Assembly (NCBI GenBank): GCA_017533785.1
Contig: JAFWII010000002.1
Location: 1 to 64,000, forward strand
Length of the DNA stretch: 64,000 nucleotides
Origin: Erysipelotrichaceae bacterium
Lineage (GTDB): Bacteria > Bacillota_I > Bacilli_A > Erysipelotrichales > Erysipelotrichaceae
Reading direction: 5' to 3'
Shown here: in pieces, positions 1 to 64,000 of the stretch
Position numbering within the stretch: the stretch's first letter is position 1
How the letters are laid out: every line of letters begins with the position of its first letter
Notes under the pieces: model-generated
The model's database searches: none
Told to the model about the DNA's origin: nothing
The model's input: the letters and a program-made list of their open reading frames with translations, nothing else
Program-made: the position numbers and the translations under genes

Positions 1-77
1 CGGGATGTAGCACAGCTTGGTAGTGCACTTGATTTGGGATCAAGGGGTCACAGGTTCAAATCCTGCCATCCCGACCA
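1..77 (+). tRNA. tRNA-Pro (TGG)
   Basis: A full cloverleaf starts at base 1, with a seven-pair acceptor stem (CGGGATG with CATCCCG), a T-loop GGTTCAAATCC and an encoded CCA. The anticodon loop TTTGGGA gives anticodon TGG. It is the first gene of a six-tRNA cluster that may continue upstream of the window. Confidence 0.96.
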
Positions 78-82
78 TTTAC

Positions 83-159
83 GGCGAGGTAGCTTAGTTG
101 GCTAGAGCAATCGGTTCATACCCGGTAGGTCGTGGGTTCAACTCCCACCCTCGCTACCA
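83..159 (+). tRNA. tRNA-Met (CAT), elongator type
   Basis: The cloverleaf has a GGCGAGG acceptor arm pairing with CCTCGCT (G-U at the end), anticodon loop TTCATAC and encoded CCA. The loop and the GGC...GCTACCA ends resemble elongator tRNA-Met of Bacillus rather than the initiator or the lysidine-modified Ile tRNA. That assignment among the three CAT tRNAs of the cluster is by resemblance. Confidence 0.9.
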
Positions 160-172
160 TTATTAGACCAAC

Positions 173-249
173 GGACCCTTAGCTCAGTTGGTTAGAGCGG
201 TCGGCTCATAACCGATTGGTCATAGGTTCGAGTCCTATAGGGTCCACCA
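173..249 (+). tRNA. tRNA-Ile2 (CAT), probably lysidine-modified
   Basis: The cloverleaf has acceptor arms GGACCCT and AGGGTCC, anticodon loop CTCATAA and encoded CCA. The body closely resembles the Bacillus minor Ile tRNA whose CAT anticodon is converted by TilS to read AUA. It lacks the C1-A72 mismatch of initiator tRNA. The identity as Ile2 rather than Met is inferred. Confidence 0.85.
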
Positions 250-253
250 GTAT

Positions 254-344
254 GGAGGAATACCCAAGCGGTTGAAGGGGTCGGTCTTGAAAACCGATAG
301 GTCGTGTGAGCGGCGCTAGGGTTCGAATCCCTATTCCTCCGCCA
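254..344 (+). tRNA. tRNA-Ser (TGA)
   Basis: This is a class II tRNA of 91 nt with a long variable arm, acceptor arms GGAGGAA and TTCCTCC, discriminator G and encoded CCA. Anticodon loop CTTGAAA gives TGA. Confidence 0.95.
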
Positions 345-347
345 TCG

Positions 348-376
348 TTGAACATGCTCAACAAATCTGCTAGAAT
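348..376 (+). promoter_or_regulatory. Internal promoter of the tRNA cluster
   Basis: The gap between tRNA-Ser and tRNA-fMet holds TTGAAC, a 17-base spacer and TAGAAT, a good sigma-A promoter. It would start transcription near 383, just before the initiator tRNA, and so could give tRNA-fMet and tRNA-Phe a supply independent of the upstream genes. Confidence 0.6.
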
Positions 377-396
377 ACTAGTACATCAAAACACAT

Positions 397-473
<77 letters not shown>

Positions 474-475
474 AT

Positions 476-551
476 GGTTCTGTAGCTCAGTTGGTAGAGC
501 AATGGACTGAAAATCCATGTGTCGCCAGTTCAATTCTGGCCGGAACCACCA
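476..551 (+). tRNA. tRNA-Phe (GAA)
   Basis: The cloverleaf has acceptor arms GGTTCTG and CGGAACC, anticodon loop CTGAAAA giving GAA, and encoded CCA. It is the last tRNA of the cluster, two bases after tRNA-fMet, so the pair is certainly cotranscribed. Confidence 0.95.
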
Positions 552-562
552 CTTAAAAAGAG

Positions 563-587
563 AATGACCGGATGGTCATTTTTTTAT
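563..587 (+). terminator. Terminator of the tRNA cluster
   Basis: AATGACC and GGTCATT form a short hairpin with loop GGAT, followed by a T tract. It lies 11 bases after tRNA-Phe. Confidence 0.8.
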
Positions 588-603
588 TGCATATTGACCG
601 CAT

Positions 604-631
604 CAAAAGAAAAGCCGGAATAGCCGGCTTT
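604..631 (-). terminator. Terminator of the 641-2766 operon
   Basis: Read on the minus strand, AAGCCGG and CCGGCTT pair around a five-base loop and are followed by TTTTCTTTT. It lies just past the stop codon of the oxidoreductase gene. Confidence 0.75.
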
Positions 632-640
632 CTTTCGTTC

Positions 641-1216
641 TTATGATTCTTCCGCAAAATAGCGGTCGATCTCTGCTCTGGTCTCTGCCAGGATCCTCTC
701 CGGGTCCGCGCCGTAGAGATCAAGTTTCTCCGCCTTGAAATAGACAAAGTCCTTCACTTCGAAGAAGTTTTCGAAGATTGCCTTCAGGTATCCGTAACCG
801 TAGTCATCATTGATCATCGTTCCCCCGGCAGTCGTCAGAAAGACGAGCTTGCGGACTTTTGAAAGAGTTTTGGGAACATCGTCCGCGACATAGTGAAAAG
901 TCAGTCCGACGATATCGATCGTTTCGATATAGTCCTTGAGGATCGCCGGGATCGACAGATCCCAGTACGGAGCGGCGATCACGATCTCGCCGGCTTCCCG
1001 GAACTGATTCGCGTTGCGGAAGAGCGGATCGTCCGTCTTCCCCTGCTCCAGCAGCTCTCCCCTTTTCAAAAGCCCGGCCCGGTCCAGCGGCATAGCACGC
1101 TCTTTCTCCAGATCGAGCTCCTCAAAGGGCATCCCGTTCTTTTCGAGATAATAGTAAGCAAGCTGTCTGGTGCGGGATTCTTCCCGGACGCAGGCATTAA
1201 TAAAGAGCGTCTTCAT
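641..1216 (-). CDS. NAD(P)H-dependent flavin oxidoreductase, flavodoxin-like fold
   Basis: A 191-residue cytoplasmic protein of the flavodoxin_2 (NQO1/AzoR-like) family. Seen: the N-terminal strand MKTLFINACVREESRT, which in the family forms the FMN phosphate loop; APYWDLSIPAILKDYIE near residue 82; and FLTTAGGT near residue 128, the second flavin-binding segment. Known of the family: NAD(P)H-driven two-electron reduction of quinones, azo dyes or nitro compounds. The natural substrate cannot be read from sequence. It is the last gene of a four-gene operon and overlaps the preceding Cys-rich gene by 20 bases, which suggests translational coupling and a shared redox role. Confidence 0.85.
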   Translation of the reverse strand: MKTLFINACVREESRTRQLAYYYLEKNGMPFEELDLEKERAMPLDRAGLLKRGELLEQGKTDDPLFRNANQFREAGEIVIAAPYWDLSIPAILKDYIETIDIVGLTFHYVADDVPKTLSKVRKLVFLTTAGGTMINDDYGYGYLKAIFENFFEVKDFVYFKAEKLDLYGADPERILAETRAEIDRYFAEES

Positions 1217-1592
1217 CTTTGAATCTCTCCTCCAGCAGTTTTACGGCGATCTCGATACAGCGGTCGCAGCTGCAGAGCACCTCGCCGGTCTTCAGACCCT
1301 TCAGGTCGCTGCAGGCGGTGGCACCGGCTTCTTTTCGGAACGCCTCGAACACCTCCCGGCTTTCGGCGATCTGCGGTCTTCCGCAGTACTTCCGCATGCC
1401 GAGGATCATTTCCGCGGCGACCAGAGCGCCGCAGGTGCCTTCCGTCGAACCCATGCCGGCGCAGAAGCAGGAACCCAGAGCGCGCAGCTGTTCGCCGTTC
1501 AAAGGAAGTCCTTCCTCAAAAACACTGAGTACAGACTGACTGCAGTTATAGCCGTGATGTTTATTGTAGACGGCCTGTTCAGAACGGTTCAT
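1197..1592 (-). CDS. C_GCAxxG_C_C family Cys-rich protein
   Basis: 131 residues matching the C_GCAxxG_C_C family: GYNCSQ (Cys17), the glycine-rich block around residues 41-66 with Cys42, Cys44 and the GTCGA motif at Cys54, Cys94 in CSDLKG, and Cys107/109/112 near the C-terminus. Members are small soluble proteins thought to bind metal or act in redox chemistry; no reaction is established. It starts inside the last four bases of the DUF1287 gene (ATGA overlap) and overlaps the following oxidoreductase gene by 20 bases. The tight packing suggests cotranslation. Family assignment is firm, function unknown. Confidence 0.85.
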   Translation of the reverse strand: MNRSEQAVYNKHHGYNCSQSVLSVFEEGLPLNGEQLRALGSCFCAGMGSTEGTCGALVAAEMILGMRKYCGRPQIAESREVFEAFRKEAGATACSDLKGLKTGEVLCSCDRCIEIAVKLLEERFKDEDALY

Positions 1593-2239
1593 TTCGTGTT
1601 TCCTCCTCCGGTCAGGCGGTAGTGACCGGTAATATCCTCCCGGTACGGGAGGATATCCTCTTCGAAGCTAAGCTGCAGATGTCCGGCATGATGCAGGACA
1701 TAGGGTATGCCGTTGCGGTCGCGGCGGTCGGACAGGATGCCGATATGACCGCGGAAGGTCACGATATCTCCTGCCTGCCAGGCTTCGATCTCTTTCAGGT
1801 CAGTCGTCAGCGACTGCCAGTTATGTTCAAAATAGACTTTCAGGTTGCGCACCCGACGGAAATCGATATTCGCGTCGACGACATCGATCGCATAGTCTTC
1901 CCGGTGCGCGAGCACATCCTCATAAACGAGCTGCTTCAGGTCATAGCCGCTGTCCAGCAGGGCGAACGCGACGACGTCGGTGCAGACGCCGTACTGATCG
2001 TCCGGATATCCTGTCTCGTAGTATTTGCTTTTATAGACCGGATCGGTCGCGAGATAGGCTTTTGCGCTCTGCAGGATGTCCAGCTGGTCATCGACCCCGT
2101 CTCCGTCTTCGTCGTGACCGCTGATAAAAGCCGTGATCCCGAAATCCGCGTCACTGTAATACGGCTGCGGAAACAGCCGGAAATGCCATATCAAAAATCC
2201 TGCCGCCAGGAAAAGCAGCAGCAGGAACAGCTTCTTCAT
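1589..2239 (-). CDS. DUF1287 family exported protein, NlpC/P60-like
   Basis: 216 residues. Residues 1-20 are a hydrophobic signal anchor (MKKLFLLLLFLAAGFLIW), so the protein is membrane-anchored or secreted. The rest matches DUF1287: VCTDVV (Cys86), DANIDFRRVRNL near 122-133, GDIVTFRGHIGILSD with His165, and VLHHAG near 183. Cys86 and His165 are placed as in papain-like NlpC/P60 peptidases, so a cell-wall peptidase or amidase role is plausible but not proved. A calcium-loop-like stretch DEDGDGVDD occurs at 43-51. It overlaps its neighbours by one and four bases. Confidence 0.8.
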   Translation of the reverse strand: MKKLFLLLLFLAAGFLIWHFRLFPQPYYSDADFGITAFISGHDEDGDGVDDQLDILQSAKAYLATDPVYKSKYYETGYPDDQYGVCTDVVAFALLDSGYDLKQLVYEDVLAHREDYAIDVVDANIDFRRVRNLKVYFEHNWQSLTTDLKEIEAWQAGDIVTFRGHIGILSDRRDRNGIPYVLHHAGHLQLSFEEDILPYREDITGHYRLTGGGNTK

Positions 2240-2766
2240 CAGTTCGTTGCAGAGGCGCCGATCACGGCAAAACGGCCGGTAAGCTTATCGTGAATGCTCC
2301 AGAGACCATAGCCCCACCATTCTTTTCCTTCATCGAAATAATCGGTAAAGTCGCCATCCCAGGAGAGGATGTCGAGATCCCGGTTCGGGAAAAGCAGATA
2401 ATTCACCTTATAGAAGTCGCCGACGCTGTAGCACTGTCCGTGCGGCGGCTGCAGAAAGGCGAAGGCATAGGTCAGTTTCTCCGGCGCGTTGATGAAGACC
2501 TTCCCGTCTTCAATGACCGCGAAGGCATCTGCCGGGGCAAAGAAGAAGTATTCCGGATCGACAGCTTCGCCGGTCATCTTTGATTCATCAAAACGATAAT
2601 CGCGGCCTTTGCGCTTCGAGAGGATGCTCAGGGCGTGTTTTACGGCTTCCTTATGCGACTGTTCGGCTTTATATTCATCGGCGTTTTCCAGAAGAACGTA
2701 ATCCACGACGAGGTCAGGATAAGTTTGTTTCAGTAACTCATTGTACTTCGGATCGATTTCTTTCAT
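2239..2766 (-). CDS. Unknown protein, first gene of the operon
   Basis: 175 residues, acidic and aromatic-rich, with no signal peptide or membrane segment. I do not recognise a family. The C-terminal half is rich in Trp, Phe, Tyr and Asp (for example GKEWWGYGLWSIHDK), suggesting a compact beta-rich globular domain. Its stop overlaps the start of the DUF1287 gene by one base. The start has no Shine-Dalgarno: a TAAGAT -10 box lies exactly six bases before the ATG, so the mRNA may be leaderless. The coding call rests on frame length, operon packing and codon use like its neighbours. Confidence 0.65.
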   Translation of the reverse strand: MKEIDPKYNELLKQTYPDLVVDYVLLENADEYKAEQSHKEAVKHALSILSKRKGRDYRFDESKMTGEAVDPEYFFFAPADAFAVIEDGKVFINAPEKLTYAFAFLQPPHGQCYSVGDFYKVNYLLFPNRDLDILSWDGDFTDYFDEGKEWWGYGLWSIHDKLTGRFAVIGASATN

Positions 2767-2778
2767 GGTTCTATCTTA
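2764..2778 (-). promoter_or_regulatory. -10 box six bases before ATG, possible leaderless start
   Basis: On the minus strand GTGGTAAGAT-agaacc-ATG: an extended -10 (TGG then TAAGAT, 2773-2778), six bases, then the start codon. Transcription would begin at or next to the A of ATG. No Shine-Dalgarno precedes the start. Confidence 0.5.
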
Positions 2779-2830
2779 CCACACCTTCGCATACGCATTG
2801 CCCCTCAATTGTCCTGTCCGCCCTTATGGG

Positions 2831-2856
2831 AAAAGAAAAAGGCAGCTTACGCTGCC
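2831..2856 (-). terminator. Terminator of the opp operon with the oppF stop in its loop
   Basis: On the minus strand GGCAGC-GTAA-GCTGCC is followed by TTTTTCTTTT. The last two sense codons of oppF lie in the 5' arm, and the TAA stop (2847-2849) forms most of the tetraloop. Confidence 0.85.
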
Positions 2857-3782
2857 TGTCCGCTCCAGCGGGCAAACTCTTCGTCTGTCGCCAGAACTCT
2901 GTGTGTTTCTGTCAGGACGTGCTCATGTCCGGCTGTGTAGTCCACGCCTTCCTCGTCCTTGTTGTAGGTGATCGCCTTGCGCTGTTTCTCCACGATCGGA
3001 TTCGGATGCGGGATCGCAGACAGCAGGGATTTCGTATAAGGATGGATCGGATTGGCGAAGATCTCATCGGTCGTCCCGGTCTCGACGATATGGCCGAGAT
3101 GCATGACGCCGATACGGTCGGAAATATACTTGACCATGGAAAGGTCATGGGCGATGAACAGATAGGTCGTGCCCATCTCGTCCTGGATATCCTTCATCAG
3201 GTTGACGACCTGCGCCTGGATCGAAACGTCCAGTGCCGAGATGCATTCGTCAGCGATGACGAGCTTCGGGTTCATGACCAGCGCGCGGGCGATGCCGACA
3301 CGCTGACGCTGACCGCCGGAAAACTGATGCGGGAAACGTGTTGCCTGTTCGCGGGAAAGACCGACTTTGTCCAGAACGTCGTTGACTTTCTGATCGATCT
3401 CTTCCTGCGACTTGCAGAGACCGTGGATCTCCAGACCTTCCGCAATGATCTGCTTGACCTTTTTACGGGGATTCAGACAGGCCATCGGATCCTGGAAGAT
3501 CATCGCCATATTCGTGCGCAGATATCTTTCGTCTTCCTTGGAAAGCTTTCCGGAGATATCGTGACCGTCGAAAATGATCTTGCCGCCGGTCGGTTCGTAA
3601 AGACGGATGATCGAGCGTCCGGTCGTGGATTTGCCCGAACCGGACTCGCCGACGAGACCGTAAGTCTCGCCTTCATAGATCTCGAAGCTGATGCCGTCAA
3701 CAGCTTTCGTGACCTTTTTGCGGCCAACCGGGAAGTACTGTTTCAGACCTTCGACTTTCAGCAGCAGTTTCTTCTCACTCAT
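2847..3782 (-). CDS. oppF: Oligopeptide ABC transporter ATP-binding protein OppF
   Basis: 311-residue ABC ATPase. Walker A GESGSGKST at 45-53, Q-loop MIFQDP at 94-99, signature FSGGQ at 154-158, Walker B LVIADE at 174-179, and a C-terminal oligopeptide/dipeptide extension (NPIHPYTKSLLSAIPHPNP). It pairs with OppD on the cytoplasmic face to power peptide uptake. It overlaps oppD by eight bases and is the last gene of oppA-B-C-D-F. The usual four-Cys motif seen in many OppF-type C-termini is not present. The stop codon is inside the operon's terminator hairpin. Confidence 0.93.
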   Translation of the reverse strand: MSEKKLLLKVEGLKQYFPVGRKKVTKAVDGISFEIYEGETYGLVGESGSGKSTTGRSIIRLYEPTGGKIIFDGHDISGKLSKEDERYLRTNMAMIFQDPMACLNPRKKVKQIIAEGLEIHGLCKSQEEIDQKVNDVLDKVGLSREQATRFPHQFSGGQRQRVGIARALVMNPKLVIADECISALDVSIQAQVVNLMKDIQDEMGTTYLFIAHDLSMVKYISDRIGVMHLGHIVETGTTDEIFANPIHPYTKSLLSAIPHPNPIVEKQRKAITYNKDEEGVDYTAGHEHVLTETHRVLATDEEFARWSGQAA

Positions 3783-4872
3783 CGATGCCCGCCTCCTTCT
3801 TCATTTTTGCGATCCTGACCTTCAGTTCTTCCGGAAGCTCCACTTTCGGAGCGTGCGGATCGCAGAGCCAGGACGCGACACGGTGCTGACCGCCTACGTC
3901 GTACATTGGCGGCGCTTCACGGTAATCGATATTCAGCGCGTACGGGTTGCGCGGCGCAAAAGCGTCACCGACGATCTCCTCCATCAGGTTCGGCGGTGAT
4001 CCGGGGATCGCGAACAGACGGTGGGAATCAGTATCGATATCCGGCATCGAGCTCAGCAGACCCCAGGTATAGGGATGACGCGGATCATAGAAGACTTCGT
4101 TGATCTTGCCCTTCTCGACGATACGTCCGGCATACATGACCGCGACGTAGTCCGCGACTTTGGCGACGACGCCCAGGTCGTGGGTGATGTAGATGACGGA
4201 GATGTTCTTCTTGGTCTGGATCTCCTTGATCTTCTCCAGGATCTTCGCCTGGATCGTAACATCCAGCGCTGTCGTCGGTTCGTCACAGATCAGGATGTCC
4301 GGGTCGCAGGCCAGCGCGATCGCGATAACGACACGCTGACGCATGCCGCCTGACAGCTCATGCGGATACTGACGGAAGCACTTCTCCGGTTCGGTGATGC
4401 CGACTTCGTCGAGCAGCGCCAGAGCACGGGCTGCAGCTTCCGATTTCGGAACGTTCTCATGTTCAAGGATCGGTTCCATGATCTGCTTGCCGATCTGCAT
4501 GGTCGGGTCGAGCGAGGTCATCGGATCCTGGAATACCATGGCGATATGCTTGCCGCACAGTTTGTAACGGATATCCTTCTGGGACATCTTGACGAGATCG
4601 TACTTGTTGATGGTGCCGTCCTTTTCCTTGCAGGTATAGACGATCGAACCGCTGTCGATGACACCGTTGGAATCCAGGATGCCCATCATCGTTTTGACCG
4701 TAACGGATTTGCCGGAGCCGGATTCACCGACGATCGCGATGGTCTCGCCCTGGAACAGGTCGAGACGGACGCCGCGGATCGCCTTTACGACACCGAAATT
4801 CGTTTTAAAGGAAATGCTGAGGTCCCGGATGGATAGAACACGTTCGTTCTTGTCTCTTTTCACTTTAGCCAT
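3775..4872 (-). CDS. oppD: Oligopeptide ABC transporter ATP-binding protein OppD
   Basis: 365-residue ABC ATPase. Walker A GESGSGKS at 49-56, Q-loop MVFQDPMTSLDP, signature LSGGMRQR, Walker B ILICDEPTTALD, H-loop YITHDLGVV, and the C-terminal extension HPYTWGLLSSMPDID. It contains an insertion between Walker A and the Q-loop (about residues 75-105) typical of OppD relative to OppF. It forms the ATPase heterodimer with OppF. Its start lies 10 bases after the oppC stop, with AGGTGA just before the ATG. Confidence 0.93.
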   Translation of the reverse strand: MAKVKRDKNERVLSIRDLSISFKTNFGVVKAIRGVRLDLFQGETIAIVGESGSGKSVTVKTMMGILDSNGVIDSGSIVYTCKEKDGTINKYDLVKMSQKDIRYKLCGKHIAMVFQDPMTSLDPTMQIGKQIMEPILEHENVPKSEAAARALALLDEVGITEPEKCFRQYPHELSGGMRQRVVIAIALACDPDILICDEPTTALDVTIQAKILEKIKEIQTKKNISVIYITHDLGVVAKVADYVAVMYAGRIVEKGKINEVFYDPRHPYTWGLLSSMPDIDTDSHRLFAIPGSPPNLMEEIVGDAFAPRNPYALNIDYREAPPMYDVGGQHRVASWLCDPHAPKVELPEELKVRIAKMKKEAGIDE

Positions 4873-4882
4873 AGGTCACCTC

Positions 4883-5899
4883 TTATTTGTTCAGCATCTT
4901 CGGATCGAACGCGTCGCGCAGACCGTCGGCGAAGAGGTTGAAGCACAGCATGAGAATACCCAGAACGACGACCGGGATGATCAGGATATGCGGGAACGTC
5001 GTCATCGACTTGTAGCCGTCACTGACGAGCGAACCGAGGGAAGCCAGCGGAGCCGGAACACCGAGACCGAGGAAGGACAGATACGCTTCCAGGAAGATGG
5101 CGCTCGGGATCGAGAACATGCTGGTGATGATGACCTGACCGAAGATGTTCGGCAGGACTTCCTTGAAGATCAGACGGGCTTTGCCGGCACCGAGCGTCGT
5201 GGAGGCGAGGATGTATTCCTGCTCCTTGACTTTCAGGACCTGGGCTCTGGCGATACGCTCCATACCGATCCAGCCGGTCAGTACCAGCGCGAAGATGATC
5301 GAGGAGATGCCCGGCTTAAGAACGATACCGAGCAGGGTTACGACGACCAGCGTCGGGATGCCGTTGAGGATCTCGGCGATACGCTGCAGGATCATATCGA
5401 CACGGCCGCCGATAAAGCCGGAGACCATGCCGTAGACCATGCCGATGAAAATATCGACAAGGACCGCCGCGAAGGCGATGACCAGAGATACGCGGGTGCC
5501 GGACCAGACACGGGTAAAGATATCACGTCCCTGGGTATCGGTGCCGAACCAGTAGTAAACATCGGAAGCGCCCTTCTCTGCATAGACGTCACGGCCTTTG
5601 TAGGTGCCGTTGAAGAAGCCCAGTTTCTCCACCACAGGGATGCGGGGAGTCAGGCATTCATGTCCGTGGGCGATGGATTTGTAGGTATGTTCGTTCATCG
5701 AAGGTCCGATGAGCGCGAACAGGATGATGATCATGATGATCACTGCGCCGACGAGAGCGCCTTTGTTTTTCTTGAAGTTGCCCCAGACATCCTTCAGATA
5801 GGAAGTGCTTTTGAAGTTTTTATCGATCAGTTTTTCGTCCTTGCTGTGGGCGAAGGCGAAATCATCATGATGAAACTCGTGATCGGAAATCAGACTCAT
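4883..5899 (-). CDS. oppC: Oligopeptide ABC transporter permease OppC
   Basis: 338-residue inner-membrane permease of the OppBC family. A cytoplasmic N-terminus with FKKNKGALVGAVI leads into the first membrane span. The periplasmic-equivalent loop ends in YWFGTDTQGRDIFTRVW, the OppC hallmark. The EAA loop is EAYLSFLGLGVPAPLASLG. I start at 5899 (MSLISDHEF) because AAGGAGGG lies seven bases upstream; the ATG ten codons earlier lies inside oppB and has no ribosome site. It is 13 bases downstream of oppB. Confidence 0.92.
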   Translation of the reverse strand: MSLISDHEFHHDDFAFAHSKDEKLIDKNFKSTSYLKDVWGNFKKNKGALVGAVIIMIIILFALIGPSMNEHTYKSIAHGHECLTPRIPVVEKLGFFNGTYKGRDVYAEKGASDVYYWFGTDTQGRDIFTRVWSGTRVSLVIAFAAVLVDIFIGMVYGMVSGFIGGRVDMILQRIAEILNGIPTLVVVTLLGIVLKPGISSIIFALVLTGWIGMERIARAQVLKVKEQEYILASTTLGAGKARLIFKEVLPNIFGQVIITSMFSIPSAIFLEAYLSFLGLGVPAPLASLGSLVSDGYKSMTTFPHILIIPVVVLGILMLCFNLFADGLRDAFDPKMLNK

Positions 5900-5912
5900 A
5901 CTATTTCCCTCC

Positions 5913-6842
5913 TTAACCCTTCGCAACACGGATACGCGGATCGACGATACCGTAAAGGATATCCACGATCAGCATCGTGACGATATACATCAATGAATAG
6001 ATAAACGAGCAGGCGATCGTGACATTGTAGTCATTCTGCTGGATACCGCTGATCATCAGCAGACCGATGCCCGGGATACCGAAGATACGCTCGATGACCG
6101 AAGAACCTGTCAGCAGGTTTACGAGCAGCGGGCCCATGACGGTGATGATCGGGATCAGGGTATTGCGCAGCGCATGCTTGATGATGATCTTCCAGTTTTT
6201 GACGCCTTTGGATTCAACGAGCTGGATATAGTCCGAGTTCAGAACGTCGATCATTTCCGAACGGGTGAAACGGGCAATATTCGCAGTCGGGGAGACCGAA
6301 AGCGCCAGCGCCGGCAGGATCAGCGATTTGATCGGCATCTGCTGATTGTACAGGATCGGCATCAGTTTCAGCTTATACGCGATGAAGTAGCAGAGCAGCA
6401 GCGCGCAGACATAGGAAGGCACACTGACACCGATAACCGAAAGGACAGAACAAAGGTTATCGATCCAGGTATTATGATTCAAAGCGGCAAGGATGCCCAG
6501 GATCAGTCCCAGGATGGTCCCGAAGACCATTGCCATAGCACCGACGGTGAGCGAGATGCCCAAACGCCCTTTAATCATGTCACTTATCGCAAAGTTCTTA
6601 TTGATGGCATAGGAAACTCCTAAATCACCCGTTAACATGTTCTTGAGATAAATGAAGAATCTGATGATCAGCGGCTTATCCAGACCGTATTTTTCATACA
6701 GCAGAGCCAGCTGCGCTTCCGTCAGCTTTTCATCATTAAAAGGTGTTCCCGGCATAAGGTCCATCAATAGGAACAGGACAAGAATGATCACGAGCAGCGT
6801 GGCGATACTCACCAGCACTCTTTTCAAAATGTATTTTTTCAT
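5913..6842 (-). CDS. oppB: Oligopeptide ABC transporter permease OppB
   Basis: 309-residue permease. It starts MKKYILKRVLVSIATLLVI, with the first membrane span at once, as in OppB/DppB. MDLMPGTPF near residue 27 and the long loop with GLDKPLIIRFFIYLKNMLTGDLGVS are family hallmarks, and the EAA-like segment is TARFTRSEMIDVLNSDYIQLVESKG-like (here IARFTRSEMIDVL). It pairs with OppC to form the membrane channel. It follows oppA by 73 bases, which contain a perfect 12-bp hairpin. Confidence 0.92.
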   Translation of the reverse strand: MKKYILKRVLVSIATLLVIILVLFLLMDLMPGTPFNDEKLTEAQLALLYEKYGLDKPLIIRFFIYLKNMLTGDLGVSYAINKNFAISDMIKGRLGISLTVGAMAMVFGTILGLILGILAALNHNTWIDNLCSVLSVIGVSVPSYVCALLLCYFIAYKLKLMPILYNQQMPIKSLILPALALSVSPTANIARFTRSEMIDVLNSDYIQLVESKGVKNWKIIIKHALRNTLIPIITVMGPLLVNLLTGSSVIERIFGIPGIGLLMISGIQQNDYNVTIACSFIYSLMYIVTMLIVDILYGIVDPRIRVAKG

Positions 6843-6861
6843 ACAGTCCCCTTCTATAAGA

Positions 6862-6894
6862 ATAGAGCGATTGAGACACTCCCAATCGCTCTAT
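6862..6894 (-). other. Intercistronic hairpin between oppA and oppB
   Basis: ATAGAGCGATTG and CAATCGCTCTAT form a perfect 12-bp stem with a nine-base loop. No T tract follows on the minus strand, so it is unlikely to be a strong terminator. In many opp-type operons such a hairpin stabilises the binding-protein transcript; that role here is inference. Confidence 0.6.
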
Positions 6895-6915
6895 ATCACA
6901 AAGTGTTTGAACGAT

Positions 6916-8553
6916 TTACTTAACTACGATATGACGGTAGCTGTCGACACTTGCAGAGTGGAATTCAATACCGGAAATGTTCGGATTGATGATCATAGCG
7001 CCACCGGCCTGGAAGACCGGGACGATCGCTGCGTCTTCAACGACCAGAGTTTTTTCAGCCTCGAGGAAGTCAGCCCATCTCTTAGCCGGATCATTCATAC
7101 CTTCGCCTCTTTCAGCATCGAATACGAGACCATCGTATTTCTCGGACTTGTAACCACCGTCGTTGTTGGAAGTATTTGTGGAAACGAACAGATCCATGTA
7201 AGTCTGCGGATCGCCGTAGTCCGGACCCCAACGAGTCAGCATGACATCGTAGTCATGGTCATTGGCATTGCCGGCCAGGTCGAGACGTTCTTTCTTCGGC
7301 TTGCCGTTCAGATTGACTGTGAAACCGGCATCTTCAAGGAAGGACTGTACCTGTTCAGCAGCCTTGATGATGGAATCGCCTTCGTCAGTACCGTATAAGA
7401 GTTCGATAACGACTTCGTGTCCGAGTTCCTCAACGCCCTTCTTGTAGAATTCAGCAGCCTTGTCAGGATCGTAAGCAGTTACGATGCCGTTGTCATCACG
7501 GAAGTCTTTGCCTGTTTCCGGGTTCGAAGCCAGACCGACCGGAACGATACCGCCGGCAGCAACAGAACCGTCGTTCAGAACTCTGGCGATTTCCTCTCTG
7601 TTAAGAGCATAGAGGATCGCCTGGCGGATGTTTGCGTTAGCGAGGTCAGCAGCACCGGCACGGTTGTGAACGTTGTTGCCCATATTGATGGTCAGGTAGT
7701 ACATGTAACCTGTCAGCTTGTTGATGAAGCCTTCAACGCCTTCGTTCGCAGTGACCTGTTCACCGGAAAGCGCGACTGTGTCAAGGTTGCCCTGTTCGTA
7801 TTCCATCAATGCAGTCTGTGTATCTGTGATCTCACGGAAGACGACTTTCGGAGCATACTTGGCAGCGAAGTTGGCTGCATCCCAGTAATCTTCGTTCAGT
7901 TCGAATTCGAAGGAATAGCCAGGAGTCCAGGATGTCATCTTGTACGGACCGTTATAGAGCAGGTCATTGATGGACAGGGAGAACTGATCGCCCTTTTCCT
8001 CAACGAATTTCTGGTTGAGCGGGAAGAATGTCGGGAAAGCTGTCAGACCGAGGAAGAATCCGGACGGAGCTAACAGTTTAACGACGAATGTCTTTTCATC
8101 GGTCGCTTCGAAGGACTCGATGTTCGCGGTCTCCAGAATCCACGCATAGTCACTGGCTGTATCCGGATCAAGAACTCTGTTCCAGGCGTATTCGAAGTCG
8201 TAAGCAGTGACCGGATCGCCATTGGACCATTTTGCATCACGGATGTGGAAGGTATAGGTCAGACCGTCAGAAGTCATCTCAACGGATTCGGCCATATCTT
8301 CGACAGCGTTGCCGTCTGCGTCAAGAGACATCAGGCCGGCGGTGCACATCGTCAGAGCACTGAAGGATGTACCATCAGTCGCGATCGCGGAATCCATAGA
8401 GATCAGCGGTGTCGGGGCCTGAATCGTGACTACCTTGGCAGCGGTCTCATTTCCGCCTCCGTTCGGATCGGCAGTCGGGGTACTATTTCCGCCGCCGGAA
8501 CCACATCCGACGAGGAATAGAAGCGTTAATAGCAGAGTAAACAATTTTTTCAT
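6916..8553 (-). CDS. oppA: Oligopeptide-binding lipoprotein OppA (SBP family 5)
   Basis: 545-residue extracellular substrate-binding protein. The signal peptide MKKLFTLLLTLLFLVGC ends in a lipobox (LVGC), so it is lipid-anchored. Mature features of SBP family 5 follow: GLTYTFHIRDAKWSNGDPVTAYDFEYAWNR-type segment (in shortened form LTYTFHIRDAKWSNG), ANIRQAILYALNREEI, and DYDVMLTRWGPDYGDPQTY. The start at 8553 is set by the lipoprotein signal and AGGAG eight bases upstream; the frame stays open for 34 codons upstream but crosses the promoter. It is the first gene of the opp operon and imports peptides with OppBCDF. Confidence 0.93.
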   Translation of the reverse strand: MKKLFTLLLTLLFLVGCGSGGGNSTPTADPNGGGNETAAKVVTIQAPTPLISMDSAIATDGTSFSALTMCTAGLMSLDADGNAVEDMAESVEMTSDGLTYTFHIRDAKWSNGDPVTAYDFEYAWNRVLDPDTASDYAWILETANIESFEATDEKTFVVKLLAPSGFFLGLTAFPTFFPLNQKFVEEKGDQFSLSINDLLYNGPYKMTSWTPGYSFEFELNEDYWDAANFAAKYAPKVVFREITDTQTALMEYEQGNLDTVALSGEQVTANEGVEGFINKLTGYMYYLTINMGNNVHNRAGAADLANANIRQAILYALNREEIARVLNDGSVAAGGIVPVGLASNPETGKDFRDDNGIVTAYDPDKAAEFYKKGVEELGHEVVIELLYGTDEGDSIIKAAEQVQSFLEDAGFTVNLNGKPKKERLDLAGNANDHDYDVMLTRWGPDYGDPQTYMDLFVSTNTSNNDGGYKSEKYDGLVFDAERGEGMNDPAKRWADFLEAEKTLVVEDAAIVPVFQAGGAMIINPNISGIEFHSASVDSYRHIVVK

Positions 8554-8578
8554 GCTATTTCTCCTTTCGAATGAAATC

Positions 8579-8607
8579 ATAATAAATGATTTGAAAGTAT
8601 ATGTCAA
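8579..8607 (-). promoter_or_regulatory. opp operon promoter
   Basis: On the minus strand a perfect TTGACA (8602-8607) is followed by a 17-base spacer and TATTAT (8579-8584). Transcription should start near 8572, about 19 bases before the oppA ATG. Confidence 0.85.
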
Positions 8608-8632
8608 TCGAAAATGATTTATGTTTTCATCA

Positions 8633-8648
8633 AAAATGTAAACATTTT
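8633..8648 (-). promoter_or_regulatory. Inverted repeat upstream of the opp promoter
   Basis: AAAATG and CATTTT around four bases, 26 bases upstream of the -35 box in AT-rich DNA. It could be an operator for a regulator of peptide uptake or merely an AT-rich upstream element; no regulator is assigned. Confidence 0.3.
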
Positions 8649-8674
8649 CAATCAAGTGTCTTGATTATTTATGA

Positions 8675-8705
8675 CAAAAAAACGCCTGCCTCTTTGGGCA
8701 GACGT
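8675..8705 (-). terminator. Terminator after the DUF1028 gene
   Basis: On the minus strand CGTCTGCC pairs with GGCAGGCG (one T-G pair), followed by a run of T. It ends the response regulator-kinase-DUF1028 transcript ahead of the opp promoter. Confidence 0.8.
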
Positions 8706-8727
8706 CTCTGGCTTTTTTGATCTCCCT

Positions 8728-9591
8728 CTATTTCTCGATCCCGGTCAGCAGGATCGGATAGACTCTGGCATCGATCTGCGGTCCTTCCAGGAAACGCATC
8801 TCATAGTTTGCGACACCGCACCAGGAGCGGTAAGCGAATTCCGTCTCCGGTCCGTAGACTCCGTCGATATCGCCTTTATAATAGCCCTTCTCTTTCAGCG
8901 CCTGCTGGATCTTTATGGCCATCTCGGTATCGATCGGCAGGATCTCTTCGGGTCTGCCGAAATAGAGTTCATGCAGGTCAAGCAGATGGGAGAGCTTTTC
9001 GATCGGCTCCGGATCGTCATCGACCCGGAGATCGATCTCCTTATCGTTGTAGTTTCCATAGGAGGCTTTCTCTTTGGCGATATAGACAGCTGCCGCCTGA
9101 CGTCCGCGGCTGTCACCGCCGGCTTTCTGGGCTGCTCCCAGCGCCGCGACCAGACGTCTTGCCAAAGACCCGGCCGTATTCTCGAAAGTCTCCGCCATGG
9201 CGTCGACTGTCTCCTTATTGACAAGGATGTTTCCCTGACAGGTATAGTACCTGCCGCAGCGGTGTCCGGCGTAGTTGAAACATGCAGAACCGGTATAGGC
9301 GGCGGAATTGCCGTAGGAATCGACGATACCGAACTGGCGGTCCTGCGGTCTGTCATCCAGTGCCAGAAGCGCATTCTTCACCTTCTCTGCAGTATAGCCT
9401 TTCGCCAGCAGCTGCAGACCGAGTTCACCGAAATCAAGATTGCATTCCGCCTGGGTCGCGATAGCGCCGGCGCCGGCTCTGACCCAGGGCACTGCGTTTC
9501 CGGCAGCAAGGAATTTGGACTGGACAGCTACGCCCCATTCTTTCGTTTCGGGATCATAGGCAGCGATCGAAAATGTTGCGATGATTGACAT
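8728..9591 (-). CDS. DUF1028 protein with C-terminal peptidoglycan-binding-like domain
   Basis: 287 residues. Residues 1-210 match DUF1028, an Ntn-hydrolase-like family: MSIIATFSIAAYDPETKEWGVAVQSKFLAAGNAVPW, GAIATQA, and GRQAAAVYIAKE near 163 (GGDSRGRQAA). The last 75 residues (EMAIKIQQALKEKGYYKGDIDGVYG...) match the peptidoglycan-binding-like domain often fused to DUF1028. There is no signal peptide, so it is probably cytoplasmic. The reaction is not established for the family. Start supported by AAAGGAG seven bases before ATG. It lies 18 bases after the sensor kinase gene and shares its transcript. Confidence 0.85.
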   Translation of the reverse strand: MSIIATFSIAAYDPETKEWGVAVQSKFLAAGNAVPWVRAGAGAIATQAECNLDFGELGLQLLAKGYTAEKVKNALLALDDRPQDRQFGIVDSYGNSAAYTGSACFNYAGHRCGRYYTCQGNILVNKETVDAMAETFENTAGSLARRLVAALGAAQKAGGDSRGRQAAAVYIAKEKASYGNYNDKEIDLRVDDDPEPIEKLSHLLDLHELYFGRPEEILPIDTEMAIKIQQALKEKGYYKGDIDGVYGPETEFAYRSWCGVANYEMRFLEGPQIDARVYPILLTGIEK

Positions 9592-9609
9592 AGGGAACTC
9601 CTTTCCTCT

Positions 9610-11013
9610 TTATTGCGTCTCCGGGATCCTGAACCAGAAGCGGGAATACTCGCCATAGACAGAATCCACTCCGTATTCAAGGCCATGCAGTTCGAGCAGA
9701 TCACGCGCCAGCGACAGGCCGATGCCGCTGCCGATGTGATGGCGTTTGTGATCCTCCTCGACTTTATAATAACGGTTCCAGATATTTTTCAGATCTTTTT
9801 CTTTGATCCCCGGGCCGTTATCATAAACGGAAACGGTGTACATCTTCCCTTCCTTCTCAGAGGAAAGACGGATGATCTTGTTTTCCGCGTCATTGTAGTT
9901 CAAAGCATTATTAAGAAAATTATACAATACCTGGCTGATCCGTTTCCGATCAAAAGACACGATGCCGTCTTCTGCCAGTTCCAGTTTGAAATCGATCTCC
10001 TGCGCTTCGCAGTACTTTTCATACTGGCGGTAGATATCCGTCAGGAATTCATTCAAAGACACGTCTTCTTTCTGCAGTACCAGCCGGTTCCCTTCGATCC
10101 TGGAAACATCCAGCAGGTCATCGACCAGAGAGTTCAGCCGTTTCGCCTCGGTAATGATCACATCGAGGTTCTCCTCGTTGTTTTCCTCTTTCAGATCCTT
10201 CATCATTTCCGCATAGCCGACGATCATCGTCAGCGGTGTACGCAGGTCATGAGAAACATTGGACAGCAGTTCCTTGCGGGCAGTATCGACTTTGCGGATT
10301 TCCTCGTTTGCCTGCTTCAGCGTCTCGTTGAGTTCCATGATCTCCGTAGAGCTGCTGCTCACGTCGCCGCTGTAATTCCCGGAAGGCAGCCGGGAGGCCT
10401 CTTCCTGCAGTTTCCGGATCGGCGAAACGAAACGATAAGAGGAGATAAAGCCGAGCAGAACGGTAATGACAAGAACGATCAGGGCAATGACCCAAAGCTG
10501 GTCATGCAGAGTCGCGATCGTCGCTCCGAGCGGTGTGATCATTGCCGATACCAGCACGAAGGAAGTCTCTTCATCGTCTTCAACCATTCTGGAGTAGATG
10601 TAGAGCTTCTCCTGGTCTCCGCGGCCGATGCGGTAATCCTTAAAAACGTAGGATCCGCCGTTTTCCACGGTCGTTTTCAGGATCTCGGTCGTCTGGTCAT
10701 ACCGCAGCATTCCCAGAGCACACATATTCTGGTTTCCGGCGGTGGCGATGTCTTCATCCGTAGAGAAGACATAAACACAGACCTCGTTATTCATGGAACG
10801 TTCACGGATCCGCCTCTCGAGGTCGTCATCATCGTCGGCAGCTATGCTTTCAGCGATGTAATCCCCCGTCTCGATGATCTCCGTCAGTTTGTGTTTCTGA
10901 TAAAAGTCATCCAGGTAGAACGTCTGAAAAGCATAGATCAGACCGACGATCAGAAATGCCGAAAGGCTCAGGATCAGGATCATCTGGGTGCGGAAACTAA
11001 ATGTCTTTTTCAA
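9610..11013 (-). CDS. Two-component sensor histidine kinase
   Basis: 467 residues, membrane-bound. Spans at about 12-30 and 173-192 enclose an extracellular sensor of some 140 residues with an acidic cluster (AADDDDDLE) near 58-66. HAMP-like region about 193-245. The HisKA box SHDLRTP contains the phospho-accepting His255. ATPase motifs: N box NFLNNALNY, G1 DNGPGIKEKD, G2 GSGIGLSLARDL. The nearest known types are EnvZ/PhoR-like kinases. It overlaps its response regulator by 17 bases and precedes the DUF1028 gene. The stimulus is unknown. Confidence 0.92.
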   Translation of the reverse strand: MKKTFSFRTQMILILSLSAFLIVGLIYAFQTFYLDDFYQKHKLTEIIETGDYIAESIAADDDDDLERRIRERSMNNEVCVYVFSTDEDIATAGNQNMCALGMLRYDQTTEILKTTVENGGSYVFKDYRIGRGDQEKLYIYSRMVEDDEETSFVLVSAMITPLGATIATLHDQLWVIALIVLVITVLLGFISSYRFVSPIRKLQEEASRLPSGNYSGDVSSSSTEIMELNETLKQANEEIRKVDTARKELLSNVSHDLRTPLTMIVGYAEMMKDLKEENNEENLDVIITEAKRLNSLVDDLLDVSRIEGNRLVLQKEDVSLNEFLTDIYRQYEKYCEAQEIDFKLELAEDGIVSFDRKRISQVLYNFLNNALNYNDAENKIIRLSSEKEGKMYTVSVYDNGPGIKEKDLKNIWNRYYKVEEDHKRHHIGSGIGLSLARDLLELHGLEYGVDSVYGEYSRFWFRIPETQ

Positions 11014-11662
11014 AACGGTACCCCACGCCCCGCAGTGTCGTTATATATTTTGCGTAATCGCCAAGCGCCTTGCGCAGCAGTTTGATATGCGTATCCAGTG
11101 TCCGGTCATCACTGTAATAGTCATAGTCCCAAACTTTCGAGAGGATGTCTTCCCGGCGCAGCGCGATCCCGCGGTTCTTGACGAGATACAAAAGAAGCTC
11201 GTATTCCTTCAGGGAAAGGCTCAGCGGTTTTCCGTCGATGGTAACGACGCGCGCCTGCTCGTCGATGACGAGTGTGCCAATCACGATCTTTTCCGTAACG
11301 TTTTCGCGGCGTTTGAGGATGACCTTGATCCGCATCATCAGCTCCTTGGGTGAGAACGGTTTGGTCACATAGTCATCCGCGCCGACATCGAAACCGTAGA
11401 TGCGGTCTTCCTCCTGACTCAACGCAGAAAGGAAAATGCAGGGGACGTCGCGGAATTCGCAGATCCTCTGGTAAGCTTTGTAGCCGTCGATGCCCGGCAT
11501 CATGATGTCCATGATGATCACGTCGAAATCATTTCTCCGGCACAGTTCGATCGCTTCAAGCCCGTCCTTCGCGGTCATCGCCTCATAGCCTTCGTGGAGC
11601 GCGTATTTCAGGATCATCTCACGGATCTTTTCTTCATCGTCAACGATCAGTATTTTACTCAT
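10997..11662 (-). CDS. OmpR/PhoB-family response regulator
   Basis: 221 residues. Receiver domain 1-120 with acidic pocket DDEE (8-11), phospho-acceptor Asp52 in IIMDIMMPGIDG, and switch Lys in DYVTKPFSPKEL. A winged-helix DNA-binding domain follows (RREDILSKVWDYDYYSDDRTLDTHI...GVGYRFE). It is the partner of the overlapping kinase. Its start has no Shine-Dalgarno; TATAAT lies exactly six bases before the ATG, so a leaderless mRNA is likely. Confidence 0.93.
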   Translation of the reverse strand: MSKILIVDDEEKIREMILKYALHEGYEAMTAKDGLEAIELCRRNDFDVIIMDIMMPGIDGYKAYQRICEFRDVPCIFLSALSQEEDRIYGFDVGADDYVTKPFSPKELMMRIKVILKRRENVTEKIVIGTLVIDEQARVVTIDGKPLSLSLKEYELLLYLVKNRGIALRREDILSKVWDYDYYSDDRTLDTHIKLLRKALGDYAKYITTLRGVGYRFEKDI

Positions 11663-11674
11663 GGTTTTATTATA
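11660..11674 (-). promoter_or_regulatory. -10 box six bases before ATG, possible leaderless start
   Basis: On the minus strand a consensus TATAAT (11669-11674), then aaaacc, then the ATG of the response regulator gene. No Shine-Dalgarno. The predicted transcript start coincides with the start codon. Confidence 0.6.
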
Positions 11675-11727
11675 TTGGGTAAATGTGAATTCTATCTGAA
11701 AGAAATGCTTTTCATTTTAAAATTATC

Positions 11728-11736
11728 TGCTATAAT
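11728..11736 (+). promoter_or_regulatory. Extended -10 promoter of tRNA-Gln
   Basis: TGCTATAAT, an extended -10 with consensus hexamer, lies 15 bases before tRNA-Gln. The -35 region is weak. It is divergent to the response regulator promoter. Confidence 0.6.
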
Positions 11737-11751
11737 AATAAAGCAGTCTAT

Positions 11752-11827
11752 TGGGGTATAGCCAAGCGGTAAGGCACCAGACTCTGAATCTGGCATTTCC
11801 TTGGTTCGAATCCAAGTACCCCAGCCA
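11752..11827 (+). tRNA. tRNA-Gln (CTG)
   Basis: The cloverleaf has acceptor arms TGGGGTA and TACCCCA, anticodon loop CTCTGAA giving CTG, and encoded CCA. It is a single tRNA gene with its own promoter and terminator. Confidence 0.95.
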
Positions 11828-11837
11828 TTGATTACTG

Positions 11838-11863
11838 ACCACCTTCGCGGTGGTTTTCTTTTT
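11838..11863 (+). terminator. Terminator of tRNA-Gln
   Basis: ACCACC-ttcgc-GGTGGT followed by TTTCTTTTT, 11 bases after the tRNA. Confidence 0.85.
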
Positions 11864-11927
11864 GTTGACGGGGGCAAATATCATCAAGGAAGGATATCGT
11901 GCGACAATAATCGCCGATTACGCAGTA

Positions 11928-11951
11928 AAAAAGCCACAGGAGTGGCTTTTT
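11928..11951. terminator. Bidirectional terminator downstream of mrp
   Basis: AAAAAGCCAC and GTGGCTTTTT pair around AGGA. It works on either strand and ends the scpA-scpB-mrp transcript; the roughly 60 bases between it and the tRNA-Gln terminator hold no gene that I can see. Confidence 0.8.
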
Positions 11952-11971
11952 GTCTGTTTTCTTTCAGAAGA

Positions 11972-12823
11972 CTAGCAGTCTGTGACGTTGGAAACGGTGA
12001 CGCGCTTAATGACTTCTTCCATATAGGAAGCATCGTAATCCTCGATCCTGCCTTCCTCGACAAGCGCGGACAGTGACGGATCAAGCGGCATACGGGCCAG
12101 GATCGGCACATCGTATTTGTCTGCCATCTCCTGGGTGTTGTTTTTCGGGTAGAGCTCGATCTTCTCACCGCAGTTCGGGCAGGCGACATAGGACATATTC
12201 TCGACGAGACCGATGATCTTCGTATCCGTCTTCTTCGCCATATTGATCGTCTTGGCAACGATCATCGAAACGAGTTTCGACGGGTTGGAAACGATCAGCA
12301 GGCCGTCCAGCGGGATATCCTGCATGACGGACAGCGCGACGTCGCCGGTTCCCGGAGGCATATCGATGATCAGATAGTCAAGTTCTTCCCAGTAGGTATC
12401 GGTATAGAACTGATCGACGACACCGCTGACGATCGGGCCGCGCCATAAGACCGGAGTCTCTTCCTCATCCAGCAGCAGGTTGACGGACATGATCTTGATG
12501 CCGTATCTTTCGCTGCGAACCGGATACATCCCCTTGTCGTCGCCGTAGGCATAACCATGGATGGAGAAGATGCGCGGAATGCTCGGACCGGTGATATCGG
12601 CATCCATGATGCCGACGCGGAATCCCTTGCGGGCCAGTTCGACAGCCAGGACAGAACTGACAAAGCTCTTGCCGACGCCGCCCTTGCCGCTCAAGACACC
12701 GATGATCTTATTGATACGGGTGGAGAGCTGCGGGACCTTCTTCTGCGGCGGGGTATTGGTACGGGCGCCGCAGCCGGCGACCTGACAGGTATCACATTTG
12801 CTGCTGCTTTTCTTTTCACTCAT
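11972..12823 (-). CDS. mrp: Mrp/NBP35-family Fe-S cluster carrier ATPase
   Basis: 283 residues. Deviant Walker A GKGGVGKS near residue 45, switch-like DADITGPSIPR near 74, MPPGTGD near 153, and the conserved CPNC pair near 216-219, which in the family bridges a 4Fe-4S cluster between two subunits. An N-terminal CDTCQVAGCG motif (Cys10, Cys13, Cys18) resembles the ferredoxin-like N-terminus of NBP35-type proteins; the DUF59 domain of E. coli Mrp is absent. It would carry Fe-S clusters in the cytoplasm. It follows scpB by 15 bases. Confidence 0.92.
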   Translation of the reverse strand: MSEKKSSSKCDTCQVAGCGARTNTPPQKKVPQLSTRINKIIGVLSGKGGVGKSFVSSVLAVELARKGFRVGIMDADITGPSIPRIFSIHGYAYGDDKGMYPVRSERYGIKIMSVNLLLDEEETPVLWRGPIVSGVVDQFYTDTYWEELDYLIIDMPPGTGDVALSVMQDIPLDGLLIVSNPSKLVSMIVAKTINMAKKTDTKIIGLVENMSYVACPNCGEKIELYPKNNTQEMADKYDVPILARMPLDPSLSALVEEGRIEDYDASYMEEVIKRVTVSNVTDC

Positions 12824-12838
12824 AATTCTTACTTCCTT

Positions 12839-13465
12839 CTAGTCAAACAGTGACTGATTTTCTTCATCGTATTTGGGCAGATCCGGCAGTTCCTCGAGGC
12901 TGACGAGCTCAAAGCTGTCCATGAATTCCTCGGTCACTTCATACAGGATCGGCCTGCCCGGCGCTTCGCTGCGGCCGGCTTCGCGGATCAGATTGCGGGT
13001 CAGAAGTTTTCTTAACATGACCTCACAGCCGACGCCACGCAGTTCCTCGATCTCGATCCGGGTGATCGGCTGCTTGTAGGCAATGATCGCCAGAGTCTCA
13101 AGCGCGCTCGGGGAAAGCGTATCCGGCTTGTAGTTGTGGAAGAGCTTCTGGGCATAGGGATAGATATCGGCTTTGGAGACGAACTTGTAGCGTCCGCCGT
13201 AGTTGACGAGTTCGATCCCGTAGGCTTCGTCATCGTATTTGACGCGGATCTCATGCAGAAGCGCGAGCGCTTCGTCTTCTCCGACTTCAAGCACCGCAGC
13301 CAGCTGTTCTTCCTTGAGACCGTCCTCACCGACGATGTACAGCAGTCCCTCGGTAACGGCCTGTTTATTGACTGTCCGGATCTGTTCGACCGGCCGGACC
13401 CGGCTGTTATTCAGTGCGCACCGCTGTTCAGCGCTCAGCTCGCGCACGATCACTTCTTCACGCAT
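12839..13465 (-). CDS. scpB: Segregation and condensation protein ScpB
   Basis: 208 residues, two winged-helix domains typical of ScpB. Seen: AVTEGLLYIVGEDGLKEEQLA near 36-56, the family core LSPSALETLAIIAYKQPITRIEIEELRGV near 118-146, and GRPILYEVTEEF near 170. With ScpA it loads onto SMC for chromosome organisation. The start at 13465 gives an N-terminal extension of about 35 residues compared with common ScpB, but AAGGAG six bases before this ATG supports it. It overlaps scpA by eight bases. Confidence 0.93.
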   Translation of the reverse strand: MREEVIVRELSAEQRCALNNSRVRPVEQIRTVNKQAVTEGLLYIVGEDGLKEEQLAAVLEVGEDEALALLHEIRVKYDDEAYGIELVNYGGRYKFVSKADIYPYAQKLFHNYKPDTLSPSALETLAIIAYKQPITRIEIEELRGVGCEVMLRKLLTRNLIREAGRSEAPGRPILYEVTEEFMDSFELVSLEELPDLPKYDEENQSLFD

Positions 13466-14177
13466 AGTTCACTCCTTTTTGCAGGTGGATGGTGTCGCTC
13501 TCGTCTACTGAAAAGACAAGATAATGGTCTTTGATCAGGTCAAGGACCGCCAGCAGCGAGACGACACATTCAAAGAGATCCTCACAGTCATCGATCACCG
13601 TATCGAAAGTGAAGCTCTCCGGCAGGCTCTCGAGTCTCGAGAGGATCTGCAGACGGCGGTCTTCCAGGGTCAGCTCGCGCTTGGTCAGACTGGTCTCCAT
13701 CGGTCTGGAAAGCTGCACCCGGCGCAGGACCTTCGACATCGCCTTCAAAAGATCATAGGCGTTGCCTCTGGTCGTTCCGGATTCCTCTTTCGGTTCCTCC
13801 AGGTCGCTCATCGGCTTGGCGAAATGATCCTGTCTTGAACGGTAATTCTCATACAGCGCCTGGGAAGCTTCCTTATAGCGCTGATATTCCAGAAGACGGC
13901 GGACAAGAACGTCCTTCGGGTCTTCTTCTTCCTCATTTTCCTCTGTCCTTTTCGGCAGCATCTTCCGGCTCTTGTATTCGATCAGAGTCGCCAGTTCCAC
14001 GAGATAATCGCTTTCGATCTCAAGATGATGCTCCTCCATCTGGCGCAGGTGCAGCAGATACTGATCAGCCAGCACCTCCATATCCAGATCCATGATATCG
14101 AGCTTGTGCTCGGAGATCAGGTGCAGCATCAGATCCAGCGGACCTTCGAATTGTTCGGTTTTTGCTTCAAAAGACAT
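13458..14177 (-). CDS. scpA: Segregation and condensation protein ScpA (kleisin)
   Basis: 239 residues. The N-terminal kleisin signature FEGPLDLMLHLISEHKLDIMDLDM at 10-33 and YLVELATLIEYKSRKMLP near 60-77 bind the SMC neck; an acidic linker (EENEEEEDPKD) follows; the C-terminal winged helix (FECVVSLLAVLDLIKDH) binds the SMC cap. It bridges the SMC dimer together with ScpB. The start lacks a Shine-Dalgarno: TATAAT lies exactly six bases before ATG. Confidence 0.93.
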   Translation of the reverse strand: MSFEAKTEQFEGPLDLMLHLISEHKLDIMDLDMEVLADQYLLHLRQMEEHHLEIESDYLVELATLIEYKSRKMLPKRTEENEEEEDPKDVLVRRLLEYQRYKEASQALYENYRSRQDHFAKPMSDLEEPKEESGTTRGNAYDLLKAMSKVLRRVQLSRPMETSLTKRELTLEDRRLQILSRLESLPESFTFDTVIDDCEDLFECVVSLLAVLDLIKDHYLVFSVDESDTIHLQKGVNYA

Positions 14178-14189
14178 AACAGTATTATA
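14175..14189 (-). promoter_or_regulatory. -10 box six bases before the scpA ATG, possible leaderless start
   Basis: On the minus strand TGCTATAAT (extended -10, hexamer at 14184-14189), then actgtt, then ATG. No Shine-Dalgarno. The transcript is predicted to begin on the start codon. Confidence 0.6.
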
Positions 14190-14303
14190 GCATTTCTTCT
14201 TCCCTGATTTGGAACGAATTGTCGGCTGCCGGGCAGCGGTACTTCACATACGGTGCGAATTGGCATAATATGCAGATATGGTTTCAAACCCGAGGACAAG
14301 AGT

Positions 14304-15062
14304 ATGCAGTTAAAAGCTTCGATGTTTCTGATCGTCTGTCCGATGCTGTTCCTGGCGGGTCTCGTTGACTCGATCGGAGGCGGCGGAGGACTGATCTCTT
14401 TGCCGGCCTATATCCTGGCCGGTCTGCCGGCGCATCTGGCGATCGGCACCAATAAGATGTCGGCCTTCCCGGGCACTGCCCTGACGACTTTCCGTTTCGC
14501 AAAAAACAAGATGATCGATCTGAAGCTGGCGCTGCCCTCGATCGTCACGGCGATCATCGGTTCCGCGATCGGCGCCCGGATCGCCATGTGGCTCGGAGAG
14601 AGCTTCATCCGCTATATGATGCTGATCGTGCTGCCGGTCGCTGCTTTGATCGTTCTGAACCCGAAACTCTTCAATGAGCACGGTTCCAATGAGTTCTCCC
14701 ATGACCGCAAAACGTATCTGATCGTCTGTATCTCTGCTTTTGTCATCGGCATCTATGACGGCCTCTATGGTCCGGGCACCGGAACTTTCCTGATCATCGC
14801 CTTTACCGTATTCGCCGGAATGAACGCCACCAAAGCCAACGGACAGGCCAAGATCATCAATCTGACGACCAATATCACGGCGTTCACGATCTATCTCCTG
14901 AACGGACGGACCGTTCTTCCGCTCGGACTTGCCGGCGCTCTGTGCGGCATGCTCGGAAATTACGTCGGTTCGGGCATGGCCATGAAAAACGGCAGCAAGC
15001 TGACGCGTCCTGTGATCCTGATCGTGCTCCTGATCCTGGCAGTCCGCATTCTGACGGATTAA
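14304..15062 (+). CDS. TSUP (TauE/SafE) family permease
   Basis: 252-residue integral membrane protein. The repeated TSUP motif is clear in both halves: GLVDSIGGGGGLISLPAYILAGLP near residues 18-41 with GTNKMSAFPGTALT just after, and GIYDGLYGPGTGTFLIIAFTVFAG with KANGQAKIINLTTN in the second half. Seven to eight membrane spans are expected. The family exports or imports small anions such as sulfite, sulfoacetate or organic acids; the substrate cannot be told. I start at 14304 because GAGGACA lies just upstream and the longer frame runs across the CATAAT promoter box at 14264-14269. Confidence 0.88.
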   Translation: MQLKASMFLIVCPMLFLAGLVDSIGGGGGLISLPAYILAGLPAHLAIGTNKMSAFPGTALTTFRFAKNKMIDLKLALPSIVTAIIGSAIGARIAMWLGESFIRYMMLIVLPVAALIVLNPKLFNEHGSNEFSHDRKTYLIVCISAFVIGIYDGLYGPGTGTFLIIAFTVFAGMNATKANGQAKIINLTTNITAFTIYLLNGRTVLPLGLAGALCGMLGNYVGSGMAMKNGSKLTRPVILIVLLILAVRILTD

Positions 15063-15083
15063 AATATCATCCTATATATTAAT

Positions 15084-15113
15084 AAAGACGGAGTTTATTT
15101 CCTCCGTCTTTTT
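15084..15113. terminator. Bidirectional terminator between the TSUP gene and leuS
   Basis: AAAGACGGAG and CTCCGTCTTT form a 10-bp stem with an eight-base loop followed by T residues; the A-rich 5' flank makes it work for the convergent leuS as well. Confidence 0.85.
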
Positions 15114-15133
15114 CGTTTTGCTGTTTCAGATGA

Positions 15134-17530
15134 TCAGATAACGAGGTTGATGACCTTACCCTTGATGATGAAGTGCTTGCGGATCTCATGACCCTCGATG
15201 AACTTCTGCAGTCTCTCATCCTTCAGCGCAGTCGCATAGACTTCCTCGTCGGAAGCGTCGGCGGCTGCCGTGAACTTCGTGCGGACCTTGCCGTTGACCT
15301 GAACGACGACTTCCTTGGTCGCTTCGGTCAGCTTGTTCGGGTCGTAGGTCGGCCAGGAAGCGTAGGCGATCGTCTCTTCCCTGCCGGTCAGATACGCATG
15401 CAGTTCTTCAGTCAGATGCGGTGCGAACGGATTGAGCAGCTTCAGGAAGTTCAGCATGTATTCCTTGTAGATCTTCTCGTATTTGTAGCATTCGTTGATG
15501 AAGATCATCATCTGCGAGATCGCGGTATTCAGGTTCAGCGTATCGATATCTTCGCTGACCTTCTTGACGGTCTGGTTATAGATGATATCCAGGCTGTGGT
15601 CGTTCTCCCCAACGAACTGAGCACGTTCGGTGACCAGACGCCAGACACGGTCGAGCCACTTGCGGGTGCCGGCCAGCGCTTCGTCGTTCCACGGTTTGGA
15701 ATCTTCGAGCGGTCCCATGAACATCTCATAGACACGCAGCGTATCGGCACCGTAGGTCTCGACGATGTCGTTCGGATCGACGATGAATTCCGGATAGCGC
15801 TTGCCCATCTTGATGCCGTTGGCGCCCAGGATCATACCCTGGTGAACAAGCTTCTTGAACGGTTCTTTGACGGAAACGATGCCCTTGTCATAGAGGTAGT
15901 TGTTCCACATACGGCTGTACAGCAGGTGTCCGACCGCGTGTTCCGGGCCGCCGACATAGAGATCGACCGGCATCCAGTGCGCGATCAGTTCCTTGTCTGC
16001 AAGCTCCTTGTCGTTATGCGGATCGATATAGCGCAGGAAGTACCAGCTCGAACCGGCGGAACCCGGCATCGTGGAGGTCTCGCGTCTGCCCTTCTCGCCG
16101 TTGACTTCGACATTGACCCAGTCGGTCGCCTTCTCCAGCGGAGAAGCGCCGTTGGCCGGTTTGTAGTCATCCAGCTCCGGCAGGATCAGCGGCAGTTCAT
16201 CATCACGCAGAGCGACCAGACGGTCGTTGTCGAGATGGACGATCGGGATCGGTTCGCCCCAGTAGCGCTGACGGGCAAAGATCCACTCACGGATACGGTA
16301 GTTGATCTTCTTCTGACCGATACCGCGTTCGCTCAGCCAGTCGATCATCGCGTTGATCGCATCTTCCTTGCCGAGGCCGTTCATGAAATCGGAATTGATA
16401 TGGATACCGTCGCCGGTCCACGCTTCTTTTTCGATATCGCCGCCCTCGAGGACCGGAATGATTTCGAGACCAAACTTTTTGGCGAATTCATAGTCACGCT
16501 CATCGTGAGCCGGAACCGCCATGATCGCGCCGGTTCCGTAGGAAGCCAGTACGTAGTCGGAGATCCAGATCGGGATCTTCTTGCCGTTGACCGGGTTGAC
16601 CGCATAGGCGCCGGTGAAGACGCCGGTCTTGTCCTTGTTCAGTTCCGTTCTTTCAAGATCGGATTTGCCTGCGCATTCTCTGACATAGGCTTCGACGGCT
16701 TCTTTCTGTTCAGGAGTGGTGATCTTCTCGACGAGTTTATGTTCCGGAGCGAAGACGCAGTAGGTAGCGCCGAACAGGGTGTCGCAGCGGGTGGTGAAGA
16801 CAGTGAATCTGTCATCGTGTCCATCGATCGCGAAATCGATCTGGGCACCGACCGAACGGCCGATCCAGTTGCGCTGCATTTCCTTGGTGCTCTCCGGCCA
16901 GTCGATCTCCTCGAGACCTTCGAGCAGGCGGTCAGCATAGGCTACGATGTCGATGACCCACTGACGCATGTTCTTGCGGACGACCGGGAAGCCGCCGCGT
17001 TCGCTCTTGCCGTCGATGACTTCATCGTTGGCGAGAACTGTGCCGAGCTCTTCACACCAGTTGACCGGCATATCGACGCATTTGGCCAGGCCGTCCTCGA
17101 ACAGAAGTTTGAAGATGTACTGCGTCCATTTGTAATAGGAAGGATCGCAGGTCGAGATCTCCTTTTCCCAGTCATACGAAAAGCCGATGTTCTTCAGCTG
17201 GTTGGTGAAGAACGCGATATTCTTCTTGGTGAATCCTTCCGGATGGTTACCGGTGTTGATCGCATACTGCTCCGCCGGAAGACCGAAGGCGTCAAATCCC
17301 ATCGGATGCAGAACGTTGTAGCCCTCCATCCTCTTTTTACGGGAAACGATATCCGTTGCCGTATAGCCTTCCGGATGGCCGACATGCAGGCCCTGTCCGG
17401 ACGGATACGGGAACATATCGAGAACATAATACTTTGGTTTTGAGAAATCGCGGGTATCACAGTAGAAGGTGCGGTGATCATCCCAGTATTTCTGCCATTT
17501 CTTCTCAATCGATTTATGATTGTAAGGCAT
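15134..17530 (-). CDS. leuS: Leucyl-tRNA synthetase
   Basis: 798 residues, class I synthetase. The HIGH motif appears as [15 protein letters not shown] near 38-52. The CP1 editing domain carries [19 protein letters not shown] and [19 protein letters not shown], and the tRNA-CCA-end region WGEPIPIVH. The KMSKS loop reads KMGKR (15797-15811), where the second Lys is kept but both Ser are lost. The C-terminus ends in the usual small domain. It charges tRNA-Leu. Start supported by GGAGGG before ATG. There is no T-box leader: only 117 bases separate it from divergent csoR. Confidence 0.96.
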
Positions 17531-17600
17531 AATAAAACCCTCCTGAAATAACTAATATATTCTATCATATTCAAAAACGTTTTACATAGGAGTGTTCTGC

Positions 17601-17629
17601 TTGAAGTATACCCCCATAGGGTATATACT
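17601..17629 (+). promoter_or_regulatory. Copper operon promoter
   Basis: TTGAAG (17601-17606), a 17-base spacer, and TATACT (17624-17629). Transcription should start near 17636, about 12 bases before csoR. The spacer is filled by the CsoR operator. Confidence 0.75.
17606..17628 (+). promoter_or_regulatory. CsoR operator
   Basis: An inverted repeat with the outer arms GTATA/TATAC and the inner core ACCCCCATAGGGT, the form known for CsoR/RcnR sites. It overlaps the whole promoter spacer, so bound apo-CsoR would block RNA polymerase and Cu(I) would relieve the block. Confidence 0.75.
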
Positions 17630-17647
17630 GATGCCGAGGTAAAGAAA

Positions 17648-17947
17648 ATGAACGAAAACTGCTGTTCAACCAAAACGAAAAAACGTACTGAAGAAGAATA
17701 TAAGAAACTGATCAACCGGCTGAACCGGATCGAAGGCCAGATCCGCGGCATCCGCAAGATGGTCGAGAACGATGCCTACTGCACGGACGTGCTGGTGCAG
17801 TCGCTGGCGGCATCCTCCGCGATCGACGCCTTCAATAAGGAACTCCTGACCAGTCATTTCAAATCCTGCGTCGTGAACGATATCCGCAACAACGATGAAC
17901 AGGGGATCGAAGAATTCACCGGCATCATGCGCCGGCTGATGCGCTAG
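17648..17947 (+). CDS. csoR: Copper-sensing repressor CsoR
   Basis: 99 residues, all-helical DUF156 family. The Cu(I) ligands Cys45 (AYCTDV), His70 and Cys74 (SHFKSC) are all present in the C-H-C pattern of CsoR. Core motif NRLNRIEGQIRGIRKMVE at 23-40. Apo-CsoR represses; Cu(I) binding releases DNA. An extra N-terminal CysCys (5-6) is not a known ligand. GAGGT lies seven bases before ATG. It is the first gene of the csoR-hma-copA transcript and sits directly behind a CsoR operator. Confidence 0.94.
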   Translation: MNENCCSTKTKKRTEEEYKKLINRLNRIEGQIRGIRKMVENDAYCTDVLVQSLAASSAIDAFNKELLTSHFKSCVVNDIRNNDEQGIEEFTGIMRRLMR

Positions 17948-17958
17948 GAGGAAAAGAA

Positions 17959-18330
17959 ATGGGTACCTATATCGTACTGGCGATCCTCGCCATCGTGATC
18001 CTCTACGCATTAAGAGGGACTCTCGGTCATCTGAAAGGTCAGGGCGGCTGCTGCGGCGGAGGCGGCAGCGGCGAAGTGCTCGCTGAGAAAAAGGAGATCA
18101 AAGGTCCGGTGCTTTTTACCGCCAGAGCGAAGATCGGCGGCATGCACTGTGAAAACTGTCAGAACCGTGTCCAGAACCGTCTGAACAAGATCGACGGACT
18201 GGTCGCCAAAGTCAATTACCGCGACGGCAGCGCGCTGCTGTCCTACGAAAAAGAGGTCAGTGAGGAAACGATCCGGCAGACCGTAAAGGATGCCGGCTAT
18301 GAACTGATCTCTCTGGAGAAAAACGCATGA
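17959..18330 (+). CDS. Membrane-anchored heavy-metal-associated (HMA) domain protein
   Basis: 123 residues. A single N-terminal span (about residues 4-20), a Gly/Cys linker (GQGGCCGGGGSGE near 27-39), then a ferredoxin-like HMA domain with the copper motif GGMHCENC (two Cys) near 59-66. The arrangement fits a membrane-tethered copper chaperone that could pass Cu(I) to CopA; this is inference. The CysCys in the linker may be a further metal site. It lies 11 bases after csoR and overlaps copA by four bases. Confidence 0.85.
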   Translation: MGTYIVLAILAIVILYALRGTLGHLKGQGGCCGGGGSGEVLAEKKEIKGPVLFTARAKIGGMHCENCQNRVQNRLNKIDGLVAKVNYRDGSALLSYEKEVSEETIRQTVKDAGYELISLEKNA

Positions 18331-20828
18331 AACAGTATAACGTTACCGGCATGTCCTGCGCCGCCTGCAGCGCCAGAGTGGAAAAGGCTGTCAATGCCGT
18401 CGAAGGTGTGACTTCCTGTTCCGTTTCGCTGCTGACCAACTCGATGGGCGTCGAGGGAACGGCCGATGAAAAAGCGATCATCCGGGCAGTCGAGAACGCC
18501 GGCTACGGCGCATCTGTAAAAGGCACCAAAACAAGTTCCGCAAACAATGCACGTCAGGAGGAGGAAGCGCTGGAAGACAGGGAGACTCCGGTCCTCAAAA
18601 AACGCCTCGTTATCTCGCTGATTTTCCTGCTCGTCCTGATGTACGTCTCGATGGGGATCCACATGTTTGGCTTCCCCGCCCCTGCCTTCCTCAAGCACAA
18701 TCCGCTCGGGATCGGCGTCATCGAGATGCTGCTGGCGGGGATCGTCATGGTGATCAACCAGAAATTCTTCATCAACGGTTTCCGCAGCCTGTTCCGTCTG
18801 TCTCCGAATATGGATACCCTGGTCGCCATGGGTTCTGCGGTCTCCTTCCTGTACAGCTTCGTAGTGCTCATGCAGATGACGACGCATGCCGGCGAACCGG
18901 AAGTCCTGCATGAACTGATGAAGGAATTCTATTTCGAATCCGCTGCCATGATCGTCACCCTGATCACAGTCGGCAAAATGCTTGAAGCCCGCGCCAAAGG
19001 AAAGACGACAGACGCTTTAAAGAGCCTGATCAAGCTTTCTCCGCAGGAAGCGACTGTCCTGCGCGAAGGAAAGGAAATGACCGTTGCGATCGATGATGTC
19101 GTCAGCGGCGACATCTTTCTGGTAAAACCCGGTGAAAGTATTCCGGTCGACGGCGTTGTCCTGGAAGGCTCTTCCGCGGTAAACGAAGCGGCGCTGACCG
19201 GCGAAAGCATCCCGGTCGATAAAACCGGCGGCGACACGGTCTCCGCAGCTACGATCAATCAGTCCGGCTATCTGAAATGCCGGGCGACCAGAGTCGGTGA
19301 GAACACCACCCTCTCGCAGATCATCCAGCTCGTCTCCGACGCGGCCGCGACCAAAGCGCCGATCGCCAAGACGGCGGATACGATCTCCGGCTATTTCGTT
19401 CCGGCGGTCCTCGCGATCGCCGCGGTCACGACTGTCATCTGGCTGCTGCTCGGCAAGGATATCGGCTTCGCTCTGGCAAGAGGCATCTCCGTTCTCGTCA
19501 TCTCCTGCCCCTGCGCCTTAGGCCTCGCGACTCCGGTCGCGATCATGGTCGGCAACGGGATCGGCGCCAAAAACGGCATCCTCTTCAAGACCGCAGCTTC
19601 TCTGGAAGCGACCGGCCGTACCGAGATCATCGCGATGGACAAGACCGGCACGCTGACCAAAGGCGAACCGGAAGTAACGGACATCCTTGCTGCTGAAGAG
19701 AACAACGGTCTGCTGGTCAAAGCGGCTTCACTTGAGAAAAAGAGCGAGCATCCGCTGGCCAGGGCGATCCTGAAAAAGGCAGAGGAAGACGCTCTGCAGC
19801 TCGCGGAATGCGAGGACTTCACCGCTCTTTCAGGAAGCGGCATCCGCGGGACTTACGAAGGAAAAGAGCTGCTCGGCGGCAGCTACAGTTATATATCTTC
19901 CCGAACAGAACTGCCTAAAGAGGCGGTCAGTGCCTATGAACGCTTTGCCTCCGAAGGCAAGACACCGGTCTTCTTCCTGGAAGACGGAAAGTATCTCGGC
20001 ATGATCGCGATCGCCGATACACTGAAGGAAGACAGCGTGGAAGCCGTGAAGCAGCTGCGCAATATGGGCATCCGGACAGTCATGCTGACGGGCGACAACA
20101 AGCGTACCGCGGAAGCGATCGCAAAACTCGTCGGTGTCGATCAGGTCATTTCGGAAGTCCTTCCGGGAGACAAGGAAGCGGTCGTCCGCTCCCTGCAGAA
20201 AGACGGCAAAACAGCGATGGTCGGCGACGGTATCAACGATGCTCCTGCCCTGACCCGTGCCGATATCGGTATGGCGATCGGTGCCGGAGCGGATGTCGCG
20301 ATCGATGCGGCGGATATCGTTCTGCGCAAGAACAGTCTGCTGGATGTACCGGCAGCGATCCGCCTGAGCCGTTACACTCTGCGCAATATCCACGAAAACC
20401 TGTTCTGGGCATTCATCTACAACGCGATCGGTATTCCGCTCGCGGCCGGCGTCTTCATCAGTGCGTTCGGCTGGAAACTGAATCCGATGTTCGGCGCGGC
20501 AGCCATGAGCCTTTCAAGCTTCTGCGTCGTCAGCAATGCCCTGCGCTTGAATCTCAAGAATATCTATGACAGCCGTCATGATAAAGCAATAAAAGTAAGT
20601 CATAAGGAGGAAAAGAAAATGACAAAAGAACTCAAGATCGAAGGAATGATGTGCGAACACTGCGAAGCGACCGTTAAAAAAGCCCTGGAAGCAGTCGACG
20701 GTGTCGCTTCCGCTGCGGTATCCCACAAGGAAGGCAATGCCGTTGTCGAACTCACCAAGGACGTTGACAACGCGGTGCTGAAAAAAGCCGTTGAAGACAA
20801 AGACTACAACGTCACCGCGATCCAGTAG
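18327..20828 (+). CDS. copA: P1B-type copper-exporting ATPase CopA with a C-terminal CopZ-like domain
   Basis: 833 residues. N-terminal HMA with GMSCAAC (Cys11, Cys14); eight expected spans; actuator TGES; membrane copper site CPC near 394-396; phosphorylated Asp438 in DKTGTLT; nucleotide-domain HP (SEHPLA); TGDN and GDGINDAPAL hinge motifs. Unusually, after the last span (about residue 745) a linker of about 20 residues leads in frame to a second HMA domain with GMMCEHC. That domain begins at Met765, which is preceded by a perfect Shine-Dalgarno, so it may also be made as free CopZ. Pumps Cu(I) out of the cytoplasm. Confidence 0.93.
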   Translation: MKQYNVTGMSCAACSARVEKAVNAVEGVTSCSVSLLTNSMGVEGTADEKAIIRAVENAGYGASVKGTKTSSANNARQEEEALEDRETPVLKKRLVISLIFLLVLMYVSMGIHMFGFPAPAFLKHNPLGIGVIEMLLAGIVMVINQKFFINGFRSLFRLSPNMDTLVAMGSAVSFLYSFVVLMQMTTHAGEPEVLHELMKEFYFESAAMIVTLITVGKMLEARAKGKTTDALKSLIKLSPQEATVLREGKEMTVAIDDVVSGDIFLVKPGESIPVDGVVLEGSSAVNEAALTGESIPVDKTGGDTVSAATINQSGYLKCRATRVGENTTLSQIIQLVSDAAATKAPIAKTADTISGYFVPAVLAIAAVTTVIWLLLGKDIGFALARGISVLVISCPCALGLATPVAIMVGNGIGAKNGILFKTAASLEATGRTEIIAMDKTGTLTKGEPEVTDILAAEENNGLLVKAASLEKKSEHPLARAILKKAEEDALQLAECEDFTALSGSGIRGTYEGKELLGGSYSYISSRTELPKEAVSAYERFASEGKTPVFFLEDGKYLGMIAIADTLKEDSVEAVKQLRNMGIRTVMLTGDNKRTAEAIAKLVGVDQVISEVLPGDKEAVVRSLQKDGKTAMVGDGINDAPALTRADIGMAIGAGADVAIDAADIVLRKNSLLDVPAAIRLSRYTLRNIHENLFWAFIYNAIGIPLAAGVFISAFGWKLNPMFGAAAMSLSSFCVVSNALRLNLKNIYDSRHDKAIKVSHKEEKKMTKELKIEGMMCEHCEATVKKALEAVDGVASAAVSHKEGNAVVELTKDVDNAVLKKAVEDKDYNVTAIQ
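20619..20828 (+). CDS. copZ: Internal copZ: copper chaperone start inside copA, same frame
   Basis: An ATG at 20619 in the copA frame is preceded by AAGGAGG with an eight-base spacer. The product would be a 69-residue Atx1-like chaperone starting MTKELKIEGMMCEHCEATVKK, with the Cu(I) ligands in MCEHC and the full HMA fold. This is the normal size and start of CopZ. No stop separates it from copA, so the same DNA could give both a CopA C-terminal domain and free CopZ. Start context is seen; dual expression is inferred. Confidence 0.7.
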   Translation: MTKELKIEGMMCEHCEATVKKALEAVDGVASAAVSHKEGNAVVELTKDVDNAVLKKAVEDKDYNVTAIQ

Positions 20829-20851
20829 TACCTCCGGGTACTACTTTTTTT
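20825..20851 (+). terminator. Terminator of the copper operon, overlapping the copA/copZ stop
   Basis: GTAGTACC-tccg-GGTACTAC followed by seven T. The TAG stop (20826-20828) lies inside the 5' arm. Confidence 0.85.
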
Positions 20852-20860
20852 ATTCTGTTT

Positions 20861-21142
20861 TTACTGTTTGAGCTGTCCCAGCAGCGCACTGAGGATCGCG
20901 CTGTAGTCGATCCCGCCGGCCAGCTTGTCAGCCAGTCCGTCGACCAGTTTCTTCTCGATCGCGTTGCACTTGCGATAATTGCGGATGAGCGCCTTTTCCG
21001 CATTGGAAAGGCGGATGGAAGACGAACTGGAGGAAGTGGTCTTTTTCCTTGCGGAACTTGTTTTTGAAGAAGTCTTCGCGCTGGTCTTGGGTTTTGCGGC
21101 GGACGTTTTTACGGCGCGCTGGATCGGTTCTTTTTCTGTCAT
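20861..21142 (-). CDS. Small Lys/Ser/Thr-rich protein, unknown
   Basis: 93 residues starting MTEKEPIQRAVK. Residues about 10-42 are a disordered Lys/Ser/Thr/Ala tract (KTSAKTSSKTSSARKK), followed by a helical C-terminus (NAEKALIRNYRKCNAIEKKLVDGLADKLAGG). There is no signal peptide. The basic tail recalls histone H1-like or ribosome-associated proteins, but I recognise no family. I start at 21142 because GAGGG lies seven bases before that ATG; an open frame continues 20 codons upstream. It is convergent with copA and divergent from htpG. Confidence 0.6.
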   Translation of the reverse strand: MTEKEPIQRAVKTSAAKPKTSAKTSSKTSSARKKTTSSSSSSIRLSNAEKALIRNYRKCNAIEKKLVDGLADKLAGGIDYSAILSALLGQLKQ

Positions 21143-21196
21143 TTCGTTACCCTCTGTCTTCATGATACTTCGGTTTTCCCCTTTCCGGCAGAGAAC

Positions 21197-21225
21197 TTGC
21201 AAGTCTTTGGCTGAAGTGCTATCAT
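21197..21225 (+). promoter_or_regulatory. htpG promoter
   Basis: TTGCAA (21197-21202), 17-base spacer, TATCAT (21220-21225). Transcription should start near 21232, inside the CIRCE element. Confidence 0.75.
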
Positions 21226-21226
21226 A

Positions 21227-21253
21227 TTAGCAGTCAAAGAATTAGAGTGCTAA
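21227..21253 (+). promoter_or_regulatory. CIRCE element (HrcA operator) before htpG
   Basis: TTAGCAGTC, nine bases, GAGTGCTAA. This is the CIRCE consensus (TTAGCACTC-N9-GAGTGCTAA) with one mismatch in the left arm. It begins one base after the -10 box and its right arm touches the Shine-Dalgarno, so bound HrcA would block transcription start. Confidence 0.88.
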
Positions 21254-21266
21254 AGGAGGAATAGGA

Positions 21267-23147
21267 ATGGCAAAGAAACAGTTTAAGACAGAATCCAAAC
21301 GTCTACTGGATCTGATGGCCAATGCCATCTATATAAATACGGATATTTTCGTCCGCGAACTGATCTCCAACGCGAGCGACGCTTTGGACAAGAAGGCTTA
21401 CCTGGCGCTGACAGACGCCGAGATCGACAACAGCGATCCCTGCATCAAGATCAGTGTGGATAAGAAAAACCGCCTGTTTACGATCACCGACAACGGTGTC
21501 GGCATGAATAAGGAAGAACTGGAAGCGAACCTGGGCACGATCGCCAAGAGCGGTTCCTTCGAATTCAAGAACAACCTCTCCGAGGAAGAGACCAGCGATA
21601 TCATCGGCCAGTTCGGCGTCGGCTTCTACTCATCCTTCATGGTTGCGGATGAGATCACCGTTATCTCGAAAAAAGTCAAAGAGACACAGGGCTACCGCTG
21701 GTTCAGCCGCAACGTAGACGGTTACGAAGTCAAGGAAGCGGACAAAGACGGCGACGGCACCGAGATCATCCTGCATATCAAAGCCAATACGAAAGAAAAG
21801 AAGTACGATGATTATCTCGATTCCCAGTTCATCCAGAGCCTGATCAAGAAATATTCGGACTACATCCGCTACCCGATCAAGATGGATGTGGAAGTCACCA
21901 AAGCGACCGGCGAGGAAGGAAAGACCGTAAAAGAGATCGAGGAAAAGACGATCAACTCCATGGTCCCGATCTGGAAGAAACCGGCCAAGTCCGTCAAACA
22001 GGAAGAATACGACGAATTCTATGAGAACAGCTACTACGACTACAATAAGCCGCTGAAAACGATCCACTACAAGGTCGAGGGCAACACCAGTTATTCCGCT
22101 CTGCTGTTCATCCCGGAAAAGGCTCCTTACAACTTCTACACCACCGACTACAAAGCCGGCCTGAAGCTGTATTCCCACGGCGTCTTCATCAAGGATGAAG
22201 CCAGCGAGCTGATCAGCGATTACTTCCGCTTTGTCCGCGGTCTGGTCGACAGCGACGATATCAGCCTGAACATCTCCCGTGAGATCCTGCAGCAGGACTA
22301 CCAGATGAAGGCGCTGAAGAAATCGATCGACAAAAAGGTCAAGAACACTCTCGAAAAGATGCTCGAGAAAGACAGAGAAAAATACGAGACCTTCTTTGAT
22401 TCCTTCGGTCTGCAGCTGAAATACGGCGCATATCAGGATTACGGCGCCAACCGCGATGTCCTGATCGATCTGCTGATGTTCAAGTCCAGCTTTGAAGACA
22501 AATATACGACTCTGAAGGAATACGTCTCCCGTATGAAGGAAGATCAGAAAGAGATCTACTACGCCTGCGGCGAAACGATCGAAAAGATCGGTTCCCTTCC
22601 GCAGATGGAGACGCTCCACGACAAAGGCTATGAAGTTCTCTACTTCACCGATAACGTCGATGAGTTCATGGCTTCGATCCTGATGAACTACGACGGAAAG
22701 GAATTCCGTTCCATCACCAAAGGTGATCTCGGACTCGAGACCGAAGAGGAAAAGAAGGAGATGGAGAAGACTGTCGAGGAAAACAAAGACTTCCTCGAAG
22801 CCATCAAGGACATTCTGAAGGATAAGGTCCAGGAAGTCCGTCTCTCGACCCGTCTGAAATCCTATCCGGTCTGCCTGGTCTCCGATGACGGCCTGTCCCT
22901 CGATATGGAAAAGGTGCTGGCGGAGATGAATCAGGGCATGCCGATGAAGGCAAACCGTATCCTGGAGATCAACAAGGATCACGAGCTCTTCAAGGCGCTG
23001 CAGAATGCCTGGAACGACCACGAAGATCTCAGCGACTACGCGAACCTGCTCTATGACCAGGCTCTGCTGATCGCCGGCTTCCCGATCGAGGATCCGGCTG
23101 AATACTCCAAGCGTCTCAGCAACGTCATGGTCAAAGCGATCCGCTAA
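21267..23147 (+). CDS. htpG: HSP90-family molecular chaperone HtpG
   Basis: 626 residues, full bacterial Hsp90 length. GHKL ATP-binding N-domain with ELISNASDALDK near 31-42, DNGVGM near 79-84, and IGQFGVGFYSSFMVAD near 113-128; middle domain with the catalytic-loop region SRE(I)LQQD; C-terminal dimerisation domain. An ATP-driven cytoplasmic chaperone. Strong ribosome site AAAGGAGGA six bases before ATG. It is monocistronic with its own promoter, a CIRCE operator and a terminator. Confidence 0.96.
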   Translation: MAKKQFKTESKRLLDLMANAIYINTDIFVRELISNASDALDKKAYLALTDAEIDNSDPCIKISVDKKNRLFTITDNGVGMNKEELEANLGTIAKSGSFEFKNNLSEEETSDIIGQFGVGFYSSFMVADEITVISKKVKETQGYRWFSRNVDGYEVKEADKDGDGTEIILHIKANTKEKKYDDYLDSQFIQSLIKKYSDYIRYPIKMDVEVTKATGEEGKTVKEIEEKTINSMVPIWKKPAKSVKQEEYDEFYENSYYDYNKPLKTIHYKVEGNTSYSALLFIPEKAPYNFYTTDYKAGLKLYSHGVFIKDEASELISDYFRFVRGLVDSDDISLNISREILQQDYQMKALKKSIDKKVKNTLEKMLEKDREKYETFFDSFGLQLKYGAYQDYGANRDVLIDLLMFKSSFEDKYTTLKEYVSRMKEDQKEIYYACGETIEKIGSLPQMETLHDKGYEVLYFTDNVDEFMASILMNYDGKEFRSITKGDLGLETEEEKKEMEKTVEENKDFLEAIKDILKDKVQEVRLSTRLKSYPVCLVSDDGLSLDMEKVLAEMNQGMPMKANRILEINKDHELFKALQNAWNDHEDLSDYANLLYDQALLIAGFPIEDPAEYSKRLSNVMVKAIR

Positions 23148-23168
23148 ACAAAAAAAGCGAAAGATCCA

Positions 23169-23203
23169 AAAAGACAGCGAACCCTTAATCCGCTGTCTTT
23201 TTA
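23169..23203. terminator. Bidirectional terminator between htpG and the STAND gene
   Basis: AAAAAGACAGCG and CGCTGTCTTTTT form a 12-bp stem with an 11-base loop. It serves both convergent genes. Confidence 0.85.
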
Positions 23204-23242
23204 TTATGTAAGATGATCGCACTATAACGAATGGTGAAAGAC

Positions 23243-26200
23243 CTATTTCCGCAGGATCTCGCGGACCTCCTTCAAACGTCTGCGGGCATACCGTGTATTG
23301 CCGTCGTTTTCGCCGTAGATCCGCAGATAGCCGGCTTCGAGTTCCTCATAATACTTCAATGCTTCCTGGAATTTTTCCATCTTGTACAGGATCTCCGCAA
23401 GAGAGTAGACAGCCAGGACTGTACGCCTGTCCTCGTTTCCGAGGACCTTCCTCCGTTTTTCAAGCACCTCGCGGCGAATTGCGAGCGCTTCTTCACAGAG
23501 ACCGTTCTTTTCGCACGCATAAGAAACGTTGCTCAGGCTGAGAAGCGTATCAGGGTGCTCCGGACCGAGGACTTCGCAGCGTTTTTCATATGCTTTGCGG
23601 CTCATATCCAGATATACGTCCGGCTGATCCGTTTTGCTGTATCTGTATGCCAGATTGTTCAGCGCAAGCATACTGAGCGGATCATTCTCGCCGAAAAGGC
23701 CGACACATCGGCTGTAAGTCTGCCGGTCAAGTTCCATAGACGCCGCTGGATCGCTGCTGAAGAGCGAACTCGAAAGATTCAGCCGGAGATCAAGCACATC
23801 CCGGTCTCCACTGCCGAAAAACGCTTCTTCCTTTTCGATCAGCGCTCTCTTTTTCGCCAGATCGGTCTCCGCATTGACGGCTGACCGGTAAGCGACCTTC
23901 AGGTTCTTCTTTGTAACCTGCGTCGACTTGTTCTCTTCGCCGAGAGTATCTCTGCGCTGTATATATGCCTGCTCATTCAACTCGATCGCGCGGTCGTATT
24001 CTTTCAGATTCCAATATGTATTCGCTAGATCATGGAGCACATTCAGCGTATCCGGATGTGTCTCCCCGAGTTTTTTGCTGCGGATCCGGTACAGCTCCTC
24101 TTCGACAGGAAGCTCTTTTCTGAATTCTTTCGTGCGGTAGTACAGATCTGAAAGCTCGCTGAGCGCCTTGGCCACTCCGTCAGATTCCGCGCCGTAAACA
24201 GTTCTGCTCCGGTCACAGTAGTCCAGCATTTTCTCTTCTGCAGAGGACAGATCACCCATACTGATCTCCAAATATGCCAGATTATACAGATTTGTTATCA
24301 GCGAAGGATCGTATTTGTCCTGGATCCTCGAACGTTTCCTGTACACTTGCTGAAGAAGATCGTGCGCCTTGTCGTACTCCTTCAGAGCGGAGTGGTCAAG
24401 TGACAGGTTATTGGCGATCGAGAGGAACTGGTCGCTGTTTTCGCCCTGCGCAACCAGCGCCCGGTCGTATGCCTGCTGATGGATTTCCTTGGCTTTGTTG
24501 TATTGCTTCAGTCTGTAATAGATCCTGCCGATATCATTCAGTGTTCCGATCGTATCCGGATTGGATCCGCCCAGCACTTCTTTCTGCTGTTCATAGATCA
24601 ACTGCATCATGGTAAGCGCTTCTTCCGATTTTCCGCTGCGCTGATAAGCTGAAGCCAGCAGCCGGCTGGTGAGCAGTGTCAGCGGATGCTTGGGGCCGAG
24701 GACTCTCTTTCTTTTCTCCACGACTTCTTCGTAGATCGGTATCGAATTCGCGAGGTCGTTCATGTTGCCGTAGGTTATCGCGAGATTATGAAGATTGGAC
24801 AGAATGCGCGGGTCGTCTTCCTTCTTGATCTTTTTTCTTTTCTCGATCACTTCCTTAAGAGTCGCGATCGCCTTCTCATTCATCCTGCAGTTGCTGTATT
24901 CCAGACCGAGATTGCCCAAAGCCGTTAATGTTTCAGGATGATCCGGGCCATAGACTTTCTTTTCTATCTCATAGAATTCTTCCTTTAGAGCCAGTGCTTT
25001 TTTCCGATAACCGGCATCGGAATATGCCAGTGCCCTCTCGTTCAGACAAACAAGATAAGAACGGTCATCTTCGGAGTAGGATTCTCTGTAACACTCGACC
25101 GCTTTGTCCAGATGCTGTATCGCTGCTTCATACTCGCCGCAGGTCCGTTTCATTTCGCCAAGCACATCTTTCCAAAGTGCCTTCTCTTTGTTTGCCCGAC
25201 AGAGTTTTTCTTCACATCGTTCGGTCGTTTCCGCAAGTCTGCGGATCTCGGTAATTCCGTAAGAATACAGCGAGCGGGTGAGACTCCGAAGGATATCATG
25301 TATGAGCATATGGTCTTCCGGTTTCAGGACGATCCGGCTCTGCGCACAGCTTTCCAGCAGTTCGCTGACACGATCCGAATAATAATGCAGGTCTTCTTTC
25401 TTTTTGACCCGCTCAAGATATACTCCCAAAATAGCGCTGACAGAGGCAGAACGCGCTTCTTCCGGGTAGTTCTTGTCTTCATAGATCCCAAGGCGCGCTG
25501 CCCGGTGCAGAAAATAACGATCCTGATTGTCTTTACTGATCATCGTGGTCGCGACGAGTGAATGATAAGCTTCGCTGTAGGGCAGATAATTCTGGTAGAC
25601 TTTTTCGAATACTTCCCGGTAATCGCGGTCTGTCCAGTGGCTCATGGAAGACATCAGCCGGATCACGGTCTTTTCTTCGCTGTTCAGCCCGCGCACATAG
25701 CGTTCCAGCAGATCCTGCTTGTTCAGATTGCGGAACTGCTCCGCGGTGGGCATTCCTTCCTTCCGGTAGTTCACTACGCTCAGATAGAGGTAGATCGGTG
25801 AACCGCCGGCGGCGTCATAGATCTTATCGACGATCTCCTGATCCTCGATCCCTTCTTTCCGAAGGTATTCTGCCGAATCCTTATAAGAAAGATCGCCAAG
25901 AAGGTGCTCATTTGCTTCTTCGGAATAGATCTTATTTCTGCCTGCGATGACCCAGCAGGTGTTGCAGGCATCTTTCAGTTCCTCACTGAGCCAGGAACCG
26001 GCTGCAAAACTGTTCTGCAGCAGCTCAAAAGTGTCGATCAAAAAGACGATCCCGTAATCGCGTTCGCTGTTATTCAGATCGGTCTTAAAGAATTCGACCA
26101 TGTTCCGGCGCAGATCTTCTGTTGTTTCACTGTAGGAGATCGCTTCATAGTACTCACGGTATGTTTCTCTGTGTTTCTTGTCTTCGATCTTATCCAGAAT

Positions 26201-26734
26201 GCCGGAAAGGATCTCTCCGCCCTTTTTCACCTTCTCGTAAAGATCGGAAAGCAGCCCGAAACCGGGAATAAACAAAGACGCTGTATCCAGCATTTCTTCA
26301 TATTTCGAAAGCGCGGAACCTCTGTCATTCTCAGCGACCGAAAGAGTCAGCCCGGTGATCTCTTTATACTTTTTGACAGCTACGTCAAAGATCGGAAAAG
26401 CGAGATCCTTCTGCGCCGCTTGAAGACGGTATCGAAGATGGCAAAGCACCTCGATCATATCCGTGGAGGTCTCAAGATCGTACAGGACCGCAGTGTATTT
26501 GCCCCGGAAGACAAAACCGTCGTCAAAACTGTATTTCGTTTCCGTTTCCATGCGGTCGATATTCCGCTTCAGTTCATTCAGCAGCCAGGTCTTGCCGATC
26601 CCGCCCTCCCCGTAGAAAGTGATGACCTGATGACCCTGCGGATCTTCTTCCAGTCTGCGCAGAGTGTGCCAGAAAGCTTCACGAGGTTCTTCTCTGTCTG
26701 TAAACAGCATATGTGCAGGTTTAACGAGCGCCAT
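23243..26734 (-). CDS. STAND-type (NB-ARC-like) ATPase with tetratricopeptide repeats
   Basis: 1163 residues, cytoplasmic. N-terminal NTPase: Walker A GEGGIGKT at 42-49, Walker B-like VFLIDTFE near 230-237, sensor VIAGRNK near 262-268, and a GxP-type motif GGSPIYL near 310, the pattern of STAND/NB-ARC switches. A winged-helix-like region (about 330-500) leads to roughly a dozen kinesin-light-chain-like TPRs (about 505-1150), many with the GPxHPxTL hallmark. No effector domain (nuclease, TIR, protease, membrane) is fused. The family senses ligands through the repeats and oligomerises; roles include phage defence and regulation. No partner gene is adjacent. Start supported by GAGGAGA. Confidence 0.85.
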   Translation of the reverse strand: MALVKPAHMLFTDREEPREAFWHTLRRLEEDPQGHQVITFYGEGGIGKTWLLNELKRNIDRMETETKYSFDDGFVFRGKYTAVLYDLETSTDMIEVLCHLRYRLQAAQKDLAFPIFDVAVKKYKEITGLTLSVAENDRGSALSKYEEMLDTASLFIPGFGLLSDLYEKVKKGGEILSGILDKIEDKKHRETYREYYEAISYSETTEDLRRNMVEFFKTDLNNSERDYGIVFLIDTFELLQNSFAAGSWLSEELKDACNTCWVIAGRNKIYSEEANEHLLGDLSYKDSAEYLRKEGIEDQEIVDKIYDAAGGSPIYLYLSVVNYRKEGMPTAEQFRNLNKQDLLERYVRGLNSEEKTVIRLMSSMSHWTDRDYREVFEKVYQNYLPYSEAYHSLVATTMISKDNQDRYFLHRAARLGIYEDKNYPEEARSASVSAILGVYLERVKKKEDLHYYSDRVSELLESCAQSRIVLKPEDHMLIHDILRSLTRSLYSYGITEIRRLAETTERCEEKLCRANKEKALWKDVLGEMKRTCGEYEAAIQHLDKAVECYRESYSEDDRSYLVCLNERALAYSDAGYRKKALALKEEFYEIEKKVYGPDHPETLTALGNLGLEYSNCRMNEKAIATLKEVIEKRKKIKKEDDPRILSNLHNLAITYGNMNDLANSIPIYEEVVEKRKRVLGPKHPLTLLTSRLLASAYQRSGKSEEALTMMQLIYEQQKEVLGGSNPDTIGTLNDIGRIYYRLKQYNKAKEIHQQAYDRALVAQGENSDQFLSIANNLSLDHSALKEYDKAHDLLQQVYRKRSRIQDKYDPSLITNLYNLAYLEISMGDLSSAEEKMLDYCDRSRTVYGAESDGVAKALSELSDLYYRTKEFRKELPVEEELYRIRSKKLGETHPDTLNVLHDLANTYWNLKEYDRAIELNEQAYIQRRDTLGEENKSTQVTKKNLKVAYRSAVNAETDLAKKRALIEKEEAFFGSGDRDVLDLRLNLSSSLFSSDPAASMELDRQTYSRCVGLFGENDPLSMLALNNLAYRYSKTDQPDVYLDMSRKAYEKRCEVLGPEHPDTLLSLSNVSYACEKNGLCEEALAIRREVLEKRRKVLGNEDRRTVLAVYSLAEILYKMEKFQEALKYYEELEAGYLRIYGENDGNTRYARRRLKEVREILRK

Positions 26735-26760
26735 AATGATCTCTCCTCTTTTTCCATTCC

Positions 26761-26790
26761 ATTATATCAATCAAAAAAATGCGCATTCAA
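26761..26790 (-). promoter_or_regulatory. Promoter of the STAND ATPase gene
   Basis: On the minus strand TTGAAT (26785-26790), an 18-base spacer and consensus TATAAT (26761-26766). Transcription should start about 20 bases before the ATG. Confidence 0.7.
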
Positions 26791-26809
26791 CGGCATAGAT
26801 CCAACAATT

Positions 26810-26856
26810 AAAAAAACCGCCGTGGGAACGGGGAAAGAACCTCATTCCGCAGCGGT
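26810..26856 (-). terminator. Terminator of the ECF transporter gene, overlapping its stop
   Basis: On the minus strand a long imperfect hairpin (ACCGCTGCGGAATGAGG with the matching CCCGTTCCCACGGCGGT arm) is followed by a run of T. The TGA stop (26842-26844) lies in the 5' arm. Confidence 0.7.
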
Positions 26857-27477
26857 CCGCTGTGATGCATGCACTCTTTGTTTCAGGAACGGCGAGACCC
26901 GCTTATAAAGCAGGACGGTAATGACCGAAAGCAGGACGCCCTTGATCAGATTGAACGGGGTAGTGCAGCAAAGCACCAGCATGAAGACAGAATCAACAGC
27001 CGGGAAGATCGCCTGGCCGGCGCCGATGATCGCTTCCAGCGGGAAATGCATGATCGATACATAAGCCGGGATCACGAGCCAGAGATTGATCGCGAATCCG
27101 GCAGCCGCCATGCAGAGCACACCGATCAATAATGCGATCATAGCTCCCCTGCGGGTACGGTTCTTCTGATAGTACATTGCCGCCGGAACAGCGAACGCGC
27201 AGCCGACCAGGAAATTGGCGAGTTCACCGACAAACGCTGTCGTTGTCGGTTTGAACAGCAGTTTCAGCAGGATCTTGATGAACTCGATCAGTACGGCGCT
27301 CAGCGGACCGAGCGCAAAGCCACCGATCAGCACCGGGATCTCGGAAAAATCCATCTTGTAGAAAGTCGGTGCGATGAACGGAAGCGCGAATTCGAAGTAC
27401 ATCAGGATAAAGGCGCAGACGCCGAGTATGGCGATGCGGGTCATCCGGGCGGTTGTCAGAAATCTCTCTTTTTTCAT
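26842..27477 (-). CDS. ribU: ECF transporter S component, riboflavin type (RibU)
   Basis: 211 residues, five to six membrane spans. Features of RibU: FALPFIAPTFYKMDFSEIPVLIGGFALGP near 30-58, LLFKPTTTAFVGELANFLVG near 75-95, and a C-terminal span ending TTPFNLIKG. It would bind riboflavin or FMN precursor and pass it through a shared EcfA/A'/T module encoded elsewhere. I start at 27477 (MKKERFL) because AAGGAGA lies seven bases upstream. An FMN riboswitch lies directly upstream, which settles the likely ligand. Confidence 0.92.
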   Translation of the reverse strand: MKKERFLTTARMTRIAILGVCAFILMYFEFALPFIAPTFYKMDFSEIPVLIGGFALGPLSAVLIEFIKILLKLLFKPTTTAFVGELANFLVGCAFAVPAAMYYQKNRTRRGAMIALLIGVLCMAAAGFAINLWLVIPAYVSIMHFPLEAIIGAGQAIFPAVDSVFMLVLCCTTPFNLIKGVLLSVITVLLYKRVSPFLKQRVHASQRTAAE

Positions 27478-27494
27478 ACGAATATCTCCTTCCA

Positions 27495-27518
27495 AGAAAA
27501 AAAGGTTCTGCCAAACCT
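27495..27518 (-). terminator. Expression-platform terminator of the FMN riboswitch
   Basis: On the minus strand AGGTT-tggcag-AACCT is followed by seven T residues, just downstream of the aptamer and just before the ribosome site. The stem is short (5 bp), so its exact pairing with an alternative antiterminator is uncertain. Confidence 0.55.
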
Positions 27519-27539
27519 CAGGTAATCAATTAAAAAGCT

Positions 27540-27642
27540 CTTCTTTCATCCAGACTGTTACTGTCGGTACCGGAATCTCACCGGTTCAGCTGAAGCGCGC
27601 GGACTGTACCGCCGATCGGGAATTGCACCCTGCCCTGAAGTT
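27540..27642 (-). ncRNA. FMN riboswitch (RFN element)
   Basis: Read on the minus strand, the conserved RFN blocks follow in order: CAGGGCAGGGTGCAATTCCCG, GGCGGTACAGTCCGCG, CCGGTGAGATTCCGGTACCG (as separate segments), then ACAGTCTGGATGAAAGAAG. All the named RFN hallmarks are present. FMN binding is expected to shut off the transporter gene downstream. Confidence 0.95.
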
Positions 27643-27652
27643 TTACATTCCC

Positions 27653-27681
27653 ATCTTAGCACCGGCGCATTTTCGTGTAAA
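27653..27681 (-). promoter_or_regulatory. Promoter of the riboswitch-ribU transcript
   Basis: On the minus strand TTTACA (27676-27681), a 17-base spacer and TAAGAT (27653-27658). The transcript would begin near 27646, a few bases before the aptamer. Confidence 0.75.
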
Positions 27682-27736
27682 CAAAAAGGCTTTAATGACT
27701 TTCATTGCCTGATTCAATGATAAAAAGCGCGCGTAA

Positions 27737-27765
27737 TTAACAATCTCCCCTGCTTCTGTTAAGAT
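27737..27765 (+). promoter_or_regulatory. Promoter of the Ig-like lipoprotein gene
   Basis: TTAACA (27737-27742), a 17-base spacer and TAAGAT (27760-27765), giving a leader of about 48 bases before the ATG at 27820. Confidence 0.65.
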
Positions 27766-27819
27766 GAAAGCAGATGAACTGACTCTCAACGCTTTTAGAT
27801 GAGATGAAAGGAGAGACTC

Positions 27820-29388
27820 ATGAAATCAAGAAAGATCATATCCGTCTTCCTTATCGCTTTATTGACAGCTCTCTGTCTGAGTGCCTGCTCCGGCGATAAA
27901 ACTCCGACCGTCGACGTCGGCGGCAAGACCTATTACAATACCGTCGAGCTTTTCGGAAACGAAGACCATACCCGGATCTGGTTCGGCAAGGACGGCAGCT
28001 TCGTCATGGACGAAAACAGTGCCGAAGGCCGGAAAGAGTATTCCGGCAACTGGAGCGTAAAGGAAAATGTCTGCACCCTGAACGTGACCAGCGGTGACGG
28101 ACCTTCGAAGATTATCCTGCAGATCGAGGATGCGGATACGCTGACTCTGCAGACGACCCTGGCCGGTTCGAAATCCGGACAGAAGTTCTCGACCAGCGAA
28201 ACCAAAGGTCCGACTGACGAGAAAGGCAATCCTTCCAGTGAGCCTGTCCCGACAGCCGATCCTTATAAACTCGGTTACGGCACCTATTACAATGTATCCC
28301 AGAACTCCGTTTATACTTCCTATGTTGAGATCAACAAGGACGGAACTTTCTCCTTCCTGGACCGTAACGCCGCTTCCGGAGGTCTGGAGATCCAGGGCAC
28401 TTACAAGAAAGACGGCAACAAGCTTGTCTTAGGCGACTTTACCAAATACAACGGCGATCCTTCACTGACTGAGATCAATTTCACGATCATTGACGAGAAG
28501 AATCTGGAGCTGAACTCCACGATCCAGATCTCAAAGAAAGGCAACGCCTTTACGACAGACTACACGCCGCCATCCGCTCCGCCGGCCATTCCGTGCACCA
28601 GTCTGAGTTCTCCATACACGTATTTATACGCAGTTGAAGGCACCGGTGCCTGGAGCATCAATGATTACTTCACGGTAACACCGAAGAACACCACCGACAA
28701 ACTTGTCTATCAGGTCGATGACGAGTCTATCGTCACATGCGATCAGAACGGCAACGTCAAGGCAGGTAAAGCCGGTGAGACAAAGATCCGTATCACCTGC
28801 GGCAGCCAGCAGCTCGTCTTCAGGTGGGAGACAAGAAAGAAAGGTCCGGAGAAGATCAATCTTACACCCGCTTCTCTGACTCTCCAGCTCAACGAGACTG
28901 GCAAGCTCACTGCCAAGATCGTTCCGGAAACAGCCAATCCCAACCTGACCTGGAAATCATCCAATACGGCCGTTGCGACAGTCGATGGCGACGGCTTTGT
29001 CAAACCGAAGCTTCCAGGCAACACCAAGATCACCGTCACCGGTACCAACGGCGTAAGCTCAAGCTGCAGTGTCAGGGTCGAAGGAGAAAAGATCGTCTTC
29101 AATATGCAGGATAAAGCGACCGTCAAATCGGGAAGCGGCCAGAAGATCCCGGTCGAAGCCTATCACTATGTCTGCTGGGGCGACTACTACAACAAGTACG
29201 ACATCCGGCCGGAGGTTGATTTCCACTGTTCCGACACGTCCGTTCTGGGCTATGACAGCAGCAGCGGCAACGTCTACGTCAAGGGTTCCGTCTCCTCGAC
29301 AAAAGATGTGACCGTCTACTTCACCTGGTCTGACGGCTCCTCGCTCTCGGCAACTTCGCCTACCTACACTGTTCGGGTCGAAAAATAG
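27820..29388 (+). CDS. Secreted lipoprotein with a bacterial Ig-like (BIG2) domain
   Basis: 522 residues. The signal peptide ends in lipobox LSAC near residue 23, so it is anchored on the cell surface. Residues about 30-130 and 140-250 look like two lipocalin-like beta repeats (both contain YYN, an FxxDG turn, and a GxWS/GTYK strand). A BIG2 domain follows near 345-425 (INLTPASLTLQLNETGKLTA...WKSSNTAVATVDGDGFVKPKLPGNTKITV in outline). The last 100 residues resemble another Ig-like fold. A surface or adhesion role is possible but unproved. AAAGGAGA eight bases before ATG supports the start. Confidence 0.82.
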   Translation: MKSRKIISVFLIALLTALCLSACSGDKTPTVDVGGKTYYNTVELFGNEDHTRIWFGKDGSFVMDENSAEGRKEYSGNWSVKENVCTLNVTSGDGPSKIILQIEDADTLTLQTTLAGSKSGQKFSTSETKGPTDEKGNPSSEPVPTADPYKLGYGTYYNVSQNSVYTSYVEINKDGTFSFLDRNAASGGLEIQGTYKKDGNKLVLGDFTKYNGDPSLTEINFTIIDEKNLELNSTIQISKKGNAFTTDYTPPSAPPAIPCTSLSSPYTYLYAVEGTGAWSINDYFTVTPKNTTDKLVYQVDDESIVTCDQNGNVKAGKAGETKIRITCGSQQLVFRWETRKKGPEKINLTPASLTLQLNETGKLTAKIVPETANPNLTWKSSNTAVATVDGDGFVKPKLPGNTKITVTGTNGVSSSCSVRVEGEKIVFNMQDKATVKSGSGQKIPVEAYHYVCWGDYYNKYDIRPEVDFHCSDTSVLGYDSSSGNVYVKGSVSSTKDVTVYFTWSDGSSLSATSPTYTVRVEK

Positions 29389-29420
29389 TACGATCCTGCA
29401 GCAAAGACTGAAATCGCAAC

Positions 29421-29447
29421 AAAAAAGACGCATCAGCGTCTTTTTTT
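29421..29447. terminator. Bidirectional terminator between the lipoprotein gene and efp
   Basis: AAAAAAGACGC-atca-GCGTCTTTTTTT: a strong stem with an A tract on one side and T tract on the other, serving both convergent genes. Confidence 0.88.
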
Positions 29448-29465
29448 CTGAGCTTTGTCCTTCTC

Positions 29466-30023
29466 TTACGCGCGGCCTTTGTAGGTGCCGTCTTCCGTCG
29501 AAACAATGATGTGGTCATCCTCTTTGATGAAGAGCGGGACTTTGACCTGCAGACCGGTCTCGGTGACGGCGTTCTTTAAGGCAGCGGTCGCGGTGTCGCC
29601 CTTGACTGCCTGTTCACATTCCGACAGACCAAGCTCGACTTTATCCGGCAGAGTGATACCCAGGACTTCCGGACCGTACATCATGATCTCGACTTCGATA
29701 TTCGGGATCAGGAAATTCATTTCCCATTCGAGTTTTTCTCTCTGGATCTCGACCTGGTCAAAGGTATCGCCGTCCATGAAGACCAGCATTTCGCCGTCGT
29801 CATACAGGAACTGCATCTTTCTCTTGTCGATCTGCGGCTGTTCGACCTTGTCGCCGCCGGTGAACGCGATCTCGTTGATGACGCCGGTGCGCAGGTTCTT
29901 GACCTTGATCTTGACGATCATCTGGCGCATAGCGGTCTTGTTGCGGTCAACATTGATAACGGAATAAAGCTCGTTCTGATACTCAAAACTGCTTCCCGGT
30001 TTAAGATCATTTACGATAATCAT
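29466..30023 (-). CDS. efp: Elongation factor P
   Basis: 185 residues, three beta-barrel domains. Domain I starts MIIVNDLKPGSSF; domain II has LPDKVELGL; domain III ends GDTATAALKNAVTETG...LFIKEDDHIIVSTEDGTYKGRA in pieces typical of EF-P. It rescues ribosomes stalled at polyproline. Odd: aligned without gaps to B. subtilis EF-P, the tip residue that is normally Lys32 (or Arg in rhamnosylated types) is Met32, in the loop NKTAMRQM. So Lys- or Arg-based modification at that site is impossible. Start supported by GAGAGGT before ATG. Confidence 0.95.
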   Translation of the reverse strand: MIIVNDLKPGSSFEYQNELYSVINVDRNKTAMRQMIVKIKVKNLRTGVINEIAFTGGDKVEQPQIDKRKMQFLYDDGEMLVFMDGDTFDQVEIQREKLEWEMNFLIPNIEVEIMMYGPEVLGITLPDKVELGLSECEQAVKGDTATAALKNAVTETGLQVKVPLFIKEDDHIIVSTEDGTYKGRA

Positions 30024-30172
30024 ATTTACTACCTCTCGTCTTCCTTATTCTATTACAAACAGGCCCTTTTTAAAAGCGGACGGATCCGGGCGCCCTCCCC
30101 GTTCGTGAAAGCAGGGAAACATGCTATAGTTAAGGGAGAAGAGACATTTGCGCAATGTCACAGGAGACAGCC

Positions 30173-30973
30173 ATGAAACCCAGTGAATTCCGGAAATTTT
30201 ATCTGACTTTCGTCGAACTCTACGGCGCGATCGGTTCCGATGACGCTTTCGCGATCATGAAACGCTTTTTTCCGAAACTGCTGAAGAAGGAAATGTATGC
30301 CGACATGAAGAGCCGTACCGGGAAAAAGACAAGGGGCTATTGCATCCTTCCGACAGACGGACGCAGATTTGCGGTCTGTGAGGAAAACAGTGACGAAGAA
30401 GATCTTGCCCACATCTTTTTCGATCACAGGGACCTCCCCTTCTATGTTCCGGACGATCTGCAGGAATACTGGGACATCGGTGCAAACGGTCTGCCGCTGT
30501 CGTCTGCCGGGGAAAAACTGATCGACTATCTTCAGTCCGAGTGCGGCGCTGATTCCGATCACGCGACAGCGAGGACGCTGATCATCGAATACATCATCCT
30601 CAATGCCGATTACGTCGATATTCCGGACAGGATCCTCCGTTATATCGAGATCTGGGAACCGGCGATCGATGACGCGGAAAAACTGCAAACAGTTCTCGAC
30701 CTGATCCTGGAGATGACCAGAACGACGAGACTGCCCTCCTGCTGCGGGCATACTCTGAACGAACTGGATGAGATGGGTGTAGACAACATCGAGGAGCATC
30801 TGTTCGGGATCGCCGATACTCTGTACGATCTGATGCTGAAGGAGGGCCTCAGCGAAGAGGAAATGGTCCGGCAGATCCGGGAAGACAGTTCCCTTCCGGA
30901 GTATGCCAGGGACCTGCTGATCGGACGCCTCAAAGAACTTGCCGAAGAAAAGAAAAACGTCGCGGAAGCCTGA
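30173..30973 (+). CDS. Unknown cytoplasmic protein, all-helical
   Basis: 266 residues, acidic, with no signal peptide or membrane segment. I do not recognise a family. Seen: a central HDxG-free helical region (ATARTLIIEYIILNADYVDIPDRILRYIEIW), CysCysGlyHis in LPSCCGHTL near residue 192, and an acidic-basic coiled C-terminus. The Cys and His could bind metal but this is speculation. I start at 30173 because GGAG lies seven bases before that ATG; an in-frame ATG 18 bases earlier has no ribosome site. A TATAGT box (30125-30130) may be its promoter. Confidence 0.65.
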   Translation: MKPSEFRKFYLTFVELYGAIGSDDAFAIMKRFFPKLLKKEMYADMKSRTGKKTRGYCILPTDGRRFAVCEENSDEEDLAHIFFDHRDLPFYVPDDLQEYWDIGANGLPLSSAGEKLIDYLQSECGADSDHATARTLIIEYIILNADYVDIPDRILRYIEIWEPAIDDAEKLQTVLDLILEMTRTTRLPSCCGHTLNELDEMGVDNIEEHLFGIADTLYDLMLKEGLSEEEMVRQIREDSSLPEYARDLLIGRLKELAEEKKNVAEA

Positions 30974-30982
30974 CGTATAACG

Positions 30983-31019
30983 AAAAGTGTATAGCCCGCT
31001 ATCGGCTATACACTTTTTT
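30983..31019. terminator. Bidirectional terminator after 30973 and the MBL gene
   Basis: AAAAGTGTATAGCC and GGCTATACACTTTT form a 14-bp stem with a seven-base loop. The stop codon of the convergent MBL gene (31018-31020) overlaps the end of the T/A tract. Confidence 0.88.
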
Positions 31020-31629
31020 AATGCTGAAGATAGTAATTGTAGAGCAGTTCCTCTGCCAGCGTCGTCTCCCCTTCATGTCCGGGATGAATGCGCAGCTGCG
31101 GATCCAGTTCGCGCAAAGCACGCAGGCTGTCTTTCATCTTGCGCGCGTCGCCGCCCTCAAGATCAGTGCGCCCGATGCTGCGGCGGAACAGCGTATCTCC
31201 GGTGAAAAGATCATCGCCGATCCGGAAGCAGACAGAACCCTCGGTATGACCGGGCGTATACAGCACATCAAAACGGAACGGTCCGATCCGCAGAGGACCT
31301 TCTGTCAGATCGGTGACCGGACTCTTGATGATCGCGGAGAAACCGAAAAGACGGAGATTTTCCTGAAAGATCTCTCTGGAGGTGGCAAGCTGTTTATCTC
31401 CCGGGTGCAGATAGACCGGAACGTTATATTCTTTTACCAGATCATCCACGCCTTTGATGTGATCAAAATGACCGTGTGTCAGCAGGACGGCAAGCAGTTC
31501 CTTCCCTTCCAGCAGCGGACGGATCTTTTCGATCCTCGCCTCCGCGTCGATGATAACGGCTTTCCCGTCTTCCTCAAGGAGATACATATTGGTCGGCATC
31601 GGGCCGCATACGATCTTTGTGATATTCAT
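31018..31629 (-). CDS. MBL-fold metallohydrolase, glyoxalase II-like
   Basis: 203 residues. The metal ligands of the metallo-beta-lactamase fold are all visible: HGHFDH near 52-57, TPGHTEG near 128, FTGDTLF with the bridging Asp near 147-153, and the final His in HPGHEGE. It resembles the short YcbL-type hydroxyacylglutathione-hydrolase-like proteins; the true thioester substrate is unknown. The ATG at 31629 follows the rpmG terminator by only about 11 bases, and no Shine-Dalgarno is visible, so how it is translated is unclear. Confidence 0.88.
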   Translation of the reverse strand: MNITKIVCGPMPTNMYLLEEDGKAVIIDAEARIEKIRPLLEGKELLAVLLTHGHFDHIKGVDDLVKEYNVPVYLHPGDKQLATSREIFQENLRLFGFSAIIKSPVTDLTEGPLRIGPFRFDVLYTPGHTEGSVCFRIGDDLFTGDTLFRRSIGRTDLEGGDARKMKDSLRALRELDPQLRIHPGHEGETTLAEELLYNYYLQH

Positions 31630-31638
31630 CGTGTAAAC

Positions 31639-31665
31639 AAAAATAAGCCGGCGGGCTTATTTTTT
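31639..31665 (-). terminator. Terminator of rpmG, overlapping its stop
   Basis: On the minus strand AAAATAAGCC-cgcc-GGCTTATTTT followed by TG. The TAA stop of rpmG (31657-31659) is inside the 5' arm. Confidence 0.75.
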
Positions 31666-31806
31666 CTCCTTATGAACAGTCATTTTTCTGCATCTGGAGC
31701 AGTATTTTTTAATCTCTAACTTTTCAGGATGTTTCTTCTTATTTCTGGTGGAAATATAGTTTTCTTCTCCACACTCGGAGCACCTGAGTATCGTATCATC
31801 TCTCAT
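31657..31806 (-). CDS. rpmG: 50S ribosomal protein L33 (zinc-binding C+ form)
   Basis: 49 residues starting MRDDTILRCSEC. The two CxxC pairs (Cys9/Cys12 and Cys36/Cys39) mark the zinc-binding form of L33; ENYISTRNKKKHPEKLEIKK in the middle is the family core. AAGGAGG lies seven bases before the ATG at 31806. It is a ribosomal large-subunit protein. The gene has its own terminator, whose hairpin contains the stop codon. Many Firmicutes carry more than one rpmG; other copies would be outside the window. Confidence 0.95.
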   Translation of the reverse strand: MRDDTILRCSECGEENYISTRNKKKHPEKLEIKKYCSRCRKMTVHKEKK

Positions 31807-31869
31807 GTCACTATCCTCCTTGTCCTAAACGCCTTTAAATACTAACATAACGGGATTCAAAACGCAATA

Positions 31870-31890
31870 ACCGAGCGGATTATTCCGCGA
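31870..31890 (-). terminator. Hairpin at the glgB stop, possible weak terminator
   Basis: On the minus strand GCGGA-ataa-TCCGC puts the TAA stop of glgB in the loop. The tail (TCGGTTATTGCGTTTTG) is only moderately T-rich, so termination strength is doubtful. Confidence 0.4.
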
Positions 31891-33703
31891 TCTTCCCGAC
31901 CTTCTTGCGGAAAATGATGCCTGCGAAAGGCGCCAGCGTAAAGCGCAGGATATTTTTGTGGCCGTGCTTCACGCCGCGGACGGATTTGATCGATCCCGGA
32001 TTGGTGACGCCGCAGCCGTTGTACTTGAAATCCTCGCTGTTGAGGATCTCGGTATAGGTACCGCGGTACGGAACACCGATCTCATACTGATCATAGTAGA
32101 TCGGCATCATATTCAGAACGACAACATAGCAGTATTTCTCATCCCAGCGCATGTAGGAGAAGATCGACTGCGCAGCATTGTCTGCGTCGATCCAGCGGAA
32201 ATGCTCCGAATCATACTCGTAGCGGTAGAAAGCTTCTGTAGTGGTATAGAGTTCGCTGAGATCGCAGAACAGACGGTTGAAGGCATCGTGGATCGGATAC
32301 TGAAGCAGGAACCAGTCGTTTTCCTTCTGCTCGTCGAATTCACGGATCTGGGCGATCTCGTTGCCCAGGAAGTTCAGTTTCTTGCCCGGATGGGTAAACA
32401 TGTAAACGAACAGGTTGCGGCACAGCGAGAATTTCTCTTCATACCTGCCGAACATCTTATCGACGATCGTCCGCTTGCCGTGAACGACTTCATCATGGCT
32501 GAACGGCAGCAGGAAACGCTCGGAATAGAAATAGAACATCGAGAAATTGATCAGATTATGATGGTATTTCCGGTATTCATGATCCATCGAGTAGTAGCGC
32601 AGGGTATCGTTCATCCAGCCCAGATCCCACTTATAGTCGAATCCCAGTGCGCCGTATTCGACGCCGCCGGTGACCTTCGGGAAGTCGCTTGAATCCTCGG
32701 CGATCATCATCGCCTCCGGATAGAGCTGATGCATCGTAAAGTTCAGACGCTTGATGAAAGCCTGGCCTTCCTTGTTCTCGCCCTGGGTCGAATCACCTTT
32801 ATGGTAGATGAAGTGGCTGACTGCATCGAAACGCAAGCCGTCGACGTGATACCGGTCGAGATAGAACGAAGCGCTCGACATCAGGAAAGAGATCACGGTC
32901 GGCGAATACAGGTTGAAATAGTAGGATCCCCACTCGCTGCTTTTCAGATGCGGTTCCGGATATTCGTACAGCGGGCTGAAATCATAGTCAATCAGACCGA
33001 ATTCATCACCGACAAAATGCGCATATACAACGTCCAGAATGACGCCGATGCCATGCAGATGCAGCTCATTGATCAGATCCATGAAATCATACGGCGTTCC
33101 GTAACGGGACGTCACACCGTAGAAACCGGTCGCCTGGTAGCCCCAGGAACCGTCGAACGGGTGTTCGAAGACCGGCATGAATTCGACGAAATTGAAATGC
33201 TCCTTTTCAAGGTACGGGATCAGTTCCTCCTTGAGCTGACGGAAGGAAGAAAACTGACCGTCCTTGCGGAAGGAATTGAAATGGACCTCGTAGATATTGA
33301 CCGGTTTGTCATCGTGGCTTCGCGGGCGGTTATCCATGTATTTCTGATCTGAGAAAGTGTAGTAATCCAGATCATACATACACGACGCAGTCGACGGACG
33401 GCGCTCGAAACAGTAGGCATAGGGATCGATCCGCTCATGCCAGGTGAATTCGTCACGGTAGATGCGGTAACGATAGGCATGGACCGGCTGAAGATGCTCG
33501 ATCAGAAGGCTCCAGACACCGCGGTCATCGATCTTTTCCAGATAGTGCTCGTTATACCAGCCGTCAAAGGAAGAGATCAGACAGATCTTGTGCGCGTGTG
33601 GCGCGTAAACGGTAAAACGGACGCCCTCGCCTTCCTTGTGAGCGCCGAAAAGATTGTATGCTTTGGTCTCGTAACCTTCAAAAAAGCGGTCAAACTTCTT
33701 CAT
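31880..33703 (-). CDS. glgB: 1,4-alpha-glucan branching enzyme, GH13
   Basis: 607 residues. An N-terminal CBM48-like domain (VRFTVYAPHAHKICLISSFDGW near 28-49) precedes a GH13 barrel: GVILDVVYAHF, nucleophile Asp in GLRFDAVSHF, acid/base Glu in MIAEDSSDF, and transition-state Asp in SHDEVVHGK. GYQATGFYGVTSRYGTP is typical of branching enzymes. It makes alpha-1,6 branches in glycogen. It is shorter than E. coli GlgB because the extra N-terminal domain is absent. Last gene of the glycogen operon; overlaps glgA by 14 bases. Confidence 0.92.
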   Translation of the reverse strand: MKKFDRFFEGYETKAYNLFGAHKEGEGVRFTVYAPHAHKICLISSFDGWYNEHYLEKIDDRGVWSLLIEHLQPVHAYRYRIYRDEFTWHERIDPYAYCFERRPSTASCMYDLDYYTFSDQKYMDNRPRSHDDKPVNIYEVHFNSFRKDGQFSSFRQLKEELIPYLEKEHFNFVEFMPVFEHPFDGSWGYQATGFYGVTSRYGTPYDFMDLINELHLHGIGVILDVVYAHFVGDEFGLIDYDFSPLYEYPEPHLKSSEWGSYYFNLYSPTVISFLMSSASFYLDRYHVDGLRFDAVSHFIYHKGDSTQGENKEGQAFIKRLNFTMHQLYPEAMMIAEDSSDFPKVTGGVEYGALGFDYKWDLGWMNDTLRYYSMDHEYRKYHHNLINFSMFYFYSERFLLPFSHDEVVHGKRTIVDKMFGRYEEKFSLCRNLFVYMFTHPGKKLNFLGNEIAQIREFDEQKENDWFLLQYPIHDAFNRLFCDLSELYTTTEAFYRYEYDSEHFRWIDADNAAQSIFSYMRWDEKYCYVVVLNMMPIYYDQYEIGVPYRGTYTEILNSEDFKYNGCGVTNPGSIKSVRGVKHGHKNILRFTLAPFAGIIFRKKVGKIAE

Positions 33704-35132
33704 TTCCTGTCACCTTCCGGTATACTTTCTCATATTCTGCAGCGGGTTCAGCAAACGAAACATCCTTCTTCATACCGCTGCGCACGATCTTGTGCCAGCG
33801 GTCCGGATGATCGAGATACTGCTCGTAGGCATAGTCGAATACATGGTTGAAATCCGTCTGATTGTACGGACCGAAACTGAATCCGGTGCCGCTGTCAGTG
33901 TATTCGTTGAAGGCTTCGACGGTATCCCGCAGTCCGCCTGTTTCGCGGACAAAGGGAACAGTGCCGAAATGCATGGCGATCAGCTGTGACAGACCGCACG
34001 GTTCGTAGAGAGAAGGCATCAGCAGCATGTCCAGTCCGGCATACATCTGATGAGCCAGACGTTCATTGTAGCCGCAGGTATAGGCGATCCGTCCTGGGAA
34101 TTTCCGGCAAAGCGTCTTCAACGCGTATTCAAGACGGGTCTCGCCTGTGCCGAGGACCGCGATCTCCACACCCTGACGGATCATCCGCTCCGCACCGTTG
34201 ATCAGCAGCTCGATGCCTTTCTGGGAAGTCAGACGGGAGACCATTCCGACAAGGAAGATGTCCTCCCCTTCTTCAAGACCGAGTTCCTGCTGCAGGAAGA
34301 GCTTGTTTTTCTTCTTTTCCTTGAAGACGTTGCGGATGCTGTAGGGATAACGGACAAAACTGCTTTTCGGATTGAAGAACGACTCATCGATGCCGTTGAC
34401 GATCCCGTACAGATCATCCTGACGGTACTGCAGGACGGTGTCCAGTCCCTGGCCTCCGGAGGGTTCGAGGATCTCCCGGGCGTAGGTCTTGGAAACAGTC
34501 GTGACAGCGTCCGCCAGCACGATGCCGATCTTCATATAGTTGATTCCGTCATTGAAACGCAGAGTGCCGTTATCGTAATCCTCCCGGTCCAGATCGAGAT
34601 AATCAAACAGGATCTGCTTATCGTAGACCCCCTGGAAGGAAAGATTATGGATGGTAAACACATGTTTGATCGCGTAAACACGCTCGACATGGTGTTTACC
34701 GAGCTTGCACAGCGCGATCAGCGGCGCAGTGTGGTAATCGTGGGTATGGATGATATCCGGGAATTCCTCCAGACGGCACATCATCTCGATCACAGCCGCA
34801 CCGAAAAACGCAAACCTTGCAGCATCGTCCTCATAGCCGTATATGCCATTACGGTCAAAGAAGGTCGGGCTGTCGATAAAACGGTATTCGGTACCTGCAT
34901 GCTGCAGAGTATAGACGTCGCATTCCTCTTCGAGGATCCCGCTTTTTACATACAGATGAACGAGATGCTGCGTTTTGTCCAGCAGTTTCTCTTTCAGGAA
35001 ATGATAAAAAGGCAGGATCGTTGTCACTTCGATCTTCTTATCATAATAAGACGGCAGACTGCCGACTACGTCGGCAAGTCCGCCTGTTTTGACAAATGGC
35101 AGTGCTTCGAAAGCTGCAAAGTAAACTTTCAC
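33690..35132 (-). CDS. glgA: Glycogen synthase (ADP-glucose type), GT5
   Basis: 480 residues. The GT5 N-terminal signature KTGGLADVVGSLP at about 15-27 binds ADP-glucose. HTHDYHTAPL near 130, the C-terminal E-x7-E-type motif PSLYEPCGLSQLIAMHFGTVPFVRETGGLRDTV in pieces, and the usual two Rossmann domains are present. It extends alpha-1,4 chains in the cytoplasm. It starts directly after glgD (35132/35133) and overlaps glgB. Confidence 0.95.
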   Translation of the reverse strand: MKVYFAAFEALPFVKTGGLADVVGSLPSYYDKKIEVTTILPFYHFLKEKLLDKTQHLVHLYVKSGILEEECDVYTLQHAGTEYRFIDSPTFFDRNGIYGYEDDAARFAFFGAAVIEMMCRLEEFPDIIHTHDYHTAPLIALCKLGKHHVERVYAIKHVFTIHNLSFQGVYDKQILFDYLDLDREDYDNGTLRFNDGINYMKIGIVLADAVTTVSKTYAREILEPSGGQGLDTVLQYRQDDLYGIVNGIDESFFNPKSSFVRYPYSIRNVFKEKKKNKLFLQQELGLEEGEDIFLVGMVSRLTSQKGIELLINGAERMIRQGVEIAVLGTGETRLEYALKTLCRKFPGRIAYTCGYNERLAHQMYAGLDMLLMPSLYEPCGLSQLIAMHFGTVPFVRETGGLRDTVEAFNEYTDSGTGFSFGPYNQTDFNHVFDYAYEQYLDHPDRWHKIVRSGMKKDVSFAEPAAEYEKVYRKVTGNEEV

Positions 35133-36242
35133 TTAGATCTTATCCCCTCTTGCAACATAGAGCGGATCGCTTGGTTCGCCGATCAGAACGCTGTCGACCG
35201 TAACATTTGCGAAGCGGTCGATGACGGCGTTTTCGATCGTGACATTATCACCGATCCGCGCGCCGGGCAGGATCATCGTATTCTTGATCTTGCATCCCTG
35301 GCCGATCTTGACGCCTCTGCCGATGACACAGTTCTCCAGGTCGCCGGCGATGTCGCAGCCGTTACCTACGATGGAGGAAACCGCTCTTGCGCCTGCTTCG
35401 TACAGGGTCGGGCAGGAATCATTGGTCATCGTATAGATCGTCCAGTCTTTCTTGATCAGGGTATTCAGATTCTCTTCCTTGATCAGGTCGAGATTGGCTT
35501 TCAGGTATGCTTTCAGCGAATTCATGCAGGCGACATAGCCTTTGTGCGCATATGTGCCGACCTTGAGATCGTCGATCGAATCACGCAGGATATCACGCAG
35601 CCAGTAGATGCTGGAAGTCTTGCGTCCTCTTTCGACGAGCGTCATGAAGAGCTTGCGGCTCATGACATAACTCTCAAGCGAAATGTTGCGGTGCTTGTAT
35701 TTACATGAGTTCGTCGCAATAGCCGTGACTCTTCCTTCCTCATTGATCTGAAGCGTGTCGCAGAGCTCATATGCCTGGTTGGCGTCGTTTACGGCATGGT
35801 ACAGAACTGTGATGTCGTTTTCCTTCTTCAGGTGTTCCTCAACGACTTTATTGAAGTCCTGGATATAGACGAAATGACTCGGAGCGACGATGACCAGATC
35901 CGCATTGACCTCACGGATGAAGGACATGTTGGATTCAAACGCAGCCAAATCGGTATTGTAGATCGGGTTCGTGTAGACTTTTTCGCCGTGCAGCAGATGG
36001 ATCTTGCCGCGTTTGGCGTTGATATTATAGTTCGTCGAATGAACATGTTCGACGGTAGAACGCGGGCGGTTCTTGATGAAGACCTTAAGATTATCGATGC
36101 CGGAGTTCGTGAAGTTGGAGATCATGAAGTCCAGTACGCGGAAACGGCCAAGGAAACTGGCTGCCGAGATCGGACGGTACTCCTCGATGCCGCGAACATT
36201 GATCGAGTATGGTTCAAAGTTTAAAATACCAAGTGCTTTCAT
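35133..36242 (-). CDS. glgD: GlgD, regulatory-type paralogue of ADP-glucose pyrophosphorylase
   Basis: 369 residues of the GlgC fold: a nucleotidyltransferase N-domain and a C-terminal left-handed beta-helix with hexapeptide-like repeats (GCKIKNTMILPGARIGDNVTIENAVI in outline). The glycine-rich catalytic loop of GlgC (AGGRGSRL) is replaced by NFEPYSINVRG, so the protein is probably not catalytic alone; in Firmicutes GlgC/GlgD form a heterotetramer. I start at 36242 (MKALGIL) because GGAGGG precedes it; this is one base after the glgC stop. The longer frame lies inside glgC. Confidence 0.93.
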   Translation of the reverse strand: MKALGILNFEPYSINVRGIEEYRPISAASFLGRFRVLDFMISNFTNSGIDNLKVFIKNRPRSTVEHVHSTNYNINAKRGKIHLLHGEKVYTNPIYNTDLAAFESNMSFIREVNADLVIVAPSHFVYIQDFNKVVEEHLKKENDITVLYHAVNDANQAYELCDTLQINEEGRVTAIATNSCKYKHRNISLESYVMSRKLFMTLVERGRKTSSIYWLRDILRDSIDDLKVGTYAHKGYVACMNSLKAYLKANLDLIKEENLNTLIKKDWTIYTMTNDSCPTLYEAGARAVSSIVGNGCDIAGDLENCVIGRGVKIGQGCKIKNTMILPGARIGDNVTIENAVIDRFANVTVDSVLIGEPSDPLYVARGDKI

Positions 36243-36243
36243 T

Positions 36244-37383
36244 TTATTTGCCCTCCGCCATTTCCGGTGTGACAAGCAGGATCTTGTCACCGTTCTTATC
36301 GCCGAAATGCGCATTTGCCGGGATCTTGACATCGTTCATGACCAGACAGCGTTCAAGTTTGGCGCCTTCGCCTACTGTGACGTTGTTCATCAGTACGGTA
36401 TCTCTGACTTTGGCGTCTTTATTGACGCGTACGCCGGTAAAGATGACGGAATGCTTCACGTCACCATCGATGAAACAGCCGGTCGTGATGTACGCTTCGT
36501 TGATCTTCGCGTTCGGACCAATGATCTGCGGTGCAGTCATCGGGTCTTCGGAATAGATCTTCCACTCGTTGTCAAAGAGGTCAAGCAGATCCTTGTGGTC
36601 GAGCAGGTCCATATTGGCTTCCCACAGGGAATCGATCGTGCCGACATCCTTCCAGTATCCTTTGAAACGGTATGCGTGCAGCTTTTCCTTGTCCTTCAGA
36701 TAAGCCGGGATGACGTCCTTACCGAAGTCGTGGGAGGAATTCTTGTCCTTGGTATCTGCAACAAGGTATTTGCGCATAAGTTTGTAGTCAAAAATATAGA
36801 TACCCATGCTGGCGAGGTCGGACTTCGGGTTTTTCGGTTTTTCCTCAAACTCGATGATATTATCGTTTTCATCGCAGTTCATGATGCCGAAACGGGAAGC
36901 TTCCTTGAGCGGGACCTGAATGACGGCGATCGTCGCTGCCGCACCGGTCTCGACATGTTCCCTCAGCATGTCTTCATAGTCCATCTTGTAAATGTGGTCA
37001 CCGGAAAGAACGAGCACATAGTCGGCGTCTGCCTGATCGAGGAAATCGATGTTCTGCGCGATCGCGTTTGCGGTTCCTTCGTAGATGTCGAAGCCTTCGT
37101 TATCCTTTTCGCGCGGCGGAAGAACATACACGCCGCCGCCGGCCATGTTCAGGCCCCAGAGATAATCGCGGGCAACGTAGGAGTTCAGCAGAACGGATTC
37201 ATACTGAACCAGGATGCCAACCGTGGAGATGTTCGAGTTGGCACAGTTGGAAAGCGCAAAATCGATGATCCTGTACTTTCCGCCAAAATTCACAGCCGGC
37301 TTTGCGATCTTCTTTGTCAGATCATAAAGACGGGAGCCTCTGCCTCCGGCGAGAATCATGGCAACCATTTTTTTCTGAACCAT
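36244..37383 (-). CDS. glgC: Glucose-1-phosphate adenylyltransferase (ADP-glucose pyrophosphorylase)
   Basis: 379 residues. Catalytic loop [21 protein letters not shown] near 11-31, GTANAIAQN, catalytic Asp in [22 protein letters not shown], and the C-terminal beta-helix ([26 protein letters not shown]). It makes ADP-glucose from glucose-1-phosphate and ATP, the committed step of glycogen synthesis. It is 52 bases after pulA, the widest gap in the operon, and one base before glgD. Confidence 0.96.
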
Positions 37384-37435
37384 AAATTATACCCCTTTTG
37401 TTCTATATATTGATTATATCACTTTATATGGCTGT

Positions 37436-39439
37436 TTAATCCCTGTCCTCAAGGATCAGGAAAGAATAGCACGGCACTTCGACCGCGTTGCCCAGGATCT
37501 CGTCCCGGCGGCCGTCCTGGAAGATCAGTTTACGTTTCCCTTCAAAGGGATAGATATGCGAAAAAGCGCAGGGATTGAAGAAGATTCTGAGCCTGCCGAC
37601 ACGGTAGATCAGCATTTCATAATAGTCTTCAAAAGACACGCTGTTCTCTATTTCTTTATAACTGCTCAGACGCAGTTCGGGGTATTCTTTGCGCAGTCTG
37701 ACGAGTTCCTTGAAAAACTCGACGACGTCCTCGTTGCGGACGCGTTCGGACCAGTCGATCCGGTTGATCGCGTCGGGGGCATTGAAGGAGTTCTCCACAC
37801 CTTTTTTGGAACGCAGAAACTCCTGCCCGGCCTGAATGAACGGGATGCCCTGCGACAGCATGACGAAACCCAGCGCCAGTTTGCAGACGGCTTTCAGCTG
37901 TTCCGGATCGTCGTCCAGCGACAGGATCTGCGCCTTGTCGTAGAAAGTGCGGTTATCATGACACTCGACATACTGGATCGCCTGAGAGGGAAGCACGAAT
38001 ACGTCGGGGCTTGCCTTGATGGCGTTCTTCGTCTCTTCACGCAGAACCTGCGCGTTAAAGACGAAACCCGGCTTTTCATTATCAAAGGAAGGACCGCGGA
38101 CAGCGTTGCGGAAACGGTCGTTGAAGAAACCGATCAGTTCCAGACTGCCGCTGTTGTCCATGGTCGCCATCATCTTGTCCGGCATGACTTTGGACATCTT
38201 CCAGCCTTCTCCGTAGAGCAGGATGTCGCGCTTGCGGTTGACCAGACGCTGATAGATCAGACGGACCGTATCCGCGTCCATCAGACCCATCAGGTCAAAG
38301 CGCAGCCCGTCGATATCAAAGAGGCTGACATAGCGTTTGCACATATGAACGATATACTCCCGGAAGAACAGGGAATTCGTCCGGCATTCATTGCCACAGA
38401 AAGAACCGTCTGCGGGTCTTCCTTTGCTGTCATAGCGGAAGAAAGCGTACGGCAGAAGTTTCTGCAGCGAAAAGTCCTGCATGCGGTAAACATGGTTGAA
38501 AACGACATCCAGGGTGACCCGGATACCGGCTTTATGACATTCGGCAACGGCTTCCGCAAGATCGTTGATCCGGGAATACGGATCCTCGATGTCGACATAG
38601 GAGCCTTCGACGACATTGTACTGATCGGGGTCATAGCCCCAGTTGTAATCTTTCGGTTTTTCCTCATTGACCGTTTTGTAGTCAAAGACCGGGAGAAGCT
38701 GCAGATGGGTGATCCCGAGTTCCTTCAGATAATCAAAACCGATCGTTCTGCCTTTCTCTTTCAGCCCTTTTTCGGTCAGGCCTTTCAGTTTTCCGCGTTT
38801 AGACGGCGTCAGAGAAATACCGCTGGTAAAGTCTCGGACATGCAGTTCATAGATCACGGCATCCTGCGGATGGTTGAAAGCGGTCGTCGGGCGGACGAAG
38901 GAGCGGAAGAACTTGCGCTTATCGACGATGACGGAGGCTTCCCCGTTTTTCGTGGAGGACCAGGCAAAGGGATCGACAGTCGTCACTTCGGAATTGAAGC
39001 GGCAGATACGGTAAAGATACTTCTCTCCCTCCAGATCTCCGGGGACTTCCAGCGAGAACGTTCCGTTCTCCTCTTCGTTCATGATCAGGATCTCCTCCCC
39101 GATCAGGACTTCGGCACGGGTTGCCAGAGGAGCCCAGACACGGAAAAGCGTGGACTGGGGCTCGTAAAAGGATCCGAGCCTGGCCGGATCAAAGCGGAAG
39201 ACCTTTTCAAAGGACTTCTTCTGTGTGATGAAACGGTATACGACCTCGATCTCCTTCTCATCGTAGAAGGCGCGGATGCGCTTGCTGAGGTCGGGTTTTT
39301 TCTTTAAAGCGAGTTTTTTGCCCTTTACGCTGTACGCGATCTTCTTTCCGTTGGTATAGAGCCTTAAACGAGAAAAATCGCAAGAATCGCTTGCGATCAG
39401 TCTCTGTTCAGAATCGAAATACAGGCAAAGGCTGTTCAT
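37436..39439 (-). CDS. pulA: Type I pullulanase, glycogen debranching, GH13
   Basis: 667 residues, no signal peptide, so it is intracellular. N-terminal CBM48 segment STLFRVWAPLATRAEVLI near 95; the type I pullulanase signature YNWGYDP near 270; GH13 residues: nucleophile Asp in DGLRFDLMGLMD, Glu in LLYGEGW, Asp in VECHDNRTFYDK. It cleaves alpha-1,6 branches. It overlaps glgP by one base, so chain shortening by GlgP and debranching by PulA are coupled. Confidence 0.93.
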   Translation of the reverse strand: MNSLCLYFDSEQRLIASDSCDFSRLRLYTNGKKIAYSVKGKKLALKKKPDLSKRIRAFYDEKEIEVVYRFITQKKSFEKVFRFDPARLGSFYEPQSTLFRVWAPLATRAEVLIGEEILIMNEEENGTFSLEVPGDLEGEKYLYRICRFNSEVTTVDPFAWSSTKNGEASVIVDKRKFFRSFVRPTTAFNHPQDAVIYELHVRDFTSGISLTPSKRGKLKGLTEKGLKEKGRTIGFDYLKELGITHLQLLPVFDYKTVNEEKPKDYNWGYDPDQYNVVEGSYVDIEDPYSRINDLAEAVAECHKAGIRVTLDVVFNHVYRMQDFSLQKLLPYAFFRYDSKGRPADGSFCGNECRTNSLFFREYIVHMCKRYVSLFDIDGLRFDLMGLMDADTVRLIYQRLVNRKRDILLYGEGWKMSKVMPDKMMATMDNSGSLELIGFFNDRFRNAVRGPSFDNEKPGFVFNAQVLREETKNAIKASPDVFVLPSQAIQYVECHDNRTFYDKAQILSLDDDPEQLKAVCKLALGFVMLSQGIPFIQAGQEFLRSKKGVENSFNAPDAINRIDWSERVRNEDVVEFFKELVRLRKEYPELRLSSYKEIENSVSFEDYYEMLIYRVGRLRIFFNPCAFSHIYPFEGKRKLIFQDGRRDEILGNAVEVPCYSFLILEDRD

Positions 39440-41832
39440 CAGAGTTTTTTCAGATGCCAGATATCTCTTACATAATCTTCGATCGTCCGGTCACTGGAGA
39501 AGTACGCGCTTTTCGCGATATTGGTCAGCGCCATCTTTGCATAAAGCTCCGGCTGCTGCATGATCTCGTAGGTCTTCTCGTGTGCTTTTACATAGGCATC
39601 GAAGTCTGCGAATACGAAGTATTCATCATTTCGCACCAGGAACTCATCGGTGATGTTCTTGAATGCGTTCGCTTCTTTGGTGAAAGTGCCGTTCATCAGC
39701 GAATAGATGATGCGGCGCAGACGGTCATCGTTCTCATAGTAGTCACGGCAGCGGTAGACACGGCGCAGGTTGTTGACCTCGTCGGTGCGCAGACCGAAGA
39801 TAACGATGTTGTCGTCCCCGACTTCCTCGCGGATCTCGACGTTCGCGCCGTCGAGCGTGCCCAGGGTGATCGCGCCGTTCATCATGAACTTCATGTTGCC
39901 GGTGCCGCTGGCTTCCTTGCCGGCCAGAGAGATCTGTTCGGAGATCTCGGCTGCCGGAACGAGGTGTTCGGATAAGGTGACACAGTAGTTCGGAAGGAAG
40001 ACGACCTGCAGCTTGTCACAGACATCCGCGTCGTTGCGGATCGTTTCGGCGACACAGTTGATCAGTTTGATGACTTCCTTGGCGAACGTATAACTGGAAG
40101 CGGCCTTTGCGGCAAAGAAGAACGTTGTCTTCGGGACCGTATAGTTTGGATCTTCCTTTAAGCGCAGATAGAGATGGATGACATAGAAGATATCCAGCAG
40201 CTGGCGCTTGTAAGCGTGCAGGCGCTTGGCGATGACATCGTAGATGCTGTTTGGATCGACGGTAAAGCCGTAATGCTCCTTCACATATTCAGCGAAATCC
40301 TCTTTGTTGTGACGCTTGACTTCCAGGAAACGCTTCTGGACTTCCGGATCGTTCGCATAGTTGGCGAGATCGGAGATCGAGTTGAAATCGCTGGAAAGGT
40401 CGGCGGAGATCGTCTTGCTGACGAATTCCGCGAGTTCCGGGTTGGAGTACAGCATCCAGCGGCGCGGGGTGATGCCGTTGGTCTTGTTGTTGAACTTCTC
40501 CGGGAACAGTTTGTAATAGTGTTTGAACAGATCGTCTTTCAGGATCTCGGTGTGCAGTTTTGCGACGCCGTTGACCGAGAAGGAACCGATCACACAAAGG
40601 TTTGCCATACGGATGTTGTTGCGGCCGATGATCGCGACCTGGTTCAGGAAATCCTTGTTGTAGCCTTTGCTGTAAACGTCCATCGCGAACTGACGGTCGA
40701 TCTCCTCGATGATCATGTAGATACGCGGCAGGAGCTTTTTGATGTATTCGACCGGCCAGCGTTCCAGCGCTTCCGCCATAACGGTATGGTTGGTGTAGGC
40801 GAAGGTCTCTCTGCAGATCGGAGCGGCTTTAGCCCAGCTGTAGCCGTATTCATCCATCATAAGACGCATGAGTTCCGGGATCGCCAGAGCCGGATGTGTA
40901 TCGTTCAGCTGAATGACATGCTTTTCGGCAAAGTTGTCCAGCGTGCCGTACTGTTTCATATGTTTCTGGACGATGAACTGCAGTCCGGCGGAAACGAAGA
41001 AGTATTCCTGCTTGATGCGCAGGTATTTGCCTTCCTCGGTCGAGTCATCCGGATAGACGTTGCGGCAGATATCGTCGACGTGGGCCAGATATTCACGGAA
41101 GTCGACATCCGGTCTGAGATCGACGCTCGGTTCCGGAGACCACATCCGCAGGGTGTTCGTTGTTTCAGTGTGAGAGCCGATCATCGGCATCTCATACGGG
41201 ACAGCGCGGACGGTCTCGCAGCCGACTCTTTCAAAATGCAGATCACCGTTTTCATCGGAGGTCACATTGACCGAACCGTAGAAGTTTACGTCGACTGCCC
41301 TGTCATGGCGGCAGACTTCCCACTGGTTGCCCAGACGCATCCACTGGTCCGGGACTTCGACCTGCTCGTTGTTGAGAATCACCTGTTTGAAGAGACCGAA
41401 CTTATAGCGGATCGTATTGCCGGTAGCCGGATAGTCGCTGGATGCAAGCGAATCCATGAAGCAGGCTGCGAGACGACCCAGACCGCCGTTTCCGAGGCCG
41501 GGGTCTTCTTCGAGCTCAAGCAGTTTTTCGAGATCGACATCCAGATCCTTCAGACCTTCCTTGACGAGGTCGTAGGCATCGAGATTCATAAGATTGTTGC
41601 GCAGCATTCTGCCAAGCAGGAATTCCAGCGAGAAGTAATGCATCTCTTTGGCTTCCTGTTTTTTCACACGCTGTTTCGTTTTGCGCCAGTTCACTGATGA
41701 CCGCGAACGGATCAGTGTTTCCAATATAATAAATTTCTCAATATCACTGGCTTCTTCCAGACTTTTTCCGTAAACGGTGTCCAAAAGATTCTGATACTGG
41801 ATCTTAAATCCTTCTTTATTTTGGAATAACAT
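39439..41832 (-). CDS. glgP: Glycogen/starch phosphorylase
   Basis: 797 residues, GT35. The PLP site is present as KEASGTGNMKFMMNGAITLG near 640-660, where the second Lys of the family (GNMKF) binds PLP. GNGGLGRLAACFMDSLA near 115-131 and NGITPRRWM near 440 are conserved. It releases glucose-1-phosphate from chain ends. First gene of the glgP-pulA-glgC-glgD-glgA-glgB operon. GGAGGG precedes the ATG. The 125-base gap to divergent ispG has a TAATAT box and a perfect palindrome. Confidence 0.96.
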   Translation of the reverse strand: MLFQNKEGFKIQYQNLLDTVYGKSLEEASDIEKFIILETLIRSRSSVNWRKTKQRVKKQEAKEMHYFSLEFLLGRMLRNNLMNLDAYDLVKEGLKDLDVDLEKLLELEEDPGLGNGGLGRLAACFMDSLASSDYPATGNTIRYKFGLFKQVILNNEQVEVPDQWMRLGNQWEVCRHDRAVDVNFYGSVNVTSDENGDLHFERVGCETVRAVPYEMPMIGSHTETTNTLRMWSPEPSVDLRPDVDFREYLAHVDDICRNVYPDDSTEEGKYLRIKQEYFFVSAGLQFIVQKHMKQYGTLDNFAEKHVIQLNDTHPALAIPELMRLMMDEYGYSWAKAAPICRETFAYTNHTVMAEALERWPVEYIKKLLPRIYMIIEEIDRQFAMDVYSKGYNKDFLNQVAIIGRNNIRMANLCVIGSFSVNGVAKLHTEILKDDLFKHYYKLFPEKFNNKTNGITPRRWMLYSNPELAEFVSKTISADLSSDFNSISDLANYANDPEVQKRFLEVKRHNKEDFAEYVKEHYGFTVDPNSIYDVIAKRLHAYKRQLLDIFYVIHLYLRLKEDPNYTVPKTTFFFAAKAASSYTFAKEVIKLINCVAETIRNDADVCDKLQVVFLPNYCVTLSEHLVPAAEISEQISLAGKEASGTGNMKFMMNGAITLGTLDGANVEIREEVGDDNIVIFGLRTDEVNNLRRVYRCRDYYENDDRLRRIIYSLMNGTFTKEANAFKNITDEFLVRNDEYFVFADFDAYVKAHEKTYEIMQQPELYAKMALTNIAKSAYFSSDRTIEDYVRDIWHLKKL

Positions 41833-41880
41833 AAAATTCCCTCCACGCTATATATTACCACAACAGCCCTTGCTTTTTGC

Positions 41881-41892
41881 GAACACTTGTTC
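41881..41892. promoter_or_regulatory. Palindrome between glgP and ispG
   Basis: GAACACTTGTTC, a 12-base perfect inverted repeat (GAACA/TGTTC), lies about 50 bases upstream of glgP and 65 upstream of ispG. It may be an operator for glycogen control; no regulator can be named. Confidence 0.3.
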
Positions 41893-41945
41893 ACTTTTAT
41901 CAATACGCACCGGCCTTCTGCTGCTCAGAAAAACAGGATTTAGAG

Positions 41946-41960
41946 TATAATAGCGGTATG
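41946..41960 (+). promoter_or_regulatory. -10 box six bases before the ispG ATG, possible leaderless start
   Basis: Consensus TATAAT (41946-41951), agcggt, then ATG (41958). No Shine-Dalgarno can fit. The predicted transcript start is the A of ATG. Confidence 0.6.
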
Positions 41961-42995
41961 AATAAAAGAGAAGAAACCAGAGCCGTCCGGGTCGGAAACG
42001 TTGCCCTCGGCGGCCAGAACCGGGTCATCATCCAATCGATGACCAATACAAAGACTCACGACATCGAAGCGACCGTCGCCCAGATAGAACGTCTGGAAAA
42101 AGCCGGCTGCGAGATCGTCCGGGTCGCTGTCCTGCAGAAGGAGGATGCCTGCGCGATCGCCGATATCCGCAAGCGGATCCATATCCCGATCGTCGCCGAC
42201 ATCCACTTCAATCCGGATTTCGCCATCCTCGCCATCGATAACGGTGTCGATAAGATCCGCCTGAATCCGGGAAACATCGAGGATGAATCTAAGATCCGCA
42301 CCATCGTCGAGCTTGCCAAAAACCGCGGCGTGCCGATCCGCATCGGCATCAATGCCGGTTCCCTCAACAAGAAGTATGAGCATTCGACCGACGCGATGAT
42401 CGCCTCAGCCTATGACCATCTGCGCATCCTGGATGCTCTTGACTTCCATGATGTCGTTCTTTCCTTCAAATCCTCCGACGCCCTGGAGACGATCGAAGTC
42501 TACCGCAAGGCGGCTGCGACCTTCCCCTACCCGCTGCATCTCGGCGTGACCGAAGCCGGACCGCTGGTCGATTCCTCGATCAAATCCGCCTTCGCGCTGG
42601 GTACGCTGCTGAACGAAGGGATCGGCGACACGATCCGGATCTCGATCTCGGACGATCCGGTCAAGGAGATCGCTGTTGCCAAGAAGCTGCTGAAGACCGT
42701 CGGTCTGCGTAAAGATGTCCCGACCCTGATCTCCTGTCCGACCTGCGGACGCATCCAGTACGATATGCTGCCGATCGTCGCAGAGATCGAAGAATATCTC
42801 AGTACTGTAAATAAGGATATCAAGGTCGCGATCATGGGCTGCGCGGTCAACGGTCCCGGCGAAGCAAGCGCTGCCGATATCGGTGTAGCCGGAGGAAAAG
42901 ATTCCGCCGTGCTGTTTAAAAAGGGACAGGTCGTATCCCGTTTCGATCAGAGCGAGATCGTGCGTGTCCTTAAGGAAGAGATCGATAAATTCTAA
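41958..42995 (+). CDS. ispG: 4-hydroxy-3-methylbut-2-enyl diphosphate synthase IspG
   Basis: 345 residues. Substrate-binding start VRVGNVALGGQNRVIIQSMTNT near 10-31; the three 4Fe-4S Cys lie in SCPTCGR (two) and MGCAVNGPGEA (one). It acts in the non-mevalonate isoprenoid pathway, making HMBPP. Length is normal for the short bacterial form. I start at 41958 from homology to IspG N-termini; the frame is open further upstream across the promoter. The start has no Shine-Dalgarno. Confidence 0.95.
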   Translation: MNKREETRAVRVGNVALGGQNRVIIQSMTNTKTHDIEATVAQIERLEKAGCEIVRVAVLQKEDACAIADIRKRIHIPIVADIHFNPDFAILAIDNGVDKIRLNPGNIEDESKIRTIVELAKNRGVPIRIGINAGSLNKKYEHSTDAMIASAYDHLRILDALDFHDVVLSFKSSDALETIEVYRKAAATFPYPLHLGVTEAGPLVDSSIKSAFALGTLLNEGIGDTIRISISDDPVKEIAVAKKLLKTVGLRKDVPTLISCPTCGRIQYDMLPIVAEIEEYLSTVNKDIKVAIMGCAVNGPGEASAADIGVAGGKDSAVLFKKGQVVSRFDQSEIVRVLKEEIDKF

Positions 42996-43012
42996 CCGAA
43001 TGTCCAAAGTAT

Positions 43013-43043
43013 AAAAAGACTCGCTGATCAGCGAGTCTTTTTT
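43013..43043. terminator. Bidirectional terminator between ispG and the TPM gene
   Basis: A near-perfect palindrome AAAAAGACTCGCTGA/TCAGCGAGTCTTTTT ends both convergent transcripts. Confidence 0.9.
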
Positions 43044-43047
43044 GATC

Positions 43048-44061
43048 TTAGAAATGGCCTCCGCCGCCGCCATGGGTATGGCCGGAGGAAGAAATGTGGA
43101 CGTGGCTTCCGCCGCCGCCTCCGCCGCTGCTGTGTCCGCCGGAGCTTGAGGAGCTCGTCTGGATACGGGTGCGGGAAACGTTGCGGTACAGGAAGATATC
43201 CCGGGAGCTCCGGATGTCCATACTGCCTTTACGGTAGTATTCCGAAGCCTGGTATTTCTTGTTGACGGATCTCAGTTTGCTCCGTTCTCTCGCTACATAG
43301 AAAGCAGATGCAAGCAGACCGGTAGCGCCGGAACCGAGACCGACTTCCAGATACGGAGGTTCGCGCGGAGGTTCCGGTATTTCGGGACGGACTTCATACA
43401 TTTCACCGTTTTCGATCATGAAGTAGGTAAAAGAGAGATCCAGTTCCTCGAGCGAGGAGGCTTCCACGATCTTGCCCCGGTCGGTGATCGCGTACATCAC
43501 GTTTTCTTCGAGTGAAGCGATATTCGTTTCGGTGATGATGTTTCCGTCATCATCGAAGGTCACGAGGTCGCCGTTGTCGTACAGCATATAATCCCCGATC
43601 TGATCCCGGAAATACCCTTCCGCCAGATCGGCGAACTCATTGAAAGCGCCGTAATAGTCACCATCACGCAGGTACGGCATCATATCGTCGCCGGTCACTT
43701 CGATCCGGTAATCGGTGAAGGCGCGGATGCCGGAACCGCTGGTCGAGATGTACCAGGTCCGCGTATCCATCGCCAGCATGAGCAGAACACCGTCATAGTG
43801 TTTGCCCTGACCGTAGCCGTTGTAGTCAAAGAAGTCGTCTGCGTAAGCCACGACATCCTGACCGTTCAGATCGCTCTCCGTCAGTACGACGACGTCGGCT
43901 TTGACTTCAGCGGAGATGCGCTCAAGTTTATCCTCGAGGTCAGACCGTTCCTGCTCGCTGAGCAGACCGGCATTATCGATCACGTAGACCTTATCCGCAC
44001 GGACAGTGAAAGGAACGATGAGGAACAGCAGAAATACTGCTAATGCAATCAGTTTCTTCAT
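43048..44061 (-). CDS. TPM-domain membrane protein (YdjH-like)
   Basis: 337 residues. Signal peptide (MKKLIALAVFLLFLIVPFTVRA), an extracytoplasmic TPM domain (VYVIDNAGLLSEQERSDLEDKL near 25-46, GVLLMLAMDTRTWYISTSG near 91-109), a membrane span near 243-258 (GSGATGLLASAFYVA), and a cytoplasmic tail that ends in a Ser/Gly/His-rich stretch (SSGGHSS...HTHGGGGGHF). The His-rich end could bind metal. The three genes 46248-43048 match the make-up of B. subtilis ydjI, ydjG and ydjH, which act together at the membrane under envelope stress. Confidence 0.85.
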   Translation of the reverse strand: MKKLIALAVFLLFLIVPFTVRADKVYVIDNAGLLSEQERSDLEDKLERISAEVKADVVVLTESDLNGQDVVAYADDFFDYNGYGQGKHYDGVLLMLAMDTRTWYISTSGSGIRAFTDYRIEVTGDDMMPYLRDGDYYGAFNEFADLAEGYFRDQIGDYMLYDNGDLVTFDDDGNIITETNIASLEENVMYAITDRGKIVEASSLEELDLSFTYFMIENGEMYEVRPEIPEPPREPPYLEVGLGSGATGLLASAFYVARERSKLRSVNKKYQASEYYRKGSMDIRSSRDIFLYRNVSRTRIQTSSSSSGGHSSGGGGGGSHVHISSSGHTHGGGGGHF

Positions 44062-44065
44062 GTCA

Positions 44066-45145
44066 TCACCTCGTCACCATCAGGATCACAAACATCACGA
44101 CCACCAGGATCAGCGTTATGATCACTGCAGTCCGGATAAACAGCCAGAGAGTCAGCGCCTTGTCTTCCGGCAGGTCGCCGACGAATTTTCCTGTCTGTCC
44201 GTTCATCGCGAACTGATAGGTCTTCCCTCTCCAGATCGTCGAAAGGAGCCAGACCGGCAGCAGCGCATAGCGCGCTTTGCCGTCTGTATTGGTCAGATGC
44301 GAGGAGACAGTCGTGACTGCTCCGTACCCGGCTGTCGTGCCGAGGAAAGCGGATTCCGTGGAATTCTTGATACGTTCGTTGGCACGTTTGATGCTTTCCT
44401 CTTTTCCGATATCGTAGCGGTTGGCCAGATAACCGGAGAGATAAGCGGTCTCGAAATCAACGCCTTCGCTGACATTGAACGGCTCGATCGATTCCATCAT
44501 CTCCGCCGAGACCTTGGTAGAACCCTCGACCGGGACATCATCGAACGCGATACTGCCGCGGCGTTTGAGCAGAAAGTGGTCAGTCTCGACATAGCGGTAT
44601 TTGCCGTCGCTGTAGCTGTGCGTCCGCTGCGCGCGGTAACTGACATCCGCGTCGACATCGGAAGAGAACAGCCAGAACGGCACATAGACACCCTTGATCT
44701 CATCGATATGATCCCGGTTCTTGAAGATCGCCGGAACGAGTTTCTGCGCCTGAACATGTTTGCGGTAAGCGTTTTTCGCGTCTTCCTTGGTCACTTTAAA
44801 AGGGATCACCAGGTCCGGTCTCAATTCCCCGCTGACCTCAGAAGTCACGATGATCGCATTGCCGCAGAACGGGCAGGAGGAAGCCGCCGTCGTTTTATCC
44901 TGAACGACTTCCCCGCCGCAGGACTGGCAGATATAGACTGCCAGATTCTGATCTTTGTACGTATTGTCGCTTTCGTAAAGCCAGGACAGATCATCCTGGT
45001 TTACGGCTTCGGCATTGTTGTATTCTTCTGCTGCCTCTACGTCAAATGTCGTTCCGCAGGAGAGGCATTTCAGCTTTTGACTCGGAGCGTCAAAATGCAG
45101 AACCCCTCCGCAATTCGGACACTTGTATTCCAAAAGCTCAGACAT
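44066..45145 (-). CDS. Zinc-ribbon membrane protein (YdjG-like)
   Basis: 359 residues. Two zinc ribbons at the N-terminus: YKCPNCGG near 8-15 with KCLSCGTTFD near 27-36, and YICQSCGGEVV with SSCPFCGNAI near 72-97. A middle domain has RPDLVIPFKVTKEDAKNAYRKHV and GVYVPFWLFSSDVDADVSY. One C-terminal membrane span (about 333-355) anchors it. It resembles B. subtilis YdjG. Its start is eight bases after the SPFH gene and its stop four bases before the TPM gene. Confidence 0.82.
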   Translation of the reverse strand: MSELLEYKCPNCGGVLHFDAPSQKLKCLSCGTTFDVEAAEEYNNAEAVNQDDLSWLYESDNTYKDQNLAVYICQSCGGEVVQDKTTAASSCPFCGNAIIVTSEVSGELRPDLVIPFKVTKEDAKNAYRKHVQAQKLVPAIFKNRDHIDEIKGVYVPFWLFSSDVDADVSYRAQRTHSYSDGKYRYVETDHFLLKRRGSIAFDDVPVEGSTKVSAEMMESIEPFNVSEGVDFETAYLSGYLANRYDIGKEESIKRANERIKNSTESAFLGTTAGYGAVTTVSSHLTNTDGKARYALLPVWLLSTIWRGKTYQFAMNGQTGKFVGDLPEDKALTLWLFIRTAVIITLILVVVMFVILMVTR

Positions 45146-45153
45146 TGCGCACC

Positions 45154-46248
45154 TTAGAGTTGTTTACCGCAGTACGGGCAGAAGTTGGCTCCTGCCGGGA
45201 TCTCTTTTCCGCAGCTCGGGCAGTATGCTGCCGGAGCGTTATTATTGTTGCCGAAAAGCTGATTGACGTTCACGCCTGCTGCGTTGTTGGCAAGACCGAC
45301 ACCGACGAAACCGTTGACCGCGCCGGATTCGTTCTTGGCAGCGTCACGGATCGCGTCAGCGTAAGCATCGGTGATATGGCCGGCTGCGACTTTCTGGTCG
45401 GAGTACAGCAGAGCTGCCTGGTAATCCTGGATACGCTTCTGGTCTTCCGGATTGAGGGTGATGCTGTTGAAGGCGACGGAAACGACTTCCAGACCACGGG
45501 CTTTTGCCCATTTTTCGGAAAGAGTGTCGTCAAGGACCTTGGCGATCTCTTCGGTATGAGCCGGAAGATCGCTCGGCATAACGCCTGTCGCGCCGACAGC
45601 TGTCAGGACCGGCTGCAGAGCGGAAACGAATTCGGAACGGAGCTGACCGTCAAGCTGGTCTTTTGCATAAACAGCGCTGACATTGCCGGCAACGCTCTCA
45701 TAGAAAGCGATCGGGTTGATGATGCGGTAGGAATAGACGCCGTTGCAGCGCAGACCGACTTCCAGCTTTAACGGGGAATCCTTATCCGTGATCTTGAACG
45801 GGATCGGATTCGGGGAACCGAATGTGTTGTTCGGAATCTCTTTGGTGTTTACATAGTAAACTCTCTGATCCTGAGGAACTTCGCCGCCGTATGTGAAACG
45901 TTTCTTGATGACTTCGATCACATTCTTGACGCCTTCAGTCAGATTGCCTACGAAGAAGCTCGGCTCGCTGGATGCGTCGTATGTGTAGACGCCCGGCTCG
46001 GAGCAGACTTCGGTAACTTTGCCCTGGTCAACGAGGATCAGGCACTGGCCGTCCGCGACGACAAGGCCGGAACCGTTGGTGATGACATTTTCATTGCCGT
46101 GGTTGCCGCCGAAGAGATTTTTGCTTCCCTTATGTTCACCTTTTACTACAAGGTAGTCCGCGGGAATAGATTCACAGACAAAGTATTCTTTCCACTGATC
46201 GGCAAGAGTGCCTGTGACAGATGTGATAGCAGAACGGATTAATCCCAT
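45154..46248 (-). CDS. SPFH/Band 7-domain protein with C-terminal zinc ribbon (YdjI-like)
   Basis: 364 residues. SPFH domain about 40-230 (for example GLVVADGQCLILVDQGKVTEVCSEPG in part, YYVNTKEIPNNTFGSPNPIPF), a helical region with EVVSVAFNSITLNPEDQKRIQDYQAAL, and a C-terminal CPSCGKEIPAGANFCPYCG zinc ribbon. It matches the B. subtilis YdjI type (virion-core-like SPFH). First gene of the ydjI-ydjG-ydjH-like operon. The PspA homologue (YdjF) that heads the Bacillus operon is not here. GAGAGGT before ATG. Confidence 0.87.
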   Translation of the reverse strand: MGLIRSAITSVTGTLADQWKEYFVCESIPADYLVVKGEHKGSKNLFGGNHGNENVITNGSGLVVADGQCLILVDQGKVTEVCSEPGVYTYDASSEPSFFVGNLTEGVKNVIEVIKKRFTYGGEVPQDQRVYYVNTKEIPNNTFGSPNPIPFKITDKDSPLKLEVGLRCNGVYSYRIINPIAFYESVAGNVSAVYAKDQLDGQLRSEFVSALQPVLTAVGATGVMPSDLPAHTEEIAKVLDDTLSEKWAKARGLEVVSVAFNSITLNPEDQKRIQDYQAALLYSDQKVAAGHITDAYADAIRDAAKNESGAVNGFVGVGLANNAAGVNVNQLFGNNNNAPAAYCPSCGKEIPAGANFCPYCGKQL

Positions 46249-46350
46249 ATTGAATTACCTCTCTTTCTCTAACAATAGAATACCATTTTTGAAAGCGCAA
46301 AATGATTATTTCTATGTTTCCGCCTTTACAAAACCGGGGATTCTGCACCG

Positions 46351-46385
46351 AAAAAGAAAAACCTCCGTCCCTTTGGAACAGAGGT
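46351..46385 (-). terminator. Terminator of the small membrane protein gene
   Basis: On the minus strand ACCTCTGTTCC-aaa-GGGACGGAGGT (two T-G pairs) followed by TTTTCTTTTT. It lies 50 bases past the stop at 46436 and upstream of the SPFH promoter region. Confidence 0.75.
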
Positions 46386-46435
46386 CAGCAGTTCCGGCGC
46401 GCCTGCGTTCCCTGCCGGCGCCGTTGCGGCAGAGC

Positions 46436-46945
46436 TCAGTACTGCTTGCGGAAATCCTCCTTGCGTTCACTGCGTAGTTCGCAGAGATAAGCGCGGAAGA
46501 CATAATAGAAGGCAAGCGGAAGAAAGATCACAGTGATCAGGGCGAAACAGCGGACGCGCAGTTCCTCGAGCAGCATGGTATCCGGGAAAAACAGGGCAGC
46601 GAAATAGAACACGAAAGTGAGGATCAGCCAGACGACGCTGTCGCGCCGCTCGACCCGGCGGTCATGTTCCTGGAGGTACTCATTCAGCATGGCCAGATCG
46701 AGACAGAGCAGCAGAATATACGGCAGAGCCAGGCGTACGCCGGTATAGAAGTAAAGAAAGAGATATGCCGCGGTAAAGAGCGAAGCAGCAGCGAGGAAAC
46801 GTTTCCAGCGGAAGCGGCGGATCTCCGGCAGCATCAGCAGGATGAGCAGGATGACTGTGATCTCAGCGATCAGATCGTTATGATCGAGGGCAAAGCACCA
46901 TGAGAACAGGATGCCCCAGTTGTTTCTTTCTACATCTCGGAACAT
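46436..46945 (-). CDS. Unknown integral membrane protein
   Basis: 169 residues with about five hydrophobic spans: around 25-42 (LIAEITVILLILLMLPE), 50-67, 72-87, 104-122 and 133-152. The N- and C-termini are charged and probably cytoplasmic. I recognise no family or motif. AAGGAGG lies before the ATG and a terminator follows, so it is a credible monocistronic gene. Confidence 0.65.
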   Translation of the reverse strand: MFRDVERNNWGILFSWCFALDHNDLIAEITVILLILLMLPEIRRFRWKRFLAAASLFTAAYLFLYFYTGVRLALPYILLLCLDLAMLNEYLQEHDRRVERRDSVVWLILTFVFYFAALFFPDTMLLEELRVRCFALITVIFLPLAFYYVFRAYLCELRSERKEDFRKQY

Positions 46946-47023
46946 ATTCTTTTCCTCCTTCAGACAAGCCGATTATAGAATGAGTTTAAGAATATTCAGG
47001 TGCATTTTTTAGCCTCAATATAG

Positions 47024-47038
47024 TAAAATAGAAACATG
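47024..47038 (+). promoter_or_regulatory. -10 box six bases before ATG, possible leaderless start
   Basis: TAAAAT (47024-47029), agaaac, then ATG (47036). An overlapping TATAGT five bases upstream is an alternative that would give a five-base leader. No Shine-Dalgarno either way. Confidence 0.5.
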
Positions 47039-47965
47039 AACAACCGGACCCGCATTCTTTCCCTGCTGCAGCTTCTGCGCAGCCGCAGCGACGAGGAACA
47101 TCCCCTTTCGACCGAAGCGATCACCGAACTGCTCGAAAACGAGTACGGACTGGAGGATGTTTACCGCAAAACGATCAACCAGGACCTCAGGGAACTGTCT
47201 GAGATCTTTCCGGACTACCAGTTCACTTACCGCCATAAAGCCGGTTACAGCCTGAGCGAAGCGCCCTTCTCCCTGACCGAGATCAAGATCCTGCTCGATT
47301 CGCTGGATTCCCTGCAGACACTGGATGAGCGTTTTCTTAAGAAGCTTGCAGCCAAGCTCTATTCCTTTCTTTCGGTCTATGAAGCGGACACGCTGGAGGG
47401 ACTGCGCAGCGCCGGCGAACACGGCGCTTCCCATTTCATCTATCATTTCGAGACTCTGCTCAACGCGTATAAGCATTCCCACAGCGTGATCCTGAAACGC
47501 AGGGGAAAAGACGGCGAAGAAGAGATCCTGCCGATCTATTTCGACCGGGTTCGTAACCAGTATTATCTGCTCTACCGCTATCCGCAGAAAAAGAAGATCT
47601 ACCGTCTCCGTTTCGACAACATAGAGTCACTGTCTGAAACAGAGAACGAAGCCGATCTCACAGTCTCCGCAAAAGAGGTCCGCCGCTATATCGAGGAAGC
47701 TTCCGACGCCTACCACGGCGATCAGACGATGACTCTCACCCTGCAGCTGGTTTCCGGCAAGCCGAAACTGAAGCGCTGGCTGAAGGAAGATTTCCCGCAG
47801 ATCCGTTTCTATGACGATATCGCTGTGCTTTCCGCCGGCATCTCCAATCGCCTTTTTGCCCGTCTGCTGGCTTACGGCAGCGATATCAGAATAAAAGAGC
47901 CGCAGGAAGCGGCAGACGCGTTTCTCGGCTATCTGAAAGAGACGATCCGCAGCTACGAAGAATAA
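47036..47965 (+). CDS. WYL-type transcriptional regulator
   Basis: 309 residues. N-terminal winged helix (TRILSLLQLLRSRSDEEHPLSTEAITELL...RKTINQDLRELSE near 4-55) and a middle-to-C-terminal WYL-like domain (PIYFDRVRNQYYLLYRYPQKKKIYRLRFDNIESL near 165-200, where WYL appears as YYLLYRY with RxRFD as ligand-binding arginines). WYL regulators sense nucleotides or nucleic-acid products. The target is unknown. The start has no Shine-Dalgarno and sits six bases after a -10 box. It is monocistronic. Confidence 0.85.
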   Translation: MNNRTRILSLLQLLRSRSDEEHPLSTEAITELLENEYGLEDVYRKTINQDLRELSEIFPDYQFTYRHKAGYSLSEAPFSLTEIKILLDSLDSLQTLDERFLKKLAAKLYSFLSVYEADTLEGLRSAGEHGASHFIYHFETLLNAYKHSHSVILKRRGKDGEEEILPIYFDRVRNQYYLLYRYPQKKKIYRLRFDNIESLSETENEADLTVSAKEVRRYIEEASDAYHGDQTMTLTLQLVSGKPKLKRWLKEDFPQIRFYDDIAVLSAGISNRLFARLLAYGSDIRIKEPQEAADAFLGYLKETIRSYEE

Positions 47966-47988
47966 ACTCTGACTTATATCGTCAAAAC

Positions 47989-48014
47989 AAAAAACTCTGC
48001 GATCACAGAGTTTT
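47989..48014. terminator. Bidirectional terminator between the WYL and deacetylase genes
   Basis: AAAACTCTG-cgatca-CAGAGTTTT, A-rich on one side and T-rich on the other, between convergent genes. Confidence 0.8.
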
Positions 48015-48020
48015 CATATT

Positions 48021-49223
48021 CTAATTGATGCCGTCGGCTTCCGATACGGTGATCAGCTGATAGCCCTGCTCAATGAAGTACGGGATCAGCTCTTTCATGG
48101 AATCGACCGTTTCCTGATAGATCTCATGGAAGAGAACGATCGTGTTGTCCTCATATTCCGCTTTGACTTTCTGGATGATCTCCGAGGAATTGCGGATCGC
48201 CCAGTCACGGGAGTCAATGTCCCAAAGGACCGGTTTCAGATTCACCGCATCATCCAGCGAATGGTTATAGGCGCCGTACGGCGGACGGTAGGTCTTCATC
48301 TCGTAGCCGAAGCCGTTCTTCAGGTCGTTGTACGGGATCATGATCTCTTCCCTGGCTTCCGCCGTGGAAAGCTTGGTCAGGTCCGCATGCGACTGGGTAT
48401 GGGAGCCGAATTCATTGCCGTAGCTGACCGACTCCTTTATCTGCTCGATATCCGGTTCATACAGACGGCTGCCGACGATATAGAAGGTCGCCCGCGCGTC
48501 GTAATGATTCAGCAGTTCCATCAGTTCGCGGGAGGTCTGCCGGCTCGGTCCGTCATCAAAGGTCAGGCACAGGTACTTCTGGTTCGGATCGAAGAACATC
48601 GGTTTCCGGTAAGCCGCTGCGGCGGTGCCGAAATCCTTGCCCAGCGAACTGGCGAGGAAAGCCAGCGGGATCTGCGCGTCCACGTCGAATTCCGGGAAGT
48701 AAACATCCAGGTCCGAACCGCGGATCTCACGGATCTCATATTCGAAATCGCTGCGGTCATAGAAGTGACGGTCGCGGACGACTTCGCTGCCGTTTTTCTT
48801 CAGCGTATAGATCAGATAGTCGCGGAGGACGGTCTTTCCGTTCTCATCCAGACTTTCCGGCAGGGTCAGATCGGTCTGATCGCCGTTGACGATATAGGAA
48901 GCGCCGGGATACTCGACCTGGTAGCATTCCCCGTAAGGGACCAGTGTATAGTCGAACACCGTCTTCTCTTCAACGCCTTCGCAGAGTTTCTTCGCCTGCT
49001 CCTTGCCCTTCTTGGAATTCTCCGGATAGAAGACCAGACACTTTCCGTACTGCGCTTTCGCCGCGCCCTCATTGGCGCTCTTGACGCCGATGAAACTCAG
49101 ACGATGTGTAAGCAACATAAACATAAACCAGATCACTCCAACAAAAAAGATCACGTACAGCGCATAGCGGATGCTCTTACGTAATCTTCTCTTTGGTTTT
49201 CTTCTTCTTTGTACTGTGCTCAT
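48021..49223 (-). CDS. Membrane-anchored polysaccharide deacetylase
   Basis: 400 residues. Basic N-terminus and one span (about 18-40) anchor it outside the cell. A middle domain of about 150 residues resembles the PgdA-type N-terminal region. The NodB deacetylase domain (about 205-395) keeps the catalytic Asp-Asp in TFDDGPS, metal ligands His/His in GSHTQSHADL, RPPYGAYN, and the final LFHE. It probably deacetylates peptidoglycan or a surface glycan. Start without Shine-Dalgarno; TAAAAT is exactly six bases upstream. Confidence 0.88.
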   Translation of the reverse strand: MSTVQRRRKPKRRLRKSIRYALYVIFFVGVIWFMFMLLTHRLSFIGVKSANEGAAKAQYGKCLVFYPENSKKGKEQAKKLCEGVEEKTVFDYTLVPYGECYQVEYPGASYIVNGDQTDLTLPESLDENGKTVLRDYLIYTLKKNGSEVVRDRHFYDRSDFEYEIREIRGSDLDVYFPEFDVDAQIPLAFLASSLGKDFGTAAAAYRKPMFFDPNQKYLCLTFDDGPSRQTSRELMELLNHYDARATFYIVGSRLYEPDIEQIKESVSYGNEFGSHTQSHADLTKLSTAEAREEIMIPYNDLKNGFGYEMKTYRPPYGAYNHSLDDAVNLKPVLWDIDSRDWAIRNSSEIIQKVKAEYEDNTIVLFHEIYQETVDSMKELIPYFIEQGYQLITVSEADGIN

Positions 49224-49235
49224 ATATCTATTTTA
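49221..49235 (-). promoter_or_regulatory. -10 box six bases before ATG, possible leaderless start
   Basis: On the minus strand TGCTAAAAT (extended -10, hexamer at 49230-49235), agatat, then ATG. No Shine-Dalgarno. Confidence 0.55.
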
Positions 49236-49249
49236 GCACAGCCTACTCA

Positions 49250-50617
49250 TCACTGCGCGTTTCGGGACGCGAATTTCTTCTTAAGATGCCGGTAAACGAA
49301 GATCCAGAGAACTGCCTGGATCACGCTGGTCACGATCCAGGAGATCGGATAGCACATATAGATCGTTTCCAGGGTGCGGTTCAGCGGGAAAACGGTCGCC
49401 ATCCAGAACAGACGGACTCCGCAGATCCCGGCGATCATGAAGATCGTCGGCAACGTGGAGATGCCCATGCCGCGCATCGAGTTGACAAAGACATCCAGGA
49501 TGCCATTCAGATACAGCGGTTTGCAGACCCATTCAAGACGGAACAGACCGACCTGCTTGACAGCTTCGGCATCCGTATACAGACCCAGCAGCGTATGGCC
49601 GAAATACCAGGCGCCGTAGCCGATCGCAAACGCGGAGACGGTGACCAGCACCAGGCTCTCCAGCATGATCCGGCTGGCTGCCTTATGCTTGCCGGCACCG
49701 ATGTTCTGGCTGGTAAAGGTGATCTCCGCCTGAGTAAAGGCGCCGGTGCCGATATAAACGAAACTCTCGAGGTTCGCCGCCGCCGAGTTGCCGGCGACGA
49801 TCGAGGAGGAATCAAAGGAATTGATACCCGACTGGATGACGACATTGCTGAGTGCGAAAACGATGCCCTGGATGCCGGCCGGGATGCCGATCGCGATGAT
49901 CCGGCGGGTGGATGGCCAGTCGAAGCGGATCGCCTTCGGATCGAGCCGGGCGGCATCGGTCTCCTTCAGCAGGGCTCCGATTACGAGCACAGCCGAGACA
50001 GTCTCCGAGATCACGGTCGCGACCGCTACGCCGGCGACGTCCCATTTGAAGGCGATGACGAACAGCAGATTCAGAAGAACATTCAGGATGCCGCTGATCA
50101 TCATGAAATACAAAGGCCGCCGGGTATCCCCTTTGGAACGCAGGACGGCTGAGCCGAAGTTGTAGATCAGAAGCGCGACGACCCCGGCGAAGTAGATGCG
50201 CATATACAGCGTGCTTCCGCCGATGATGTTTTCCGGAGTCGACATCAGCTGCAGCATCGGCCGGGAAAGAAAGAAGCCTGTCGCCATCAGGAAAAGCCCG
50301 CAGAAGATGCCGAGCCAGATCGAAGTATGGACAGCGCGGCGGATCTGATCGTCATCCCTGGCGCCGTAGGCATTGGCGATGACGACGTTGGAGCCGACGC
50401 TCAGACCGCTGAAAAGCGAAGTCAGCAGAAAACACAGGGAGCCGGTCGCGCCGACGGCAGCGAGCGCATTCTCCCCGGCGAATTTGCCGACGATGATGGT
50501 ATCCGCGGCGTTGAAAAGCAGCTGCAGAAAGTTCGACAGCATCAGCGGGATCGAAAACAAAATGATGTTTTTCAATAAGGGTCCGTTGACCATATCCATC
50601 TGCCGATCCTGCCGCAT
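49250..50617 (-). CDS. MATE-family multidrug/cation antiporter
   Basis: 455 residues, twelve spans in two pseudo-repeats. Family features: LFSIPLMLSNFLQLLFNAADTIIVGKFAGENALAAVGA near 20-57, and the second half GTGAFTQAEITFTSQNIGAGKHKAASR. It would export organic cations or drugs by Na+ or H+ exchange; substrate unknown. The start at 50617 has GGGGGAAG six bases upstream; an ATG six codons later is a possible alternative. No terminator is visible between its stop and the deacetylase start. Confidence 0.9.
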   Translation of the reverse strand: MRQDRQMDMVNGPLLKNIILFSIPLMLSNFLQLLFNAADTIIVGKFAGENALAAVGATGSLCFLLTSLFSGLSVGSNVVIANAYGARDDDQIRRAVHTSIWLGIFCGLFLMATGFFLSRPMLQLMSTPENIIGGSTLYMRIYFAGVVALLIYNFGSAVLRSKGDTRRPLYFMMISGILNVLLNLLFVIAFKWDVAGVAVATVISETVSAVLVIGALLKETDAARLDPKAIRFDWPSTRRIIAIGIPAGIQGIVFALSNVVIQSGINSFDSSSIVAGNSAAANLESFVYIGTGAFTQAEITFTSQNIGAGKHKAASRIMLESLVLVTVSAFAIGYGAWYFGHTLLGLYTDAEAVKQVGLFRLEWVCKPLYLNGILDVFVNSMRGMGISTLPTIFMIAGICGVRLFWMATVFPLNRTLETIYMCYPISWIVTSVIQAVLWIFVYRHLKKKFASRNAQ

Positions 50618-50694
50618 AACTCTTCCCCCGTAAAAAATGTACGTGATTAATTATATCTCTTTGTTTTGCGTCTGCAAGTGTTTCGCCTGCGATA

Positions 50695-51126
50695 TCATTC
50701 CATCGCGATCAGTTCCGCGCGTTTGATGTTTTTCAGGCGTTTCAGATCGCCGATCAGGTCGTGCAGGTCGCGGTGCATCTCGGAGATATCGATGGTGATC
50801 GAAATGTTGGCGAGACCGTTGACCGGCACGTTCTGGTTGATGGTGACGATATTGACCGGGTAGGAAGTCAGGACCTGAAGGACCTTCAAAAGACTCCCCT
50901 TCTGGTCTTCGAGGATCAGCGAAAGACTGGCCTTGCGGACATTCTTGTCTTCAAACTCATAGACGGCATCCTTGTATTTATAATAGGTGCCGCGGGAGAT
51001 CCCGGTCTGCTTGCAGGCAGTCGAGATATCCCTGACCGCGCCGGAATGCAGGAGCTTGCGCACCTCGATGACCTTCTCCAGCTGTTCGGAGAGGATGCTG
51101 CTGGATACGATGTAATACTTATTCAT
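50695..51126 (-). CDS. UPF0735 ACT-domain protein, probable threonine-operon regulator
   Basis: 143 residues. An N-terminal helix-turn-helix (EVRKLLHSGAVRDISTACKQTGISRGTYYKYKDAVYEF near 22-59) is followed by an ACT domain (ASLSLILEDQKGSLLKVLQVLTSYPVNIVTINQNVPVNGLANI in outline). UPF0735 members include B. subtilis PheB, which to my recollection was renamed ThrR as a regulator of hom-thrCB. Its place after thrC-thrB fits such a role. It overlaps the thrB end by eight bases; AAGGAG lies 12 bases before the ATG, a long gap. Confidence 0.87.
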   Translation of the reverse strand: MNKYYIVSSSILSEQLEKVIEVRKLLHSGAVRDISTACKQTGISRGTYYKYKDAVYEFEDKNVRKASLSLILEDQKGSLLKVLQVLTSYPVNIVTINQNVPVNGLANISITIDISEMHRDLHDLIGDLKRLKNIKRAELIAME

Positions 51127-51991
51127 GTTCGATCTTCGCTCCTTCACTGTTCAAAGCGGCTTTGCGGACAGTCAGATCCGGCCTCCGCTCCCCGAGGACT
51201 GCGATCAGCTGATCGCGTCTGGTTTCGGAAAAGGACACGGCAGCCAGCGTGCTGCCGCTGCCGGAGATCCAGAACGGCATGCCGAGTTCCTGACAGCAGC
51301 CGTATACAAAGTCGTGGTCCGGGATCAGAGTGCGCCGGTAGGGTTCGTGCAGGACGTCTTTCAGTGATGCCGCCAGGAGAGCGTCATCACCCTGTTCCAA
51401 AGCTTTCGCGAACTTCAGCGCCTGGAATACCTGTCCGGCGGCATCTTTGTGCGGGATCACTTCCGGCAGGATCTTTCTTGCCTTTTCGGTCTCGATCGGA
51501 TAATCCGGGATGCACAGAGCGAGATAGAATTCCGGGCTCTGCAGCGTATAGTGCTCAACGCTTTCTCCGTCAAAGGAACTCAGTACGACACCGCCGTAAA
51601 ATGCCGGGGCAAGATTGTCCGGATGACCCTCAAGATCGCAGGCGAGTTTCAGGCATTCCTCTTTGGAAAACGGAGAGGCAAACCACTCATTGGCTGCCAG
51701 CACGCCGGCTGTGATACAGGCGGCACTGGAACCGAGACCGCGCTTGAGCGGAATGTCGCTGCCGATCAGAAGATGAAACGGCGGTATTTCTTTATTCAAG
51801 GCGTCGCAGACATGGCGGAAGGCACGGACGACGAGATTGTCCGCTCCCCGGTATTCTTCAGGACAGCCTTCGATCTGCAGAACAGGCGAAGCGGAGAAAC
51901 GGAAACAGGCCTGCCAGTCCAAAGCAACCCCCAGACAGTCATAGCCGATGCCGAGGTTGGCGCTCGTCGCCGGTACACGGATCGTAATCAT
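51119..51991 (-). CDS. thrB: Homoserine kinase ThrB
   Basis: 290 residues, GHMP kinase family. MITIRVPATSANLGIGYDCLG at the N-terminus, the ATP loop PLKRGLGSSAACITAG near 88-103, and a C-terminal WISGSGSTLAAVS. It phosphorylates homoserine for ThrC. It overlaps thrC by four bases and the ACT regulator gene by eight bases. Confidence 0.95.
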   Translation of the reverse strand: MITIRVPATSANLGIGYDCLGVALDWQACFRFSASPVLQIEGCPEEYRGADNLVVRAFRHVCDALNKEIPPFHLLIGSDIPLKRGLGSSAACITAGVLAANEWFASPFSKEECLKLACDLEGHPDNLAPAFYGGVVLSSFDGESVEHYTLQSPEFYLALCIPDYPIETEKARKILPEVIPHKDAAGQVFQALKFAKALEQGDDALLAASLKDVLHEPYRRTLIPDHDFVYGCCQELGMPFWISGSGSTLAAVSFSETRRDQLIAVLGERRPDLTVRKAALNSEGAKIEHE

Positions 51992-53454
51992 AAAGCGTGT
52001 TCCTCCAGATACTCTTCGATGCTCTGTTTCACATCTTCCTTCGCGATCGCTTTATTGAAGCGCACAGGCAGTTCCTGCAGCCGGGAGATCGCTTCCGGCG
52101 CTTTCTTCCCGCAGTATTCCTCAAGCAGATGCAGATTGCTGAATTCTTCTTCACTTACTTCTTTTCCCAGCGCTTTCAGGACGTAAGCCGGGAACTTGAA
52201 AGGCGAGGCAGTCGCCAGAGTGACGATCACACCTTCTTCCAGATATTTTTCCGCCGCCGCATAGCCGACCGCGGAATGCGGATCAAGCAGATAGCCGGTC
52301 GTTTCGTAGACCCGGCGGATGGCAGCCGAAGTCTCCTCATCGCTGAAACACTCCGCCGTGAACAGTTCCTGCAACTTCTTCAGCATCTCTTCGGAGATGC
52401 GGTAGGAGCCTTTTTCCTTCAGTTCGCGCATATAGCCCGCAGTCTCTTCGTTGTTTCGGCCGCTGAGATAATAGAGCAGGCGCTCCAGATTGCTGGAGAT
52501 CAGGATATCCATGCTGGGAGAGATGGTCTTATAGAACGGACGTCCGGCATCGTAGACACCGGTCCGGATGAAATCAGTCAGGACGTTGTTGGCATTGGAA
52601 GCGACGATAAAGCGCTTTACCGGCAGGCCCATGCAGTAAGCGTAATAGCCGGCCAGCACGTCGCCGAAATTGCCGCTGGGGACGCTGAAGAGGATCTTCT
52701 CCCCTTCTTTGATGCAGCCTTCCCTTACGAGTTTGCGGTAGGTGTCGAAATAATAGACGATCTGCGGGGTCAGACGGCCAATGTTGATCGAATTGGCGGA
52801 AGTCAGACGGATCTTTCTCTTCGCAAGTTCTTCCCGGAACTTCTGATCTGCAAATACTTTCTTGACCGCGGTCTGGGCGTCGTCGAAGTTTCCCTTAAGC
52901 CCGTAGACAGACACGTTGTTTCCCTGCTGGGTCGTCATCTGCAGTTCCTGAATGCGGGAGGTCCCGTCCTTGGGATAGTAGACGAGGATATCGGTGTTCG
53001 GCACGTCCGCAAAACCGGCCAGTGCTGCCTTTCCGGTATCGCCGCTCGTCGCCGTCAGGATCAGGGCCCGTTCCTCTTTTTTCAGCGCGCAGCCGAGCAG
53101 ATGCGGCAGCAGCGTCAGGGCGACATCCTTGAAAGCGGAAGTCGGACCGTGAAAAAGCTCAAGCACATGGAGCGGACCGACTTTGACGAGACGAACGGTC
53201 TCCGGGACAGCGAAGCGGTCATAGGCCTGTCCGATCACATCTTTCAGCATTTTTTCCGGGATGCCGTCAAAAAAGCGGGACAGCACTTCATAGGCGCACT
53301 GCCGGTAATCCATCCCGATGAGCGCATGCAGATCGAGCTCCTTTTCCTGCAGTTTCCGGTCCACGTACAGACCGCCGTCTTCGGCGCTTCCCTTTAAAAG
53401 CGCTTCGAATTCGTCACACTGCAGACGTGAACTGCGGGTCGATTCATACAGCAT
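51988..53454 (-). CDS. thrC: Threonine synthase ThrC
   Basis: 488 residues, PLP fold-type II, long (E. coli/fungal-type) form. The PLP Lys is in HGPTSAFKDVALTL near 102-115; the phosphate-binding loop is TATSGDTGKAAL; SANSINIGRL is also conserved. It converts O-phosphohomoserine to threonine. I start at 53454 (MLYESTRSS) because GGGAGGG lies six bases upstream. The frame is open for 21 codons upstream but that part covers the promoter. Confidence 0.94.
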   Translation of the reverse strand: MLYESTRSSRLQCDEFEALLKGSAEDGGLYVDRKLQEKELDLHALIGMDYRQCAYEVLSRFFDGIPEKMLKDVIGQAYDRFAVPETVRLVKVGPLHVLELFHGPTSAFKDVALTLLPHLLGCALKKEERALILTATSGDTGKAALAGFADVPNTDILVYYPKDGTSRIQELQMTTQQGNNVSVYGLKGNFDDAQTAVKKVFADQKFREELAKRKIRLTSANSINIGRLTPQIVYYFDTYRKLVREGCIKEGEKILFSVPSGNFGDVLAGYYAYCMGLPVKRFIVASNANNVLTDFIRTGVYDAGRPFYKTISPSMDILISSNLERLLYYLSGRNNEETAGYMRELKEKGSYRISEEMLKKLQELFTAECFSDEETSAAIRRVYETTGYLLDPHSAVGYAAAEKYLEEGVIVTLATASPFKFPAYVLKALGKEVSEEEFSNLHLLEEYCGKKAPEAISRLQELPVRFNKAIAKEDVKQSIEEYLEEHAL

Positions 53455-53469
53455 CGTCATCCCTCCCCA

Positions 53470-53498
53470 TTGAAAACCTCTACTAGACATGATACAAT
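53470..53498 (+). promoter_or_regulatory. hom-lysC-asd promoter
   Basis: TTGAAA (53470-53475), a 17-base spacer and TACAAT (53493-53498); start near 53505. Its -10 box overlaps the -10 box of the opposed thrC promoter. Confidence 0.75.
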
Positions 53499-53517
53499 GT
53501 GCAAGATTAATATACAA
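53489..53517 (-). promoter_or_regulatory. thrC-thrB promoter
   Basis: On the minus strand TTGTAT (53512-53517), a 17-base spacer and TATCAT (53489-53494); start near 53482. It overlaps the hom promoter, so only one polymerase can bind at a time. Confidence 0.65.
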
Positions 53518-53548
53518 GTGTTTTTATTTTGTGAACAGAGAGGGAATT

Positions 53549-54658
53549 ATGAAAACTGCTGTCTTCGGTTATGGTACAGTCGGAAAAGGCATCGAGAAAC
53601 TGCTCGCTAAGGATCCGCATCTGGAGATCAAATATGTCTTTGTCCGCAAGGAAAAGGAAAAGCTGCCCTATCTGACCAATGATCTTGACGGGATCCTGAA
53701 CGATCCTGAGGTCGGGATCGTTTTCGAATGCCTGAGCGGGACCGATCCGGCGGATACGGTCATCCGCAAGGCTCTGCAAAACGGAAAACACGTGATCTCC
53801 GCCAACAAGATGGTGCTGGCGCAGCATCTTGCCGAATATATCAGACTTGCCGAAACGCATCACGGCACGCTGCAGATCGAAGCCTCGGTCGCAGCCGGCA
53901 TTCCCTTCATCGACGCTTTGCTGAAGATCCGCCGCTTCGAGCCGGTCCGCGGTTTCGAAGGCATCTTCAACGGCACGACCAACTATATGCTGAACCGGAT
54001 GAGTGAAAACGGACTGAGCTATGCCGAAGCGCTGAAAGAAGCGCAGGATCTCCATTATGCCGAACGCGATCCCTCGAGCGACGTCGGCGGCTATGACGCG
54101 ATGTACAAAGCCGTTCTGGCGAGCCAGCTCGCCTACCGGGCAGTCTCCGTCCGCGCATTGCGGGAAGGCATCGAAGCGCTGCTGCCGGAAGACTTTGCAC
54201 TGGCGCACATCAACGGAAAGAAGATCAAACTGCTGGTCAGTTCAGTCTCTGAGGAAGACCGTTACGCGGCTGCCGTATGCCCCTGTTTTCTGCCGGAAGA
54301 AAGCTATCTCGCCAATACCCCGCAGAAACTAAACGCCCAGCTGATCTATGGTGACAGTTTCGGAACGCTCGGCTATTACGGACCGGGTGCCGGAATGACC
54401 GAAACGGCGCAGGCCATGATCCAGGACGCCTATGACGTGATCGAAGAACGCGTCCGCCCGATCGTTCTTGACCGGGACATGCGTTTCGATCCGAATCTGA
54501 TCAAAAGCGACTGGATCTGCCGAACTACCCTGCTCATCAATGAGGAGAAACTTGCAGAAAACTGTTATCTGTTCAAAGACCGTACCCTGGAAATATTCGA
54601 AGAATTCACGAAGCTGCGTGAACAGGATCCGCAGCTGATGTTCGCGAGGTGGAAATAA
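53549..54658 (+). CDS. hom: Homoserine dehydrogenase Hom, without an ACT domain
   Basis: 369 residues. Rossmann start AVFGYGTVGKGI at 4-15; SANKMVLAQH near 91; the family core GFEGIFNGTTNYMLNRM near 139-155, and EAQDLHYAERDPSSDVGGYDA near 169-189, which contains the catalytic Lys/Glu/Asp region. It reduces aspartate semialdehyde to homoserine. The usual C-terminal ACT domain of B. subtilis Hom is missing; the last 70 residues are unlike ACT. So threonine feedback may work through LysC or the ACT regulator. Start supported by GAGAGGG before ATG. Confidence 0.93.
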   Translation: MKTAVFGYGTVGKGIEKLLAKDPHLEIKYVFVRKEKEKLPYLTNDLDGILNDPEVGIVFECLSGTDPADTVIRKALQNGKHVISANKMVLAQHLAEYIRLAETHHGTLQIEASVAAGIPFIDALLKIRRFEPVRGFEGIFNGTTNYMLNRMSENGLSYAEALKEAQDLHYAERDPSSDVGGYDAMYKAVLASQLAYRAVSVRALREGIEALLPEDFALAHINGKKIKLLVSSVSEEDRYAAAVCPCFLPEESYLANTPQKLNAQLIYGDSFGTLGYYGPGAGMTETAQAMIQDAYDVIEERVRPIVLDRDMRFDPNLIKSDWICRTTLLINEEKLAENCYLFKDRTLEIFEEFTKLREQDPQLMFARWK

Positions 54659-55975
54659 ATGATCAAGATCTCCAAATTCGGCGGCTCCTCCGTTGCCGAT
54701 TCCAAACAGTTCGAAAAGGTCCGCGCCATCGTGCAGAGCGATCCGGACCGCCGCTATATCGTCGTCAGCGCGCCGGGCAGACTCGGCAGCGAAAGCTCCA
54801 AGATCACTGACCTTCTCTATCTGCTGGACGCGCACCGCCAGTATCATGTCGACGCTTCAGTTCTGACAAAGATGATCGCTGACCGCTACAGCGAGATCCG
54901 CAGCGCCCTGCAGATCGCCTATCCGGTCGAAGAGGAACTGCAGGAATTCTTCTCCTGCTATACAAAGATGAATCAGGCGGAGATCGTCTCCCGCGGCGAA
55001 TACTACTGCGCGAAACTGATGGCTTCCTACCTCGGCTATGACTTTGTCGACGCCAAAGATGTCATCCGTTTCAATCACGACAAGACCGTCGATTTCGAAA
55101 AGACGGCGGAAGCGCTGAACACCCAACTGATCCAGCATCCCCGCTTCGTTTTTCCGGGATTTTACGGAGCCGATGAGAACGGAAGGATCATCCTCTTTCC
55201 GCGCGGAGGAGGAGATATCAGCGGTGCCGTCCTGGCCCGCTGCCTGAACGCGGACGTCTACGAAAACTGGACCGATGTCTCCGGCTTCCTGACCGCCGAT
55301 CCGCGGATCGTCGAGGATCCCAAGCCGATCACGCACATCACCTATCCCGAACTGCGGGAGCTTTCCTACATGGGTGCCGGCGTACTGAACGAGGAAACGA
55401 TCTTCCCGGTCCGTGATTCCAATATCCCGATCCACATCCTGAACACCAACCGTCCGCAGGATCCGGGCACGATCATCCAGGAACGGATCGATGAAAAAGG
55501 CCCGCCGGTCACCGGCATCGCCGGCAAGCGGGGCTTCACCTCGATCTTTATCTATAAGCACAATATGTCCGGAGAGATCGGCTACATCCGCAAGGTCCTC
55601 TCCGTCTTCGAGAAATACGGCATCAGCATCGAGCACATCCCGACCGGGATCGATTCTTTCAACCTCGTCGTCAACGACAAAGATGTGGAGGAAGATCTCT
55701 ACGCGATCCTCTCTGAGATCCGTCAGCAGTTCGAGCCGGATGAGATCCGGGCGGAAAGCGGTCTGGCGATGGTCTCGACTGTCGGCCGCAGCATGTCTAA
55801 TACCCCGGGCGTCAGCGGAAAACTCTTCTCCGCCCTCGGCGCCAACGACGTCAACATCAAGATGATCGCCCAGAACTCCGACGAGATCAACATCACGATC
55901 TGCGTGGAGGACCGGGATTTCAAAAAGACCATCCGGATCATTTACGATACCTTTATCAGGGAGAACGAAAAATGA
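54659..55975 (+). CDS. lysC: Aspartate kinase LysC
   Basis: 438 residues. N-terminal KFGGSSVADSKQFEKV at 6-21 is the kinase signature; catalytic Lys in KFGG, and RGGGDISGAVLARCLNADVYENWTDVSG near 182-209 are conserved. Two ACT domains at the C-terminus (TSIFIYKHNMSGEIGYIRKVLSVFEKYGI in part; GLAMVSTVGRSMSNTPGVSGKLFSALG) imply feedback control. It makes aspartyl phosphate. It starts directly after the hom stop (54658/54659) and overlaps asd by four bases. Confidence 0.95.
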   Translation: MIKISKFGGSSVADSKQFEKVRAIVQSDPDRRYIVVSAPGRLGSESSKITDLLYLLDAHRQYHVDASVLTKMIADRYSEIRSALQIAYPVEEELQEFFSCYTKMNQAEIVSRGEYYCAKLMASYLGYDFVDAKDVIRFNHDKTVDFEKTAEALNTQLIQHPRFVFPGFYGADENGRIILFPRGGGDISGAVLARCLNADVYENWTDVSGFLTADPRIVEDPKPITHITYPELRELSYMGAGVLNEETIFPVRDSNIPIHILNTNRPQDPGTIIQERIDEKGPPVTGIAGKRGFTSIFIYKHNMSGEIGYIRKVLSVFEKYGISIEHIPTGIDSFNLVVNDKDVEEDLYAILSEIRQQFEPDEIRAESGLAMVSTVGRSMSNTPGVSGKLFSALGANDVNIKMIAQNSDEINITICVEDRDFKKTIRIIYDTFIRENEK

Positions 55976-56958
55976 AGATCGCAGTAGCAGGCGCGACCGG
56001 CGCAGTCGGTCAGCAGATGATCATGTGTCTCGAGGAACGGCTGCCGGACGCGGAAGTCAAAGCCCTGGCTTCGCTCCGCTCCGCCGGCAAGGTCCTCGAA
56101 TTCAAAAAGAAATATGTCGTGGAAGAGCTCACCGAACACAGTTTTGACGACGTCGACTATGTCCTCGGAGCGACCGAGAACCCCATCACGGCGCAGTGGG
56201 CGCCGCTGGCGGTAAAAGCCGGCGCGGTCGTGATCGACAATTCCAGTCTTTACCGTCTCGATGAGGATGTTCCGCTGGTCATTCCCGAGATCAACCCGGA
56301 AGATATCCGTACACATCACGGGATCATTTCCAATCCCAACTGTGCGACGATCATCGCCCTGGTCGCCGTCAACGCGCTGCACCGGCGCTGGCACGTCGAA
56401 CGGATGATCGTCAGCACCTATCAGGCTGTTTCCGGAGCCGGTCTGCAGGGCATCCGCGACCTGGAGAACCAGATCAAAGATCCCAGCATTCCTTCCGTCG
56501 CCTTCCCCCACCCGATCGCCTACAACCTGATCCCGCAGATCGGCGGTTTCGATGCGGAGGGCTATTCAAGCGAGGAGCGCAAGATGCAGAACGAAGGCCG
56601 GAAGATCTGGCATCATGAAAAACTGCTGGTCAACTGCACCTGCGTGCGGGTCCCGACGATGCGCAGCCACTGCGAATCGATCACTCTTCAGTTCCGTGAC
56701 AGACCGGATCTGGAGGAGGCAAGGGAACTTTTGAAAAAGGCGGAGGGCGTTGTCTATGCCGACGCACCGAGTGAACATCTCTATCCGACGCCGCTGATGA
56801 CTTCCGATCAGGATCTCGTCTATGTCGGCCGGCTGCGCGAGGATATCAGCGATCCCCTGAAACACAGCCTCGTGCTCTTCTGCTCGGGTGACCAGATCCG
56901 CAAAGGCGCCGCCACCAATACCGTGCAGATCCTCGAAAGACTGCTGGCGGAGAAATAG
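55972..56958 (+). CDS. asd: Aspartate-semialdehyde dehydrogenase Asd
   Basis: 328 residues. NADP loop VAGATGAVGQQM near 4-15; DNSSLYRLDEDVPLVIPEIN; catalytic Cys in ISNPNCATI near 119-127; active-site QAVSGAGLQG near 149; His in MRSHCESI. Makes aspartate semialdehyde for homoserine, lysine and threonine. Last gene of hom-lysC-asd. Expected size. Confidence 0.95.
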   Translation: MKIAVAGATGAVGQQMIMCLEERLPDAEVKALASLRSAGKVLEFKKKYVVEELTEHSFDDVDYVLGATENPITAQWAPLAVKAGAVVIDNSSLYRLDEDVPLVIPEINPEDIRTHHGIISNPNCATIIALVAVNALHRRWHVERMIVSTYQAVSGAGLQGIRDLENQIKDPSIPSVAFPHPIAYNLIPQIGGFDAEGYSSEERKMQNEGRKIWHHEKLLVNCTCVRVPTMRSHCESITLQFRDRPDLEEARELLKKAEGVVYADAPSEHLYPTPLMTSDQDLVYVGRLREDISDPLKHSLVLFCSGDQIRKGAATNTVQILERLLAEK

Positions 56959-56982
56959 AAAAAAACCTGCAGCTTTTTTCAT
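56959..56982. terminator. Weak A/T hairpin between asd and the AlkD-like gene
   Basis: A run of A, the core CTGCAG, then a run of T. An A-T stem of about six pairs could act as a weak bidirectional terminator between the convergent genes. The pairing is poor. Confidence 0.3.
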
Positions 56983-56985
56983 TCG

Positions 56986-57675
56986 TCATTTTTTCCGGCG
57001 CAGAGAACGCAGCGCTTCTTTCTGTTCCGGTGTGATACGATAGCTTTCGACCGCCTTCTGGATCGTCTTGTTGTGGGTCCAGAGCGGAAGCCGCTGCTGC
57101 ACGATATACGGCAGCGCGGCGTCATACTGTTTCGCCAGAGCGGTCGCAAAATACCACGCTATCATCATTCGGATATAATATTCTTCCCGGTCGATCGACG
57201 CCACTTCTTCGAGATACTCCGGCTGAAACTGTTCATCCAGGAAATAGCGCATCCGCATCCCGATCCCGAAGCGCACCGTATAGGGATGTTCGTCCCGGAT
57301 CCAGCGGCGGATGCAGGCATCCAGCTCCGGGAGATGCTTCGCGAACACCTTGGGCGAAAACTGGTCGCAGGTCGCCCAGTTATCGATATAAGGCAGAAAG
57401 CATTCCGTTTCTTCAAGGCAGCGGTCAAAGTCGCGTATCCCGGAAACGATGAAGGCATGTAGCTGATTCTCGTCAAAATAGAAATGCGGCAGATCGTTCA
57501 GGAACTCCCCGATATCCTCCCGTCTGCCGAGGTCTCTGGCATAACGGCGCAGTTCTGGTGTGCGCACCCCAATGAAGATCTGCTCATCGCAGCCCGGGAC
57601 CAGTGGTGCCTGAAAATCCCGGTATGCCGGGTCCTGCAGTCTGAACAGTCCTTCCCTTATCTCTTCTGTGATCAT
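56986..57675 (-). CDS. DNA alkylation repair (AlkD-like HEAT-repeat) protein
   Basis: 229 residues, all-helical. It matches the DNA alkylation repair family: GVRTPELRRYARDLGRR near 37-53, NWATCDQFSPKVFAKH near 98-113 and YYIRMMIAWYFATALAKQYDAALPYI near 165-190, with the conserved Trp and Asp pair in NWATCD, the region that in AlkD holds the catalytic Asp. It may excise N3- or N7-alkyl purines. GGGAGGCGG lies just before ATG. Divergent from the 5'-nucleotidase gene. Confidence 0.87.
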   Translation of the reverse strand: MITEEIREGLFRLQDPAYRDFQAPLVPGCDEQIFIGVRTPELRRYARDLGRREDIGEFLNDLPHFYFDENQLHAFIVSGIRDFDRCLEETECFLPYIDNWATCDQFSPKVFAKHLPELDACIRRWIRDEHPYTVRFGIGMRMRYFLDEQFQPEYLEEVASIDREEYYIRMMIAWYFATALAKQYDAALPYIVQQRLPLWTHNKTIQKAVESYRITPEQKEALRSLRRKK

Positions 57676-57784
57676 CTCTCCGCCTCCCGCAGTATGCCTG
57701 CGTTCTTTCTGAATCTATTGTAAAATAAGATCGAAGAACGAGACAGTGTTTTCCAGGATACGGACACTTAGAAAGGATCATCTT

Positions 57785-59245
57785 ATGGCTATTGTAAAAC
57801 TGACCCTTCTGCATTCCAACGATATGCACGGTGCCTTTCTTCCGAAAGAGATAAGCGGCAAGCAGTCCGCCGGTCTTCCCCTGCTTTCCGGCTATGTCAA
57901 AAAAGCCCGTAAGGAGGAGGAAAACGTCGTTTATGCGATCGCCGGCGACATGTTCCGGGGTTCGATCATCGACTCCGAATATCTCGGCCTCTCGACGATC
58001 GATCTTGTCAACGTCCTTGAACCGGATGTCGCGACCCTGGGCAACCACGAAGTCGACTACGGGATCGCTCATCTGCTGTTTCTGGAGAAGTGCGCCAAGT
58101 TCCCGATCATCTGCGCGAATATCTTCGTCACCCTGAACAATACCCGTCTGTTCACCCCCTACCTCAATGTCGAAATCGGCGGTCTGCGGATCCTGTTCAT
58201 CGGCATCCTGACTGAGGAAGTGCTGGCGTCGACCAGGACCGAAAAAGTCATCGGCACCTTTATCGACATCGATGAGGCAGTCCGCGAAGTCGGCGTGATC
58301 TGCGACAACTACCGCACCAAGGATACCAACCTGACCGTTCTGCTGACGCACATCGGCATCGAAAAAGACAAGGAACTCGCTTCCAAACTGAATCCGGATT
58401 TCGGCGTCGATCTGATCATCGGCGGCCATTCCCATACCTTCATGGCGGAACCGGAAGTCGTCAACGACATCCCGATCGTCCAGGCCGGCACCGGCACCGG
58501 GATCATCGGCCGTTTTGATATCCTTTACGATACCCTTACCCACGAGATCAACGATCTGAAATGGCAGTGCGTGCCGATCAACGAAGACACCGCGGAAGCC
58601 GATCCGATCATGGAGGAGATCCTTGAGGGCTACCGCAGCGAGACAGACAAGAAATACAAACGGGTGGTCACCCGGCTGGCACGAAAGCTCACCCACCCCG
58701 CCCGCAATCAGGAGACCGAGCTCGGCAATCTCTACGCGGACATGCTGCAGGTCGACAGCAGTTTCGACATCATGCTGATGGGCTCAGGGTCGATCCGCAA
58801 GGAGGAATTCGGCCCGATCGTCGAATACCAGGACATGCTGGAAAACACCCCGTTTGACGACCTTCTGTGGATGCTGAAAGTCAGCGGCGCCCAGTTCCGG
58901 AAGATGGTGAAGTTCATCCTCCGCGATGAAGCCTGGGAGGGACACACCGAGTTCTATCAGTTCTCCAAAGGCGTCCATATCGTTTACCGCAAATCCACCC
59001 GTATGCTCGAAAAACTGGAGTATAACGGCGAACCGGTCCGCGACGATCAGGAAATTCTGATCGCGCTGCAGAACTACCACTACAAGAACTTCGACGAGTT
59101 CTTCGGTCTGCCCCTGGCGGAAGTCTGCCGCAATATGAAGCCGCGGGTCATCGCGACCTCCGTCAACAACATCTTCGAAGAATATTTCTCCACCCATCAG
59201 GGCCTCGATGCCCAGGTGGAGGGCAGGATCACCATCCTGGAATAG
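57785..59245 (+). CDS. Cytoplasmic 5'-nucleotidase/UDP-sugar hydrolase family (YunD-like)
   Basis: 486 residues. Metallophosphoesterase domain: LLHSNDMHGAF near 7-17, AGDMFRGS near 56-63, GNHEVDYG near 86-93, GGHSHT near 212. A C-terminal 5'-nucleotidase domain (about 310-480) supplies the substrate site. No signal peptide, unlike secreted UshA-type enzymes; this matches B. subtilis YunD. Hydrolyses nucleotides or UDP-sugars; substrate not settled. I start at 57785 because AAAGGA lies seven bases upstream. Confidence 0.9.
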   Translation: MAIVKLTLLHSNDMHGAFLPKEISGKQSAGLPLLSGYVKKARKEEENVVYAIAGDMFRGSIIDSEYLGLSTIDLVNVLEPDVATLGNHEVDYGIAHLLFLEKCAKFPIICANIFVTLNNTRLFTPYLNVEIGGLRILFIGILTEEVLASTRTEKVIGTFIDIDEAVREVGVICDNYRTKDTNLTVLLTHIGIEKDKELASKLNPDFGVDLIIGGHSHTFMAEPEVVNDIPIVQAGTGTGIIGRFDILYDTLTHEINDLKWQCVPINEDTAEADPIMEEILEGYRSETDKKYKRVVTRLARKLTHPARNQETELGNLYADMLQVDSSFDIMLMGSGSIRKEEFGPIVEYQDMLENTPFDDLLWMLKVSGAQFRKMVKFILRDEAWEGHTEFYQFSKGVHIVYRKSTRMLEKLEYNGEPVRDDQEILIALQNYHYKNFDEFFGLPLAEVCRNMKPRVIATSVNNIFEEYFSTHQGLDAQVEGRITILE

Positions 59246-59262
59246 AAAGAAAGGACAATACG

Positions 59263-59832
59263 ATGAAAAAGAATCTCGGCTCACTCCCGGCTGTCTATCC
59301 GATGCCGGTACTGATGATCGGAACCTATGACGAAAACGGAAAAACCGACGTCATGAACGCCGCCTGGGGACAGATCTGTGATTATGACAAGATCTTCATC
59401 TCACTGAGCGAAGACCACAAGACCTGCGCCAACTTCCTGAAGACCAAGGCCTTCACGGTCGCCCTTGCGGATGCGGACCATCTGGCGGAAGCCGACTGGT
59501 TCGGGACTGTCTCCGGCAATGATACCGAAGACAAATTCGAAAGGACCGGCATGCACGCCGAAAAGAGTGAATTCGTCAATGCCCCGGTCATCGCGGAATT
59601 CCCGCTGACCATGGAATGCGAACTGGTCCGGGTCCTGGAGACCGACGGGATCTACGGCGCGATCGGCAGGATCGTCAACGTCAAGGCGGAGGAATCGATC
59701 CTCAACGCCGAGGGAAAAGTCGATATCGGAAAGACGAACTTCGCAATGTTCGACCAGTTCAGCAACGCCTATTACGGGACCGGTGAAAAGCTCGCCAACG
59801 CCTGGGACATCGGTGTTTCCAGATTCGGCTGA
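59263..59832 (+). CDS. Flavin reductase-like FMN-binding protein
   Basis: 189 residues of the flavin reductase family. PMPVLMIGTYDENGKTDVMNAAWGQICDYDKIFISLSEDHKTCANFLKTKAFTV in outline is the split-barrel FMN site, with NAAWG and T-x-x-N-F contacts. Members reduce FMN or flavin-linked substrates with NAD(P)H. It starts 17 bases after the nucleotidase gene with GAAAGGA upstream, so the two are cotranscribed. Confidence 0.88.
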   Translation: MKKNLGSLPAVYPMPVLMIGTYDENGKTDVMNAAWGQICDYDKIFISLSEDHKTCANFLKTKAFTVALADADHLAEADWFGTVSGNDTEDKFERTGMHAEKSEFVNAPVIAEFPLTMECELVRVLETDGIYGAIGRIVNVKAEESILNAEGKVDIGKTNFAMFDQFSNAYYGTGEKLANAWDIGVSRFG

Positions 59833-59856
59833 GCCCAACCGTCAAAGTTCGAACGG

Positions 59857-59880
59857 CAGACGCGCACAGCGTCTGTTTTT
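59857..59880 (+). terminator. Terminator after the flavin reductase gene
   Basis: CAGACGC-gcaca-GCGTCTG followed by five T residues, 25 bases past the stop. Confidence 0.82.
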
Positions 59881-59895
59881 CAACTGTGAACGGAC

Positions 59896-59910
59896 TATAA
59901 TAGAGGTATG
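59896..59910 (+). promoter_or_regulatory. -10 box six bases before ATG, possible leaderless start
   Basis: Consensus TATAAT (59896-59901), agaggt, then ATG (59908). AGAGGT abuts the ATG with no spacing, so it cannot act as a normal Shine-Dalgarno. The terminator just upstream shows that this is a new transcript. Confidence 0.6.
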
Positions 59911-61104
59911 ATCGAATTCCTGATCCGGACTTTCATCAAAGACCACGAAAACACCGCAGACAAGAATATCCGCCTGCGCTACGGCGTGCTCGCCGGCAGT
60001 GTGGGTATTTTTTGCAATCTCCTGCTTACCGCGATCAAGGTCACAGTCGGCCTTCTGACAGGAGCGATCTCGATCATCGCCGACGCTGTCAACAACCTGT
60101 CCGACGCGCTCTCCTCGATCGTCACTCTGGTCGGTTTCCGTCTGTCGGGCAAACCAGCAGACGAGGATCATCCCTACGGTCACGGGAGGATCGAATACCT
60201 CAGCGGTTTTATCGTCGCGGCGGCGGTCATCGCAGTCGCGGTGAATCTCTTGAAGACATCCGTCGAGAATATCCTGAACGGCCGCGTTCCGGAAGTCAGC
60301 CGGACGACGGTCCTGATCCTGGTCATCGCGATCCTGTTCAAGATGTGGATGGCCCGCTTCTATTTCTACATCAGCAACAAGATTTCCTCGACTGCCATGA
60401 AGGCAACAGCCAAAGACTCGCTGACGGACTGCATCACGACTTCCGCATCCCTGATCTCCGTTCTGGTGCTGCTGTTCGCAAAGATCAACATCGACGGCTG
60501 GGCGGGCGCTCTGGTCTCCCTTTTCGTCATCTATTCCGGCTATACCGCTGCCAGGGATACGATCGATCTGCTGCTCGGGAAAGCGCCGGAACCGAAACGG
60601 ATCGAAGAGATCCGCCGCACCGCGCTGGAAAACCCGGAAGTCATCGGCATTCACGATCTCCGTGTCCATGAATACGGACCGGGAACGGTGATCGTTTCCC
60701 TCCATCTGGAGATGGATTATGATAAGACGCTGTCGGAAGCGCATGAGATCGTGCATCAGGTCGAGAACGCAATCCGCGGGAAGAAACTGGCGGAACAGGT
60801 CACGATCCACATCGATCCGGTAAGCTACGACGATCCGCAGCGGCGGCAGATCCTGAAGGAAGTCAGGGAAACACTGACCGGGATCGATCCGGTGATCTCC
60901 ATGCACGATCTGATGGTCGCTAGCGAAAACGGGCGCAGGAGGGTCTCTTTCGATGTCGTCGTGCCCTATGAGTATCCTCTCTCCGACGAAGAACTGTCCA
61001 CAAAGATCCGGAGCATGCTGAAAAAGCCGGATACGGACTACGAGATCGAAGTCGACCGCGGTGAATACCAGATCCTGAGCGGCTCAAAATTCCCGGAAAA
61101 ATGA
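59908..61104 (+). CDS. Cation diffusion facilitator (CDF) efflux protein
   Basis: 398 residues. Six membrane spans in the first 215 residues; metal site I is AISIIADAVNNLSDAL (Asp, Asn, Asp) near 53-68 with KDSLTDCITT as the second half; DEDHPYGHGRIEYLSG near 87-102 is the CDF hallmark. A long cytoplasmic C-terminus (about 180 residues) contains a first ferredoxin-like domain (IHDLRVHEYGPGTVIVSLHLEMD) and a further extension that could be a second one, longer than usual. Exports Zn, Mn, Fe or Co; metal unknown. Confidence 0.9.
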   Translation: MIEFLIRTFIKDHENTADKNIRLRYGVLAGSVGIFCNLLLTAIKVTVGLLTGAISIIADAVNNLSDALSSIVTLVGFRLSGKPADEDHPYGHGRIEYLSGFIVAAAVIAVAVNLLKTSVENILNGRVPEVSRTTVLILVIAILFKMWMARFYFYISNKISSTAMKATAKDSLTDCITTSASLISVLVLLFAKINIDGWAGALVSLFVIYSGYTAARDTIDLLLGKAPEPKRIEEIRRTALENPEVIGIHDLRVHEYGPGTVIVSLHLEMDYDKTLSEAHEIVHQVENAIRGKKLAEQVTIHIDPVSYDDPQRRQILKEVRETLTGIDPVISMHDLMVASENGRRRVSFDVVVPYEYPLSDEELSTKIRSMLKKPDTDYEIEVDRGEYQILSGSKFPEK

Positions 61105-61133
61105 CAGCCCGGAAACAACAGCAAAAAGATCCG

Positions 61134-61172
61134 AAAAGACCGGATTTTCTGCGGAAAAACGGTCTTTTTTTC
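61134..61172 (+). terminator. Terminator after the CDF gene
   Basis: AAAAGACCG and CGGTCTTTT enclose a second small stem (TTTTC-tgcg-GAAAA), followed by T residues. Confidence 0.82.
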
Positions 61173-61235
61173 TCCCCCGGCACACAGAATTCCCAAAGTC
61201 TGCTGATAGAATAAAAGCAAAAGGAGAGCGTACTC

Positions 61236-61859
61236 ATGATCAGAACAAATGTTGTAAAACTCACAACGATCCCCGCTCTCGCCTACCGTGAGAAACAGGG
61301 CTCCGGCGATATCGGGATCGTAGTCGTCAGACCGGATGTGAGACAGCCCGGGATCGCGTCTTTCAGCAAGAAGACCGGCGATCCTGTTCCGACCAAAAAC
61401 ACTCCCATGGATAAGTATCCTGCCGAAGCCTTCATCGAAGCGGCAAAGCTGACCGCCGGCCTCCCCTATCATAAGCAGGGCAGCATCCGCGTCACCAAAA
61501 ACATGCTGAAAGAACCGAAACCTGTCGATCCTGAACCGGAGATCACAGTCGAAAGCTATGTCTACCAGGATCTCATCGATCTGTACACCGACAAGAGCGG
61601 AAACTTCTCGTACGACCTCTTCAATAAGGATCTGATCCGCTTTGCCCACCGCAGCAGCGTCGTCCGCGATATGATCGGAGAAAAAAAGAGCGCGAAAGAG
61701 ATCGCGAACTATATCGTCAGAAACAAGATCCGCAACATCACGAAGAACGACGCCCTGACAATTGCGGAAGTCGACAAGATCGTCGAAGTCCTCGACGAGC
61801 TCAACCCGAAAGGCGTGCTGAAAGATCTCAACGCGGAGATCCGCAAACTTCTCCGTTAG
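61236..61859 (+). CDS. Unknown protein with basic, extended N-terminus
   Basis: 207 residues; no signal peptide or membrane span; I do not recognise a family. Residues 1-100 are rich in beta formers and Pro (MIRTNVVKLTTIPALAYREK, PEPEITVE), residues 105-207 are helical, with FNKDLIRFAHRSSVVRDMIGEKKSAKEIANYIVRNKIRNITKNDALT-type content (in outline) that looks like a small helical bundle. GGAG lies before the ATG and a TAGAAT box (61207-61212) may be its -10. A terminator follows, so it is a monocistronic gene. Confidence 0.68.
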   Translation: MIRTNVVKLTTIPALAYREKQGSGDIGIVVVRPDVRQPGIASFSKKTGDPVPTKNTPMDKYPAEAFIEAAKLTAGLPYHKQGSIRVTKNMLKEPKPVDPEPEITVESYVYQDLIDLYTDKSGNFSYDLFNKDLIRFAHRSSVVRDMIGEKKSAKEIANYIVRNKIRNITKNDALTIAEVDKIVEVLDELNPKGVLKDLNAEIRKLLR

Positions 61860-61879
61860 ACAGACCATCATAACGATCA

Positions 61880-61909
61880 AAAGCCTCTGGAACTGCGGAG
61901 GCTTTTTTT
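61880..61909 (+). terminator. Terminator after 61859
   Basis: AAGCCTC with GAGGCTT around a loop containing TGGAACTGCG, followed by seven T residues. Confidence 0.85.
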
Positions 61910-61930
61910 CTGTCCGGCACCCCGGGGGTT

Positions 61931-61946
61931 TATAATAATGGCAGTG
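61931..61946 (+). promoter_or_regulatory. Promoter -10 box over the Y-polymerase start
   Basis: Consensus TATAAT (61931-61936) overlaps the first possible ATG (61938). The transcript start is expected near 61943, next to an in-frame GTG (61944) and six bases before the ATG at 61950, so a leaderless or near-leaderless start is likely. Confidence 0.5.
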
Positions 61947-61949
61947 AGT

Positions 61950-63446
61950 ATGTCTGACAAGAAAGAACGCATCTATATCGCGATCGACCTGAAGTCCTTT
62001 TACGCGTCTGTCGAATGTGTGCAGCGCGGTCTCGACCCGCTGAATACCTGTCTCGTCGTCGCGGATCAGTCACGCACCAACAAAACGATCTGTCTGGCTG
62101 TCTCCCCGGCTCTGAAAGCATTTGGCGTACCCGGCAGACCGCGTCTTTTTGAAGTGGAAAAGATCGTGGCTGACGTCAACCGGGAACGCGCGTTCAAGTC
62201 CGGCGTCTGGCGGGGCAACGGCAAATCACACTTTTACGACGAGCTTATCCGTGACCCTTCCCTGGAAGTCGATTACCTCGTGGCCGTACCGCGGATGCAG
62301 TACTACATCGAGACCAGCGACAGGGTCTATGAGACCTATCTGAAATACGTCTCCGCCGACGATATCCATGTCTACTCGATCGACGAGGTCTTCATGGACG
62401 TCACCGACTATCTCAATACCTATAAGATGACCGCTCACCAGCTGGCGATGACGATGATCCGGGACGTGCTCAACACCACCGGCGTTACCGCCACTGCCGG
62501 GATCGGCACCAATATGTATCTCGCCAAAGTCGCGATGGATATCGTTGCCAAGCATCTGCCCGCTGACAGCGACGGCGTGCGGATCGCCGAACTCGACGAG
62601 ATCTCCTACCGGGAAAAACTCTGGACGCACGAGCCGCTGAAGGACTTCTGGCGGGTCGGACGCGGCTACGTGAAACGGCTGCAGAAATACGGACTCACGA
62701 CCATGGGCGACATCGCCCGCTTCTCGCTCGAAAATTCGGAAACGCTCTATAAGGAATTCGGCATCAATGCCGAACTGCTCATCGATCATGCCTGGGGCTG
62801 GGAACCGACCCGGATCGCGGATATCAAATCCTATCACAGCGACAACCATTCGCTCGGCAGCGGTCAGGTACTGATGCGGCCTTACAGCTTTGAGGAAGCG
62901 AAGATCGTCATCAAGGAAATGACAGACGCGCTGGCGCTCGATCTGCAGCGCAAAGGCTGTGTGACCGACCGTGTCGGACTGATGGTAAGCTATGATTCCG
63001 CCGGTCTTGACGACTACCGCGGTGAGATCGTCTCCAACTACATCGGCCGGAAAGTTCCCAAACCGGGAAACGGCTCCGCAAAACTGAAGGGCTTTACTTC
63101 GTCTGCGAACCGGATGCGCGAGGCGGTCATGTCGATCTATGGCCGGGTCGTCGATCCGACTCTGCTGATCCGGCGCATCAACGTCGTGGCAGATCATGTG
63201 CTGCCGCGTAAAGAAGCTGCGAACCGGCCGCATACTGAGGAATATGATCTGTTTGCTGATGTCGAGAAACTTGAAGCCGAACACCGTAAGGCAGAAACGG
63301 AGAACGAGAAGGATACCCGTCTGCAGGACGCGATGCTGAAGATCCAGGGGAGGTTCGGAAAGAACGCCGTTATGACTGCGACCAGCGCTGAAGACGCGGC
63401 GACCGGCAGAGAACGCAATATGCAGATCGGAGGACATAAGAAATGA
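61950..63446 (+). CDS. Y-family DNA polymerase (UmuC/ImpB-like)
   Basis: 498 residues. Palm motif YIAIDLKSFYASVECV near 9-24 with the metal Asp; second metal site YSIDEVFMDVT near 142-152 (Asp-Glu); the helix-hairpin-helix region (FWRVGRGYVKRLQKYGLTTMGDIARFS); and a little-finger domain. Translesion synthesis without proofreading is expected. It is longer than Pol IV, as in UvrX/ImpB types. The start is uncertain: the ATG at 61938 lies under the promoter; 61950 or the GTG at 61944 fit better. The four-base overlap with the next gene implies coupling. Confidence 0.9.
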   Translation: MSDKKERIYIAIDLKSFYASVECVQRGLDPLNTCLVVADQSRTNKTICLAVSPALKAFGVPGRPRLFEVEKIVADVNRERAFKSGVWRGNGKSHFYDELIRDPSLEVDYLVAVPRMQYYIETSDRVYETYLKYVSADDIHVYSIDEVFMDVTDYLNTYKMTAHQLAMTMIRDVLNTTGVTATAGIGTNMYLAKVAMDIVAKHLPADSDGVRIAELDEISYREKLWTHEPLKDFWRVGRGYVKRLQKYGLTTMGDIARFSLENSETLYKEFGINAELLIDHAWGWEPTRIADIKSYHSDNHSLGSGQVLMRPYSFEEAKIVIKEMTDALALDLQRKGCVTDRVGLMVSYDSAGLDDYRGEIVSNYIGRKVPKPGNGSAKLKGFTSSANRMREAVMSIYGRVVDPTLLIRRINVVADHVLPRKEAANRPHTEEYDLFADVEKLEAEHRKAETENEKDTRLQDAMLKIQGRFGKNAVMTATSAEDAATGRERNMQIGGHKK

Positions 63447-63937
63447 GCGAAAAAGACCCACATCGCTATGACGATATGATCCATATGCCGCATTTCAAGT
63501 CGAAAAAGCGGCCGCAGATGTCCCTCCATGACCGGGCAGCCCAGTTTGCGCCTTTTGCGGCGCTGACCGGTTATGACGAATCGATCAGCGAGACGGCACG
63601 GCAGACCGAAAGACAGATCCGCCCGGGTGAAGCGGAAAAAGCGGAACTGGACCGCCGGTTCCGGATCCTGTCTCGTCACATCGGAGAACGCCCGGAAGTC
63701 ACGATCCGTCATTTTGTGCCCGATGACAAAAAGAGCGGCGGAGCTTATGAAACGGCGCGGTTCCGGGTTCGCGGGATCGACCTTTTTGAACGTGCTCTGA
63801 TCGCGGAAGACAGAGAAAAATACGGTCTGGACTATATCCTCGAGATCGACAGCGAGATCTTCAGCCAGGAATGCGAAGAATCCCCTTCCGAAGAATCTGC
63901 TACAATGGACTTGTATGAAACAGAAACGACTGAATGA
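63443..63937 (+). CDS. YolD-like partner protein of the Y-family polymerase
   Basis: 164 residues. The block SLHDRAAQFAPFAALTGYDESISETARQT near 31-60 (in outline) carries the DRxxQFxPFAALxGYxExI pattern of YolD-like proteins, which accompany UvrX-type polymerases in Firmicutes. The start overlaps the polymerase stop (ATGA). The acidic C-terminus (SEECEESPSEE-like) is not conserved in anything I recognise. The role is probably regulation of the polymerase, but this is inferred from pairing. Confidence 0.75.
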   Translation: MSEKDPHRYDDMIHMPHFKSKKRPQMSLHDRAAQFAPFAALTGYDESISETARQTERQIRPGEAEKAELDRRFRILSRHIGERPEVTIRHFVPDDKKSGGAYETARFRVRGIDLFERALIAEDREKYGLDYILEIDSEIFSQECEESPSEESATMDLYETETTE

Positions 63938-64000
63938 TCTGCTGCGGTATGTTCTTTTGGCAGCGGCCGTTTTATTCTTCTGCCTGATCCTTTTCCGTTC
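63915..64000 (+). CDS. Start of a membrane or exported protein, cut by the window edge
   Basis: An open frame begins at 63915 (MKQKRLNDLLRYVLLAAA then a hydrophobic span), still open at base 64000. Basic residues followed by about 17 hydrophobic ones look like a signal anchor. It overlaps the preceding gene by 23 bases. TACAAT (63901-63906) lies eight bases before the ATG, with no Shine-Dalgarno, so it may be near-leaderless. Too short to identify. Confidence 0.5.
   Translation, partial: MKQKRLNDLLRYVLLAAAVLFFCLILFR

Follow-up and report, generated by a model that had tools for sequence, protein, structure and literature searches.

Based on the distance between -10 boxes and start codons, we propose that a bacterium of the Erysipelotrichaceae carries, beside its Shine-Dalgarno (SD)-led genes, a class of leaderless genes that is a trait of its lineage, and we put the probability of this reading at roughly 0.9. 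The window, that is, the whole stretch of 64,000 nucleotides analysed here (contig C41), belongs to a genome of 1.80 Mb in 46 contigs, 88% complete and with a GC content of ~52%, whose closest named IspG relatives are Erysipelotrichaceae MAGs, for the most part from rumen or gut. We envisage that promoters of the housekeeping sigma factor would present a -10 box six, sometimes seven, bases before an ATG (N6 and N7), that transcription would begin on the A of this ATG or one base earlier and yield an mRNA without a leader, and that the ribosome would start at the 5'-terminal AUG without SD pairing. The layout would be kept for particular genes, among them ispG, gmk and ispH, across related genera.

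A preliminary description of the window had listed seven genes with a -10 hexamer exactly six bases before the ATG, and all seven hexamers are present with this spacing. At ispG (gcpE; plus strand, 41958..42995; NCBIfam TIGR00612, E 9e-119) the box is TATAAT (41946..41951), there is no SD and the expected transcript start is the A at 41958; residue 4 of IspG aligns to position 1 of the TIGR00612 model, and the ispG start is therefore right. On the minus strand TATAAT also precedes the gene of an OmpR/PhoB-type response regulator (box 11669..11674, gene 10997..11662; PhoB models with E 1e-59 to 1e-57, under the cut-off for an exact name) and, extended by TGC, scpA, which encodes segregation and condensation protein A (box 14184..14189, gene 13458..14177; NF000994, E 7e-52, model positions 3-244). 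The same hexamer is found on the plus strand at the gene of a CDF cation efflux protein (box 59896..59901, gene 59908..61104; TIGR01297, E 1e-69); a likely homologue with 36% identity in G045, a genome of another genus, shares the -10/N6/ATG layout. TAAAAT stands before a polysaccharide deacetylase gene (minus strand; box 49230..49235, extended by TGC; gene 48021..49223; Pfam PF01522) and before the gene of a 309-aa protein (plus strand; box 47024..47029, gene 47036..47965). The weakest of the seven is TAAGAT (minus strand, 2773..2778, extended by TGG), which has 4/6 consensus bases and precedes the gene of a 175-aa protein (2239..2766) without a Pfam or NCBIfam match. All seven genes are predicted to be leaderless. 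The names first given to scpA, ispG and the CDF, deacetylase and response regulator genes hold; 'WYL regulator' for the 309-aa protein is unconfirmed, no Pfam or NCBIfam match being found at E 1e-3. The three extended boxes, with TGN directly 5' of the hexamer, had been recognized correctly, as had the lack of a usable SD: none of the seven genes has an SD match of at least 5 nt at a usable distance, an absence that at an N6 ATG is in part unavoidable, as the -10 box fills the SD position. The contrasting, SD-led class is exemplified by htpG, which carries AAAGGAGG, and an SD of at least 5 nt precedes 181/323 genes without an N6/N7 box in our first sample, in agreement with the proposal that two start classes coexist. 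The 3' end of the 16S rRNA with its anti-SD, searched for with one pattern, was not found in the MAG.

How sharp is the preference for six bases? We combined whole-genome counts of the patterns TAWAAT-Nk-ATG and TATAAT-Nk-ATG with sampled stretches and simple gene calls. The window contains six copies of TAWAAT-N6-ATG, compared with a mean of 0.49 and a largest count of 3 in 100 dinucleotide shuffles, and the N5 and N7 versions are absent (0 each). The preliminary description had suggested a genome-wide scan with N5 and N7 as controls, and had conceded that N6 might prove no commoner than other spacings; the scan goes against this, giving 80 occurrences at N6 versus 24 at N5 and 40 at N7, with 10 for a backward-pattern control (N6 versus N5, binomial p 2e-8), and TATAAT gives 62 at N6 versus 15 at N10. 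In the first sample (436 kb, 377 simple gene calls, picked around known hits) exact TATAAT is found 36 times at N6, seven times at N7 and about twice at every other spacing. This N6 peak is seen only at ATGs that open ORFs of at least 80 codons; there is no comparable peak in the 436 kb at short-ORF ATGs, GTG or TTG. Gene-level counts reach 42 at N6 and 12 at N7 versus a mean of ~4 in this sample, and eight and nine versus a background of 3.2 in a second sample taken from other contigs, and the gene-level histogram displays no excess at N5 or N8. All percentages of genes hinge on the threshold of 5/6 consensus bases for a -10 box, and the gene caller is simple, with an approximate choice of starts. 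The share of 12% in the first sample is inflated, because the sample was picked around known hits, and the second sample yields 3.4%; the share was therefore computed from the whole-genome TAWAAT counts, with N5 as background and an estimated ~1,600 genes. The excess over N5 is then ~56 at N6 plus ~16 at N7, and the leaderless class would comprise about 5% of genes genome-wide. Extended TGN motifs accompany 15/50 N6 promoters versus 5.7% at random; the -35 boxes of N6 promoters are weak and differ little from those of leadered promoters. A restriction of leaderless starts to AUG, with no GTG/TTG excess at N6, was considered as a special feature and dropped, because GTG or TTG opens just 7/209 strong SD-led starts, so that about two would be expected at N6.

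In bacterial promoters position -1 is preferably a pyrimidine and position +1 a purine. T or C directly precedes the ATG at 71/80 N6 sites versus 11/24 N5 sites, at 52% of N7 genes and at about 60-63% of SD-led starts, and a pyrimidine holds this position at N6 genes of relatives as well (12/12 in G018, 23/26 in G045, 18/20 in G093). This signal is independent of the -10 motif that defines the N6 set, and fits a predicted +1 on the A of the ATG, as expected. Among 21 leadered TATAAT promoters the +1 base is a purine in 18 and the -1 base a pyrimidine in ten, from which we infer that additional selection for precision of the start may act on leaderless promoters. Are the ATGs themselves correctly assigned? 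Since the box takes up the place of an SD, a Fisher test of N6 box versus SD is in part circular; the N6/N7 genes were therefore set against genes whose boxes, at other spacings, are due to chance: an SD of at least 5 nt lies at any candidate start nearby in 2/71 N6/N7 genes, whereas an alternative SD-led start is available for 8/21 genes with chance boxes at N0-5 and 9/37 at N8-14. Moreover, family-model matches begin at the first residues in ispG, scpA, gmk, ispH, holA, rlmN, rimM and smpB. The same base-level evidence bears on the alternative of very short leaders, from a single base to a few, produced by variable start-site selection, which would be a shade of our explanation, not its opposite, and which we regard as unlikely although it deserves serious attention. 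Bacterial start-site choice shifts by a base or two, and N7 is itself above background (40 versus 24 at N5); N7 sites do not show the -1 pyrimidine, and may reflect a 1-nt leader or partly chance. Such short leaders fit poorly with the strong pyrimidine-purine step of N6 genes, which falls precisely on the A of the ATG, and with the lack of any excess at N5 and N8.

The conservation of the layout was followed most widely for ispG. We compared 80 ispG loci. Of the 45 closest relatives, 34 carry a -10 box six or seven bases before the ATG, with flanks that vary; 35 deeper relatives include no leaderless locus and are nearly all SD-led, and L088, which matches a loose leaderless rule but has an SD, is counted as SD-led. 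The leaderless loci all fall within one clade (100/99 support), and the seven changes that the ispG tree needs would be explained most simply by one gain and several losses of the layout. In L033, L064 and L068 (near base 3001) the end of the upstream gene and ispG overlap, and the -10/N6 box is missing; judged from these arrangements, ispG has shifted between a predicted leaderless promoter of its own and translational coupling within one clade. In L073 (bases 1555-1575) the upstream gene appears to stop at the TAA within the TATAAT of ispG. Both ispG (41958) and ispH (L020, 16165), which encode the last enzymes of the MEP pathway, are predicted to be leaderless in the window genome. Beyond ispG, orthologues or likely homologues in G018 or G045 keep the layout for an NFACT-type gene, gmk, priA, rlmN, ispH and the CDF gene, and some other orthologues in these genomes are SD-led. 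The smpB orthologue in G045 would be leaderless by the loose rule and was left uncounted, as AAGGAG lies upstream.

The gene neighbourhood allows a second alternative to be weighed, namely that the -10 boxes mark secondary promoters or ones internal to a transcript, and that the main transcripts come from further upstream and carry a leader that lacks an SD, with translation relying for instance on S1 or on a start region free of structure. The initial view that all seven window genes open their transcript is partly right: same-strand genes lie upstream of the deacetylase gene at 26 bp, the CDF gene at 75 bp, the 175-aa gene at ~80 bp and the response regulator gene at 309 bp, and some of the seven boxes may be internal promoters. 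In a wider set, a same-strand gene ends within 30 bp upstream of 9/54 N6/N7 genes, and the overlapping ispG loci that lack the box point in the same direction. As a general account, we consider internal promoters improbable, although individual genes may have a promoter further upstream and an SD-less leader. They leave unexplained the sharp N6 preference and a -1 pyrimidine seen at N6 only, and in 29/54 N6/N7 genes the upstream neighbour lies on the opposite strand. Divergent pairs, with 35-62 bp between the ATGs, argue against them too. In three genomes of two genera (G000 and G018 are of one genus), gmk and its divergent NFACT-type neighbour both show the -10/N6-or-N7/ATG layout, with 35, 53 and 45 bp from ATG to ATG in G000, G018 and G045; a gap of 35-53 bp is too short for two conventional promoters with leaders. 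Divergent pairs of predicted leaderless genes, in the range of 35-62 bp between starts, were observed in L018 (7905/7941), L016 (17784/17834), L023 (9918/9974) and L020 (3446/3509). The leaderless reading of the preliminary description is thus well supported at the level of sequence by the N6 spike, the -1 pyrimidine, the conservation at ispG and the divergent pairs.

How far does the pattern extend? In a survey of 60 genera of the family, each represented by a single genome, the ratio of N6 to N10 is at least 1.5 in ten and below 1 in 33, and passes the Bonferroni limit in three genera (g1, g16 and g45). In a sister family of the same order (f2) the ratio is 0.57-0.95, with one exception. Sampled stretches disclose a gene-level excess of 6.2% in G018, 7.7% in G045 and 7.8% in G093, and none in the control genome G316. 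AT-rich genomes of the same class, G316 included, hold many matches and often more at N10 than at N6, but the idea that TATAAT-like hexamers arise by chance in AT-rich upstream sequence, with no real class behind them, has next to no probability and is refuted for the window genome because of the spacing control, the shuffles and N6-to-N5 excess given above being joined by the lack of a signal at short ORFs and at GTG/TTG and by an ispG spacing that is conserved while the flanks vary. Elsewhere in the class, the strongest N6 excess of the survey is seen in G488 and G522 (family f5, genera g171 and g182; 140 versus 25 and 173 versus 38), whose genomes measure 0.8-0.9 Mb and are probably mycoplasma-like. 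In addition, G399 and others of family f8 (genus g131), with 60% GC, have 20 matches at N6 versus three at N10, and 6/66 genes of a sample from this genus carry the box at N6.

Leaderless classes have been described in several bacterial groups. In Streptococcus pyogenes, S. agalactiae and S. pneumoniae, 8.6-9% of mRNAs are leaderless by differential RNA-seq, and 81% of leaderless mRNAs are common to two streptococcal species (PMC6431027), whereas the share in enterococci is <1% (PMC7724050). Predictions by Zheng et al. in 2011 singled out the Lactobacillales and Mycoplasma as the leaderless-rich Firmicutes, with a share of 18% in Mycoplasma, and assigned over 20% of the genes in Actinobacteria and Deinococcus-Thermus to the leaderless class, with a weaker TANNNT box (PMC3160421). 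The window genome resembles the streptococci in belonging to the Gram-positive Bacilli, in having a minority class beside SD-led genes, and in the recurrence of predicted leaderless genes between species, which in streptococci are largely the same set. It differs from them in family, in its ~52% GC and in the approach, which is sequence-based here and differential RNA-seq in the streptococci. Like the TA-led genes of Zheng et al., its putative leaderless genes have a TAtaaT motif ~12 bp upstream of the start codon, and its extended boxes recall the upstream TG peak that some of their low-GC genomes show; unlike their clades, the Erysipelotrichaceae are absent from their Firmicute list (PMC3160421). 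The -10/N6/start geometry is shared with Actinobacteria and Deinococcus-Thermus, but the box is near-consensus TATAAT, in contrast to TANNNT. At ~5% of genes genome-wide, and 6-8% in the samples of G018, G045 and G093, the predicted share falls short of the Actinobacterial regime of >20%, and for the window genome also of the 18% of Mycoplasma. The preliminary description had held that such starts are unexpectedly frequent for the Bacillota, a view that we do not retain: a share of ~5% is in line with the 8.6-9% of streptococcal mRNAs, the Lactobacillales and Mycoplasma were already listed, and expectations for the Bacillota are therefore not overturned. No earlier report of leaderless genes in Erysipelotrichaceae or Erysipelothrix was found in the open-access literature. 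The class is of the same mode and of similar weight as known leaderless classes, in a newly added lineage, and is no surprise in principle.

What are the implications for the family? It is conceivable, though we think it quite doubtful, that a subclade of the Erysipelotrichaceae evolved its own conserved leaderless set, distinct from those of streptococci and mycoplasmas and consisting of ispG, ispH, gmk back to back with an NFACT/RqcH-type gene, smpB, priA, holA and rlmN, with which the cell may be able to switch these housekeeping genes in response to altered initiation factors or ribosomes. On our preferred reading, that of a leaderless class beside SD-led genes, a gut and rumen lineage of Firmicutes would be added to the bacteria with a real leaderless class. 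Gene callers tuned to the SD may put such starts in the wrong place. Within this one family, single genes such as ispG would be seen to move among leaderless, SD-led and translationally coupled starts.
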